Shown here: piece after piece, positions 1-64,000 of the stretch | Position numbering within the stretch: position 1 is the first letter of the stretch | Layout: every line of letters begins with the position of its first letter | Assembly (NCBI GenBank): GCA_029204225.1 | Contig: CM055092.1 | Location: 62,646,692 to 62,710,691 of the forward strand | Origin: Diphasiastrum complanatum | Lineage: Eukaryota > Streptophyta > Lycopodiopsida > Lycopodiales > Lycopodiaceae | Direction: 5' to 3' | DNA length: 64,000 bases | The notes under the pieces: generated by a model | What the model was told of the DNA's origin: nothing | What the model saw: only the letters and a program-made list of their open reading frames with translations | Database searches by the model: none | Translations under genes and position numbers: made by a program

Positions 1-165
1 CAAGTTCATACAGGAAGAGAAAATAAGATGATTGTTGAGTACAAGATCATCAATATCATCAAATCATGACATGTTCAAAATTGCTTTGCAAATTCATTGA
101 ACAAGAAAGGAAAAATACTCAATGTAAATGTATTGATTGTATTATACCAAAATACAAAGTGTTAA

Positions 166-1567
166 CTATTCATCATCAGATCTTGTGTAAGATTCTATGG
201 CAGTATTGTCATGAAGAAATTCTCTGGTAGCATATGCATCTAATAGATGTGCATTATCCTTATTTCCACTAAGCTCTATATAAGTGGAATACAATGAATA
301 ATGGGAGCTCCTTAAAGGAACATTCCCATCAGTAAAGCCTAAAATGTTCAAAACATAAGATCTTTGGACAAAAATGATCTTATTTGTCTTTACAAATTTA
401 TGTCCTCCTAGGTAAAATGATAAAGCTTTAACTACCATTATAAGAGTCTCCCCGACTGGGCTCAGCTTGGAATGAGCAATACAGATCTCATTCTTTAGGA
501 AATGCCTAAGATAGTGGCCAAGTCCACCATCCCTCTGGAAAGACGATGCGTGTTGTCTGAAACCACCTCGTCTCGCAGCAAAATCATCTATTATGAGAGC
601 ATCCTGCAATAGGAAATCTGTTAGCAAAAACACATTCAGTGATTAGAAATATCGTAATGCAAGGAAGTTTAAACACTTACACATTCTTCATCATCAGCAG
701 CAACCAGATCAGGATGATCAATATAATAACCACGTACTAGACTGGAACCATCCGTGAAATGCAATAATGATGGACGAGGGAAGCCCATCTGGGATTGAAA
801 TGTCGTGAATTCTTCATCGGATGGTCTGCCTCGCCCATCCTCATCTATATTTGATAAAGTCTTAGTCAAGCATTCTTCAGCAGTCATAATTCCCTCCTCA
901 TCATCAAAATCAATACCAGCAACAAGATCATCTGTTTCAAAATCTACGAAGTCGAAGAATTCGAAAATTGTGCCGGATAATAAACATAGAACCTCGTCTT
1001 CACGATAGTCAAAAAATTTACATAAATCAGCAGTAGTAAAATATACATCGTCATTAATATAATATACAGGCAAATTGAATAGACATTTAGAATCCTCTGT
1101 AGGGTTGGATTCATCAGTAGATGTATTTTGGCCAATAAAAGAATCCCGTAGAGAATCAGTATTTATATTTATATTCACTTTCCTTATCAGGAGTGTCGAT
1201 AAGAAAGTGACTGATGTCCTTAATAGCTGACTGAACGGTGGATGATGAAAAGGGAGGGTCAGCAACAGAAATTTCATCATCATCTGGGATCTGAACTAAC
1301 AGGAAAAGTACAAAACCACTCTAAGTGAACCAGATCAGTATAATGCATGTACTGGAGTGAACCTATGGAGAAAATAGACTTACTAAGTATATCTCTGAAT
1401 CTAACATAATGTTGAAAAAAAACGTCAGAATTCGGTTGTGCAGTCCTGAAAACATGTAGATATGGCCTGAATAGGCTATGGAAGTAGTCCAGATTTTCAG
1501 TAATCCCAAATTCACTAAGAAATGAACTCAAGCCTGAATCTCGTGAGGATCCTGAGGAAGAGGCCAT
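166..1567 (-). CDS. Orphan four-exon protein gene, function unknown
   Basis: Four exons join in one frame on the minus strand: 1567-1363, 1295-1179, 1096-681 and 603-166. Phases are consistent at every junction (205+117+416+438 = 1176 nt, 391 residues plus stop). The donor after exon 3 is GTAAGT and the acceptor of exon 4 is TTGCAG; the first two introns are short (67 and 82 nt) and less certain. The start is the ATG before MASSSGSSRDSG, a Ser-rich N-terminus. The middle is strongly acidic (around FDFETDDLVAGIDFDDEEG) and the last exon is mixed alpha/beta-like, ending TRSDDE. I see no signal peptide, membrane segment or catalytic motif and recognise no family. It lies head-to-head with the CENH3-like pseudogene, and the CACGTG cluster lies between them. 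It could be a lineage-specific gene or the accessory gene of a mobile element. Confidence 0.55.
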
Positions 1568-1619
1568 CGAAATAAAGTGAATATCGCGAGGGAGACGAGA
1601 AAGAAAACTAACTATCAAG

Positions 1620-2370
1620 ATGGCGCACAAGAGAGATATGTACGGCTCGAGATACCAAATATCGCACTTGAGCGCAAGTAGGTGTCGTTGAGGCAAACGG
1701 TCAACAAAGCGCGTGCACAAGAGCGATATGCCGCGAATTTTTATAACGGAAAAAGGTAAAACATTAATCGGCTTTTGTGCCATTTATACTAAATTTTTGC
1801 ACGTGCGGTCAACGGTCAATGGACACATGTGTACTTTCAATTCGACTACAGCTACTGGCACGTGCGAGGTGACACCTGGACACGTGTGAAATGACAACTG
1901 GACACGTGTCGTGTGTTCATTTGTGTGCTCAAAAACACGTGTCGCTCTATCATTTGCACGTACAAATCTCACACATGTAAAGTGACAGTGTGACACGTGT
2001 CGCTCTGTCATTTGTTCATGCAACTCCCACACGTGTGATTGGACATTCTTTCGCACGTGCGAACCAGGATATAAAATCACAAACTTCGATGAATTTTTTT
2101 CACTTATTTTTTTCGCTCCGCATATCGTACTTGTGCGCGTCCTTCACACTCGAATTTCCACCTATCGCCTTTCATGCGCACAGGTCCGATACACCTGCCT
2201 ACGTGTCCCCCTGTATCGCACTTGTGCGCGTTTCTTCAGAACTAATATCTTTCTGTTATATTCAGCTCGCACAGGTCCGATATACCGTACGTTCCTTCCG
2301 TACATATCGGTCCTCTGCGAGATTTTTGTCACCCTTGTGTTCTCATCCTCCCCGTCGCGCGCAAGTCCGC
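1620..2370. repeat. Dispersed degenerate motif TATCGNNCTTGTGCGCG in both orientations
   Basis: Related 17-20 bp strings occur near 1622 (GGCGCACAAGAGAGATATG), 1658 (ATATCGCACTTGAGCGC), 1712 (GCGTGCACAAGAGCGATAT), 2123 (ATATCGTACTTGTGCGCG), 2174 (TGCGCACAGGTCCGATAC), 2213 (GTATCGCACTTGTGCGCG), 2268 (CTCGCACAGGTCCGATAT) and 2350 (CGCGCAAGTCCGCTAT). They flank the CACGTG cluster. I cannot say whether these are binding sites or remnants of a small repeat. Confidence 0.5.
1800..2059. repeat. Cluster of eight CACGTG boxes
   Basis: Eight exact CACGTG hexamers occur in 260 bp, with spacings of 59, 22, 22, 33, 58, 36 and 24 bp. The repeated context (GGACACGTGT, AACACGTGTCGCTCT, GACACGTGTCGCTCT) suggests the cluster grew by local duplication of a roughly 60-bp unit that has since diverged. 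Confidence 0.7.
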
Positions 2371-2389
2371 TATTGCATAGTACACATCC

Positions 2390-3061
2390 ATGGATAGGAG
2401 AAAGCAGACCAGGAGGGACTTCTTCTCTCCTGGCTCATCCTCAACCCCTGCGATGCCATTACCCCTCCTGCTAGACATAGAACGCGCAACCGCAGCAGGT
2501 GGCTCTCTAAGATACGCAAGTACCAGAGATCACCTACGTTGTTGATCCCAAGGGCTCCATTCTACAGTGCTGTCCGAAACATAACAAGAAATGATCTCGG
2601 ACAGCTGGTCAGATTTACACCCAGTGCTCTTCAGTGCCTTCAGGAGGCTGTTGAAGATTAGCTTAGTCTTTTTTTTGAAAATTCAATTTTTCCTTGCCAT
2701 TCATTCCAAGAGAGTCACAATAATGCCCAAGGATTTTCAGCTCCTGATGAGAATGAGGGATAGGTTTTGTAGGTTGCACGTATCTCAGCCTTCTGCTCCC
2801 AGGCCAACACCTGTAGATAGGACTGATCTTCCTACGAAGCGTCCTAGGAAGCAGAGTGCCCCCAAGAGAGCCCCAAAGAAAGCAAAGATCGTAGACACCA
2901 CAGATTCTGTGAAACCTGACCCGGAATCAATTGTAGATAATGCTTTTGTTGATAATGCTGTAAATATAGCTACAGTTGTTTTGGATACCGCTTTAATTCC
3001 TGTAGATACTACACATCCACCTCCTCCTCCTCCAATTTTCTTGCCACCACCCTTCTTATAG
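2390..3061 (+). pseudogene. CENH3-like divergent histone H3, frameshifted, with C-terminal extension
   Basis: The start MDRRKQTRR resembles an H3 tail. The core follows in another frame from about 2461: RSRWLSKIRKYQRS, LLIPRAPF, then a loop 1 (NITRNDLGQLVRF) one residue longer than in canonical H3, then SALQCLQEAVED. The long loop 1, the LLIPxxxF segment and the C-terminal KDF are features of centromeric H3. At about 2657 one extra base gives a TAG in place of the expected Tyr and shifts frame. The last helix then continues as AIHSKRVTIMPKDFQL. Canonical H3 stops soon after; here about 100 more residues follow, with a basic NLS-like patch (PTKRPRKQSAPKRAPKKAK), an acidic stretch and a Pro run, to a stop at 3061. 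Two single-base shifts that cancel out suggest a pseudogene or assembly errors. A canonical H3 is unlikely. Confidence 0.75.
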
Positions 3062-3229
3062 AAATTGTGCATTCCCGAATTTCTGTTTTCTTCCACAAGC
3101 GTTTCTTCCCTGGGAATTCAATCAAATTCAAGATCGATTTCTGAGAATCGATTTCCATCTCGTGAATCGATATTTGTTGTTGATGGGATCAGCTAGACCC
3201 CATCAACATAAAACTGGAGCACGTCACCA
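3062..3229. other. Short spacer before the segmental duplication
   Basis: This is the 3' flank of the histone-like gene. It contains three GAATCGAT-type strings near 3130-3170 and the inverted pair GATGGG/CCCATC near 3182-3203. I see no gene. Confidence 0.4.
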
Positions 3230-3689
3230 ATTCATTATTTCGGAGCCAGGGGGCATTGAGAAGGTGGATAGAGGGGCCCTTTGAAGCCATTCTTCATAGT
3301 AGCAAGGTTGCCATCTTTTGCACAAGCAGAGGACATCCTGATGGATGGATGGTTGGAGTCTGGGCCACATGACGGATGTTGCCACCAGTGGTTGCCTCTA
3401 GTGGCAGCCTCTAGAAATGTGGGGGCAGGCCACGTGTGGGAGGTAGAGTGCTACCTTCGACCTATGTGCCATCATCTGATTGGGCATGTTTCTGCCAATC
3501 GGCAGAGGCTGTCTCTAGAGACTGGCCCGCCTCCAAAGGTTGACTGGTTTAACCTCCGGAGGTCACCAGAGGTCACAGTCAACCTCTGGAGGTAAGAGAA
3601 AAAATTCTCGAGATATTCTCTCCTACCTCCTCCATGTGGCCCGGCCTTATGTTTCCGACATGGGTAGTCCGGCATGGGCCCATGGGACA

Positions 3690-4258
3690 TGGCTCTAAAT
3701 GTCTAGACTCTACCCTCCCCTAAGTACTTACTTTTTGGTCTACTCCACATTTGTACACAATGGCAGAGCATATGCCAGCCTGCTTACCAGCCAGACTGCA
3801 ACGGGCGCTCGTGCTTCAGATACTCCTTCATATTTTATAGTTTACTATTCACCATACACGTGTACGGACCTCAGCTGCCAACAGCGGGCCTCTCACGGTT
3901 ACATGTCAGGCCTACTTTTCCTCCTCCTCATCCACAGTTTGCCACGTGTCAATATTTGACGCGTGTCAAGATCTCATTGCTGGCCTCGAATCCGACGGTA
4001 TAGTCACGTCACGAGCTCTCTTTCTCTCTCACTTTCTCGAATCTCGATCTCCATAAGTACATGGCCTTCAATACGTGATTTGAAGCTCGCCACCGTTCGA
4101 TTATATCACGACTGCTCAGATTTTCCCACGCTCTTACGATCAGCCGCTGAATGAGATCCAAGTGGCACGAATGCCACGTGGCAGAAATCCAAGTGATCCA
4201 GCCCCCCACCTTTTGCAAAGGAAAGGAAGCCGCCAGTCCTCGTTCTGGAGACTGGGCC
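3690..4258 (+). promoter_or_regulatory. Conserved promoter-like region, channel copy 1
   Basis: The block is shared with copy 2 (about 35395-36060). Both contain GCCACGTGTC (3941-3950; 35727-35736) followed by GACGCGTGTCAA, and the palindromic G-box GCCACGTGGC (4173-4182; 35949-35958). Copy 1 lacks a short segment with ATTATAAATATAT that lies just after the G-box in copy 2, so it has no clear TATA box. A promoter role is inferred from conservation and box content. Confidence 0.5.
4173..4182. promoter_or_regulatory. G-box palindrome GCCACGTGGC, copy 1
   Basis: This perfect 10-bp palindrome is conserved in copy 2 at 35949-35958. It lies about 80 bp upstream of a candidate first ATG at 4259. 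Confidence 0.6.
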
Positions 4259-4325
4259 ATGGCCGACGTCGATGATCTCGAGGAAGACGAGAGGCGTGAA
4301 TCCTTGAAGGCGCAAGCTCTGCCAT
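4259..4325 (+). other. Candidate 5' exon of channel copy 1
   Basis: An ATG after GGGCC opens MADVDDLEEDERRESLK..., an acidic start running to ...LPCESS and a stop at 4337-4339. A possible donor (CCAT|GTGAAT) would end the exon at 4325. Its phase (1) does not fit the resolved exon at 8870 (which needs 2), so at least one further exon would lie between; none is certain. In copy 2 the same place has lost 31 bp, which breaks this frame. Either it is not a coding exon or copy 2 starts differently. Confidence 0.25.
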
Positions 4326-6044
4326 GTGAATCCTCATAAAATTTCTGATATTATCTGGTAATCTCTGATATTTTTTTGATGCATTGATGGTAATCTCTGA
4401 TATTATTTTGATGCATTGACTTCTAACTTCTTATAGTAATGGTTTGATCTTCGAAAAAGCGATCTGAAAGGTGAATAATGATAACAATGTGACTAATTGC
4501 TAGTAATTCGTAACATGTAATGGCTCAGTTTCATACAATATGTTTGATCTCATGAGTTTTGATGCCTTGACCTTTTATGATTTGGTGGATCTTTTGAAGT
4601 AGGAGTAGGTGTGTCAGTCATTATATCTGATATGTGAGATGTTATTGAAGCTGCAAGTCTCTTGGCTTTCACTTATACCGGAGCTTTCCTATGATCTGCG
4701 CCTCTATTCGTTGTGACTTGTCATGCCTTAACTTCTTGTAAGTTGTTGGATCATTTGTGACCTTTGATGACTTAATTTTTGATACGTCGATGTTGGTTCT
4801 TTGAAGTTTGAATATGCAAATCGTGAACTGTGACTTTTATTCTCAAAAGCTTGTAAGTCTCTTTGGCTTTCAATGCGTTAATTTCTGATAATAATCTATA
4901 ACATATCATTAATGAACTTGTAACTCTCTTGGCTCTTTGTGAGTCGTGACTTGTAATACCTTAACTTCTTATAAGATGTTGGAATTTTGAAGTAGGAAAG
5001 TGCCAGATTGTGTATATTATATTTAGAAACTTGTAAGTCTGTTCGGCTTTCAATGCGTTTATTTCTGACAATAATCTATAACATATTCTTATATATCACT
5101 AAGCTTGTAGCTTTCTTGGCACTTCTCGTAAGTTGTTGTATGTTCTGTGACTTGTACAATGTAAAGCCTTAACTTCTTCAAATATGTTCCATCTTTCAAG
5201 TAGGAATTTGTGCATTGTATTATAAGCTATTGAACTGTCAAATTTGACTTTTATACCTTGACGTGTTATAGTTTGTTTCTGTCAATATTTAGTATGTTTT
5301 GAAACTTGTGCTAATTTATTATAGGATTTGCACAATACACACCTTGAAATAGATGAGGATGGAGTCTCGGTTTAAGCGAGACGTGAATATCAAACTAGTT
5401 TTGCTCACGTTTAAAGCCTCGCTCACGTTAGAAATAAGTCAATATTACTGGTAACTGAATAGAAGATTTTTGATGTTGTTGCAGACGACCAGGTTGGCGG
5501 GTCAAATCCAGATCTCAGTACTGAGGAGTCACGACTGTGGCGGGCCCAGGGGAAGGGTTCCTGGATGGCAGTATAGCCTGACCTTGACATTGTCAAAAAT
5601 GAAGATGCCATTGCTGCGAAGCATGAAGATAGATCGATATTGAATCAAGAAATCCAGCCCTTGATGCCTCGTACTTGTTGAAATTGAGCAGCAAGATTCC
5701 CTCCTCAACGAACTCAAACTGGCGGCAATGAGTACGATAGATCATAGCACTTCAGTTACAACGCCGCCGTGAATGAAATATTGCAGCTATACTACAAAGC
5801 TTCGGAGTGTTCTACTTTTAGTGATATGTGAACACGGTACTACTTTGAACAGCGCAAATTATCTGGACGAATAGAACATAGTATACATTTAAAGTGATGT
5901 CGCAAATTGCAGTTGCCAAATGATAGAGTTGGACGAAGCGCTCGGCTGATAACATTATCGTTCATCTGGACGATATGGAATAAATAGTTTCCAGGCAGAT
6001 CGTTCTGTAAATGTTTTGGTAACCGGTATAGTAGCACATCTATT

Positions 6045-6290
6045 ACTAAAATATATGAATATTGTACAAGATGATTCACTTATTAGGAGGCAAAGATACA
6101 GAAGTTCAAATGTAATAATCTCATTCTCATCTATTACAAAAATGGATGAGTAACGTACAGGGTGATTCCACTTAAGAGGCAGATACAGAAGTTTAATCCT
6201 AATAAGCACTTAAATTTAAAAAATGGATGAGTATTGTACGGGATGATTCCACTTAAGAGGCAAAGATGCAGAAGTCTGAATATAATGCTG
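6045..6290. repeat. Tandem repeat of ~65-80 bp, three units, copy 1
   Basis: Three diverged units each contain ATGAGTATTGTACGGGATGA-like sequence followed by TTCCACTTAAGAGGCA and AGATACAGAAGT. The same three-unit array is in copy 2 at about 37915-38140, so it predates the duplication. Confidence 0.65.
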
Positions 6291-6834
6291 ACACGCCTGA
6301 TCAAATCTAGTCAATGCTTTTTTGACATTGTCAGTTGGAGTGGAGTCCTAAGGACCTAAGAAGCTAATAAGAATATCACCTCAGGCTTCGGCTAGAGGGA
6401 TAGGTCGATCATACCTGATGCCAATGGTACTTTCAACAAGTGAACCATCCGACAGGATATTTGCATATTTGTTTGAAGATAAGCTTTTTCCGTGGTTTTC
6501 CTGAATCGAATCGTCCAAGCTGCGGAAAGGAGGCTTCGAGTTGAGGACGGCAGACTGGCAATTTATTCAACGCGTTTTTGAAGAATAGGTTCCACTGTCC
6601 AGATAAATTACTGAGAGCAAGAAGTTGCAGGGCTTGATGGAAGAAGGATCAAAGGCTGCTAAGGCGCCTGCTTGGGGGTAATTATACCGCCTTCCAGATT
6701 TTTTTGTTTTTATTTGTCAGGAGTAGCTAATTCAACTAGCTTCAAAATGCACTAGCTTCATTCTCTCTCCTCTATAGTATACACCAGAATTTTGGCTTGG
6801 GAGCATGTAGAGAATGCTTCAGGAGCCTTGAGTC

Positions 6835-7040
6835 CAAGACTCCAATTTCTTGGATTTACCAATTCCGCCAGATATTGCTTCCTCAGAGCATCTACACGAT
6901 TAATGACGTAGCATTTCCCTGAACTGTCTTTTTCAGCTGTGGTATGTCTTCATTGTGCTGCAGCCTGCTGATTGGAGTTAACTGGAGACTCGATGATAAC
7001 CTCAACCTGACCTCTGTCAGTTTCTCACGCAGAAGCCTGC
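6835..7040 (-). pseudogene. Conserved minus-strand coding-like fragment, copy 1
   Basis: On the minus strand this reads REKLTEVRLRLSSSLQLTP and, after a frame change, YVINRVDALRKQYLAELVN. Copy 2 (38498-38701) reads the same segments in one open frame of 67 residues starting MREQLTEVRLRLS. I do not recognise the family. The copies differ by indels, so it is probably a remnant of a gene or element present before the duplication. Confidence 0.35.
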
Positions 7041-7129
7041 ATCAGTGATTGAATAGGTTATCCAGTGACCGAAGAAAGTAACCATATCTACGCCTGACTA
7101 GGCAACACTTGATTCATGAACCCTTGCGA

Positions 7130-7950
7130 TTCGTTTGAGAGATGCACAGTCAGCACCATTGAGGTCTGACCATACCTAAGAGGGTACGACTGTGCTTATA
7201 CACTAGATCCTGGCAACGCATCGACACCTCACTTATTGTTTGCCTGCGTTTCCTGACCATCAGTGTGCCTGTGCTTATTCCTTCCCAACTTCCCAAGCAA
7301 CATCTTGGGATTCTTGGCCAACCGACAACCTTTCAGCAGTGAGCACTCTCTTGTTTCGGATAGATCGCATCACCTACCAAATAGTTGGGTCTGATACCCA
7401 ATGTTGCATTGACACCTGGGGGAAGTTGAGACAGCCAACCTGCCTTCAACCAGTCAAGCAATTAATGACGTTGGCGAGCACGCCAACGAACACTGGACAT
7501 GAGTTAGACATCTAAGTTCTAAGTTCTAGCACAACGCAAGAAGATCACCTTCGCATGCCAATGCAACATCGGCTCCACAGAGCTGGCCCTGAACCATCCA
7601 AGCAAGTTATCCAAAGTCAACATCTCATGAGTCTTTTTCATACCCAACCAAGTCAACATACGGACACACAAAACCAAAGTGCAAAATTGGAGCCATTCCA
7701 ACAATTGACATAGAACCAAACCAAGACCAGTAACTTGTCTCAATGCACATTTTAAATGATTATATTGAGAAGGTACATTAGATGGACAGTGACTAGTCCC
7801 ACCAACATGAAATGGGCATGAAGCCTGGTTAATGTTGGTTAGGGGTTGGTGTTGATATTCTGAAGTCTGTCTAGTTGGCAAGTTTTTGACTACCTGTCTC
7901 CTCTCATGGTTCTTTGTAATTTGGCGCACCCACTCTTTTGAAAATGCTAT
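7130..7950. other. Copy-1-specific insertion of ~800 bp
   Basis: Sequence on both sides has a counterpart in copy 2, where the flanks are nearly adjacent (38985-39030). I could not identify terminal repeats, a target duplication or a coding family in the extra DNA. Confidence 0.45.
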
Positions 7951-8869
7951 GCTCATCTAATATTGCACGCTTATTTTGCCAAAATGGGAAAGCCAATGCA
8001 ATTTTAGTTCGGATCTTGGGCAACAAGCTCTAGGAAATATCTTGAGCTAGACTTGAGCGTTAGAGCTCTCAGCTAGCTTAACTATGACAACCAAGTGATT
8101 GGCTTTTATCCATGGGTTGGAGGCACAATAAGACCTGATCTAATGTGTTAGCTCATCCACAGGTTTGAGGTTTAGTCATGTTCATCTAGACTTGCTTTGG
8201 GACTTGAAGTGCCACTGAAATGAGTCTTTTGGGAGCATTCTTGGTGCTCCCAAGCCAGCTTCAAAATAGAGACCCGTCACACCTCCTGATATTTCTAAAC
8301 TAAATGAGTCCTTCAACACACATCCCATGATATTAAATTCAGTTCAATAGCCATGTTCAACAACCTTTCCTACTGATATCAGATTAGGTACTTGTTGCAC
8401 AGCTTGTATACTCTGCATTTTCCTTTTGGAAGTTAAATGATCACACCCCCCTTTCCCCTTTAGAATATGGGATCTGTCATCTTTGTCCTGCAATCCTTTT
8501 AGAATTCAGCCTTGCTTAAATTGTCATTGATATTGGATTCATGATCTTTGTTTTTAAAAAAAATTCAATATTGGACATAAGCTTGAAATTTCTAAAGAAA
8601 GAATATTCACAATTATGACAAAGATGAAATCATGGCTGTTAACTTTGTCAATTTCCCATCTAGCATAGGAGAAATATGTATTTGTTGGTTTATCCCTTCG
8701 ATGGTCTTCTAGGTGTAGAGGATCAGGTTTAAGTTGAAATATTTATACATGTGAGATCATGTTGTTTAGATTCAAAGTTTTAAGCCATTCTTTATCCAGG
8801 CAATTTATTGCTTAGATACTTGTTGCAAAACCATAATTTAAGAAGCTTTTTGTTGTATGTCTTTTGCAG

Positions 8870-11800
8870 CCATAGTGATAGCTTGAAGTTTGACAATGAG
8901 GAAGATGAAGCAAGAACAGCTGAAGTCACTGTGTCAGCACTTGAAAACACTTTGGAGATGGAGAACTCAGTTGCTGTCCGAAAGAGGAGCCTTACACGTT
9001 CTTGCACTCTGGTTATTTCTTCATCAGGCCAGTGCAAAGCAGTTTTGGGAGGAGAAGATGACCTGCAGAGAGGTACTGTTAAACAACGTCATCAAGATGG
9101 TGGCGGCAGTGAAGCATCCTCAACTTCACTGATGAGCACTTTTTTGGGAACAAATGGCAGCAAACTCCTTCCATGGTTTGTGTGGTTAAAAAACCAAGGA
9201 AAGCAGAAAACAATTGATGCAGATGAGGTAATGTAGCAGTATTTGAACCTGAAAACGTTGTAGGCTAAAACCAGAATTGTGTAAGAGCTAGTTTGCAATT
9301 ACTGGTGTTATACTCTTCCGCTTGTTACACTTGAGATTGAGCTCTAGGTGAATACCTAAATGCTAAAGGTTAGTTTTGTATGTTTGTTCTTGAGCAGTAT
9401 TTATCATTCACCATTCTGGGGAATTTCAAGCATCTAGGACTGAAAAGAAGTCTTCAAGTTTCTTAGTTTTGTTATGTATCCTTTTGGTAACTACCGACTG
9501 TTTTGGTTGTTACTTAAGCTGGTACTTAAGGGTAGAAGCATTTTGTCAAACAGACAGTATTTGCAGCTTATCATGAGTCATTCTTGTATGGGAAGATTCC
9601 CTTCACAATCAAAGTCAGAACTGCTATTCGCAGTGGTTTCTTGAGCCAGTTACTGATGTTGGTAAGTATTAGCTCTTATTGGTGCAATGAGGTCACCACC
9701 ACTCTCAAAATCCATCTTGTTTGTTTAATTTCTGATGATGTTTTTCCTTGTTCTGGAATGGACCTGAACCTAGTAGTCTTATAAAGTGGTATGCAGAAGT
9801 TGAATACATGAAGGCTATTTGTTCTAGCTGTTTTATAATGCCACAGTGAGTTTTTATTTGGAACAGTCTTTTAGAAGTGATTGTTGCATACCATTTGAAT
9901 GCCTAAAATCTGTTAGTTGTTCATCAAACAATAGGAATAGGATGTGTTGATTCTACTATAAAGAAATCACAGCTCTAAAGTGCAGTTATAATGTCATTTA
10001 TCTGGCTATGAAGTCTCCTGAGACAACAGCATGGTTTTTTCAGCTAGAACTTGTTGCTGCATTGTTTTTGGTCATCACATATGTTCGCTCAACGTAAGTT
10101 GTGTTTGCTCCTACCTTGTTACTTCTAGCTCAGGCAAGAGTGAATATTTTCTTTTTGCTGCAGTAGGTTTTCAAGCTCTAGCACTCTCAATCTGTTGAGT
10201 AGAAAGGATGCATCCTTTGCAGGAATGGTGTAACCATTTTGCAAAATCTACACAATTTGATTCATCGCAGTAGCCGGAGTGAAACAAGATATTATATATG
10301 CTATTTCAGTTCCTTAGTGATGTGCTGCCCAGATTTAACTCATTTCTGGTTTCAAAATTTGCATTCCTATCATTGATGTGCGAGCAGATACACACCAGGA
10401 AGACATCGATGGATAACAATTTCGCAAGAGCTCTGTGGTTCATTTTTCGTAGCAGACTATGCTTTGAAACTTTACAGGTATTCCTATCATGTACTTTTCT
10501 CTTTTTATTGTTGGAGAATGTTTTCTTAGTCAATAAAATTCACTTCAAGAATGATCAAGGACAACATGCTCTGCACTTGACAGTACTTTGCTATCACGAG
10601 ATTCCTTTGCTTTTTAATGTTTTCAAGAGTCACTACATTACAAGTACCAAATTTCTTGCAGTGCGCCAGTTCGGCTTTATTATATATTTTCTGTCAACGG
10701 ACTAATTGATCTCACAAGTGTTCTACCCATGTTGTTTCTCTGGAGGTAACTATATTCTCATCTATCAAGTTAGCATTTCTACAAGTCTCCAAGTTCACCT
10801 TTGGCATCTTGTGATACGTCTGTCTCCTAAAAGAGCTTGTAGAGTGCATTGTACCATCTTGAACTTATCCAGGTCACAATTCTTTGCTCTATCAATTCTA
10901 TTTGAGATTGGCACAAATATGTTGACAGTTGCACAAAGTTGCATTGTGTATCATTTGCACAGGGACCCCAACAGGAATGGATCATTTGTACAGATTCTAT
11001 TGATTCTTCGTGCTTTAAGGTGTATATTCACCACTCATCATTTATGGAGTCTATTGTGAATAAGGGCTGCTCACATCTTGAGAATGCCAATCAGATCGAA
11101 AGAGAAGCTGATTCTAAGTTTTATGCTGTAGAGTGTTACCTGCTTTAACCTCTGTGGGGCTTGTTGGAAGCACAGTTGGGGCACAGATCTTTATCTTGAC
11201 CATGTATACTTTAGGAGTAGGTAAGAAGGCAAAAAAACTAGCATGCTATCGGTAAATGAATGTACTGTGGTTTTTTCCTCAATAAATTCTTTTATTCTGT
11301 CATCCTTACATAGCAAAAGCATTTACTAGGCTGGAAAATTCCAAGTGACCTCTTTGGATGGAAACCAAGATTGGAAGCAAAATTAGCGTAATGAACATGA
11401 AAAGTACAAAACCAAATGTTTGCTTTTCCTGTTAAATCACCTTTTTGAATTTTAAGAACATATTACTAGTTGTTCGTTTGCAACCAAATTGAAACAAAAA
11501 GATTCAAAGATGAGAAGCCGTCCCTGAACATCTTGATCCCTTGAGCCTGTGTAGTGTCCACTATCCAACATGCATCAATCCGACACCATTTCTGGTCATT
11601 AAAAATGTTGCTAGCAGACTGGTTGTAGGTCTACCTGATTCCAAGCCTTAAACACCCCCACACTACTGATAGGATGGCATTGCTTGGCCAATCAGCTTCA
11701 GGCCTAAGTTACATAGCAGGGGGGCTACCAAGTCTGAGCTCTCCTCCAAAGAGCATTTTCGAGAATGAGTTCTTTCTCATGGCGTAAAATGCTTTTATGG

Positions 11801-12600
11801 CCTTGAACTTACCTAAGTTAAGGACACTGCCTTCCAGACTACATACGTTAGGAACCCATCGTTGCTAGCTTGGTACTTGCCTTTTATCTAGTCCCTCACC
11901 TATGCGAGCTGTGGACTAGCCTTTTGGCAAAAGCCCCCAAGTTACATCTTTTAGGGACAACATTCTCAGCACCTTGTGAAAAGTTCTTGGAGATGAGCTT
12001 CAGTAAACGAAACGCTTTCAAGTATTGCCAACTTTTTCCAATCTCTCTCTCTGAGTCTTTTGTACTTGATTCTAGGTCAATAAATTAATGGGACATTGGG
12101 TTGATTTAAATTTGATAGTTATTCCCAAATCATTAAACTATCCATATTGTACATCCTCATACCACTAACACCTTGTCCTTATCTAGGTCTACCAGATATA
12201 TCATAGTACTCTGAGCTATACTCAAGACTTCAAGAAATATGTGTCCTATGCCACAACATCCACCCCTCCTCTATGACTAGTTCTAGCGTGTATACTTCAG
12301 GGTATCATTCCAAACCAGCATATGTTGGAATAACTTGTTATTTTGTCGAACTCAACGAGTTGTGTTGTATGGCCTGGCCTGTGTGGTAGTTCAGTTTTAG
12401 AATAAAATATTGTTTAAACCTGAGTGTCGATTTCTCTCTCATAAGTTCCTAATAGGGACAGATGTAAGACATGAATGATATTTTCTACCTACCTATTTAT
12501 TGCATGAAGAGTACACATACACAATTGCAAGTTCACTTGAATTTTGTATGGACACTTGTAGCATGTAAAGGAGATCTTGGAAAGATCCAATTTTTCATTT

Positions 12601-12672
<72 letters not shown>

Positions 12673-15600
12673 CATTCATACATTGTAATATTTTGGAATG
12701 AGCATGAAAGGTTTATCATTCAATAAAAAATTGAAGTATACAATGATGCAAATCATACATGTGCTGTGCGGACTTCTCAGATCAGTAGCAATACCAAGAT
12801 GTCCAATCTAATTGCCTAGACAGTTGATGCTAAGTTTGCTATGTTTCTACGTGAAGATGGATCTGATAGCATGTATGCTCAAATAGTCATTCAATAAATT
12901 GCATTACGTTCCACCTAATTCGATCATCTTGCGATCATACATTCAAGCAGTCATTTGCTGAAGCTATAGTAATATACACTGAAGTATGTTTGTGCGGACT
13001 TCTTAGATTAGTGTAAAAACTAACAGGGCAATACCGAGGGCCCAAGACAATTGCAGACACTGTTATGACTCTACAAGTCTGATACATCTACCCTGCTATG
13101 CTTATTGAACTACTGCGCTACTATTGAGATTTACAACCACTTGCTTATTCAATGTGGGAGCTAGAAGATCAAGTACTGACTCAAACCTATTGGGCAGTGT
13201 ACAAGTAGATATTTGTCATAGGAAATGTTTAAGTTCGGTGTAAGGATCACCGTTAGCAAACAGTTGCAATCCTGTAAAAAGTGCGTAAGAAAACCATGAC
13301 AAGTGCTAACCCTAATCATGAAGCCACTAGAAAGAGGTAAGTGCAATCTGTGTATATCTCTGCTCTAAATTTGGAAGTACCTGAATTTGTTTGATATAAG
13401 TGATAAGCTAGGAAATGGCACCAAGCTGTAGAGGTGGGGAAGCAAACTCGGCGAGAATAATCTCATATAGAACATAGCCTGGATCATATGACAAAATGAG
13501 GAAAGACATGTGCACCATGCCTCTATTGCATATAAAGTTGTGGGGGTGACAAGGCTATCAAAAACTTTACACTTATTTGGGGCATCTGGAATGGACTTCC
13601 AGACACAAAATTTCTCCAACTGAACAGGGGCAGCATGGCCCTTCCCAAGTTGAGGAGTAGTTGCCTGCCTCATATTAAATATAGGACCAGTGAAGAGTAC
13701 ACCCAAGTAAGCGTAGGAGGAAACCATTTCCAAAGGCTGTCTGTCAAAAATGAGCTCTTGACGTTGCATGAAAGTTGTGGAAGTATTGAAGACCATAACC
13801 TTGGTCTTTACATTGTTCACCTTCAAGCCCCATAGGCCTGTAGGCCATCCAACACTATCTGTAAGCCCTCTCTAGTTGGGGAGGCTAGCACCACATCATC
13901 GGCACAAAGCAGAATGGCAATCGAAATATTGCCTAGTCTATAGCCAGAACCACCACATTGTGAAATCAATATCTCCAGTTCATCAATATATAATCCAACG
14001 AGAACAGGTGAAAGAGAACAACTTTGCTTCACCCCAAGTGCTCCAAATCTTCTTAGAAATACCATGATCATGCCGAAAGCAGCCCAGAATGCTCTCATAA
14101 AGTGCCATCACAACCAAGGTAATGTCCATGGAGGAACCTAGATCACAAAGCTTCTGGATGAGCCTCATAGGCACAACCGATCTTCCCTTGTTACATCCGC
14201 AACTGTGTAGAACGAATTCATAGCATCATCACATTTGTCCTTTTCTTTATCCTCTGCATGAGGGTGTTGGAACTGTTCACTACCCTCAAATGAGCCACTG
14301 AAGATGGTTTCATATCCTCTTTGAAGCTACTCATAGCACTTCCAGATTATGCAAAATTTCTTTATACACCATGTATTTCCCTCTGCCATGGTTTCACAGT
14401 TCAGGATGTGAAATCTTCTGTTTTAACAGAAGTAAGCACATCCCCAATTTATCTACAATTTTCTAGAATACTCTAGAAATTTTTTTGGCTTAAGTGGAGC
14501 CAATCTGCTAACTCAGCCTTGACTGTTGATGAAGCAGGTTGACAAATTCTTACTTCATGGTAGCCTTATTTTTGTATAAGAAATTTTATCAAAAAGTTTT
14601 ATTTTGCTGAAAAAAGATTATAAGCTGCCCTTTTTATGGTGAGGCATGCCTGGGATGTTATGTTGTTTCCACGAGTGTGGTAAAAATTTTAGTTGATTTT
14701 GGTGAAAGGCAATTGAAACAATTCCTGTTTTATTTTGAAATTCATAATCAGAGCAATGAGAAAAGCAGCAATATACAAGGGATATGCTTACATGCGAAGA
14801 TTCCCCATGTCTTCTCCTAGCTAATTTTCTTTGGTCCTCTGCAGTGTTTATTGCTGCTGGGCTGTTGCAGTGGGTGGAGTTCAAAAGTACTCCTAAGAGC
14901 GAACGGACCAAGAATCAATGTGGTCCTGAAGGCTGTTTGAATTTTTGGGATGCTTTCTATTTCATAGTTGTCACAGTAATTATCATTGATACCCTGTATC
15001 ATGCCATGTAAAAGGTTTATATGAGCTCCTTAATTTGAAATTTGGAATCAAAGTATAAATATGTGTGATTTCCTGCAGATAACAACTGTTGGATATGGAG
15101 ATGTCACTCCCAAGACAGACTGGGGCCGTTTGGTCACTCTTCTAGCGATCTTTGCAGCTGTCTTAATTCTGCCACAGCAGATAGACAGTATCCTATTTTT
15201 GACATCTCTAAGGTAAACCCTGTGCGGACCTATTAGGAGGGGACACATGGTAACTGGTTTATTAACAGTGTCACATCAGGTAACTAGGATCTAGTTCGTT
15301 CTATAGAGTTCTGGGCTGTCATATTGAGAAGCGAGCTTATGGTAGTATAACTGAATAGGCAATAAACGTTGGTGCTACGATTAGCTGATTGAATCGCAGC
15401 AGATGAATGATCACTTATAGCTGACTGTAACTGGTAACTGACAGTAACGTGAATCATATTTTTTCAGATAAAGAGAGGTATTTGAAACATTAAAATGTGC
15501 ATAATGCAAAACCAAGTATAGTTTCTAATTTCGTGATTGAATTTGTAATCACAAACTTCAGTACACCAAAATTACAAATGCATCTTATAGTAATTCAAAG

Positions 15601-18600
15601 TGTTGAATTGAAACGAAATTGGTAAACTTTTTCAGATGACGATCAGCAAACAAGATCTCAAAGGTCATGTGATTCATTTCAAATAGTCAAATCTTTTCAA
15701 GTTCATCCAAAAGTTCCGTAGGAATGACAAGGAGATTTATTGAGAGAGGTCTGATTTTTTAAATGCTAAGATCTAATATTAGCGACTAAAATGTTGAAAG
15801 GAAAATTGCACAGTGACCTTAGTCCCATTTATGAGTTTGACAGTTATCCAAAGCTTCAAATCTGGAAGTTTTGTGGTTTGACCAACATTGTAATGGTATG
15901 AAAAGTCTAGTCATCCTTATATGCTTATTCTCTTGTATATCCATTTTGTGGGGCCGATAGGATAGAGGAATGGAGTTCTTCAACAACATGCAGCGTATTG
16001 GAGGACCATTCTCATGTATTTCAAGAAGATTGATTGCCATGCAAAGGGGCTACGCACAGAATGCTAATGCCAACATCTATAGAATCTATTTACTTCCATA
16101 TAACTTTTTTTTGTAAGGTGCTGATTCTTAATCAAATTTGTGCAGACCTTATGGAGGCCACTTTCATGTCCGGAAGGTTGTTGGGTCTCGTTTTATCATA
16201 ATTAGTGGGAACTTGTCATATCAGACTGTGCAATGCTTTCTCTCAGAGTTCTACCATCCTTGTCATGACAAAGGTACCTCACAATGTTATGCCATTTCTT
16301 CTCATCAGCAGATAGAGCAATACATTATATGTAGAAATCATATCGTGGTGGTTTTGATGCCATGATGATAATTTAAGAGAGTTTGTGCCTTGCATTGACA
16401 CTTGCTGTGTACAAAGGAAGAAATGCTGGTGTTTTGTGCCAGAAGTACCACATTTGTCTATTTAGAATGAATGATCAAGCCCAGATTATTTTCAAGCTTA
16501 CAAGAATATCTCCTGATTTTGTTCTTGTAGACATGCTGGCATTTCCAATAAGAGTGGTGATCATGGCCCCTTTTAAACCCACGTAAGTGAGTCTAGCCCC
16601 ATAAATTTTGTAGCACTCTTATCTGTTGTCAAGGGTGATGAAAAGCTCTAATATACCATATCCTATCAACGTATGTCTAGAGCTGGAAACAGTTTCCTTC
16701 TTGTCAGAGTTTTTTGATTTGAAGTGTTTTTTCTTTCCGACGGTTCCTCAATGGCTCAACTATGGCAGCAATGAATATGTTGCGACTTCTTGTGCAGTTT
16801 TGATTTGAAAACACTTCTGACTTTCTACAAAGGAAAAGTTGAATTTATCGAAGGAACCCCAATGAAAGATTCAGATCTTGATCGCGTGGGAGCCAAATTT
16901 GCTTCAGCGTTTTTCTTGCTTGCTGATGAACAAGCTAAGGTATTTATGAAGTAAGAAGTTCTTGCTTGCTGAGCAAAAACTGTTGTACGGGGCAATATTT
17001 TCAGCAAGTACATATATTCTGCATCCTGAGAGTGCAAGCTCTCCCTTGGATTTGCTTAAATGAACAAATTGAACAAGTGCAGCATTTTCCCTTATTTCAG
17101 CTCTTTTATGGTTAATATATTGTTCATAGGACCCCGATGCAGAGGATGCAGCACAATTTATGAGGGCATTATCTGTTCATCGCCATTGTGGTTCCAATGT
17201 CAGAGTGATAGTAGAGATGCTTAAGCCAGAAAATCAGGAGAGTGCCATATGGGATGATGTCGAAGATGGAGTTCACATCATATGTCCAGAAGCAATACGT
17301 TTTAAGTTACTTGCTCGCAGGTTGACAATAGCTCTGAACTTAGAAGTTTCTCTAGTCCTAATAAATACTTGTGATGCATCAACACTGCTTTGTTGCTATG
17401 CTTTTCAGCTGTGGCGTCACTTGTTTCTATATGTGTGTTCTAGTCATTATAATAACTTTTAATGCACCATCACTGAAATATTGCTATGCTTTTCAGTTGC
17501 CACATCAATGGTCTCTCTACCTTTGTAATAAACTTATTTCGATCCGGTTTAGTTCTGAGGAAAAGAGTAAGGGCAGACTGGATGATGCAGTACTACGATG
17601 GCCTCAAACAAGAAGTGTTTCCTGTTATTTTTCCATCATGGTTTCACATACAAAAGTTGCATTTCGAGCAAGTGAGTCTTTATCAATTTTTGTGTCTTCC
17701 CACAATAGGCCATTGTGGTAGAGAAGTCGTGACTTTTAAGTACCATATTATTTTCTTCAAGAAAAAAAGTTCATTCTCCATAGCTAGATGATAGGGATGC
17801 TGTAACGTGCAATCTCTATTGTGCTTGAAGTTGATTGTCAAAGATCTTTGCAGTTGGATTCCATATAGTTGAAAAGTGCAAGTTTATTTTTTATTGTTAG
17901 GCTTGCGATGCTGTTTGATATTGTTTGATACTCATAACTAGACTACAACATTGAATACCAATACTTTTGATCTTTTTGCCCACCTGCTGGATGCAAGGAC
18001 GTCACTTTAAGTACCATATTGCCTTCTCTGTAGGGAAATTTTTTTTTTTCCCCTAACTAGATGACAGCGATAGTGGAGCATTTAATCTGTACTATGCTTG
18101 GAGTTGATAGTTGACTATCGTTGGGGGTTGATTCCATACAGTTGAAAGTAAATCTCTTTTGCAATGTCAGGGTATTATCCTTAGATATGGTGTTGACATT
18201 GTTTGATAATCATAAGTAGACTGTAACATTGAATGCCAATAGTTTAATCTCTTTGCTCACCTGCTGAATGTAGGAATGGTTTCTCTAAACTTTTTCCTCT
18301 AGGAAAGGGCATTGTGAAAACCTGTGTTGGGTGCTGTTGCTTTGCAGGCAGCAGAAATTCTTTATGTGAAGTTCCAGGTTCTTCTCTTTGGTCTAGACTC
18401 AACCATGGATGACATGTCACGCGGGGTACTGCTCTACCCTAGAGGCCGCAAAATTTGCTCTTCTGATGTTGGATTGGTAATAGCCAAAGATCTTTGCACT
18501 GCAGAAAAGGTCTCGAAATTTGTTAGTAGCTCCATGGATGCTGAAGCTCCTATACAATTCTCAACGTTAGAAAAAGCTCAGCTTCCCACAATTGTCACTT

Positions 18601-20242
18601 CCACTGAACTTGAATCCGGACTACATGCAGCATCTGTTTCAGGAAGGACTCGGCTAGATTCAGGCCTACAAAGTCGTATTAGTAAAATTTTTTCATCTGG
18701 TAGTTCTGGGTCAAGAAATAGAAAGCAAGAGTCGCATTCTCCTGAGAACTCCTTGGACGATGGTTCTGAAAGTAAGAAGATGGTGTGCTCTTTGGTAGAG
18801 GCCATAGACATGGCTATGAGCTGGCCTCCTTTAGAAAAGTCAGCAAAACCTGACCCAGCTGTACTTGAAAAAAGAGAAGCTCTTATACTGGAAAATCTGG
18901 AGCGAAATACAATGAATGTTGTGAACCTAGAATCCCCTCACATTCTTTTGTGCATTCAGGGAAAATGGCCTCACAATCTGTTTTATTTTGTGTCTCATTT
19001 AAGGACCACAGCTTTACACAATTTTCCCATTGTCATATTGCATCCTAAGAAACCTACTGCCACAGATTGGGGCTGCGTTGGTTGCTTTCCAGATGTCTAT
19101 TTTGTGAAAGGGTCCCCTGTCTATGAGCTTGATCTAGTGCGTGGTGGAGTCCTTCAAGCAGGCGAGTTACGCCGTCCTCGCCATAAATTTACGGCTTTTT
19201 TAACTGGTTGAAAGTTCATTAGAAATTCCTATCCCCAATACATAAATCGTGTTGATGTACTTTTCTGGGTCTACCGAGAGTAATAATCATCACCTGCTTT
19301 GACTTTATTTTGTGGGTATTGCAGAGAAGATTGTGATCCTAACCCAGGGCATTCAAGATGAGCAAAAGAATGACGAGAGTGTGCTCTTCCAACCTTTCAC
19401 ATTCACTCTCGACTTGAAGAATGTTCTTATTGCTGCCAATGTGGAGCGCCTGCTTAGTTTCCAACGGGAACGAGTTATTGTGGAGTTGCAACAGGAGTTA
19501 CAAATCCAATATTTGCGGCCTAAGTTCAAGATTGATCGCCTTCCATTTGATCCCAATTTGTACCATAGGAATCGTGACGCCAGTTTCCAGTTTGCTCCCC
19601 CATACATTCAAGGAAAAGGTTTCTGTCCTGAAGCACTGACCTTCCTATTGTAAGTTCCTTCTCGTCTCCTCCACCAACCAAAAATCCATCTTTCTTTCAC
19701 CCTCCATCCATGTTTGAAACTGCAATTGTAACAAGAGAGAAAAAAAGGGTACTTGCATCATTATCTAGCATCGGATCAATATTTTATTGCACATTGTTCT
19801 GATCATTTGTGCAAAAACCTACTTTGCACCTTTCACTCTTCTTTACATATATTACCTCTCGGTTGTAATTGCATCATTATCTGCGATCAGATCAATAACT
19901 CACGTTGTGATCATTTGAGCATCATTTCGCAGGTATGCAACCTTCTTTAACCGCAACACTGTAGCCATAGTCGAGCAGCTCCTATCTACACGCCACATTT
20001 TACCATCTGAAGAGGCAGAGGATTCAGCAGGTAGAAGACTTGAGCAGATCCTGTTACCCAAATACTATGTGGGCCGGAATTACTGTGAGCTATTCGTAGA
20101 GCTACTAAAAGAAAGGAAAATGCTTGCCCTTGGTTTGTATCGCCCCCTCGGAACACATGGCTCTCCAGTTTCTTATGTGTACACTAATCCTTCTCCCCAC
20201 GAGGAACTTGTATCAGGAGATCTCGTCTACGTCTTGCAATGA
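8870..20242 (+). CDS. BK/Slo-like RCK potassium channel, copy 1 (5' end unresolved)
   Basis: Seventeen exons join in phase: 8870-9227, 9536-9661, 10044-10093, 10388-10477, 10662-10745, 10963-11019, 11132-11220, 14845-14975, 15079-15212, 16146-16273, 16531-16582, 16798-16939, 17130-17320, 17497-17671, 18348-19161, 19325-19649 and 19933-20242 (about 1084 codons). Seen in order: cytosolic N-terminus; S1 (VAALFLVITYVRS); S2 (CGSFFVADYALKLY); S3; an S4-like ILLILRALR; S5; the K+ selectivity filter TVGYGDV; S6; RCK1 with VGSRFIIISGN and DPDAEDAAQFMRAL; a Ser-rich linker; RCK2 with LLCIQGKW and PPYIQGKGF. This order is that of BK-type channels, which pass K+ across a membrane under control of voltage and ions at the RCK ring. 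The Asp-rich calcium bowl of animal BK is not evident. Intron 15 is GC-AG. The exon at 8870 needs an upstream exon giving two bases. No stops interrupt it. Confidence 0.88.
11455..14180 (-). mobile_element. LINE (non-LTR) reverse-transcriptase remnant in intron 7, copy 1
   Basis: On the minus strand from 14174, the sequence reads a reverse transcriptase: LGVKQSCSLSPVLVGLYIDE, then LLCADDVVLASPTREGLQ (the family's YADD box, here CADD), then MVFNTSTTF and YAYLGVLF, then KCKVFDSLVTPTTLYAIEAW. Stops and frameshifts divide it. Sequence near 11470-11770 matches the 3' end of the copy-2 element. Copy 2 holds a homologous remnant in the same intron and orientation. Confidence 0.75.
12604..12667. repeat. 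(GA)32 microsatellite
   Basis: This is a perfect 64-bp dinucleotide tract in intron 7 of channel copy 1. It is absent from copy 2. Confidence 0.95.
19162..19324 (+). other. GC-AG intron in channel copy 1
   Basis: The donor is CAG|GCGAGT and the acceptor TTGCAG|A. Only this junction keeps the RCK2 frame (...VLQA|EKIVIL...). Retention adds about 16 residues and stops at 19211. The same donor is present in copy 2 (51087). Confidence 0.75.
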
Positions 20243-20314
20243 ATCGTCTCTCCCTGAATCGGGGCTTGCCCTCGTACAAGCGGCTACTTGACAATATGTG
20301 TTCGTATTCTTTTT

Positions 20315-20500
20315 CTCTTGTATGTCCCTTTATGTGACTGGCTGACCCTAAACAGCGAGGAGAAGCAAACGGGTCCCTGTGGTCTCTGTTATTTTATGTT
20401 TTTTTTCTCGTGTCCCTTTACGCGACTGGCTGACCCTAAACAGCAAGGAGAGGCAAGCAGGTCCCAAGACTAAGGTTTCTATTGAGCGTGGTCTGTGTTA
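20315..20500 (+). repeat. Two-unit ~88-bp tandem duplication in 3' flank, copy 1
   Basis: TGTCCCTTTAYGYGACTGGC followed by TGACCCTAAACAGC occurs from 20323 and again from 20411. Copy 2 has one related unit (near 52390-52450), so copy 1 probably gained a unit. Confidence 0.7.
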
Positions 20501-21045
20501 TTTATGTCTGGTTCTTGTAATTTTTGTATGTAAGTATAATTTCTAGCAATGATTGGGTAACTACCAAAGTATTCAATCAAATTTTAAACTTGGTGATATG
20601 TTGGAGAAAAGGCAACTCTAGATTGTTCTTTTCACTAAATAAAGATCTTACAATGCGGCATTTGGGATTTCATTTTCTAGAAGTTGGATTCGCGTTATGT
20701 TGCTCTTGGCTCATCATAAGTGGCTCTTATAATCTATACGTAGAGTCTTTTATGGGATTCTAGGTTAAATGTGGGATCAATATAAGGAATGATATATTGC
20801 AAGTAGATTTTTTTTTTTTGAAGAGGAGAGAGGGGGAGCAAAATTTGAAGTTCACGGGGGTGAAAGGAAGATGAAGAGAAGGAGAACTATCGTAGTGGAA
20901 TCATTGCTAGAGGAAATGTAGGTTGTGAATACAATAGTATTCATGCTACTAGTTTGGTTGATAGAGATATTCATGCTACTAGTTTGGTTGATAGTGTTGT
21001 TGGTTGCAAGATTTATTATTCTAGAGCATCTTTTGATTATGTTAT
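20501..21045. other. 3' flank of duplication copy 1
   Basis: It aligns with 52470-52883 and contains a local doubling of TTCATGCTACTAGTTTGGTT (20939 and 20971). No gene is seen. Confidence 0.5.
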
Positions 21046-21200
21046 TAGACTCTTGATCTAAAATAGTATATTGCTTTGACATGGCTACATAACCTTGATT
21101 TGTGATCTTGCTAATTGATAGCAAATATTTTATCAAGTTTGGTACATATAGAGCATCAAGAATCACTCTGATGATTCCATTTGAAAATTTGAGCATAATT
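21045..21200 (-). mobile_element. Copia protease-region fragment
   Basis: The minus strand reads LDALYVPNLIKYLLSISKIT, matching the V-L-x-V-P-x-L-x-x-N-L-L-S-V segment that follows the aspartic protease in Ty1/copia polyproteins. It adjoins the right edge of duplication copy 1. Confidence 0.65.
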
Positions 21201-21259
21201 AAATCTTGGCTTGCTACTTTTTGTGGAGTGGCTTAGTGAAAATGTCAGCTAATTGCTCA

Positions 21260-21835
21260 TCTGTACTATAATGATCAATATTTATTACTCAGCAGCCTTT
21301 CATGTATGAAGTGATAGTGAATTTCGATGTGTTTGGTCCTCGCATGAAGCACCAAATTCTTTGCCCACTGAATGCCATTTTGATTGTTGCCATGTACAGT
21401 CGTAGATTTTTCTTGCTTCATGTTCATCTCATCCAAGATTTGTCTCAACCAAATGGCTTCATGTGTTGTGCTACACATTGCCTTATACTTTGTTTATATT
21501 GTGGATAAAGCAGCTATACTTTGCTTCTTACTAGACTAGGAAAAGCAACTGCCACAAAATTGGAATACATACCTTGTGGTAGATCTACGATTATCACAAT
21601 CACCTCAATTCGCATCAACATAGCCACATAACTCATGTAATTCTCCTTGCTTTTTGTACACCAAGCCATAGTTGGAAGTGCCTTTGACATATCGCAAAAT
21701 GCATTTGCCACCTTCCAATGCGTTTTTGTAGGTGCTGCCATAAATTGACTTACCAATAACATGGTATATATATGGTCTAAGGTAAATCAAGCTCTCTACT
21801 AATTGCCTATACAATGTAGCATCAAATGACTATGA
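21260..21835 (-). mobile_element. Copia reverse transcriptase/RNase H fragment
   Basis: The minus strand, from 21835 leftwards, reads YRQLVESLIYL, GTSNYGLVYKKQGELHELCG, EAIWLRQILDEM and LHARTKHIEIHYHFI. These are the C-terminal RT and RNase H parts of a copia polyprotein. Frames shift and stops are present. It is closely similar to the corresponding part of the plus-strand copia at 29560-30120. Confidence 0.8.
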
Positions 21836-21989
21836 CTTGTCAAGCTGAGAAGCTTTTTATTTGGTTCAATGAGAATGTTCACAAAGAAGAGAGATCAAGG
21901 AGACAAGCAAGGTAATCTAACTCTTGATGAAGATGGTGTTGATGTTCAAAACACCAATGGCGATGTTTTTGTGATGTCTACATGATGGA

Positions 21990-22291
21990 GTTCTATTGTT
22001 AGAGATATTGATCCATGGTGGATTGATAGTGGAGCAAGCTCACAGATGACTTTTCACAAAGAGTATTTCACTTCTTTGTTGGCATATGGAGATGACAAGA
22101 GGGTGATCTACACGACCAATGATGGTGAGTGTGCAATCAAAGGGATTGGCACAGTTCCTATTTCTCTCTCTAAAAATAGGAATGTTCATTTGAAGGATGT
22201 TTTGTTCATTCCATCTATTACTAAGAGCCTACTTAGTGTGAGTCAATTTCTACACAAAGTGTTGGCTAATTCTGAGGAATCCCCAAGATGA
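21990..22291 (+). mobile_element. Copia protease fragment
   Basis: WWIDSGASSQMTFHKEYF shows the copia aspartic protease DSGA motif. Downstream is VLFIPSITKSLLSVSQF. The reading frame ends at 22291. It is not continuous with the neighbouring fragments. Confidence 0.75.
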
Positions 22292-22554
22292 TGGGCTAAA
22301 GCTATTCTAAGAGCACCTCTCACCTTAGACCGAGGAGGTCTCTGAGGAAGAAGAGAAGGATGAGAATGAGAGCCGAGCATGAGAGCCAAGAAATACTATC
22401 TAGGACAACAATTAGAAATCATGTGAGCCTCATGGTGAATCCCAAGTGATGGAATGACCATGTAGGAGCTAGTATGTGTAGGCATTTGTAATAAATGTTG
22501 TAGAGCCCTCTTAAATGAAGTAGAGTGAGCCACCTTTTGATGGTGACCTTTATC

Positions 22555-22865
22555 AGTCCGACCGACTCCTCTCAGTTTGATCTCGACTGAGTCCTCTCAG
22601 TCCCGAGTCCTGACTTAACGTCTCGACCGAACCTGACTTAACATCTCGACCGAGCCCTGACTTAACATCTCTACTGAGTTTTGGCATTGATTTTCAACCG
22701 AGCCAACACTTGGCTACATCTCAACCGGACCGACCCTTACTCTCAAATCTCGACCGAGTCCAGACATCAAATCTCAACCGAGTCCTTTCGAACTTGACAT
22801 CTCGACCGAGCCTTTCGAACTTGACATCTCGACCGAGCCAAGTACCTACTTGCAAGTCAACTGAG
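22555..22865 (+). repeat. Degenerate minisatellite with core CTCGACCGAG
   Basis: More than ten variants of ATCTCRACCGAGYC occur in 300 bp. The last units are near-identical at 27 bp spacing (ACTTGACATCTCGACCGAGC at about 22793 and 22820). It lies just upstream of a gypsy gag remnant and may belong to its LTR or leader. Confidence 0.7.
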
Positions 22866-22989
22866 TGTTTGACTAGACTTTTGGCTAAACCATTTGGCAC
22901 AAATATCAGCCAAGATTTTTGCACTATCCATCACCTAAATACTATGCAATCTGGTTACATACTAAACACCAACATCTGAGCACTGTCCA

Positions 22990-23925
22990 TTTGTCCCAAT
23001 TTTCATACCGAGTCGAAAAAAAAAATAGCAAACTCTACAGGCCTCACAAGATGGATCGTCATTACGATCCCAATTCGACAGAAGACTATCCACCCGAGAT
23101 GGTGTCACCTCCTACTGAGCTAGCTAGACAATAAGTTCTCTCACATGAAATCACAAGTACATGAACCTCTCACAAACCCATTCGAGAGATGGGAATCCAC
23201 TCGAGCAAACACTTCATATGACCGCGCCCATTTTCATGCTGCTGAGTCATCACACGCAAGAGCTCATCTAAATGGGGCTTTTGCAAACCATGTACCTCGT
23301 ACTGAAAAATGTACACCAAAGCTAGATCTTCCCAAGAACGACGAAAACTCGGACCCTCAGAGATTTCTACAAGTCTTTGAGAATGCTTGCGACATTTATG
23401 GAGAGACATCTCACGAAGCAATGGTCCAACTTTTCTCGATGACCATGATCGATCGCGCACTTGAATGGTTTTTCAATCTTGATTGTGAAGATAAACTTGA
23501 TTTGTCTATCCTAAAAGAGTCCTTCATCAAACGTTTCAAACCATTTTGTTTGATTGAAAGTCACTTTGTCAAATTGAGTAATATCAAAATGACGAAAAAG
23601 TACGCGACTACATTGAATGATTCAAACGTCACAAGAGTCAAGTACAAGAGCAACCTACCGAGACCATGCTCATCATCTGGTTCTTAGTCGGACTTCCCAG
23701 ATGGATTAGACGTGAGCTAAGATCTAACGATGAATACACGTCCTTTAAGATAGCCATGTCTGATGCCATCCGAGAAAAAGATGAAGGATCGGATGTTGAG
23801 GATCCTAGAGAATGGAGAGCACATCATGCTGTCCACGAATCAAAGCCGACCGAGGACACTCAGGATCAGCTTTGGAAATCCCAAATGGAGTTGCTTAATC
23901 AGCAACACCAAATGTAGATGGAGAA
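22990..23925 (+). mobile_element. Ty3/gypsy gag remnant
   Basis: The main frame (23145-23687) holds a retrotransposon gag domain: DPQRFLQVFENACDIYG, MTMIDRALEWFFNL and LKESFIKRFKPF. A frameshift near 23600-23690 moves the rest (LVGLPRWIRREL, FKIAMSDAIREKDE) to a second frame ending at 23917. No protease or RT follows; copia sequence abuts at about 23940. Confidence 0.75.
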
Positions 23926-23939
23926 ACTCATGTAATATT

Positions 23940-24370
23940 GATGACATAAGATCTACTAGTGGTCATACATTCAATTATGGTACAGTTGCAGTTTCATGGA
24001 GCATCAGAAAACAACCTACAATAGTCTTATCTTTGATGAAAGCTGAATATCATGCACTCAACAATGCTACACAAGAAGCAGTATGGTTATGAAGATTGCT
24101 TGTTGATTTTAGTCAACATAGATGGATGTGACTACTACAAAGCTGCATTCACCTTGCCAAAAATCTGGTTTTACATGTTCAAACCAAGCACATCAAAATA
24201 CATTATCACTTTGTTTGAGAGAAAATTCTTGATGGAGCCATTGATCTTGTTTTCTGTAAATCTGAAGATCAAGTGACAGATATTTTTACTAAGTCATTAG
24301 GTAGATGTGAATTTGAAAATTTTCACACTCTATTAGGAATATATAACTTACCAACATTATTGCTTCAGGC
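23940..24370 (+). mobile_element. Copia RNase H and 3' end fragment
   Basis: RSTSGHTFNYGTVAVSWSIR and LSLMKAEYHALNNATQEAVW are the copia RNase H. In a shifted frame follow TKHIKIHYHFV and EDQVTDIFTKSLGRCEFEN, the usual polyprotein C-terminus. Confidence 0.8.
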
Positions 24371-24379
24371 TAATTATAC

Positions 24380-25470
24380 TTCAAACCAAAATTCAATATC
24401 CCTCGAATGTACATGAGAATACGTTTAGCAAACTTACAGTGTGCTTGACTAGGATCTTGCATAAATTTACTTACAACACCAACAACATAAGAAATATTAG
24501 GTTGTGTATGTGTCAAGTAAATCAAACTACCCACCAGCTACATGTACAAATGCATCCACTTTCTGAGATTCATCAGATGCAGTAAGCTTCGTGTTGACAT
24601 TCATCAGTGTGCTTTAAGGCACAATTCTGCATATTGAACCTATAAAACAAATCTGTGTATTTGCTTTGTGTAAAAAAGAAGACGTCTTCTTTTTTGCCAT
24701 ACTTCAATGCCAAAACAATAGTGCATCAATTCTAGATCGATCATATCAAAAGCATTGGACAGATCTGATTTGATTTCATCTACTAAACTCTCAATACTTC
24801 ATGTAATAATCAAATCATCGACAAACAAAACAATGAACACTATATCGAATGTGAAGATTAGGATCAACGTTACTCTTTATCATTCCCCTTTGTTTAAAGT
24901 GTTCATCAATGCAAGAGTACCACGCCCTGGTGCTTGCTTCAATAAATAAATGGCTTTGTTGAGCTTACAAACAAGATGTTCTCTCCCTGGCTCAATAAAT
25001 CCTTGAGGTTGTTCTAAATACACCTCTTCATCCAACACTCCATTAAGGAAAGTAGATTTAACGTCTATTTGTTGGATCTTCCAACCATAGAAAGCAAAAA
25101 TAGCAATAATAGAACGTATAGTTACCATCTTATCTCTAATCTTGTAGGAGGTTTCCAAAGTCTACTTGATTTTTTGAGCTCTCCATGCTTGCTAGATTCG
25201 GTAGGTACTCTCTTAGGAATTTTAGCATCAAGCTTGTCTTTGTCTATTGGATCTTCCGCATCATTATCTACTTCCTTCTTGACTTTTATTTTCACTCCAT
25301 CATCAAAAGGTTCAATGATTGCTTCAGTTTGTTCACCTTGACCCGTCTCGTCAATTGTAGCATCCCTAAAAATCACAAGCTTTTGTTCCTTCATGTCATA
25401 AATCATGTATGCCTTGGCCTTCTCATCATATCCAAGGAAAATACACTTGACAGTTTAGTTAGAATTAAAG
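24380..25470 (-). mobile_element. Copia integrase C-terminus/reverse transcriptase fragment
   Basis: On the minus strand, from 25470, the sequence reads CIFLGYDEKAKAYMIYDMKE, an acidic linker, IRSIIAIFAFYGWKIQQIDV, LNGVLDEEVYLEQPQGFI and LVCKLNKAIYLLKQAPG. This is the expected order from integrase into RT. It breaks near 24900, with weaker RT-like sequence to 24380. Confidence 0.75.
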
Positions 25471-25479
25471 TAGAATCAT

Positions 25480-25725
25480 TGTGTTACTGTACTATGGTTC
25501 CTATCAATGGATAAGGATCAGTTGGCCTCGCCACAAGGCAAGTCGACGGGACACGCGTCCCGCCAACGGCAACCTGGGTCATGCATGGGTTGCCTGAGTG
25601 AACAACTATATGTACAGTGTAATTTCATTTTGAGAAATACAGTTGCTATGTGAGCTTGTTGTGGAGAGTGTTTTCTGTCTGTGTTACTGTGTAGCATGAT
25701 CTGTGTTCCTGTGCAAAGCAAATTC
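25480..25725 (+). repeat. Probable 5' LTR of copia element A
   Basis: Non-coding sequence immediately upstream of a primer-binding site, with repeats of TGTGTTACTGT/CTGTGTTCCTGTG. Exact ends are uncertain and no matching 3' LTR was found in the window. Confidence 0.5.
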
Positions 25726-25730
25726 TAAGT

Positions 25731-25742
25731 TGGTATCAGAGC
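25731..25742 (+). promoter_or_regulatory. Primer-binding site (initiator tRNA-Met)
   Basis: TGGTATCAGAGC is the standard Ty1/copia primer-binding site complementary to the 3' end of initiator tRNA-Met. It lies about 780 bp upstream of the gag ATG. Confidence 0.85.
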
Positions 25743-26514
25743 CGTATAGGGAGTGTACACAGTACAACATCGCCGTTGAAGAGAGCTTCGGGAGAACTGT
25801 CTTCTGAGAGTTCGGGGTTTACGGCGGGTTGAAGACGGAAAGAGAAGCACTGGTGCACGGTTTCTAGTTTATAGAGGCTTGCTAAGCTCAGCAGAGGGAT
25901 TATTAGCCTGAGGTTCAATGCCCAGATGCACTTTGGACCTTTGGATGAGGTGTCAAATGCATCGACGGTCCAGAACTTGTGATGGGAGAGAAACTTGGAC
26001 CACAAGATTTGGTTCAGCCATTGGATGGGCATTGAACAGAGCTCTGAAGAAGTGAAGTGCATTCTGGCCTTCAACCTCATTAAAAATTTTCATACTAAAA
26101 GTTGAGTTGGGTCCCTTCACAAGTGAAGAGTGAAGTTTCTTCAAGCAAAAACTAGAAAAGTCTCTAGTTTTGGGTCCTTTGCCCTTTTTGACCCAAACGA
26201 AAGGCTATAACTTCCAAACGAAGGGCACCCGAACTGTACCTGCAAGTACTGTACATCAAAACAGAGTGATTGCAGTGGAGAAAGTGTTCGAAGTACGCCA
26301 GAAGTGATTTCACCATTCCACTGGACATGTTGTTGGGAGTTGTCAACTGAGTGTATTTCGGAAGGCAACGCCGATTTGGCTTTCAAATTGGTGGAAAAGC
26401 GGCGAGTGGCCTGGTAAGGGAAAAAGTGCAGGTCATTATTTTCAACTTCTGACATCACTGTTGGCCTCAACGTACTGTTCTTAGCCTAAGGCAGAATTTT
26501 CAAGCAGTTTTGCG

Positions 26515-29500
26515 ATGGCAAACATGGGAGAGTCCATTTTGAGTGAAAGTAGCAAATTGGATGGGATTTCCAACTATGCAGTGTGGAAATTCAAAATGAA
26601 AAACATATTGATGGAGAAAGACGTGTGGGAAGTCGTCACAGGTGATGAGATAAGGCCGCGAAATGAAGCAGATATCAAAGTGTTTGACAAAAAGATGAGG
26701 AAAGCTTTGACTTTCATTAACTTGTCAGTGAAGGACCACATCATTACCCACATTTCTGATGTTGTTACACCCAGATAGGCATGGGATGTGCTAAAGGAGC
26801 AGTTCGAGACGTCAAATCCATCAAGAATCATGTTTCTGAAGTCAAAGTTGAATAGTGCCCGCATGGAGCAAGGAGAGCACATTCAGACGTACATGACCAG
26901 AATCAAGACAATGAGAGATGAACTGCATTCTATTGGTGAGCGCATACGTGATGTGGAGCTGGTGCACAATGCATTGTGCGGCATTGCAGGACCCTATCAG
27001 ATGTTTGTGAGCAGAATAGCATCAAGAGAAAGATTGCCAACCTTTGATGAGCTCACAGGAATCTTGATGCAGGAAGAGCAATGACGAGAAATGGTGAAAA
27101 AAATACTGACGATCAGGCACTTGCGACATGCCAATAACAAGGCAAGAGCAAGGGCAAGAAGAAGTCTAAGCAACAATTTGCCAAGTCTCAGGAGGATGAG
27201 GGATCTTCCAGTAAAACTAAGAAGAAAGGCAAGTGCTTCCATTGTGGTAAAAAGGGCCATTGGAAGAGTGAATGTCACAAATTCCTGGCGGAACAAGGCA
27301 AGGGGAAACCAAAACAAGTAGGTAACCTTGTCGATGAGGGTGAGATTGAAGACTCTAGCGTCTTCATATCTGCATTGTCATCTAATCAAGATGATCAAGC
27401 ATGGTATATTGACTCGGGAGCAACAAGACACATGACAGGTAACAAGAATTGGTTCAGTAGTTTGAAGGTGTTGGATAATGGAACATCTATTTCACAAGCA
27501 AATGGTGAGGTGTGCAAGATCAAGGGGATAGGCACCGTTTCAATCCACCTACCTGATGGCAAAAGCAAGATGATTAGGGAGGTACTTTACGTACCAGGTT
27601 TGAAGAAAAATCTACTTTCTATTGGAGTCATTACTGATCAAAAGTTGAAAGTAGAATTCGCCCATGATCGTTGCTTTGTGAAGGATGTGAGCCAAAAGTT
27701 CAAAGTTATTGCGGATGGAGTAAGCATCGAGAAAAGTTCAATAAAGGGGGTGTTGCAAGAGCAAAGAACATCCTGGATTTAATCCACATAGATTTATGCG
27801 GGCCTATGAGGACCATGTCCTTAGGTAAAGCCTTTTGTTTCATGACCTTTATTGATGATATGTCACGTAAGACAAAATGATATCTGATTTCTTCTTCAAG
27901 AAGTAGATCCATGTCTTACGTGACATATCATCAATAAAGGTCACGTAAGACAGAATGATATCTGATTTCTTCTTCAAGAAGTAGATCCATGTCTTGACAC
28001 GTTTCATGACCTTTATTGATGATATGTCACGTAATGACTTGAGGAAACATTCACAAAGAAGAAGCCAAAGGTGAACCACTTGTGAATCTTTGGATGTAAG
28101 GCCTTTGTACACATTCCTAAGGAAGAGAGATGTAAACTTGATGTAAAAGCTATCAAGTGCATATTTCTAGGATATGATGATCATGTGAAGGGCTATAGAT
28201 GTTTTGATCCAGTCGAAAACAAAATCCATATAAGCCGTGATGTTATCTTTGATGAATCCAAGATGTATGAAGACGAGGATGCTGAGAAGATGGATGTGCA
28301 TCCACTGGGAAAGATGGTATAGTGAGGATACCACCTGATGATGATCCATTCATTGACCTTCCGAGTGATGAACATGAGGATACATCTCAAGATACTACTA
28401 CTCAACCTCAAGAAACAGGTTGGAGAGGTAGGGACAAACCTTTTGGTGCAAGAAGGATTGAAGTTGCAGGTGACAAACGCAAGGAGAAGGATGTACCGTG
28501 GGATACATTTTCACCAGGAAGCCGATCACCTGACAGGAAGCCCCCTAAGTGGTTTGAGAGATTGTTGGAGAGCCGCAACATAGATGACTTTCCAGGATCA
28601 TCTAACCAGGGAGAGCTACGAAGATCAACAAGAGAGAAGACACTACCTGAAAGGTATGAAGCAAATTGTGCTCTCTTATCTAGCATTATTCAAAGCAAAG
28701 AACCTTCGACTTATGGTGAAGCGAAGGATGATGACATTTGGGTCAAGGCCATGGGAGAGGAGATGAAGTCAATTGCTAAGCATAGCACATGGGACTTAGT
28801 AGAACCACCAGTTGGCAAGAAACCCATTGGTTGCAAATGGGTATACAGGACTAAGTACCATGCAGATGGAAATATAGCGAAGCACAAAGCAAGATTGGTG
28901 ATCAAAGGGTACGCACAAAATAAAGGCATCGACTATGAGGAGACCTTTGCGCCGGTTTTTAAGTGGAATACTCTACGTCTACTTAATGCTTTAGCTTCAC
29001 ATTTTGGTTGGCCTTTGCATTAGATGGATGGGAAATCTGCTTTTATAAATGGTGAGTTAGAAGAAGAAGTGTTCATGGATCAACCTGAAGGCTTTGTAAC
29101 GAAGGGACATGAAAATAAAGTATGTTGCTTGAAGAAAGCACTTTATGGTCTTAAACAAGCACCATGTGCGTGGTATAGCAGGATTGATGCCTACTTTCGT
29201 TCAAAAGGGATGGTGAGAACACATTCTGATTCAAATCTATATGTCTTATGCTTTGATGGTATGGTTGCTTTGATTGCTCTTTATGTTGATGACTTGATTA
29301 TTACGGGAAATAATCAAGAGATGATAGACATGATCAAGAAAGACCTCATGGAACAATTCGAGATGACAGATCTCAGCCTGATGCATTATTGCCTAGGAGT
29401 AGAAGTGTGGCAAAAAGGACATGAAGTGGGTTTAACACAGGTGAAGTATGTCAAAGAGTTGCTACACAGGTTTAGGTTGAAGGATTGCAAACCAGTAAAC

Positions 29501-30170
29501 ACTCCAATTGAACTAGGTAAAAAGCTTTCTAAGCTTGATGAGTCACAGTCATTTGATGCTACGCTATATAGACAGTTAGTAGGGAGCTTGATTTACCTTA
29601 CCACGACTAGACCAGATATATGCTATGTTGTTGGCATTGTAAGTCAGTTTATGGCAGCACCTACGAAAACGCATTGGAAGGCAGCTAAACGCATTTTGTG
29701 TTATGTGAAAGGCACTTCAAAGTATGGCTTGATTTATAGGAAGCATGATGGTTTACTTGAGTTGTGTGGCTATGTGGATGCGGATTGGGGATGTGACTAT
29801 GATGATCGTAGATCCACCATAGGGTATGTATTCCAGTTTTGTGGTAGTTGCTTTTCCTGGTCTAGTAAGAAGCAAAGTACAATTGCTCTTTCTACCATAG
29901 AAGCAGAGTATAAGGCAATGTGTAGTGCAGCACAGGAATTGGAAGACAAAGCTATATGGTTGAGACAAATCTTGGAAGAAATTGGCATGAAGCAGAAAAA
30001 TCCCACGACTTTACATAGCGACAGTTAGAGTGGCATTCAGCTAGCAAAGAATCCAGTGTTCCATGCGAGAACTAAACACATTGAGATTCAGTATCACTTC
30101 ATACGTGAGAGGCTGCTAAGTCGTGAAATTCATGTTGTTCATTGTAACACAGAAGAACAACTAGCTGATT
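26515..30170 (+). pseudogene. Copia element A gag-pol, nearly complete but broken
   Basis: Gag starts at 26515 (MANMGESILSES) with LDGISNYAVWKFKMKNILM. A CCHC knuckle follows (CFHCGKKGHWKSECH, about 27235). The protease has WYIDSGATRHMTG (27405), and the integrase start DLIHIDLCGPM is at 27775. The integrase core is largely lost to a foldback rearrangement at 27844-28040. Integrase C-terminus, linker and RT follow: CKWVYRTKYHADGNIAKHKA, MDGKSAFINGE, ALYVDDLIITGN with the YVDD catalytic box, then RNase H (LSTIEAEYKAMCSA). In-frame stops are at 26776, 27082, 29021 and 30026, most readable as C-to-T changes. Homology ends abruptly at about 30175, before any 3' LTR. Confidence 0.9.
27844..28040. 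repeat. Foldback within copia integrase
   Basis: A 30-nt arm (27844-27873, GACCTTTATTGATGATATGT...) recurs inverted at 27913-27942 and directly from 28008. A 43-nt block starting AATGATATCTGATTTCTTCT is also present twice (about 27875 and 27953), in antisense to the integrase frame. Confidence 0.85.
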
Positions 30171-30174
30171 TATT

Positions 30175-31034
30175 GCTCAGACAACAGATGCAGACCCTGT
30201 AGGCTTCTTTGCAGGAGGAACGACATGTGCGAGCTACTTTGCAGAGTAGTAACGAGGAACTGAGCGACAAACTCGACAATGCTATTACTGACAGGGAGAG
30301 TGCCGAAAAAAATCAAAGACAGCTCTAGGACTCTGTTGTCAAGCTGCAGAATTCTGCAAATATGTTGAGGAGAGGCAACCAAATCTATATGAGACAGGCC
30401 GAAGAGGCAATTCTATGGCGGATAAGCGCCAAAGTCACATTGGGAGTTTGTGTATCTCATGGGAGATACATGATCGACCCAATCGCTTGGAAAGGTATCC
30501 AAGAAAGAATGATCCAAACCTTTCAGCTGCAATATCTACAACCCTAGATGGTTGCATACAAGAAATTGAAAGAAGAACTGGAAGAGGCCAAGTTCCAATC
30601 GAGCCAAGTCTAGAATTTTGAAGAGGAAGAACCTGTCCAGCGCCAGGACCAGTCTACGTAGAAGGCCATCCAGATAGATATTATTTTTAAGCAAATCCTA
30701 AAAGATCAAGAGGTGCAGACAGATGCTGAGGATGCTGCGAAGCCAATAGCAATCAGAAACACAACTGCTGCATACCAACCAGCAACGCTAGCAATCATTT
30801 CGCAGCAGGCTGAAGCATCACATAGTGGAGTTGTCAAGAGGAAGAACAAGGTAGTGTATTCACTACTAAAGAAAGAATTTCAGACATTCCAGCAAGAGCT
30901 AACATTTTTTCTTCCACCTTTTTGTAGTCCAGAACTCCAGTGGAAAATGGATTACCTTCTTTTACCTAAATTTTTTGGTTATACAAATACTCATCCAGAG
31001 CTGGAAAAATATTGTTTTCAAATGTTTTTAGGTA

Positions 31035-31097
<63 letters not shown>

Positions 31098-31860
31098 CCT
31101 GTGACGACATGGATATAGTTAGTTTGCACATTGAACTTATTCTAGACAATGGCAAGAGCAAAGACATCTTTTTGGTGCACTGTGAGTTTGGCCCAAAAAG
31201 AGTTTAGGTTAGAAAAAGTCCAAGGGCTTTCCCATTGTTTCGGAATGAGCTAGACTCAATTAACATTTTGATGTTTTGATGTTAAAGAAGTTGTCCCTAG
31301 CCCTAATTTAATTCCTTCCAGAATCTCCAGTCAGCTGTTATTTTCTGATCTGTGGGAAATCTACACGGATTGGGAAGCTAACTATTCTCATTATTTGGAG
31401 GAAGTCAAAGCAAATAATATACTTCGCTCCACTAATCCAATTACTAGACCATACCATACTTACAATTATGTAAATATTGGTTCTCTTAATTCATATGCCC
31501 TTTTGTCCATTCAACAACTGTACATTAAAGGAAAATTCTCAGAATATACATATGCAGCCCTCTCACTAACTGTCCCTTCTACTGAGATGTCTAAAATCTT
31601 GTCCGAGGATAGTTGGTACACTCATCTTGAAAATAATACATTGATCGACAACCCCCTTGCACCATTGGAAAATCAAGGAATGGGAGGTTATTCGAGTCCA
31701 TTATTCCAGGAAGATTACAACTAGAAGGACAATTATTACCTTGCTACAAAAGGGATGACCTTAGAGCAAGTCAATGAAGAAATTGAAGCCCGAGCAAAGG
31801 CTATTTTCCATAGAAAACCAGCCAACAGGAAGCGACAGAGAAGAATGTAAGCAGATTGTT
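30175..31860 (+). other. Unclassified element-like coding remnant
   Basis: Immediately after the copia break, the frame reads a heptad-like coiled coil (QASLQEERHVRATLQSSNEE with LSDKLDNAITDRES nearby), interrupted by TAGs. Next are a basic-acidic stretch (30713-31207) with LKKEFQTFQQELTFFLPPF and KMDYLLLPKFFGY, interrupted by a (TA)n tract, and a third frame (31395-31724) with PYHTYNYVNIGSLNSYALLS. The last ends near KPANRKRQRRM at 31848. I recognise no family. Coiled coil, then a structured domain, then a basic tail would suit a gag/coat-type protein of a retroelement or pararetrovirus-like insertion, but that is a guess. Confidence 0.4.
31041..31092. repeat. (TA)26 microsatellite
   Basis: This is a perfect 52-bp AT dinucleotide tract inside the unclassified coding remnant; it translates as an Ile-Tyr run. 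Confidence 0.95.
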
Positions 31861-33229
31861 TGCGAGCCGCTGCACAGTTGAGGAAGGGGATATGTGGAGC
31901 CTCATGATCCCACATTATCCAAAATTATTGATTATATTGTAAAAATTTTCAATTTTTATACATGTAAATGTGCTATAGTGCCTAAATTCATGTAAAGGCC
32001 TATTTGCACTTTGTAAATTCACATTTAAGTTAGAACTCGCGACGTTTTGTGCGACGTTCTATAGAGACGCAGTAGCGGATTTGAACTGACATCTTAACGG
32101 TTGGTAAACAACATTGAGGTCGGTGATTGTTCCTATAAGGTTGAAACTTCGTGCCATTGTACTTATGCATTTGCACAGATCTGAGTATCAATAGAGAGAG
32201 AAGAGAGCTAGTTTTTATAAGCTTGAGCATTCTTTCTCTCTGTTAGCTTTTACATCATTACTTCTTATCAATTGAGCGAATACACTCTGTATGATCTGTA
32301 ACTGTTTGTGATACTGCTCTGTCTGCGTCACACATTTTCTCATGTTTTACTGAATTTTAGTCACACTAACGTGGATTTTCAGTCGTCACTAGAGAGCAAC
32401 AATTCTGACTAATGTGTGTAGGGAATTAGCCAAAGCTGTTAAGCATAACCTTAAGCAGAACTTCTTTCAATTCTGAATGAGCTATGTGTTCAGATAGTGA
32501 ACTTGTTTGATGCTCTATTCTATTTGCTTCCCGCGATAAGAACTAATTCTTTGTGTTCGATTAAGATGAATCGTTAGCCAATTCGATTTTGTTTGATGAA
32601 TCTATTTGCTAGTTGATGTCTAATCTGATTGCTTACTGTTATCCGAAGATCCTGAAAGATAAAGTAATCTTTATAATCACATACCTTGACCAAATCGTTT
32701 CACCATTGGTGTTCCTTGATGCCAATTTATCCATATATCTTTGGATAACCAGATATGTCGCTGTAGTATTCATTGTAAATATTACACATCACATTCAATT
32801 TACCATCTTACATACACTTATCATACAAAAGATGAGATTATTCTCTCTCTTGGAGAACCAATCAAATCTTTTATACTACTTAATTCATTGATTTTGTGGA
32901 AATCTATAACGACTAGGCCACCATAGATATCATCAATATATCTAACAGAATGTAAGAAACCATTCATATAAGTCATTAACCCAGCAAGTCATTTAATAAA
33001 TTGTATCTCAAAGTAGGATAGGTACCAGTTATACCTTGAGTCTATGACGCCAAGTTCTATTACCAAGTCTAATAATACAATTAACTATCAAAAATGTATT
33101 CCGTAGACATAGTAAATCCTTATCAACTGAGTTCCATTCCCTGGATAACTTTTTCAACCATGACCATTTAAAGCAGTTCGATCCTTGAACTCATCTGTAA
33201 CTAAGCTGAATATAATTAGACAGTATAAA
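31861..33229. other. Non-coding AT-rich stretch, possible promoter or LTR remnant
   Basis: Near 32190-32250, AGAGAGAAGAGAGCTAGTTT leads into a TTTTATAAGC TATA-like string, followed by CTTTCTCTCTGTTAGC. This resembles a transcription start region of a retroelement. No terminal repeat, primer site or coding family was identified. Confidence 0.3.
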
Positions 33230-34574
33230 AGCCTATGTAATCAATTTATTCATAATGGTTTTTAGTCCATCCAGTTCATCCAAAGGTATATTTTCATAGC
33301 ATTTAGATATATTAGCTGCCCACATAGAGCGGATGGTTTTGGACATGTTTAGATAGAAGTCAATAGAAGAGTTAGATTGCCAGAATAAAGTTGTTTTCGC
33401 ATTTAGGATAATCTTGTATGTTCTTGCCTTGAGGCTTGCTTCTTCCATCATGAATGGAAGCAACATACTAAGAGCTAAGTTTAGAAAAATAGCTATTGTG
33501 AGCATTGGTAATCTATCTGAACGATTCGTTATGAGCTTTGTAGGTATAGAGTAAGTAGGGTAGTGTCTCGTTCCCTATAATTTTTTTTGACAGTGTACAT
33601 AAATTAATCTTGTTTATCACAAGTAGCAAAGACAGTTCAATCAAATTATCTATACAATTTGGGAAAGGAGTAAAATTGGATCTGTATAGTCTGTCAATGG
33701 ATAGTTTCCTGACAAAATGGATACAAAGAAAGCATGGATTATGTTGTGCCTTATCTATACCATTCACATATAGATGTTTCGTAAGCCATCGCCATTCATT
33801 ATTGACATCTTTTAATCTATAAGACATATGGGTATTCTTAACATGTAACCGTTTATGTTTCTTTAGAAATTTAAGTGCATCATTTTTACAATATAAGCAT
33901 GTTCATTAACAATATCTTTATCAAAGTTTTTGTAAGTAGGTATATCTGACAGTGGGTAAGTTCTAAAGTTTGTAAGAAGTGCGAGTGGATTTGAGTTCAA
34001 TAGTTCGTGCTGGTACAAAAGGGACTTGGCAATTTTTGGATTGGCAAAATTCAAAAGTGGATTGATCACTAATGTCACAGATGTCTTAAGAAAAGGTTTC
34101 AAGTTGTGAGGCACTAGCTTCATCCATATCATCAAAGAAGACAAGAGGATGTGGAGGAGGAGGTGATTAAGGTACAACAGAAAGAGGGTCATTTTCTTTT
34201 TCAAGGCATGAAAAAACTTTTCTAATATGAGAATTATAAAATTTCTCTTCCCTCTCATATTTTTCAGCAAGCCCAGCCAAATTTGTAGCAAACATTTCAA
34301 TGGTACCCAAGGGATCGATCTTGGTTTTGCCAAATTCCAAGTACATCTTTACCCAATGTAATGTATCCAGAAGGTCTGTAAAACATAGCACCTTATCTTC
34401 AGGTCCAGCAGCGTTGCAGGTAGTATGATCTGTCAGTCTATTAATAAAATTATGCAACAAGACATCTTTTTTCATGCAAATGATCAAAGTCTGAATGAAT
34501 AGATTAGGGAGAGGAAGGGGCTCCCCATAACCTAGATTTACAGCGCCTTGATACCATCCTGAGGACGAAAACAT
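33230..34574 (-). other. Unclassified minus-strand element remnant
   Basis: From 34574 leftwards a 135-residue frame opens with GWYQGAVNLGYGEPLPLPN and contains KVLCFTDLLDTLHWVKMYLE. More frames follow with stops and shifts, including MSYRLKDVNNEWRWLTKHLY (33827) and PLYVGS. Just upstream on the minus strand is TGGTATCAAGGCGCTG, similar to a tRNA-Met primer site. Before that is AATAAAGGGTTTTAAAAGG, which could be the R region of an LTR (34720-34740). I infer a retroelement with a gag unlike any I know. Confidence 0.35.
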
Positions 34575-35264
34575 AAAACAACCCTAAGTTAGCTTATGAA
34601 TCCAAGTAAGGTAAAGGTTTTGATACTATCCCGACCAAAGGATAGTCGGATTTACACCTCAAGGATGCATAGAGAGAGATAAACAGATCAAAGCTCCTCT
34701 TGACAAGTCAAGACCAAAACCTTTTAAAACCCTTTATTCATAAACCAACAAGGAAAGACATAGCTGAAAAGTATACAATACTCATAAAGCACCGTAAAGC
34801 AAAACATATTTCAAGACATCCAGCTGGTACCTGCCACCATCCCACCACACAAAACCGCGCAAGTTAGCACAGTGAGGAAGACATATGTCAACGCTGAATG
34901 TTAGTTGTTATCCATGTACAAAATACGTTTAACTTAACTAATTAGCTTGTATTGTAAATATCATTTTATAGTTTGATCTTCCTTTTCTGACAGTTGGTTA
35001 TATTGATAGGGCAAACCATATCGATACCGTATCAGGGCGAATGCCATGCTGATCAGTTTAATGGTTATGGTCCTTTTCTTGAATATAAATACAACATCAT
35101 GCATTAGAAATTAAGCAGTATAAGAAATGTAACAAATTGCAAACGAATAGGCAGCTTGGACCAGTACATGAAGTTTGGGACAAATCCATGCCATAGCAAC
35201 CTTCGTATCTGTAGACAGATAGAGTATGGTTCACGTAACTTCTTGAGCACATCCATTGACATTC
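34575..35264. other. Spacer; possible minus-strand LTR (34590-34870)
   Basis: No gene is seen. The part next to the unclassified minus-strand element is LTR-like by position only. Confidence 0.25.
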
Positions 35265-35394
35265 GTTCATTATTTTTAAGCTCGGGGCATTGAGAGGGTG
35301 GGTAGAAGGGCCCTATGATGCCATTCTTCAAAGTAGCAAGGTTGTCAATCTTTTGCATGGAGACACAACGTCCCATGGATGGATGGTTGAAGTC

Positions 35395-36060
35395 TCTCTT
35401 TCTGGGCCGGCCTGCCGCCTGGCTCTAAACCCCGGTCACCCCCCTATATTCCCCCCCCCCCCCAAACACGTACTTACATTTTGATCTACTCCACGTTCGG
35501 ACAATATGTAAGCATATGCCAATTTGCCAGCCTGCCCACAGACCACACCACCGCACAGGCAGCTTGAGCCTTGAGCCTTGTGCCTTCAGCTACTCCTTCA
35601 TATTTTATGGTTTAGTATCCACCATACACGTGTACGTATCTCAGCTGCCAACAGCGGGCCTTTCACGTCACATGTCAGGCCTTCAGGACACGGCTACTTT
35701 ACCGCCTACTCATCCACAGTATGAATGCCACGTGTCGATACCGATTTAATCTTTGACGCGTGTCAAAATCTCAGCGCTGGCCTCGAATCCGACGGTACAA
35801 TCACGTCCCGCGCTCTCTCTCCTCGCTCTCTCGATTCTCGATCCCCATAAATGGCCTTGAGGCTTGCCACCGTTCGATTATATCACGAATGCTCAGATTT
35901 TGCCACGTTTTTGCGATTAGCCATTGAATAAAGTCCAAGTGGCGGTATGCCACGTGGCAAAAATCCAAGTGATTTGATTATAAATATATTTCGTGGCCTT
36001 AAGCCCCACCACCTTTTGGGAAGGGCAAAAGCCAGTCCCCGCGGTCTGTCTGTCTGGGCC
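35395..36060 (+). promoter_or_regulatory. Conserved promoter-like region, channel copy 2
   Basis: The region contains GCCACGTGTC (35727-35736) and the G-box GCCACGTGGC (35949-35958) as in copy 1, plus an ATTATAAATATAT TATA-like string just after the G-box that copy 1 lacks. The candidate ATG of copy 1 corresponds to 36059, where the frame closes after five codons. Confidence 0.5.
35451..35463. repeat. C13 homopolymer
   Basis: A run of thirteen C bases, absent at the equivalent place in copy 1. Confidence 0.95.
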
Positions 36061-36096
36061 ATGGTCGTGAATTCTTGAAGGCGCAAGCTCAGCCAT

Positions 36097-36620
36097 GTGA
36101 ATCCTTTTGAATTATCTGATACAATGGTAATCTCGTTGTTTTGATGCATTAACTTCTTGCAATAATGTTTTGATCTTCGAAATCAATGCAAGCTGAAAGG
36201 TGAATAATGATAACAATATGATTAGTTTCTACTGTAATTCGTCAGCTTCATACAATATGTTTGATCTTGTAAATCCTTTTGAATTATCTGATATAATGGT
36301 AATCTCGTTGGTTTGATGCATTAACTTCTTGCAATAATGTTTTGATCTTCGAAAATAATGCAAGCTGAAAGGTGAATAATGATAACGTTTCTACTGTGAT
36401 TCGAAACATGTAATGGGTCAGCTTCATACAATGTGTTTGATGTTGTGAATCCTTTTGAATTATCTGATATAATGGTAATCTCTTTATTTTGATGCATTAA
36501 CTTCTTGCAATTATGTTTTGATCTTCGAAAAAGCAAGCTAAAAGGATAATGATAACAATATGATTAGTTTGTACTCAGAGTTCGTAACATGTAATGGGTC
36601 AGCTTCATACAATATGTTTG
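36097..36620 (+). repeat. Three-unit tandem repeat of 172-176 bp
   Basis: Units start at about 36097, 36269 and 36445. Each contains AATCCTTTTGAATTATCTGA, TTGATGCATTAACTTCTTGC, TTTTGATCTTCGAAAA and CAGCTTCATACAAT. Copy 1 has one diverged unit (4327-4545), so the expansion postdates the duplication. Confidence 0.8.
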
Positions 36621-37914
36621 ATCTTATGAATTTTGATGCCAAGTTAACCTTTTATGATTTGGTGGATCTTTGAAGAAGGTGTGTCAGTTCGTATATTTAA
36701 TATGTGAGATGTTATTGAAACTGTAAGTCTCTTGGCTTTTGCCGTAACTTCCTATAATTTGTTGGATCGCTTGTGACTTGTGGTGCCTTAACTTCTTATA
36801 AGTTGTTGGATCATTTGTGACCTTTGATGCCTTAATTTTTAATAGGAAATAGGATCTTTGAAGTAGGAATATGCGAATCGTCAAACGGCGATTATCATTT
36901 CAAAAATTTGCAAGTCGCTTTGGCGTTAATTTCAATGCGTTAATTTCTGAAAACAATCTACAACATATTATTGAACGTTTAACTCTCTTAGCTCTTCTTA
37001 TAAGTTCTTTGACCTATTGTGAACTGTAAGCGGCCTTAACTCCTTATAAGTTGTTTGTTGGATCATTTGTGACTTTTTTTTCTCTTGTATAATTTTTGTG
37101 ACTTTTAATACCTTAATATAACTTCTTATGATATGTTGGATCCTTGAAGTAGGAATATGCCAATCGTCAAGTTGTGTATACTATGTATAGAAACTTGTAA
37201 GTATGTTCGGCTTTCAATTCGTTAATTTCTAGCAATAATCTATAATACATAATTATATATTAATGAACTAATTGTCGCTCTCCTGGCTCATTTTGTAAGT
37301 AGTTGAATCTTTTGGACTTGTAAAGCATTAACTTCTTCAAATATGTCCATCTTTGAAGTAGGTATGATAAACTAGTGACCTTTCAGATTTGGCCTTTATG
37401 CCTTGACGTGCTATAGTAATTTGTCTACTATGTTTTGGAACTTGTCCTGATTTATTATGACTTGTGAGGATAACACACTGAAACATATTCGACGAGGATG
37501 GAGTCTCGGTTCAACAGATGCGTGAATAATATAAACTAATTTTGCTCACGTTTAAACTTTACCTCGTTCGCAAAGAAATAATTCAATATAAGATTACTAA
37601 ATATAAGATTGTTGATGTTGTTGCTGATCATGACTGGGTTGACCGCGCAGGTCGAATCCAGAATCCAGATGTTAGAATGTGGAGTCACAATTCAGGACAA
37701 TGGCGGGCCCAGGGGAAAGGTTCCTGGATGGCAGGCCGCTAGCCTGGACATAACGATAGCACTTCAATTACAATAGTAGCAGGCGGCAGTAATATACTAT
37801 TGTTTGGAGGTAGCACGAGAGCGCTGGCTTGAATTCTACGAAGTTGAACGAACATCCCAAATTCTGCGTCATGAAATTTCTCGTGCTATCTGCAATAACA
37901 GCACATCTGTCACT

Positions 37915-38140
37915 AAAATACATGAATATTGTACAAGATGATTCCACTTAGAAGGCAAAGATACAAATTTTTTTTATTATAATCACATCTATTACAAAAC
38001 TGGATGGTATTGTACAGGATGATTCCACTTAAAAAGCAAAGATAAAGAAGTTTCAATAAAATAATCACATCTCTATCAAAATTGGATGGGTATTGTACAA
38101 GATAATTCCACTTAAGAGGCAAAGATGCAGAATTCTGAAT
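37915..38140. repeat. Tandem repeat of ~65-70 bp, three units, copy 2
   Basis: This is the counterpart of 6045-6290, with three diverged units built around TATTGTACAAGATGATTCCA and AGGCAAAGAT. Confidence 0.65.
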
Positions 38141-38497
38141 ATAATATGACTACGCCTGATCAAAGCTAGTCAGTTTGAAATTGTCAGTGGAAGTGGAGTC
38201 CAATAAGTGAACCATACGACAGGAAATTTAAATATTTGTTTGAAGATAAGCTTTTACCGCAGTTTTCCTGAATCGAATCGTCGAAGTTGCGGAAAGGAGG
38301 CTTTGTACTTCGAGTTGAAGATGGAGGACTCGCAATTTATTCAAGGCGTTTTTTGAGAGTAGGCTCGAGATAACTTACTGGAATGCACAACGAGTTGCAG
38401 GGTGTGATGGAAGAGGGATTGACGGCTGCTAAGGCTACTTGGGGGTAAGACCGCCTTCCAGACTTTTTGTTCTAATTTTTGCCAAGGGAGTGAATGC

Positions 38498-38701
38498 TTA
38501 AGGCGTCTTGAGTCCAATTCTCAGGTTTAGCAATTCCGCCACATATTGCTTCATTAGAGCATCTACACGATTAATGACATACCACTTCCTTGAACTGTTT
38601 TTTGGATTTTCATCTCTGGTATTCCTCATTCTGCTGCTAGTTGGAGTCAACTGGAGACCTGATGATAACCTCAACCTGACCTCTGTCAGTTGCTCACGCA
38701 A
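38498..38701 (-). pseudogene. Conserved minus-strand coding-like fragment, copy 2
   Basis: A 67-residue frame starts MREQLTEVRLRLSSG and ends with YVINRVDALMKQYVAELLNL. It matches copy 1 (6835-7040), where the frame is broken. Family unknown. Confidence 0.35.
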
Positions 38702-39955
38702 AAGCCTGCAATAGTAATTGCGGACTTAAGAGCCTTCTCAAGCTCGACAATTAGCAATGCAAGTCAAAATGTGCTGACAACCACTTGGGCACACTTGGAA
38801 TTCGGGAAGCACATTGACTCATAAATTCCCTATAGAGAGAATTGAATGAACGGCAACGAAATTCTCTCCTAGGTAAGTAGCCGTGCTTAGAAGTTAGATC
38901 CCTTTAGGAAGCATGTTGACTTATTAGATTTCACCGAAGAAACTAAGCAACAAAGAACTCATCAGCCCTTGCGACTCGTTTGCCATGTCTAATACCTAAC
39001 TAGCTAGGCAGCAAAGAACTCATTTAGTATTGCATGCTTCTTTTGCCAGAATGGGAAAACCAACTCAATTCCAGTTCACATCTTGGGCGACGAGCTCTAG
39101 ATACTCTCTTGACCTAGACTTGAGCTTCAGAGCTAGCTCATCTACGACAGCCAAGAGATTGACTTATCAACAGGTTCGAGGAACAATTAGGCCAGATCTA
39201 ATGTGCTACCTCATCCACAAGTCTGAGACTTAGCCATGTATATCTAGACTTTGTGGGTATCGAGGTGTCACCCAAATGAGTATTTTTGGGAGCATTCTTG
39301 GTGATACCAAACCAGCTTCGTCTCTTGATATTTCTAAACTAATGTTCAACAAATTTTCCTACTGAGATCATATTCTTGCTCAAATTAAGTACGTGTTGCA
39401 CACCTTGTATACTCCAAATTGTTCTGTTTGGAAGTCAAATGATCACAACGCTTTTTTCCTTTACAATATGGGATCTCTCATCATAGTCCTGCAATCTTGT
39501 TAGAATGTAACCTTGCTAAGAATGTCATTGATATTTGATTCATAATTGTGAGTTTTCTCTTCATCTAAATATTTAGAGTTAGACAGAATATTCACAAGAT
39601 TATTTTCAAGCATTTTGTATTCAATGAAAAAACACCTCCTGGGCCCCAACATGAGTACCGTTAGAATGTTGGGACCTCGAACCTACAACAGACTGTGCTC
39701 TCTCTGAGCAAATAAATTTGCCTCCAGTGCTGACTAGTGCAGCCTCCATCTCGCCCTCTTGTGAATTGATTTTTCACTTGTAACTTCTCAGTGCACCAGG
39801 GATTAAACAGGATTGCAAGCAAAAATTCTGGACCATTCTAGAGTCAATGGAAACAGCAGAATGCATAAAAACTCATTTGTTTGAAAGTTATTTGGTTCAA
39901 GGTTTTAAACCATTCTTTATTTACGCAACTTATTGCTTAGATAATTGTACCACAA

Positions 39956-40037
39956 TTTTAGAAGCTTTTTGTAGTATCTCTTTTGCAGTCGTAGTGAGAG
40001 CTTGTAGTATCTCTTTTGCAGTCGTAGTGAGAGCTTG
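39956..40037 (+). repeat. 33-bp tandem duplication over the first resolved acceptor, copy 2
   Basis: The unit TAGTATCTCTTTTGCAGTCG...GAGCTTG is present twice, giving acceptors at 39988 and 40021. Use of the upstream one adds 11 codons including an in-frame TAG, so the downstream one is assigned. Copy 1 has a single unit. Confidence 0.85.
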
Positions 40038-43000
40038 AAGTTTGACAATGAGGAAGATAAAGCAAGAACAGCTGAAGTCACTGTGCCAGCACTTGAAAAC
40101 ACTTTGGAGATGGAGCACTCAGTTGCTGTCCCAAAAAGGAGCCTTACACGTTCTTGCACTCTAGTTATTTCTTCATCAGGCCAGTGTAAAGCAATTTTGG
40201 AAGGAGAAGATGACCTGCAAAATAGTACTGTTAAACAGCCTTATCAAGATGGTGGTGGCAGTGAAGCATCCTGGACTTCGCTGAGCAGATTTCTAGGAAC
40301 ACATAGTAGCAGACTTGTTCCATGGTTTGTGTGGTTAAAAGATCAAGGAAAGCACAAAAAAATCGATGCAGATGAGGTGATGTAGCAGTATTTGAACTTG
40401 AGAATGTTGTAGGCTAAAATCAGAATTGTCTTAGAAGCTAGTTTGAAATTACTGGTGTTATACATCGTTTCTGCTTGTGAGATTGAGCTCTGGGTGTAAA
40501 GCTAAATGGTAAAGGTTAGTTTTGTAGGTTTGTTCTTGAGTGACATCTAGCATTCACCATTCTTGGAAATTTCAAGAATCTAGGAATGAATAGAGATTTT
40601 CAGGTTTCTTATTTTTGTTATGTACCCTTTCAGTAACTAACAATTGTTTTGGTTTTTGCTTGAGCTGGTACTTATTGGTAGAAGCGTTCTGTTAAACAGG
40701 AAGTATTTGCAACTTATCATGAGTCAATCTTGTATGGGAAGGTTCCCTTCACAATCAAAGTCAGAACTGCTATTCGTAGTGGTTTCTTGAGCCACTTGCT
40801 GATGTTGGTAAGTACTAGCTCTTATTGTTGCAATGAGGTCACCACCCCTCTCAAAATCCATCTTGTTTCATTTCTGATGATGTTTTTCATTGTTCTGGAA
40901 TGGACCTGAACTAGTACTCTCATAAAGTGGACTATTTGATCTAGCTCATTTCCAGCACGGCAGTGAATAGTCAAAGTGCAGTGTTTATTTCGAACAGTCT
41001 TTTAGAACTGACAAAAGCATACCATTTGAATGTGAAACATCTGTTAGTCATTTATCAAAAACAATTAGAATAGGATGCGTTGTGTCTACCATAATGAAAT
41101 CACAACTCTGAAGTGCAGTTATGATGTCATTTATCTGGCTATGAAATCTCCTAAGACAACAGCATGGTTTTTTCAGCTAGAGGTTGTTGCTGCATTGTTC
41201 CTGGTTGTCACATATGTTCGCTCAACGTAAGTTGTGTTGGCTCCTGCCTTGTTAGCTTTAGCTCAGGCAAGAGTAAATATTTCTAATTTGCTGCAGTAGG
41301 TTTTCAGCCTCTAGCACTCTCAATTTGTTGAGCACAAATCTATGTAACCATGGTGCTAAATCGTGATTGTAAATCTACACAATTCGATTCATCTGGAGTC
41401 TCCGTAAGACTTCATATATGATTTTATATATGCTCTTTCGGTTCCTTAGTGATGTGCTGCCCAAATTTGACTCTTTTCTGGTTTCGGGATCTTCATTCCT
41501 ATCATCGATGTGAGAACAGATACACAGCAGGAAGGCAGCAAAGGATAACAATTTTGCAAGAGCTTTGTGGTTCATTCTTCGTGGCAGATTATGCTTTGAA
41601 ACTTTACAGGTATTCCTGTCAAGCACTTTATTTCATTCCTTATGGTTCAGACATAGAAAGACTTATTGCAAGCAGCTTCATTTATGGTTCATATTTATTA
41701 TGATTGTACGTTGTTCTCTTATTCGAATGAATTCACTTCAAGAATGATAGAGGACAACACGCTCTGCACTTGACAATGCTATCACGAGATTCCTTGGCTT
41801 TTTGATGTTTCCAAGAGTCACTACTTTACAAGTACCAACTTTCTTGCAGTGCGCCTGTTCGGCTTTATTATGTATTTTCTATCAACGGACTAATTGACTT
41901 CACAAGCATTCTACCCATGTTGTTTATCTGGAGGTAAATGTATTCTCATCTATCAAGTTAGCATTTCTACAAAACATGAAGTCTCCAAGTTCATCCTTGG
42001 TATCTCTTGTGATACATTTGTTTCTTAATAGACCGTCTTGCAGAGTGAATTGCACCATTCTGAAGCCATCCAGGTCACAATTGTTTGATCTGTCAATGCT
42101 ATTTCAGATCGGCGCAAATATGTTGCACAAAGTTGCAATGGTCCATTAGAAAGCAAAGCAATGACGACTCTGTTTTTATACCTTCAAGGAGAGAAATTGT
42201 TCTTATCATACTTCTAAACTTGTGTATCATTTGCACAGGGACCCCAACAGGAATGGATCATTTGTACAAATTTTATTGATTCTTCGTGCACTAAGGTGCC
42301 TGCTGACCACTCATCATTTATGAAGTCTATTGTGATATGTGAACTAGGACTCTTTGCAACTTGAGACTGCCAATTAGATCTGAAGAGAAGCTGATTTTAA
42401 TTTTTAAGCTGCAGAATTTTACCTTCTTTCACCTCTGCGGGGCTTGTTGGAAGCACAGTTGGGGCACAGATCTTTATCGTGACCATGTATACTTTAGGAG
42501 TAGGTAAGAAGGCAAAAAGCTTAGTATGCTATCATTATGAATATACTGTTGTTTTTTTTCTCAATGAATTTTCTTATTCTGTCATCATTACAAAGCAATA
42601 ACATTCACGAGGCTGGAAAATCCCAAGTCACCTCTTTAAATGGAAATCAAGATTGGAAGCAAAATCAGCATAATGAACTTGAAAGGTACAAAACTGAATA
42701 TTTGATTAACCTCTTACATCACCTTTTTGAATTATAAGAATATTATCATTTGTTCGTTGCAATTAAATTGAAACCAAAAAAATTCAAAGATGAGAAGCCA
42801 TCCCTGAACATCTTGATCCCTTGAGCCTGTGTATATTCCACTGTCCAACATGCATCAATCCGACACCATTTCTGGTCAATAGAAGTGCTGCTAGGAGACT
42901 CTTCATATGGTGGTAGGTCTAGTCTATCTTTGTGCCTTTTTTCAAGCCTTAGAACAGCGCCCTGCACAACTTCTAGGATGGCATTGCTTGGCCAATCAGC

Positions 43001-46000
43001 TTCAGGCCTGGGTACCATGTTAAGGGCTACGAAGTCTGAGCTCTCCTGCAAAGAGCATCTTCTAGAATGGATTCTTTCTCAAAGCTTAAAATGCTTCTAT
43101 GGCCTTGAGTTTATGATGGTCATATGTAAGAGTATCCGCGTCCTCATCATTGGAGTTTGGATTTGCCCATGGTCTTTTTCTAAAGAAAAAGTCTGTATTT
43201 TGAGGGCTATCTGTCCTGATGGTCAAACTGAGCGTGCGCACAAGTCTCTCCGTAATAAGAACATCTCACGTTGCATAAGGACTACACATTTGGGATCATC
43301 ATAGTTGACGAGAGAGTGTAAGGTGTGTGAGTCTTTGAAAAGGCAAAAATATCTCCCAAGAATCTCATACTAAATATGACATCTGAAAATAAAGTGCTCC
43401 TCAAACTCAACCTCCCCCAAAGAACACATTTGACATATGTTGTCCTCACGTGGGATTCCATGGAAGCATTTCGATTCAATAACAAGTTGGTGCAAATATA
43501 CAAGAATCGGCCCCAAGGTAAACATTGGACAATGTGATAGTCTAGAGTCAAGATATTGTGGTAAGCTTGCGACGTGCATGATGGGCACTGCATTGATGTT
43601 GTAAAGCTAGCTCCAAGCACAAGCTTTACTCTTGATGCCACTAGTGCCATCATTGTTCCTGGTGCCAGCAACACTCGTTCTGACTGTGACTAGAATGCAA
43701 TCAGTGCCAAGTTCCCATAGCTCAAAAAATTTGATCAGAGTTTAGTGGATTCTAGAGAGCTCAGATCAAAGTGTCATCACCTCACATGATCTAGGCATGA
43801 TTAAAGGAAGACTGGGAATCAATAGATCGTAGAAGAAAAAATCACTTTCTAGAGAGAGAAGAGTGTGCTTTACCAAATTGGACTAGGCACTTGTTTTGAG
43901 GGGAGGTGCTTAATTCCACAAGGACTATAGGGAGATGCAGGTTGCGACTCAAGACGAGCTCCCCTAGCTGAAATGTTGTCTTGGCACCAAACTTGGCATG
44001 CCAACGCCACAGAGACTAAAGTCGGTTATGCAGTTGAAATATACCTTCTCAAACCATTTCATAACGTGAGATTTTATCTCGGATTGACTTTGATTACTTT
44101 ATGGGTTTCAATGTTCGGTAAAAGTGCTAGTTGTAAGGCCACTTCAAATCTTTTGATCTGGCGCTAAGCTAAAAGTCTAATCTTGTGATGTTAGCGGTAT
44201 GATGTCGGGACCATTCATCCGGGACACCAACGATATAGCGTTGGGACCATTCTGTCCAAAAACTGGTTGTTTGCATATTTGTCTTGGCTTGTGGTGCTGA
44301 GTGTAGCTTCAAAGAATGTGTTAGGCTTAACTCCCAATTGCCCCTGCCAAGTATGCTATGATAAATAGATCGTCTGATATACTCATGAGCACTTGCTACG
44401 AGAACTGAGATAGGGATGTTGAACATGTCTAGAAGGTGGGTTGCCTAAGAGTACCATGGGTGCTAGAAGCCCTTGTTGTAAAGCTGCATAGATGAGATGA
44501 CTCCCAAATGAGGGCATTTGTCTATAGGAAGCATCAAAGATCTCTGGATGTATACTATGAGCTGGAAGAGGGCATCGACCAATAGGGGAAGAATTGCAAA
44601 CTTGACAATGATAATTTGATGTGGAACTAATAGCTTAGCTTGGATCATCTGAGATAACATAATGACATGAAGCCTAGATATGCTAATCTAGTTTGAAGAA
44701 GTAAGGCCTGTGCACCAAGCTTCAACTGCATACAATGCTCTAGGAGTGACCATAGTATCAAAAAGTCGACACTTACTGAGAGCATTGTGAATACATCTCC
44801 TGAAACAGAATCGCTCTAGCTGGACCAAGGAAGCATGAACCTTCCAAGTCAAGCCGAAGCTGTATGCCACGAAATAGGAATATTAAAAAATACATCCAAA
44901 CAAGTGTAGGATGAAACCACCTCCAACAGTTGACCATTGAAAATAAGTTCTTGTCTTTACATGAAGGTTCTAGAAGTGCTGAAGACCATAACTTTGGTCT
45001 TGGATATGTTCACCCTCAAATTCTATCTATATAGCAATCATGTATTTTTCTCTTCAAACAAACAGTGCAAAGATACCCCATGCCTTCTTTGTAGCTAATA
45101 TTTTTTGTTCCTCTGCAGTGTTTATTGCTGCTGGATTTTTGCAGTGGGTTGAGTTTAAAAGTACTCCTAAGGGTGACCAGATCAAGAATCAATGTGGTCC
45201 TGAAGGCTGTTTGAATTTCTGGGATGCCTTCTACTTCATAGTTGTCACAGTAATTATCCTTGATACCCATGTCATGCAATGTAAAAATCTTATATGAGCT
45301 CTTTAATTCAAAGTTTGCAATCAAAGTAAGTACAAATATGTGCGATTTCCTGCAGATAACAACTGTTGGATATGGAGATGTCACTCCCAAGACAGACTGG
45401 GGCCGTTTGGTCACTCTTCTGGCAATCTTTGCAGCTGTTCTAATTCTTCCACAGCAGATAGACAGTATCCTGTTGTTGACATCTTTAAGGTAAACCCTGC
45501 TGTGGACCTATAATGAGGTGATATATGATTTATTAACAGTGCTCATCATTTGCAAACATTGACCACCACACCATGTAACTGGAATCTGCTTGGTTCTAGA
45601 GAATTCTGGTCAGTCATATTGAGAAGTGAGCTTATGGTAGTATAACTGAATAGGAAATAAATGGTAGCGCTACAATTAGCTGATTAAAGTGCAGCAAATG
45701 AATGATCATTTATAGCTCACTGTAACTGGGTAACTGACAGTAATGTGAATTGTATCTTTTCATGTGACGAGAGGGATCTGAAAACTCTAAAATGTACATA
45801 TGGTACAGTTTCTAGTTTTGTGATTTGATTCGTTATCACATGCTTCTGTACACCAAAATCATAAATGCATTTGGAAGCATCTTATAGTAGTTCCAAGAGC
45901 ATGTTGAACTGAAAAGAAATTGCTATACTTTTTCACATGACGATCATTATACAAAATTTCAAAGGTCCTGTTTATTTCAAATTTTCGAATATTTGCAAGT

Positions 46001-49000
46001 TCATCCAAAAGTTCTGTAGGAATGACAAGTAGACTTATTGAGATAGGTCTGATTTTTGGATGCTAAGATCAGTGATTATGTTGAAATTGCTTAATCACCT
46101 TAGTCCCATTTATGAGTTTGGGAGTTATCCATAGCTTCAAATCTGGAAGTTTTGTGATCAACATTGTAATTGTATGCATATTAATCATTCCTATATGCTT
46201 ATTCTCTTATGTATCCGCTTTTGTGGGGCCGACAGGAATAGAATTCCTAACCTCATGGAGTCCTTCAACAACATGCCACTTATTGGAAAACCATTTTCAT
46301 ACATTCAAAGAAGATTGATTGCCATGTAAAGGGCTTTTTACAGAATACCAATGTCGACACCTAGCATAAAAATTATTTAACTTTTATGGAACATTTTCTT
46401 ACTCACATTTATGCAGACCTTATGGAGGCCACTTTGATGTCCGCAAGGTTGTTGGGTCTCGTTTTATTATTATTAGCGGGAACTTACAATATCAGACTGT
46501 GCAATGCTTTCTCTCGGAGTTCTACCATCCTTATCATGACAAAGGTACCTCACCATCTTACCCATTTTTTTTCATGAGCAGAAAGAGCACTACATTTATG
46601 TAGAAATAATATCATGGTGGTTTTGATGCATGGTGATAATTTAAGAGAGTTTGTGCCTTGCATACACTTGCTGTGTACAAAGGACAAAATGCTGGTATTT
46701 TGTGCCAGAGGTACCAAATTTGTTGATTTAGAACGGATGATCAAGCCCAAATTATTTTCAAGCTTATAAGAAAATCTCCTGATTCTGTTCTTGTAGACAT
46801 GCTGGCATTTCCAATAAGAGTGGTGATCATGGCCCCATTTAAACCCACGTAAGTGAGTCTAGCCCCAGAATGTTTGTGGCATTCTTATCTGTGGATGGGG
46901 GTGATGAAAAGCTCTAATATACCATATCCTATCAAGATATGTGTAGAGCTGGAAACAGTTTTCTTCTTGTCAGATTCTTTTATTTTGTGTAGGATTTGCC
47001 AATTTTTTTTTTTCCAACAGCTCCTCAGAAACTAAACTATTGTAGCAATGAATATCTTGCAACTTCTTGTGCAGTTTTGAGTTGAAAACACTTCTGACTT
47101 TCTACAAAGGAAAGGTCGAATTTATTGAAGGAACCCCAATAAAAGATTCGGATCTTGATCGTGTGGGAGCCAAATTTGCTTCAGCGTTTTTCTTGCTTGC
47201 TGATGAACAAGATAAGGTATTTATGGATAAGAACTATTGTACGGGACAATATTCTCAACAAGTAAATATAGCCTGCATCCTGATGAGTCCAAGCTGTCCC
47301 TTAGATTTACCTAAATGAACAAACTGAACAATTGTCTTCAGCTCTTTTACTGGTCAATTTATTGTTCATAGGATCCCGATGCAGAGGATGCAGCGCAATT
47401 TATGAGGGCATTATCTGTTCATCGCCATTGTGGTTCCAACGTCCGAGTGATAGTAGAGATGCTCAAGCCAGAAAATCAGGAGAGTGCCATATGGGATGAT
47501 GTCAAGGATGCAGTTCAAATCATATGTCCAGAAGCAACACGTTTTAAGCTGCTTGCTCGCAGGTTGACAATAGCCCTGAACTTAGAAGTTTCTTTAGTCA
47601 TGATGAAAGCTTGTAATGCATCATCACTGCAATATTGCTACGCTTTTCAGTTGCCAGATCAATGGTCTTTCTACTTATGTTCTATTCACTATAAAAACTT
47701 TTTATGCATCATCACTGAAATATTGCTATGCTTCTCAGTTGCCAGATCAATGGTCTTTCTACTTTTGTAATAAACTTATTTCGATCTGGTTTAGTTCTGA
47801 GAAAAAGAGTAAGGGCTCGCTGGATGATGCAGTACTATGATGGCCTCAAACAAGAAGTGTTTCCGGTTATCTTTCCATCATGGTTTCACATACAAAAGTT
47901 GCGATTTGAACAAGTGAGTCTTTAATCTTCCCACAGTAGGTCATTGTTGTAGAGAAGGAGGTACAATATTTATCTTCTTCAAGAAGAAAAGGTTCATTTT
48001 CCATAGTTAGATGATAGGGATGTCATAGCCATTTAATCTGTATTATGCTTGAAGTTGATTGTCAAAACTGCAAATTTCTTTTGTAGTGCCAGGGTATTTA
48101 TCCTAAGATATTGTGTTGATGTTGTTTGATAGTCATAAGTAGACTATAACATTGAATGCCAATAGTTTTGCTGCTGCCCAACACAATCAAGATGGGTGAA
48201 GCCGTCAATGGGTTGTTTTGGATGTGGTGAAAATCATTGAATAGTCAGAATGTCCTAATAAAGGCCAACATACGCCTTTTTGTTGAGATTGTGGATATGG
48301 ACCAAGGTTGCATTCAAACGATTCAAACGTATCAACGTCCACGTTTGAAACGTTTGAATGAAAGTTTCAAACGTTTGAAACAAAATCCTATATTTTTTTC
48401 TGATTTTTTTGCAAGTTTTTAAGCAACTAATGCTAATTTAAGTGTTGGAACCTTAAACATAATATAAAAGTAGTTGAATAAGCATGTTTAACAATTAAAA
48501 GCATTCAATGTAGACACTAAACAACAATATGTACAAATTACAATGAAATTTAGTTGGATATATGAAATAAATCAAGAGTGCACCATCATCAACAAGTGCA
48601 TAAAAACCATCCATAACCATCCATCCTCAAAAAAGTTTTGGTTCAAAATGAAAATCAAGTCGACTGGTTACATTCTACTGGAAAATGGCCACTCGCTAGT
48701 AGCTAGCAACTACCAAACTAAGTATGCTAACATTATAAAACATGTAGTAAATCAAACGTCGTCAAATGGTATGACAACATCAGCATCCTCAGCAATGTCA
48801 ACATCATCCTGTAAATCAACATCTTCCTCATCCTCATCAAGATCCTCTGGGTCAACAAGAACAAATGAAGAAGCATGAGAGGAAGTGGAAGCCATGCCCG
48901 TCTCAATATCCCTAGCAGCCTGGGTAATACCCTGTATCTCCAAGCCCTCTTCTATGTCGGCTCTCTCAGCCTCCACCACTAGCAATCCGTCCTCCTCTTG

Positions 49001-52000
49001 CTCCTCCTCGATTTGTTGCAAAGTTAGATCCATCTTCTCAAACCCTCGTGCCTTGATCTTATCAAGGACACGAAGATTGAAATGCACAAAGACCAACATG
49101 TCAAGGGTGGATGGCTTCAACCTATTTCTCCTCTTGGTATGAATCAAGGAGAAGGTACTCCAATGTCTCTCACAAGGAGAGGCCGTACTTCCCTGGCTAA
49201 GTATCCTGATTGCCAACCTTTGCAACTCAGGTGTGGAGGCCCCAAAGGACTCCCACCAACGCACACCCGTCTGCCTCTGAGATGCCAAGTGTGCCACTGA
49301 CTGACCAAATGTCCTTGTATCTCCTCAACCAAGCTTCAAAACTTTGATCTGATGCTCTTAATCACTCCAGTATGGTCCAAAACCCTTGCTTACAGTTAAT
49401 CTTGGTAAACTATGAAGTGGAGAGCAAGCTTCTATCACTGCCAAGAAATGGAGGAGGGCGCCTTTCTTCTCCACGACGGAGGAGCAGTTAGTGAAGGAGT
49501 TATGAGGCGTGGTTGAGCTGTCCCAGCTTCGTGGTAGCTTAGTGTAGGTCGTTTTTTAGGTAGATGGGCCCTAGGACCCCATTTGGAGGGGTAGGGCCCA
49601 AAAAAAATTTGGCTTCCAAAACTCCACGTTTCAAACGCGTTTGAAACGTGGGCGTTTGAAACGCGTTTGAATCAGCATTCAAACGCGTTTGAATGCAACC
49701 ATGATATGGACATGGCTATAAGGATTGTCTTGCAAGGCCAAATGTACCAAAAACTAATGCTCCAGTAAATATGGTTTCTGTTAAATAAACACAATTGATA
49801 GCTCCAACAAGGTCACATCAGCCGCACCGCTAATGGCAGTCACAAAGGCACAGAAGTGCACCTCTTTGCCCACCTGCTGAATGCAGGAAACGTTTCTCTA
49901 TACTATTTCCTCTAGTGTGGTAGAGAACAAGTCAATTTAAGTACCATATTATCTTCTGTAGGAAAAAAATTGTCATTTTCCATAACCAGATGACAGGGGT
50001 GCTGCAGCATTTAATCTGTACATTGCTTGGAGTTGATAGCTGACGATCTCTTGGGGTGGATTCCATACAGTGGAAAATTGCAAATCTTAATGTCAGGGTA
50101 TTATAAATAGATATGGTGTTGATATTGTCTCATAGTCATAACTAGACTATAGCATTGAATGCCAATAGTATTGATCTCTTTGCCCACCTGCTGAATGCAG
50201 GAAATGTTTCTCTAACCTATTTTTTCTAGGAAAGGGCATTGTGACGAACCTGTGTTGGGTGCTGTTGCTTTGCAGGCAGCAGAAATTCTTTATGTAAAGT
50301 TCCATGTTCTTCTCTTTGGTCTAGACTCAACCATGGATGACATGTCACGGGGGGTACTGCTCTACCCTAGAGGGCACAAAATTTGCTCTTCTGATGTTGG
50401 ATTGGTAATAGCCAAAGACCTTTGCACTGCAGAAAAGGTCTCGAAATTTGTTAGTAGCTCCATGGATGCTGAAGCTCTTATACAACTCTCAACGTCAGAA
50501 AAAGCTCAGTCTCCCACAAATGTCACTTTCACTGAACTCGAATCCGGACCAGATGCAACATCTGTTTCAGGAAGGACTCGGCTAGATTCAGGCCTACAAA
50601 GTCGTATTAGTAAAATCTTTTCATCTAGTAGTTCTGAGTCTACAAATAGAAAGCAAGAGTCACATTCTCCTGAGAACTCCTTGAACGATGGTTCTGAAAA
50701 AAAGATGGTGTGCTCTTTGGAAGAGGCCATAGACATGGCCATGAGCTGGCCTCCCTTAGAAAAGTCGGCAAGACCTGAGCCAGCTGTACTTGAAAAAAGA
50801 GAAGCTCTTATACTGGAAAATTTGGAGCGGAATACAATGAATGTTGTGAACCTAGAATCCCCTCATATTCTTTTGTGCATTCAGGGAAAATGGCCTCACA
50901 ATCTATTTTATTTTGTATCTCATTTAAGAACCACAGCTGCACACGATTTTCCCATTGTCATATTGCATCCTAAGAGACCGTCCGCCACAGATTGGGGCTG
51001 CGTTGGTTACTTTCCAGATGTTTATTTTGTGAAAGGATCTCCTGCCTATGAGCTTGATCTAGTGCGTGCTGGAGTTGTTCAAGCAGGCGAGTTGCGCCAG
51101 TCCTCGCCATTAGTTTACGGCTTTTTTACCTGGTTGAAAATCACTAGAAATATTCCCAATACATAAACCCTGTTGATGTACCTTTCTGGGTCTACCGAGA
51201 GTAATAATCATCACCTGCTTTTGACTTTATTTTGTGGGTGTTACAGAGAAGATTGTGATCCTAACCCACGGTATTCAAGATGAGCAAAAGAATGACGAGA
51301 GTGTGCTCTTCCAACCTTTCACATTCACTCTCGACTTGAAGAATGTTGTTATTGCTGCGAATGTGGAGCGCCTGCTTAGTTTCCAACCGGAACGAGTCAT
51401 AGTGGAATTGCAACAGGAGTTACAAATCCAGTATCTGCGGCCTAAGTTCAAGATTGATCGCCTTCCATTTGATCCCAAAATGTACCATAGGAATCGTGAC
51501 GCCAGTTTCCAGTTTGCTCCCCCATACATTCAAGGAAAAGGTTTTTGTCCTGAAGCACTGATCTTCTTATTGTGAGTTCATTCTCATCTCCTCCACCATC
51601 CAAAAGTCCATCTTCCTTTCACCCTCCATCTATGTTTGAGACTATGAGAGAGAAAAGGATGGTACTTGCATCATTCTCTAGGATCGGACGAATGACTCAT
51701 TGACATTGTTTTGATCATATGTGCCAAAACCTACTTTGCACCTTTCACTCTTCTTTATATAACCTCTAATTTGTAATTGTATCATTATCTAGGACCAGAT
51801 CAATAACTCCACCAGATGTTGTGATCATTTGAGCATCATTTTGCAGGTATGCAACATTCTTCAACCGCAACACTGTAGCCATAGTCGAGCAGCTCCTATC
51901 TACACGCCGCATTTTACCATTTGAAGAGGCAGGGGATTCATCAGGTACAAGACTTGAGCAGATCCTATTACCCAAATACTATGTGGGTCGGAATTACGGT

Positions 52001-52156
52001 GAGCTTTTCAAGGAGCTACTAAAAGAAAGAAAAATGCTTGCCCTTGGTTTGTATCGGCCCCTTGGAACACATGGCTCTCCAGTGTCTTATGTGTACACAA
52101 ATCCTCCTCCCCACGAGCAACTTGTATCAGGAGATCTCGTCTATGTCTTGCAATGA
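40022..52156 (+). CDS. BK/Slo-like RCK potassium channel, copy 2 (5' end unresolved)
   Basis: Seventeen exons join in phase: 40022-40376, 40682-40807, 41177-41226, 41520-41609, 41850-41933, 42239-42295, 42415-42503, 45119-45249, 45356-45489, 46417-46544, 46797-46848, 47075-47216, 47372-47562, 47739-47913, 50276-51086, 51247-51571 and 51847-52156. Lengths equal copy 1 in 15 exons; exons 1 and 15 are each one codon shorter. All domains are present: S1-S6, an S4-like ILLILRALR, filter TVGYGDV, RCK1 (DPDAEDAAQFMRAL), linker and RCK2. There are no internal stops, so the protein looks functional if an N-terminus is supplied. Oddities: the first acceptor is doubled (33 bp apart), exon 14 has an upstream pseudo-acceptor, intron 15 is GC-AG, and intron 14 holds a hAT insertion. 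Differences from copy 1 concentrate in the N-terminus and the Ser-rich linker, as expected under purifying selection. Location in plasma or organelle membrane is not decided by the sequence. Confidence 0.88.
42745..45015 (-). mobile_element. LINE (non-LTR) remnant in intron 7, copy 2
   Basis: From 45015 leftwards on the minus strand: TKVMVFSTSRTF and LIFNGQLLEVVSSYT, then KCRLFDTMVTPRALYAVEAW, then a zinc-binding RT C-terminus (GIPREDNICQMCSLGEVEFEEHFIF, with the final His/Cys near 43380), then RPEADWPSNAILEVVQGAVL to about 42745. Several frames and stops. It keeps the 3' part that copy 1 has mostly lost. Confidence 0.75.
45119..45249 (+). other. Channel exon with S5/turret and pore helix, copy 2
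   Basis: The exon encodes FIAAGFLQWVEFKSTP, a hydrophilic turret with two Cys (NQCGPEGCLNFWDAF) and the pore helix up to VVT. The next exon (45356) supplies ITTVGYGDV. The intron between has donor ACA|GTAATT in both copies. Confidence 0.85.
47616..47740 (+). repeat. Duplicated acceptor/exon-14 start
   Basis: TTCAGTTGCCAGATCAATGG followed by TCTTTCTAC occurs at about 47646 and, with one change, at 47734, just upstream of and at the true exon 14. The first copy runs into intron-like sequence with no donor, so it is a pseudo-exon start. Copy 1 shows an older, more diverged version (17403 and 17491). Confidence 0.75.
48303..49703 (-). mobile_element. Internally deleted hAT transposon with 8-bp target duplication
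   Basis: The 1401-bp element has terminal inverted repeats CAAGGTTGCATTCAAACG and CATGGTTGCATTCAAACG (17 of 18 match). It is flanked by direct repeats ATATGGAC (48295-48302 and 49704-49711), the 8-bp target duplication typical of hAT. Subterminal regions carry many copies of TTCAAACG/CGTTTGAA in both orientations, as expected of transposase-binding repeats. Only the C-terminal part of the transposase remains. Confidence 0.9.
48752..49297 (-). pseudogene. hAT transposase C-terminal fragment
   Basis: The frame contains the hAT C-terminal dimerisation domain: WWESFGASTPELQRLAIRIL, then ASPCERHWSTFSLIHTKRRN. This corresponds to the W-x-x-x-G...P-L-x-x-x-A-x-x-x-L...E-R-x-W-S signature. A long acidic tail follows (DLDEDEEDVDLQDD), ending at 48752. 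The RNase H-like catalytic core and the BED zinc finger are missing, so the element cannot move by itself. Confidence 0.85.
51087..51246 (+). other. GC-AG intron in channel copy 2
   Basis: The donor is CAG|GCGAGT, as in copy 1, and the acceptor TTACAG|A. Retention extends the frame about 26 residues to a stop at 51166, cutting RCK2. Confidence 0.75.
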
Positions 52157-52234
52157 CACGTCTGTAGTCTGTACCTGAATTGCGACTAGCCCTCATATTA
52201 TTTCGCGACTGCCTGCACCATAAACTGACAGTGA

Positions 52235-52319
52235 CCCAACGGGGTTGGCTCAGTTGGTTGGCTTGGCATCCAAAGTTTCTTTGGTCCCAAGTTCGAGCCT
52301 CCCCTTGGAAACCAAGAAG
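52235..52319 (+). mobile_element. tRNA-derived SINE in the 3' flank of channel copy 2
   Basis: The 85-bp insert contains an A-box-like TGGCTCAGTTGG and a B-box-like GTTCGAGCC at tRNA-like spacing. It is bounded by a 16-bp direct repeat CATAAACTGACAGTGA (52219-52234 and 52320-52335). It is absent from copy 1. The A and B boxes are RNA polymerase III internal promoter elements. Confidence 0.8.
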
Positions 52320-52883
52320 CATAAACTGACAGTGATATTGTACAAGCAGCTCCTTAATAAACGTTTGCTTTATGTGGTTGTATTTTTTTTGTCTGCCCCT
52401 TCATGTGGCTTGCTGACCCTAAATAAAGAGCAAGCCGAGGCAAGGAGGTCTTCACTTAATCTTGGCTAGCAATGATTGGATTATAACAAATTGATCATTC
52501 AAATGAATGTTAAACTTGGTGAGATGTTGGGAAAGGCCAACTTTCTATTGTTCTTTTTAGTAGGTAAAGATCTTCTTGCATTTGGAGGTTCACCACTCTA
52601 TACAAGCTGGATTTGGTTTATGTTGCTCTTTGCTCATCATAAGTGGCTCTTGTAACTTATACATCATGTCTTGTATGAGATTTTGGGTGAGATGTGGGAT
52701 CAATTAAGGAGTGATTAATGCGAGTAGAAGATTTGTTTTGTGAAAAAAAGGGATGGGGGGAACAAAATGTAGGTTGTTGATACGATGGTGAGAGGCATTA
52801 TTGTACTGATGCTACTAATTTGGTTGATAGTGCTATTGTTGGTTGCAAGAGATTTATTATGCTAGAGCATCTTTTGATGATGT

Positions 52884-54465
52884 CAAGAGTAAGCAAGATG
52901 TGGATTGGCATTTCTTTTATCACAACGGTAAGAGGATAATTAGTTAGGCTTAATCATGGTGCAAGGCCTTGGAAAAGTATATGGTATGATTTGTACACTC
53001 CAAGGCTTAATGAATGAACACAATGCTGATAATAGGAGAGATCGTGTGAATGTGAATGCTAGGATTTGCACTTGCTTCATAGAAAGCTCAATAAAGTCAC
53101 AATCAATTTTTTGATACTAGGTTCAAGATGCTTGCTTCATTTCATACAAAGTCGTTTGAAGTTTTCAAATAATTATAGGCTCGATCTATGGACAATGTGT
53201 CAATGAAGCATAAACAACTATAATAGAAACAATCAATTAATCAATCAATCTCCCACAAAGGCCAAAAGCATTTGATATATAATCAATGGCTAAAGCCCTA
53301 CAAGCAATAGCAAAGGGTTCTCCCACGAAGAGCCCAAGCAATACCAATAAGCTAAATAATCATTGAATGACTAACGTCTAAATGAGAGTCCTATATATAC
53401 TATCTGATAATTCATACGATTTCTAGAAATTATGCCAAATTTGGTGAGTGGGTTGGTGTAAGTGTACCTTGTGGGGAGGACACTATTAGTTCATGCTATG
53501 AAGACCTTCATAAGTTTGCAATGGGAGAGGGTCAATGCAAATTCATTACAAATGATGACAATCTTAAGTGTTTACGTTTAATATGGACTAAAAATAATAT
53601 CAAGGCCATTCTTTGCACATATAAAATGTGCACGTAACGACATCAAAGGATTTTGATGTAGATTCAAATAATATTGAAGTAGTGGTCTAGCTAGGTCTAT
53701 TGTCATTTCCTTAAATTTTGTTTTATCGATGAACATTGTCTGAAAAGTTATGCAAGGCTCTTGTTATGCATGACGAAAGATCTTTCAACCTTCATCACAT
53801 TTTAAATTTTGTGTCTCGTTATCGTTGGTGGGCTGTGAGATTTAAAAAATGGTGACAAATAATAAATTAAACAGATTAGGATATTTGAACGATTATTTAA
53901 TTCCTATTTTAGATGAAACAAGTGCTAAAAATTAAGCCCACAGTTGCCTCCTTGGTGAATCATAACTTAGACAACCAATTACTTGAAGAACGTTTACAAC
54001 GGACTTTTGGCTGATCTCCAGCAAAGGGTAACCAATCCTAAAACTCTCGGAGAAGGTCTCCCACTGAAAAGTAACTCTCGCAAACTCATTTATGAGCTTG
54101 TCTCAGAGAGATCTAGGCACATGAGGCTTGGCAAAGGTAAACAGTGGGACAGTTTCCTTAGGCTTCTGCCAGTCGTGCGAGGATTCTTATGTAGTGGATT
54201 GTGAGAAATAAAATGTACTCACTTTTTTTCTCCAAAATTGCAGATTTCTTGGTTTTTTGAGGTCCTTTTGGTCTAGATGATGATTTGTCAAGCCCTTAGA
54301 GGCTATCTCAAGTCTCCACAACCTCCAAACACCTCCTCTGCTAGCGTTAAACAAGTCAACACACAAAAACAAGCAAAATCCACTCTAATCTATCCCAAAA
54401 CCACCTAAAACTCACAAAAATAGATTAAAACAACTAAAACATCAACTAAACTAGTTAGTAGTAGC
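52884..54465. other. No recognised gene
   Basis: A short frame at 53983-54204 (with RSRHMRLGKGKQWDSFLRLL) has no recognised family and no supporting context. The rest is AT-rich non-coding sequence. Confidence 0.4.
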
Positions 54466-54469
54466 TATC

Positions 54470-54488
54470 CCTGGCATCGACGCCACTT
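54470..54488 (-). promoter_or_regulatory. Possible Ty3/gypsy primer-binding site
   Basis: The minus strand reads TGGCGTCGATGCCAGGGAT, close to the TGGCGCCGTTGCCGGGGA site of Athila-type gypsy elements. That would put an LTR at 54490 rightwards; no gag was found leftwards. Confidence 0.35.
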
Positions 54489-55086
54489 ATAGAGTCATAG
54501 TATTGCGTGAGCCACCCTCCACCTGTCAAAAGGGTTAGTTCCACTAAGATAGGTCTCTAACTATGGTTAGTTGCTTATTCTAGTTGTTTTTTAACACTAA
54601 AAACTAACACTAACCCCCAAAACACGATGACACTTGTTTTGGGACTTTGACCTAAAAAAGAGTAATTTTTTTTGGTGTTTTTTAATAGTCCTAGTTTTAG
54701 GCTAAAATCATGGATGTTTTTAATAAATCTCTAAATTTTATTTTAAAAAGAAGCCAAAAAATGCATATTTGTAATAAAGCACTACAAGTTTTTTTTTTGC
54801 AAACTTCATAAAACCATCATAATTTTACAAATGAAATAAGATTTCAAGAGAACAAATGATTTTTGAAACTTGAAATCCCATTGAAATACAAAACGACTTT
54901 AATTATATTTGCATATTCTCTTTTTTAAAGTACATTCTCTAAGGAATTTTCATTGAGCCCATCCCGCATATGTCTATGACAAAGGGCCATCTCTAGACAC
55001 AACAGCCCAAGAGCAATCCGCACCACCAGATACCGCTACGGGCCCTTCATCCTCGGGCATTCTTGTAGTGTCAGATTTTGGCAAGG

Positions 55087-55330
55087 TGTTAGAAATCAAT
55101 AATTAAATTCATGCGTTATTGTTTACAACGTACTTTTACTGTTTCTAGTTGTTACCAACTATAATTAGTTGTAGTCTAGTCTATTAGTCAACTCTTAGGT
55201 TTTTTCTCTCTATCAGGGTTTATTGTACATATTACATTCAATTATCTATAGTGATGGTGTGTGTTGCTCTTTCTCCTAGTGGTGATTGCTTATGATAAAT
55301 TTATGTTGTTGTTGATTTGATTATTGACAT
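55087..55330 (+). repeat. Solo copia-type LTR
   Basis: A 244-bp block starts TGTTAGAAATCAATAATT and ends TTGATTATTGACA, followed directly by the primer-site-like TGGTATTAGAGCA (55331-55343). TG...CA termini and position fit a Ty1/copia 5' LTR. The internal region is replaced by tandem repeats. Confidence 0.7.
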
Positions 55331-55343
55331 GGTATTAGAGCAC
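55331..55343 (+). promoter_or_regulatory. Copia primer-binding site next to solo LTR
   Basis: TGGTATTAGAGCA differs by one base from the usual initiator tRNA-Met site. Confidence 0.7.
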
Positions 55344-55579
55344 GATAGTCCTGCGTGTCTGATTAGTGGATACAGCTTGTCACAAACTCCGCAATGAAGT
55401 GAGAAAGTCCTTCACAAGAGGCGAAAGCTTGGAGAGGCAAAAGCTTGAAGAAATCTACTTAGCTATTTTGTAGGTAATGAAGTGTTAGATTTCTTATGCT
55501 CAGCCTTAAACAAATCGTTCAAGTAATGAGCATCCTAAAAAACCGAATGCCGACAACATATTTTTAGGCCTTCACATTT

Positions 55580-56055
55580 TTTTCCTTTGAGATTTTCAAT
55601 GACTTACAAATCATTTTAAGACACCTTTGCCTTTTCCACTCCTTAGCAAAAAATGCGACACTCTGGCCAAGTGGCCAGAATACCTTAGAAATCATTTTTA
55701 GGGCACCTTCGTCTTTTTCGCTCCTTAGCAAAAAATGCGACACTCAAGCCAAGTGGCCAGAATACCTTAAAAATTATTTTTAAGACACATTTGCCTTTTT
55801 TGCTCCTTAGCAAAAAAATGCGACACTCTGGCCAAGTGGCCAGAATACCTTAGAAATCATTTTTAAGGCACCTTCATCTTTTTTGCTCCGTAGCAAAAAA
55901 CATGACACTCTGGCCAAGTGGCCAAAATACCTTAGAAATCATTTTTAAAGCACCTTCGCCTTTTTCGCTCCTTAGCGAAAAATGCGACACTCTGGCCAAG
56001 TGGCCAGAATATCTTAGAAATCATTTTTAAGGCACCTTCGTCTTTTTCGCATTTT
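55580..56055 (+). repeat. ~82-bp tandem repeat with two hairpins per unit, about six units
   Basis: Units contain ATGCGACACTCTGGCCAAGT, then GGCCAGAATACCTTAGAAAT and a CTTTTTCGCTCCTTAGCRAA tail. Each has an inverted pair CTGGCCA-AG-TGGCCAG and a stem TTTTTCGCT-CCTT-AGCGAAAAA (perfect in the unit near 55970). It lies between a solo LTR and the next copia element. Confidence 0.85.
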
Positions 56056-56356
56056 TGCTGACCGACTTCACCAATGGATAACCCTAAAACAACTGGACAA
56101 ACAAATATCCCAAAGGCGGTTGACGATTACCAACTTTTGTACATGTGCAAAGACTAGCATGAATAGCCTTAAAAGCTTATAAGGTATTTCCTCTCTTGTA
56201 AATCTCTATATTAGCTGAAACAAACTATGTAAGTGTTAATTTTTGAAATTCTTACTTCAAGCCATTGTACTCATTGTTGATATTTTTATCAGAGTGCAAT
56301 TTTGTCTCATTACTGCGTTGTTCATTTGTGCAAACTGTATGAATTCTTCTACTTGA

Positions 56357-56369
56357 TGGTATCAGAACA
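56357..56369 (+). promoter_or_regulatory. Primer-binding site of copia element B
   Basis: TGGTATCAGAACA, upstream of a copia gag frame. The LTR would end just before it (about 56350). Confidence 0.75.
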
Positions 56370-56489
56370 GGCATTTCAGTAATCTGCATTTTTACTATGA
56401 ATTATTAGTCTTGTTTCTTTCTAGCAAACGCGCAACCACCAGTATTCTGACAGTTGTTGTTTCTACCAACGATCTCGTTCAACCAGAAT

Positions 56490-58590
56490 GGATCCATCAT
56501 CCAGTTCATCTCTCTCTCATTGACAAACTCGATGGAGATAACTACCATCTCTAGAAATTCAAGATGAAGGTTATACTTCTAGCCAAAGAACTGTGGGACA
56601 TCGTTGATGGCACAGAACTCAAACCAAAAGGTGATGCAGCCATCATCACCAAGTGGAGATTGAGAGATGGCAAAGCATTTGCCATGATCATCCTCAACAT
56701 AAAGGACACTCAGATCAACCACATATGTGCTGCTTAGACATCTAAGGATGCATGAGACATCCTAGCAACTCTCTACAGCATTAGAGACGTTACATCCAAG
56801 CTCCATCTGAGGAAGAAAGTCTTCAACCTTAGAATGTCTGAAGTAGATAGTGTTTCGAGTCACCTCAACACTTTCAAAAATCTTATGGAACAGATGACTA
56901 CAACAGGCTCAGTCATAGAAGATTTTGATGCACTCATGACTCTATTTTCGAGTCTACCTTAAGCCTACAAATATTGTGTAATGACAATTTCTATCCAGGA
57001 GCACCTCACTCTATCAAGAGTAATCTCGTTGCTCCTACAGAGGATATCAGAAGATCAGCATCCTCCTCAGGCTCAAGATCAGATCCTCAAGCTCTGTATT
57101 CAAAAAATCAGAAGTTTAGATCCAAGAGATCTACAAAGTCAGGCTCTATTGACAAAAAGAGCAACATGTATTCTGGACCAAATTTTGGTTCAGGATCAAA
57201 TTCAAGCCCTTCATCATTCCAACCTGTGCAGAAACTAACAAAAAGAAGAACAGTTCCAACAACAAGCACATAGTGCTACAGCCAGTCACTCAAATCAACA
57301 ACAAGAAGAAAAAGAAGATGAAGCAGCTTTCATGACCAAAGTTGAAGAACAACAGGATATCGATTCCTGGTATCTAGACTCCGGAGCAACTCAACACATG
57401 ACTCACCATTGCGACTGGTTCAAAGTCTACAAGTCGTTCACCCACCCTTGAGTTGTGCAACTTGGAGACAACTCATCGCATTCAATCGAAGGTGAAGGAA
57501 TAGTCAGCGTTGAGTTCAAAATGGGTGAAGTCAAGTTGTTGTCCAATGTTCTCCACGTTCCAAATCTGACCAAGAACCTACTCTCAGTTAGCAGAATCAC
57601 CGATTCATGTCAGAGGGTCAAATTCGATACAAAAGACTACACAATCCTTGACAAATCTCAGAAGGTTCTAGCCTACGGAAGAAGAAGTGGCTATCTTTAC
57701 AAACTCAGCCATTGCTATTCTTCTAACAGTCAAGCTCTTCACACAGCCACTTCTGAATCAACTGATATGCTGTGGCATTTCAGACTTGGCCATCTTAACT
57801 ATAACAATATTCAGTAAATGTTAGCTCAAAATCTAGTACAAGACCTGCCTTCAGTCAGCAAGCCAACTTCTCCATGCGAAAGCTATATTATCAGCAAGCA
57901 TGCTAGAAGTCCCTTCAATTCAGACTCAGTTCATACGTCCAAGAGCTTGCTTGATCTTGTACACAACGACATTTGTGGCCCGATGCAGACTGCTTCCACA
58001 GGTGGAGTTCTCTATTTTTTAACCTTCATCGACAACTTCTCTCGAATGACTGCAACCTAAATCCGAAGCATTCAAGTTCTTCAAGTAGTTCAAGGCGTCT
58101 GTAGAAAACCAGACCTAGAGGAAGATCAAGACTCTATGCACAGATGGAGGGGGAGAGTACATCTCCACAGAATTCAACGAGTTCTGCAAGGCCAACGGGA
58201 TACTTCAACAATTCAAAACCAGCCACTCACCTCAGTCCAATGGTGTAGTTGAGCGGAAGAACCGGACACTCATCGAAAGTGCCAAGAGCATGACGGCCTA
58301 TGCCTTTCTTCCAAGGAAGTTCTGGGCAGAAGCTATTACTATAGCTGCCTACTTACAGAATCGATCCATCACCACGGCTCTTAATGGCAAGACACCTTAT
58401 GAGGTGTGGACAGGATCAAAACCATCACTCAAACATATTCGAGTGTTTGGATGCATCGCTTTCGCTCAGATCCCTGAGAATCTAAGAAGAAAGCTAGATG
58501 ACAAGAGCAAAAAACGATCTTCATCGGTTATTCCCAAAATCACAAGGCATACAAGCAGTTTGAGTGTTCACAACTTTTTTTTTGGACTTT
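56490..58590 (+). pseudogene. Copia element B gag-protease-integrase, truncated
   Basis: Gag is readable but has several stops, most where Trp is expected. The protease is WYLDSGATQHMTH (57370) with VLHVPNLTKNLLSVSRIT. An HHCC-like integrase start (WHFRLGHLNYNN, 57775) and LDLVHNDICGPMQT follow. After frame shifts near 58060 come CTDGGGEYI, PQSNGVVERKNRTLIE and LNGKTPYEVWTG. Homology stops at about 58590, with RT and RNase H missing, where the ParB-like element begins. Confidence 0.85.
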
Positions 58591-58699
58591 GAGGCACCCT
58601 GAGCAGATTGGCCTTTTATTTGAAAAGTTTTTCACTTATCAAAAAATTTATCAACAAGGGCCCACACCTAAAATAAAAAAAAAATTAATTGATAAAGAA

Positions 58700-60308
58700 T
58701 TTAACCAATATTATTATTGAGCTCAAAATTTTAGTCTGATAAAAATAATTTAAAAAGATTATAACATATATTATGACCAGAGCATTCCATGATGAGCATA
58801 GCCAAACAAATTACCTGGCCACTGCGAAAAGCAAGCTAAAAAAGATTATCGTATTTAGTAAGGCTCTACGTAGGATTTTTTGAATCAAAAGGCAGGCCTG
58901 TCTCTTGAGCACATAGTTCTTTTAGCTCAAGTTGATTCACATCTCCTGCTTTGGAGACTCTCATGTATTCTTTGTGAAAAAAACGAATTCTTTGTATCAC
59001 GGTCATCTTCATCCGGTAGTCCTGATCAATATTGTGGTCCCAAGCCAATAATTTCGCTTCTTCCACTGTAGGCCAACAAATGCAATGGCACTCACAGTTC
59101 GAAAGCTTGGGATATGGGGATATTCTTGAGATGATTGTTTTTGAGCTTGTAAACTGTGTATCCCCCCAAGAACAAAAAAATGATATGAATCTAATAAAGA
59201 AAAATCAAAATTTGCAACATCGTTGCATTCATTGGGATCAACCAAAACAACAAAGGGAGTAACTATGGCCTGTGTATGATCTTTAAATTTTATTTTTAAA
59301 TTACGTACATATGTTTCATTAGACTATCTAACTTCCATTGGCCAATCTCCTGTTGTTGGGTCTACAGGTGGCCTATCACACTGATTTATGTCTAAAATTA
59401 AAGTTGTTTCTTTTATTTTTTTGGTTTTATGGATATCCTCTCTTAATTTGGCAAATTCGGAGATGTCTTGTAATGGGTGGATGGATGCACCAGGTAGCGA
59501 CAAAGATGGTTCGGTGGCGGCTTTTTTGCTTTCAGTAGAAGGGATGGACTTATGGCGATGTGTAGCCATGGTCTTTGGGTGTGACTTAGGTCTAGTGGGT
59601 GAAGTCTCAGCAATATTATGAGATCTTTTTGTTTTTGGGATGAGGGACGGCTACGGTTTCATCCTCAACATTTTCAGAGGCCGTCTTTGTGACCTGAGCA
59701 GTGGTAGAAGCGGGCTTGCGAGGTCCAATAGATACACCTTTTGAACTCCGTAATGAATAGACTGGATCTTTTCCCTCAGCAATAGCAGCTAAAACCATTT
59801 TCAAGCATTGCTTCATGCTCTGGACAGAAACAAAAATCAAGTTTAAAATATAATGACTAAAAGCTTAAATCTAAAAGTTTAAATAATTTTATATCTAATA
59901 ACAACTATGCTAAGTATGAAACAAACATGATTAAAAATATATTTTATAACTACTCACCAAAGTAACTAAAGCTTTATCAAAATAGGCTTTGATGGTCTCG
60001 TCCTGACAAAGTCGGATATTTATCATAGTCTCGCTCAAAATGAAAATAGAATGAGACTTATCCGTCTCCTTTACAAGTATATTCACAAAATCTTTTTCTT
60101 GATCCTCATCTTGTTGATCAGCAAGCAATCTTCCTTGAAGTTTGAATTGTGAGTCTCCTCTGCCAGGCTTCTCAGCTAAATGAATAAAAAGCTCCGAAAG
60201 CTTTGTGTTGTTGACCCCTTTGGTGAAATGGTACATGAATTTTTTCTTATCTTTTAATGGAATGTCTTGAGGTTTCCCCGAAATTTTAAGAAATCCTTGA
60301 CATTTCAA
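58700..60308 (-). pseudogene. ParB/sulfiredoxin-like domain protein gene (broken)
   Basis: Exon 1 (60308-59958, 117 codons) starts MKCQGFLKISGKPQ and ends at a GTGAGT donor. Exon 2 starts at 59819 after CTGTCCAG, in phase (SMKQCLKMVL). A basic Ser/Pro/Lys-rich region follows, then DINQCDRPPVDPTTGDWPME, a TAG at 59324, VTPFVVLVDPNECND, and FFVLGGIHSLQAQ with the GGxH motif of ParB/Srx-type folds. In another frame come VEEAKLLAWDHNIDQDYRMK and VIQRIRFFHKEYM. A weak continuation (LAFRSGQVICL) lies near 58810. At least two frameshifts and one stop are present. I recall this domain order from uncharacterised eukaryotic proteins, not from a named transposase. ParB folds bind DNA sites and CTP in bacteria; a DNA-binding role for the adjacent array is inferred. 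Confidence 0.6.
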
Positions 60309-60455
60309 AATATATCAAAGACAATTGAAAATTTGCAAAAAAAAAAAAGACTTTTTAGGAAAATTTAAAACGCTATCTTAATGAAAATGCTGAACATCTC
60401 AAAAGAATCACTTTTCTGAGACAAAGCGTTGTAAAACAAGAAAATACGAGTAGCG

Positions 60456-60994
60456 ACCTATGCTAAGCATAGGTTGTGGTCAAGTCCTTACTAACAACTT
60501 ATGCTTAGCATAGGACGGAGGCGAGATTCTTCAATTCTAATCTCCTTTCAACCTATGCTGAGCATAGCTTTCATCTCTGGTCCTATTCCAACCTATGCTC
60601 AGCATAGGTTAGCAAGCAAATTGCGAAGACATCCTATGCTCAGCATAGGTCGTTACTCGCGCGCTCTTGTCCAACCTATGCTGAGCATAGGATGTCTTCG
60701 CTATTTGCTTGCTAACCTATGCTAAGCATAGGTTGGAAGAGGACCAGAGATGCAACTTATGCTCAGCATAGGTCAAACCGTGGTAAGAATAAAGAAATAA
60801 CGCCGGAATCCTATGCTGATCATAGGATATTACTAAGGACCCGAGCACAACCTATGCTCAACATAGGTTAAAGGAGAAGACTGGTGCAGGCACCTATGCT
60901 GAGCATAGGTTACCCATGTTGCAAGAAGATGAATACAAATTAAAATATGAATATTTTCTAATGCAAGAATTTATTACCCATGCTAAGCATAGGG
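60456..60994. repeat. Array of twelve 19-bp palindromes ACCTATGCTNAGCATAGGT
   Basis: Sites start at 60456, 60497, 60551, 60591, 60632, 60674, 60715, 60755, 60809, 60850, 60892 and 60976. Each is a near-perfect inverted repeat around a central base. Spacings are 41, 54, 40, 41, 42, 41, 40, 54, 41, 42 and 84 bp. Sites 1-10 are mirror-symmetric about 60662, and 84 is twice 42. Flanking spacers are also inverted copies. The array lies between two divergent genes and resembles bacterial parS or iteron arrays and multi-site transposase-binding regions. Confidence 0.95.
60574..60750. repeat. Large inverted repeat at the array centre
   Basis: Arms of about 77 bp (60574-60650 and 60674-60750) match almost perfectly in inverted orientation around a 23-bp centre (60651-60673, with CTCGCGCGCTC). 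Weaker symmetry extends out to at least 60551 and 60773. Confidence 0.9.
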
Positions 60995-61006
60995 CAAAGC
61001 TAAAAA

Positions 61007-62644
61007 ATGACAATAATCTTACCGTCAAGAAATCTGGAAGCGAGAACGTATGCGGAATTTTATAGAAAGCCGTGCATTGGAGCACTTGTGTTTGATGGCA
61101 CTTTGGAGTCCAAGGTCTTTTTTAATTATCCCAATGTTCGAAATGATCCAAATTTGACGATCACCATTAAACATAAGATAATTTGCGAATTTGGTGAAAA
61201 TCTTCCATAAATACTTTATTTGCAACTTGACAACACTGCTAGGCAAAATAAAAATCAAACTGTTTTGGCATACTTGTCTATGCTAGTGGAGAAATTTTTT
61301 TTCAAAAAAGTAAAAATAGGATTTTTGTTGGTAGGACATACCCACGATCAAATTGATCAAATGTTTAGTTGCTTTTCTAAGAGGTTGAGACGCAAGAAAG
61401 CATTTTCATTACCAGTGCTTCAAAGCATTGTTGAGGAATTGTATGTGCCAAAGCCAAACGTGTCATTAATCAGACACACATATGATTTTTGTGATTATGT
61501 TAAGGCGTCCAATGAAACAGAGCGATGCGTAGCTAATATTAATGATATTAGCTTTCAGCACCAATTTAAAATCAAATGTAACAAATCAGGCATTATATTA
61601 TTATGGGGCAAACTATTTTCAAATTCAGTTTCGTGGCTACCTCTTGAAGGAGTTCGATTTTTGCTTAACATTCCATCGACTCAAATCAAGCTTGCTATGT
61701 TGTCTCCCTTGAAGTCCTTGCTAGAAGAACAAAAGACGCAAAGAGAACATCATGAGATTGATCCATTTGCCTCATTAATTTTTTTGGAATCAAGTATTCA
61801 AGCAGCTTATCATTTTTTTGATGAGTTTGATCAGCATTGGTGGATGGACTTTTTCAAGAAACAAAAAACAATCTCGAACATACATCAACAACTGATGAAT
61901 TGTATTGGCCTCATAAATTAGGAACATCAACTACGACTGTCGAACCTTCAGATCTTCTTCGAGATAATGATTTTCTGCAGCTTGTGCAAGGTGAGGAACG
62001 TGAAATTTATGTGGGCTCAAGGAAGAATAGGCAAAGTGTAAAAGCTGCAAAAATAAAATGGCGCGGTGATTTGAATGAAATCCAAATTGGAAGCCTTGTT
62101 GTACATCCATTTTGGATTGCCAAAGTACTTGGTTTTATTCAAAATAGCAATTAAACAAAAGTACTATGTGTCCATTGGTTGCGCACCACTTCAACGAATG
62201 CTTTTTTGGGAAGGTACGAACTTGAAATGTTGCAAGTAGATCCAAAGGGCAAGAGAAAGAGATTGCCAAAAAATCAACCAAGAGTCGACGATTTGAATCT
62301 ACAGGATGTAGATGTTTTGGCATTTAATTTTGAATTAACAATGACCAATCATCTACGAATGTCAACAATATCTATATTGAAAGAACGACTTGGATTACTT
62401 GAAAAACCATCATCCTCCACTCGTCATCAACAGAGAAAAGTTGATTTACAAGGTTTTTTTGTCAACATTAGATGCGGATTCTAAGGAAGACATGCCAATT
62501 GACTCTGATGAAGCAGACGGGTCTTCCACTTCATCAGCTAAAAACGAGAGTGTTGAGAATATGTCAAGTTCTGAATTGAAAGACATCAGTGAAAATTTCT
62601 TAGAAAATGTACTTTTAAAAAAAGAATGTGCAAATATAATTTAA
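61007..62644 (+). pseudogene. Transposase-like protein gene (probable DUF7869 family), broken
   Basis: The frame from 61007 reads KPCIGALVFDG and VRNDPNLTITIKHKI, a TAA at 61208, then LYLQLDNTARQNKN (61212) and FLLVGHTHDQIDQMFSCFSK (about 61322), then FSLPVLQSIVEELYVPKP. The LQLDN...GHTHxxIDQMFS pair is the signature of a widespread uncharacterised family with an RNase H/DDE-like look. A frameshift near 61855 leads to KNRQSVKAAKIKWRGDLNEI; a TAA lies at 62152; then WLRTTSTNAFLGRYELEML and DVDVLAFNFELTMTNHLR. The usual N-terminal half is missing: the frame starts just after the palindromic array. Probably a dead, truncated copy. Confidence 0.65.
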
Positions 62645-62689
62645 GTTATTTTGTATTTCAATGGGATTTTGAGTTTTATTGTAATTCTT

Positions 62690-63900
62690 TTGTGACTTTT
62701 CCCCATCGGTGTCTCCATCTGATCTCTGAAGGTAATCTTCTTCTTCTTCCAGTGGGTTATGACATCGGCCTAGTAGAGCCATGGTCATCCTAATAACACT
62801 TTATACGATGATTCTCTTCTAGTTCTTAATATTATAAAATCCATAAGGAACTTATGGTCTCCAATATAAACGATAACTTGGGACAATTCTCCTATTAGTG
62901 ATCTTCTAGTTGCATCAGCTAACCTGAAATGTCTTAATGTGGGTGCTATTCTATGATGAATGCCTAACTCATATGTTGTTTCTTCAGTTATTATGTTCAC
63001 GCTAGATCCAGAATCTATGGGCACACTATCTAAAATGCAGGCATTGATTACTACCTGAATCTCGGGTTGACCTTCATCACCGTAATTAACTAGTTTTACA
63101 TTGACTAATGGTAACTTCACTTTTCTTTTCTTTTTCCTTTGTAAAAATTGCTTAATTTCTTTCTTGTAATACTGATTATCGTCTAATAACTGTTTAAAGG
63201 GCATTTTGGAGACAAGATCTACTACTATATTATAAGAACGGGTTCTAAGTGGCGATAGACCTCTAGGTATCCGGCTACTTATAACTAGATCTAAAAATGG
63301 TACTTTCTTAACTTTTCTCGTTTCTTCCTCTAAAGCCTTTTTAGCTTCTGAACTAATATCAACATCATAATATTTTTCAGTAGGCCTATCAAGGTCTAAT
63401 TCTTTACTATTAGAAATTTTTACTCGTTGTTCTATGACTTTCGCTTTTTCTGTCACATTTTTCATGCTTTTCACAGATTTTGTCTTGGTTTTCTTCTTAT
63501 CTTTAAGAGTTGAAGAATCTTTACTACTTCTAGTAGTTACTTTATTTATCTCTACATCTAAATCAGGCCATTGATGGTCTTAATCTAATGATTCGAACTC
63601 TACTTCTATCCTCTGAACTATCATGTTAGTGTTAGTTTTAGATGGTCGAAGGTCATCTTTTCTAGGCGAGTTTACAAACCTTGGTTTAGACCGCAGTTAT
63701 TGTGGCTGAGGACATTCAGCAGTGACATGCCCTTCGCAATTACAGTTAGCACAGAGCGTCACATATCCTACTGACCTCCTGGGTTCAGGACAATCAGGCG
63801 AATAGTGACCCGGGGCTTTGCAATTGTAGCACGAACCTCTTACTCTGGGTAGTGGAGTGGAATTTCTTGTCCCTCCTCTACGCAAAATAGTGTACTGTTG
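62690..63900 (-). pseudogene. Ty3/gypsy gag zinc knuckles and aspartic protease
   Basis: On the minus strand, two CCHC knuckles (CYNCKAPGHYSPDC and CANCNCEGHVTAEC, 63885-63697) precede a protease frame (63474-62785). That frame holds VVINACILDSVPIDSGSSVN, where DSGSS is the catalytic motif, then FRLADATRRSLIGELSQVIV. Readable sequence continues past 62785 as PWLY...DVITHWKKKKITFR with two TGA/TAG stops. It is cut at about 62690 by the neighbouring element; the start of gag extends past the window edge. Confidence 0.85.
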
Positions 63901-64000
63901 ACCAGTACGCTATTTCGGTATAATGGTCTTTTGGTTAGTAGGAATTGTAGTATAAGCTACCTCCTCATGATTATTAATCGGACAGAGGAATAATTCCTCT

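Follow-up and report, generated by a model that had tools for sequence, protein, structure and literature searches.

The closest described system to the element reported here is Sola1-1_Ec32 of Ectocarpus, a DNA transposon in which an accessory gene encoding a ParB-like domain and an N4C/N6A DNA methyltransferase lies opposite the transposase gene (PMC12477816). Similar genes are cited in the same paper from transposons of green and red algae, and its authors suggest that ParB-methyltransferases bind and modify their own transposon, with no target site named in the sections that concern these proteins. The Sola superfamily, recorded from moss and uncommon among flowering plants, is described as having 4-bp target duplications, elements mostly of 2-9 kb, terminal inverted repeats (TIRs) from 11 bp, and a DDD-type transposase (PMC10741241). 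Bce_0392 of Bacillus cereus also fuses a ParB-like domain to an adenine methylase and is reported to have nonspecific nicking activity, but it is a bacterial protein, and the relevant text on it describes no palindrome array (PMC5512222). Finally, fungal DNA transposons of several superfamilies carry TET/JBP dioxygenase genes and thus likewise have a DNA-modification enzyme as an accessory gene, although these unrelated enzymes oxidise methylcytosine and add no methyl group (PMC12730594).

The element described here came to attention in a 64-kb stretch of Diphasiastrum complanatum DNA (hereafter the window). Like Sola1-1_Ec32, it is a DNA transposon in which a predicted ParB-like domain and a predicted N4C/N6A DNA methyltransferase are encoded, putatively within one gene, on the strand opposite to the likely transposase gene. 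It differs in its size (approximately 6-8.5 kb versus 21.5 kb), in having a DUF7869 gene as partner, in its plant and likely fern hosts, and in the presence of a conserved-core palindrome array between the two genes; the string 'palindrom' is absent from the main text of PMC12477816. Its 4-bp target duplications, size, TIRs and DDD-type predicted fold resemble those of Sola elements, a comparison made by features. The first-pass annotation had proposed an undescribed element, which is accurate only in part: ParB-methyltransferase genes of algal transposons are already in print (PMC12477816), but the openly licensed literature searched contained no description of transposons of this kind with an array of palindromes. 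What is already known, then, is a ParB-methyltransferase gene opposite a transposase gene, and what is newly described is an array of palindromes with a common core.

A search of the whole window for the palindrome CCTATGCTNAGCATAGG, allowing at most one mismatch, returned 12 copies at 60457-60993, with start-to-start distances of 41, 54, 40, 41, 42, 41, 40, 54, 41, 42 and 84 bp (mostly 40-42 bp, giving a phase of about 41 bp). As had been proposed, this array separates two divergent genes, one on the minus strand with a GGxH motif and one on the plus strand with an LQLDN motif. When three mismatches are allowed, the window contains 13 matches, namely the 12 in the array and one at 25881, whereas 0.17 are expected by chance and the maximum among 100 shuffles was 1. 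The core ATGC-N3-GCAT occurs 10 times in the window, each time within the array. The array itself makes a long inverted repeat (60456-60868), in which 195-nt arms at 60456-60650 and 60674-60868 are 83% complementary around a 23-nt centre. Tandem Repeats Finder calls no repeat at this position, and a minisatellite was therefore ruled out as the identity of the array.

The window element is what is left, after decay, of a DNA transposon of approximately 8 kb with TIRs. Comparison by blastn with copies in the same genome places this truncated copy at 58557-62676, corresponding to positions 2271-8302 of the most complete copy (L015 447-8991, 8545 bp) minus positions 4870-6669, and about 1.8 kb of the plus-strand gene is absent at 61077-61080 of the window. 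The copy extends slightly further than the bounds given earlier, 58600-62644, and both of its bounds are truncation points and not termini. Because the window copy matches only 2271-8302 of L015, its copia and gypsy neighbours abut places where the element has been cut short, and an intact insertion between them, as initially envisaged, was rejected given that both junctions are internal to the element. Of these neighbours, the truncated copia was recovered (Pfam Pol_BBD, 3e-12), but the gypsy yielded only a sub-threshold protease match (0.038). The window also contains, inverted on the minus strand at 54621-54956, the right-terminal fragment of another member of this transposon family, with 90% identity to L015 positions 8214-8545. 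The motifs and the divergence reported for the two window genes are present, although both genes are disrupted by stops and frameshifts.

Elsewhere in the 1.74-Gb genome, the palindrome with at most one mismatch occurs at 5717 sites, compared to 0 for the reversed control. We examined 11 array loci, taken from places among the matches listed and all on contig C1, adding flanks for seven. Parts of both genes flank the array on its two sides at five of these loci (L006, L009, L013, L014 and L015), parts of one gene only are present at two (L007 and L012), and L011 has only non-coding sequence in common with the element. At L005, L008 and L010, the palindrome lies among repeats of other kinds, and the genes of the element are absent. 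The dispersed palindrome and the occurrence of both genes around arrays support the original notion of a single two-gene mobile element with the array in between. A few ATGC-N3-GCAT cores are also found away from arrays in the pieces of this genome beyond the window. Separately, two copies (K22 and K20) each have three palindromes inside the ParB-methyltransferase gene.

Alignment of copies, as the first-pass annotation had recommended, revealed both TIRs and target duplications. Copies in this genome have sharp right ends in six places (K19 without its last bases) and sharp left ends in four, and they carry the short TIR AACAYGATGAC; TIRs of at least 11 bp are thus represented by this sequence and by the 32-bp ends of a likely fern copy (L037). 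An initial search with the right end produced 1043 candidates, and scores were listed for 40 of them. A copy of approximately 8.1 kb on C13 was the only one of ten right ends with a left end in 1 kb at the expected distance. Three of the five copies with both ends exhibit a 4-bp target duplication: TATT on both sides of K3, ATAT for the copy on C13, and AACA for the likely fern copy L032. One further copy, K22, is located inside a GA repeat, where a target duplication is unreadable.

Remnants of the minus-strand gene begin with an N-terminal exon (59931-60308), an ORF whose counterpart is the same exon in L007, L013, L014 and L015. This is followed on the same strand by a predicted intron of the form GTGAGT...CAG (59820-59957), read from the sequence with open readings on either side, and by frameshifted ORFs and open readings for the linker and the start of the ParB-like region (59324-59840). 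The putative ParB-like core, GGIHSLQA and the helices after it, is also frameshifted (58866-59245). It is recognized because intact ORFs of likely fern contigs are approximately 45% identical to it and have a predicted ParB fold. Its GGIH motif (59156-59167, minus strand) conforms to the GGxH active-site motif of the ParB/sulfiredoxin superfamily, and GGSH stands at this place in at least 90% of 32 aligned sequences. No family model in Pfam, PHROGs or NCBIfam matches the ParB-like stretch. The predicted structure of a fern-like ORF (mean pLDDT 60) nevertheless has a ParB/Srx fold as judged by topology and by VIA-align, a re-alignment of the candidates that Foldseek proposes, and the structures matched by this model include nucleotide-bound ParB entries. 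In Foldseek itself, neither the ParB-like nor the DUF7869 model had a match at E <= 0.001, and hence both fold calls draw on VIA-align and topology; at that level, the early guess of a ParB-like protein is supported.

Methyltransferase exons of this gene are expected beyond 58557 and are missing from the window copy; they had been overlooked previously. Copies that reach past the truncation point run on into exons with the stretches ADIPY, ACPYQK and VLDLFSGSGTT. A reading joined from two copies of the same genome matches PF01555 (4.7e-10, 40.2 bits), as does an intact exon of a fern-like locus (33.9 bits), relative to a cut-off of 26.7 bits. The stretches ADIPYGF, NPYQKP and VLDLFSGTG appear in an order that we take to be motifs IV (DPPY-like, with DIPY as a variant), X and I (GSG). 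By sequence, the nearest solved structure is CcrM (3.1e-5), and phage methyltransferases give weak matches, with 22-24% identity for those of best coverage. A protein search with the ParB-methyltransferase reading from this genome found no protein, while the fern-like ParB ORF recovered 29, the nearest named relative being from Ceratopteris richardii (57%). We predict that the minus-strand gene encodes a ParB-like domain and an N4/N6 DNA methyltransferase, and we infer that the exons for the two are spliced into one protein.

The plus-strand gene persists in the window as a remnant at 61007-62644 from which 1.8 kb of the N-terminal part is deleted. Its ORF at 61220-61921 matches Pfam DUF7869 (PF25273, 6e-36) and includes the stretch LQLDN...GHTHDQIDQMFS (61220-61369). 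The AF2 fold predicted for a relative (P0006) is that of a DDD-type transposase with an RNase H-like core, as compared by VIA-align, which favours the initial suggestion of a DDE-like product. Therefore, DUF7869 is likely to be a DDE-type transposase with an RNase H-like core. Named relatives are present in Riccia, Adiantum and Chara, with those of the animals Branchiostoma and Mytilus further off. The DUF7869 ORF had no match in the plasmids collection, two scans of the viral_contigs collection returned no relative, and no paper on DUF7869 was found in the openly licensed literature searched.

Scanning the genome_contigs collection with a DUF7869 alignment identified 11 loci, including eight (L030-L037) that belong to a bin deposited as uncultured Trichormus, a genus whose species Trichormus azollae lives as cyanobiont in the fern Azolla. 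In these contigs, the methyltransferase pieces are interrupted in a manner suggestive of introns, and a gypsy-like element is present. For these reasons, and because the nearest named relative of their ParB ORF is from Ceratopteris richardii, we take L030-L037 to be likely fern DNA. In all five contigs that are long enough (L031, L032, L034, L035 and L037), the DUF7869 gene diverges from a ParB ORF, the arrangement that the first-pass annotation had said should be sought, and methyltransferase pieces follow the ParB ORF on the same strand, opposite to DUF7869. The stop-to-stop DUF7869 ORFs comprise 873-898 amino acids in four contigs and are split in L037, and the ParB ORFs comprise 566-594 amino acids in four and 278 in L037. 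The ParB region of the window is 45-46% identical over 172 amino acids to four of these ORFs and 45% identical over 153 to that of L037 (E 2e-42 to 5e-49). The L032 copy is 7724 bp long with TIRs beginning AACACG, and its flanks, once joined, give back an open gypsy reading and so restore the empty site. L037 has near-identical 32-bp ends, unmatched flanks (gtaa/cata) and no array. In L038-L040, DUF7869 is present and no ParB-methyltransferase was detected.

Palindromes accompany these genes as well, occurring upstream of DUF7869 in seven of the eight likely fern loci (all except L037) and between both genes in four of the five contigs holding both; in three of the seven palindrome-bearing loci, the contig ends before the ParB gene. 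Their counts are above the maximum of 100 shuffles in six of the seven (11 in L034, nine in L031, four each in L032 and L036, and three each in L030 and L033), with one palindrome each in L032 and L036 being unrelated and AT-rich. The seventh locus, L035, has one long palindrome with two cores, a count of 1 that does not exceed chance (null maximum 2). The outer letters of the palindromes differ, reading GTCGATGC-NNN-GCATCGAC or relatives in the fern-like loci versus CCTATGC-TNA-GCATAGG in the genome of the window, and the core ATGC-N3-GCAT is common to both. Across the eight fern-like loci, the gap, 7,619 bp in all, contains 29 of these cores, and the other 51,387 bp contain none; the comparison is a fair test inside versus outside the gap and not the discovery of the core, because the core was picked after viewing both sets. 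L031 has ten cores with a spacing of 50-52 bp.

Pairs of fern ORFs have dN/dS values of 0.07-0.12 for DUF7869 in all six cases, which are rough given dS of 0.96-2.9, and of 0.08 for ParB in the sole pair of six with unsaturated dS. In the other five ParB pairs, differences are two to three times as frequent at third codon positions as at first ones. Pairs from the genome of the window, computed with stops and gaps skipped, have values of 0.20-0.58 for ParB, 0.21-1.18 for the N-terminal part, 0.44-1.04 for DUF7869 and 0.43-0.65 for the methyltransferase (10 pairs of copies), with values above 0.9 arising where the dS of the pair is at most about 0.1. From these values, it is likely that selection constrained both genes as long as the element was mobile, and that decay set in once copies had inserted.

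We consider it probable, though well short of assured, that the ParB-methyltransferase of this TIR transposon binds the array, controls both promoters and brings its methyltransferase onto the DNA of the element. Proteins with a ParB fold usually bind palindromic DNA; they load on palindromes, and CTP lets them slide. By analogy, the ParB part may dock on the ATGC-N3-GCAT array, its candidate binding site. Once docked, it would govern the promoters of both genes and deliver the methyltransferase to the element, whose DNA would be marked with an effect on transcription or transposition. A more elaborate version, which we regard as possible but doubtful, holds that the array is a parS-like site from which a nucleotide-gated ParB-methyltransferase clamp would slide and write a 6mA/4mC self-mark that times transposition or wards off host silencing, a system that would predate the split between this plant and ferns.

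It is unlikely that the array is only an operator, with the ParB-like protein repressing both promoters and the methyltransferase acting elsewhere or not at all. The model for this idea is KorB of plasmid RK2, in which a ParB fold serves as a transcriptional repressor with palindromic operators, although KorB is a plasmid protein and is not known to carry a methyltransferase. However, the methyltransferase part appears to have been kept because its dN/dS is 0.43-0.65, and ten or more sites would be many for a simple operator. Less plausible still is binding of the palindromes by the DUF7869 transposase, as an internal transposition enhancer or autoregulatory site, with the ParB-methyltransferase having another target. 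The position of palindromes upstream of DUF7869 in seven of eight fern-like loci, including the three without a ParB gene in reach of the contig, is in line with this proposal, but the letters of the TIR are unlike the palindrome by eye, and such palindromes are what ParB folds ordinarily bind.

Self-complementarity raises the prospect that the array is a hairpin source, for small RNA or a DNA cruciform, with no element protein bound. Consistent with this, the window array forms one inverted repeat with 195-nt arms, the arrays of L012, L013 and L015 are self-complementary across approximately 410 bp at 80-81%, and L031, L032 and L035 have inverted arms of 31-37 nt that extend over two palindromes. 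A hairpin would not need a common 8-base core, an N3 centre or regular spacing, however, and the spacers, which it would need too, are less well kept than the palindromes (77.2% versus 88.7% pairwise identity among nine arrays of this genome, that of the window included), such that we judge this explanation very improbable. We give almost no credence to a ParABS-like segregation device, the role suggested at first and one that a predicted ParB-like fold and parS-like palindromes would fit, because Pfam scans of the element's ORFs (10 pieces of L015 and nine ORFs of fern-like loci) contain no ParA-like domain, and the element occurs in an integrated state, flanked by target duplications.

Under the favoured reading, in which the ParB-methyltransferase binds and modifies its own transposon, the array gives the bind-and-modify hypothesis a concrete candidate DNA target, located in plant DNA and accompanied by available intact ORFs. 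DUF7869 also gains a likely function, being predicted to be a transposase. If the reading is true, a bacterial-style DNA-marking system would be operating within plant genomes.

Besides the element at 58557-62676, the window holds part of another copy from this transposon family, an inverted right-terminal fragment at 54621-54956 that reaches the terminus. The palindrome of the window array is also found in other repeat contexts of this genome that are without the transposon genes (L005:4517-4859, L008:4341-5134 and L010:4332-4663), where the spacing is often ~28 bp and where, in L008, the palindromes sit in a repeated unit of ~190 bp. These loci possibly represent non-autonomous elements, or other families that have the site in common. 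Three further palindromes are located within the ParB-methyltransferase gene (L015:7129-7281 and L014:397-550), possibly in an intron.

The DUF7869 proteins are predicted to carry a beta-rich C-terminal part, which spans residues 493-582 in the AF2 model of the relative P0006. Weak Foldseek matches to this model include polybromo BAH and Arabidopsis EBS, and are listed with no aligned range. Distant DUF7869 relatives (24-28% identity) were present in three contigs from cyanobacterial and Bacteroidetes bins (L038, L039 and L040), and no ParB-methyltransferase was detectable alongside DUF7869 in these three.

Although a public genome bin assigns them to Trichormus, the DUF7869-carrying contigs L030-L037 resemble host plant DNA, and this likely contamination is worth flagging. 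One of them carries a single array (L034:2706-3291) wherein two palindrome types, GTCGATAC... and GTCGATGC..., alternate, an arrangement that may reflect two binding proteins or two affinities.
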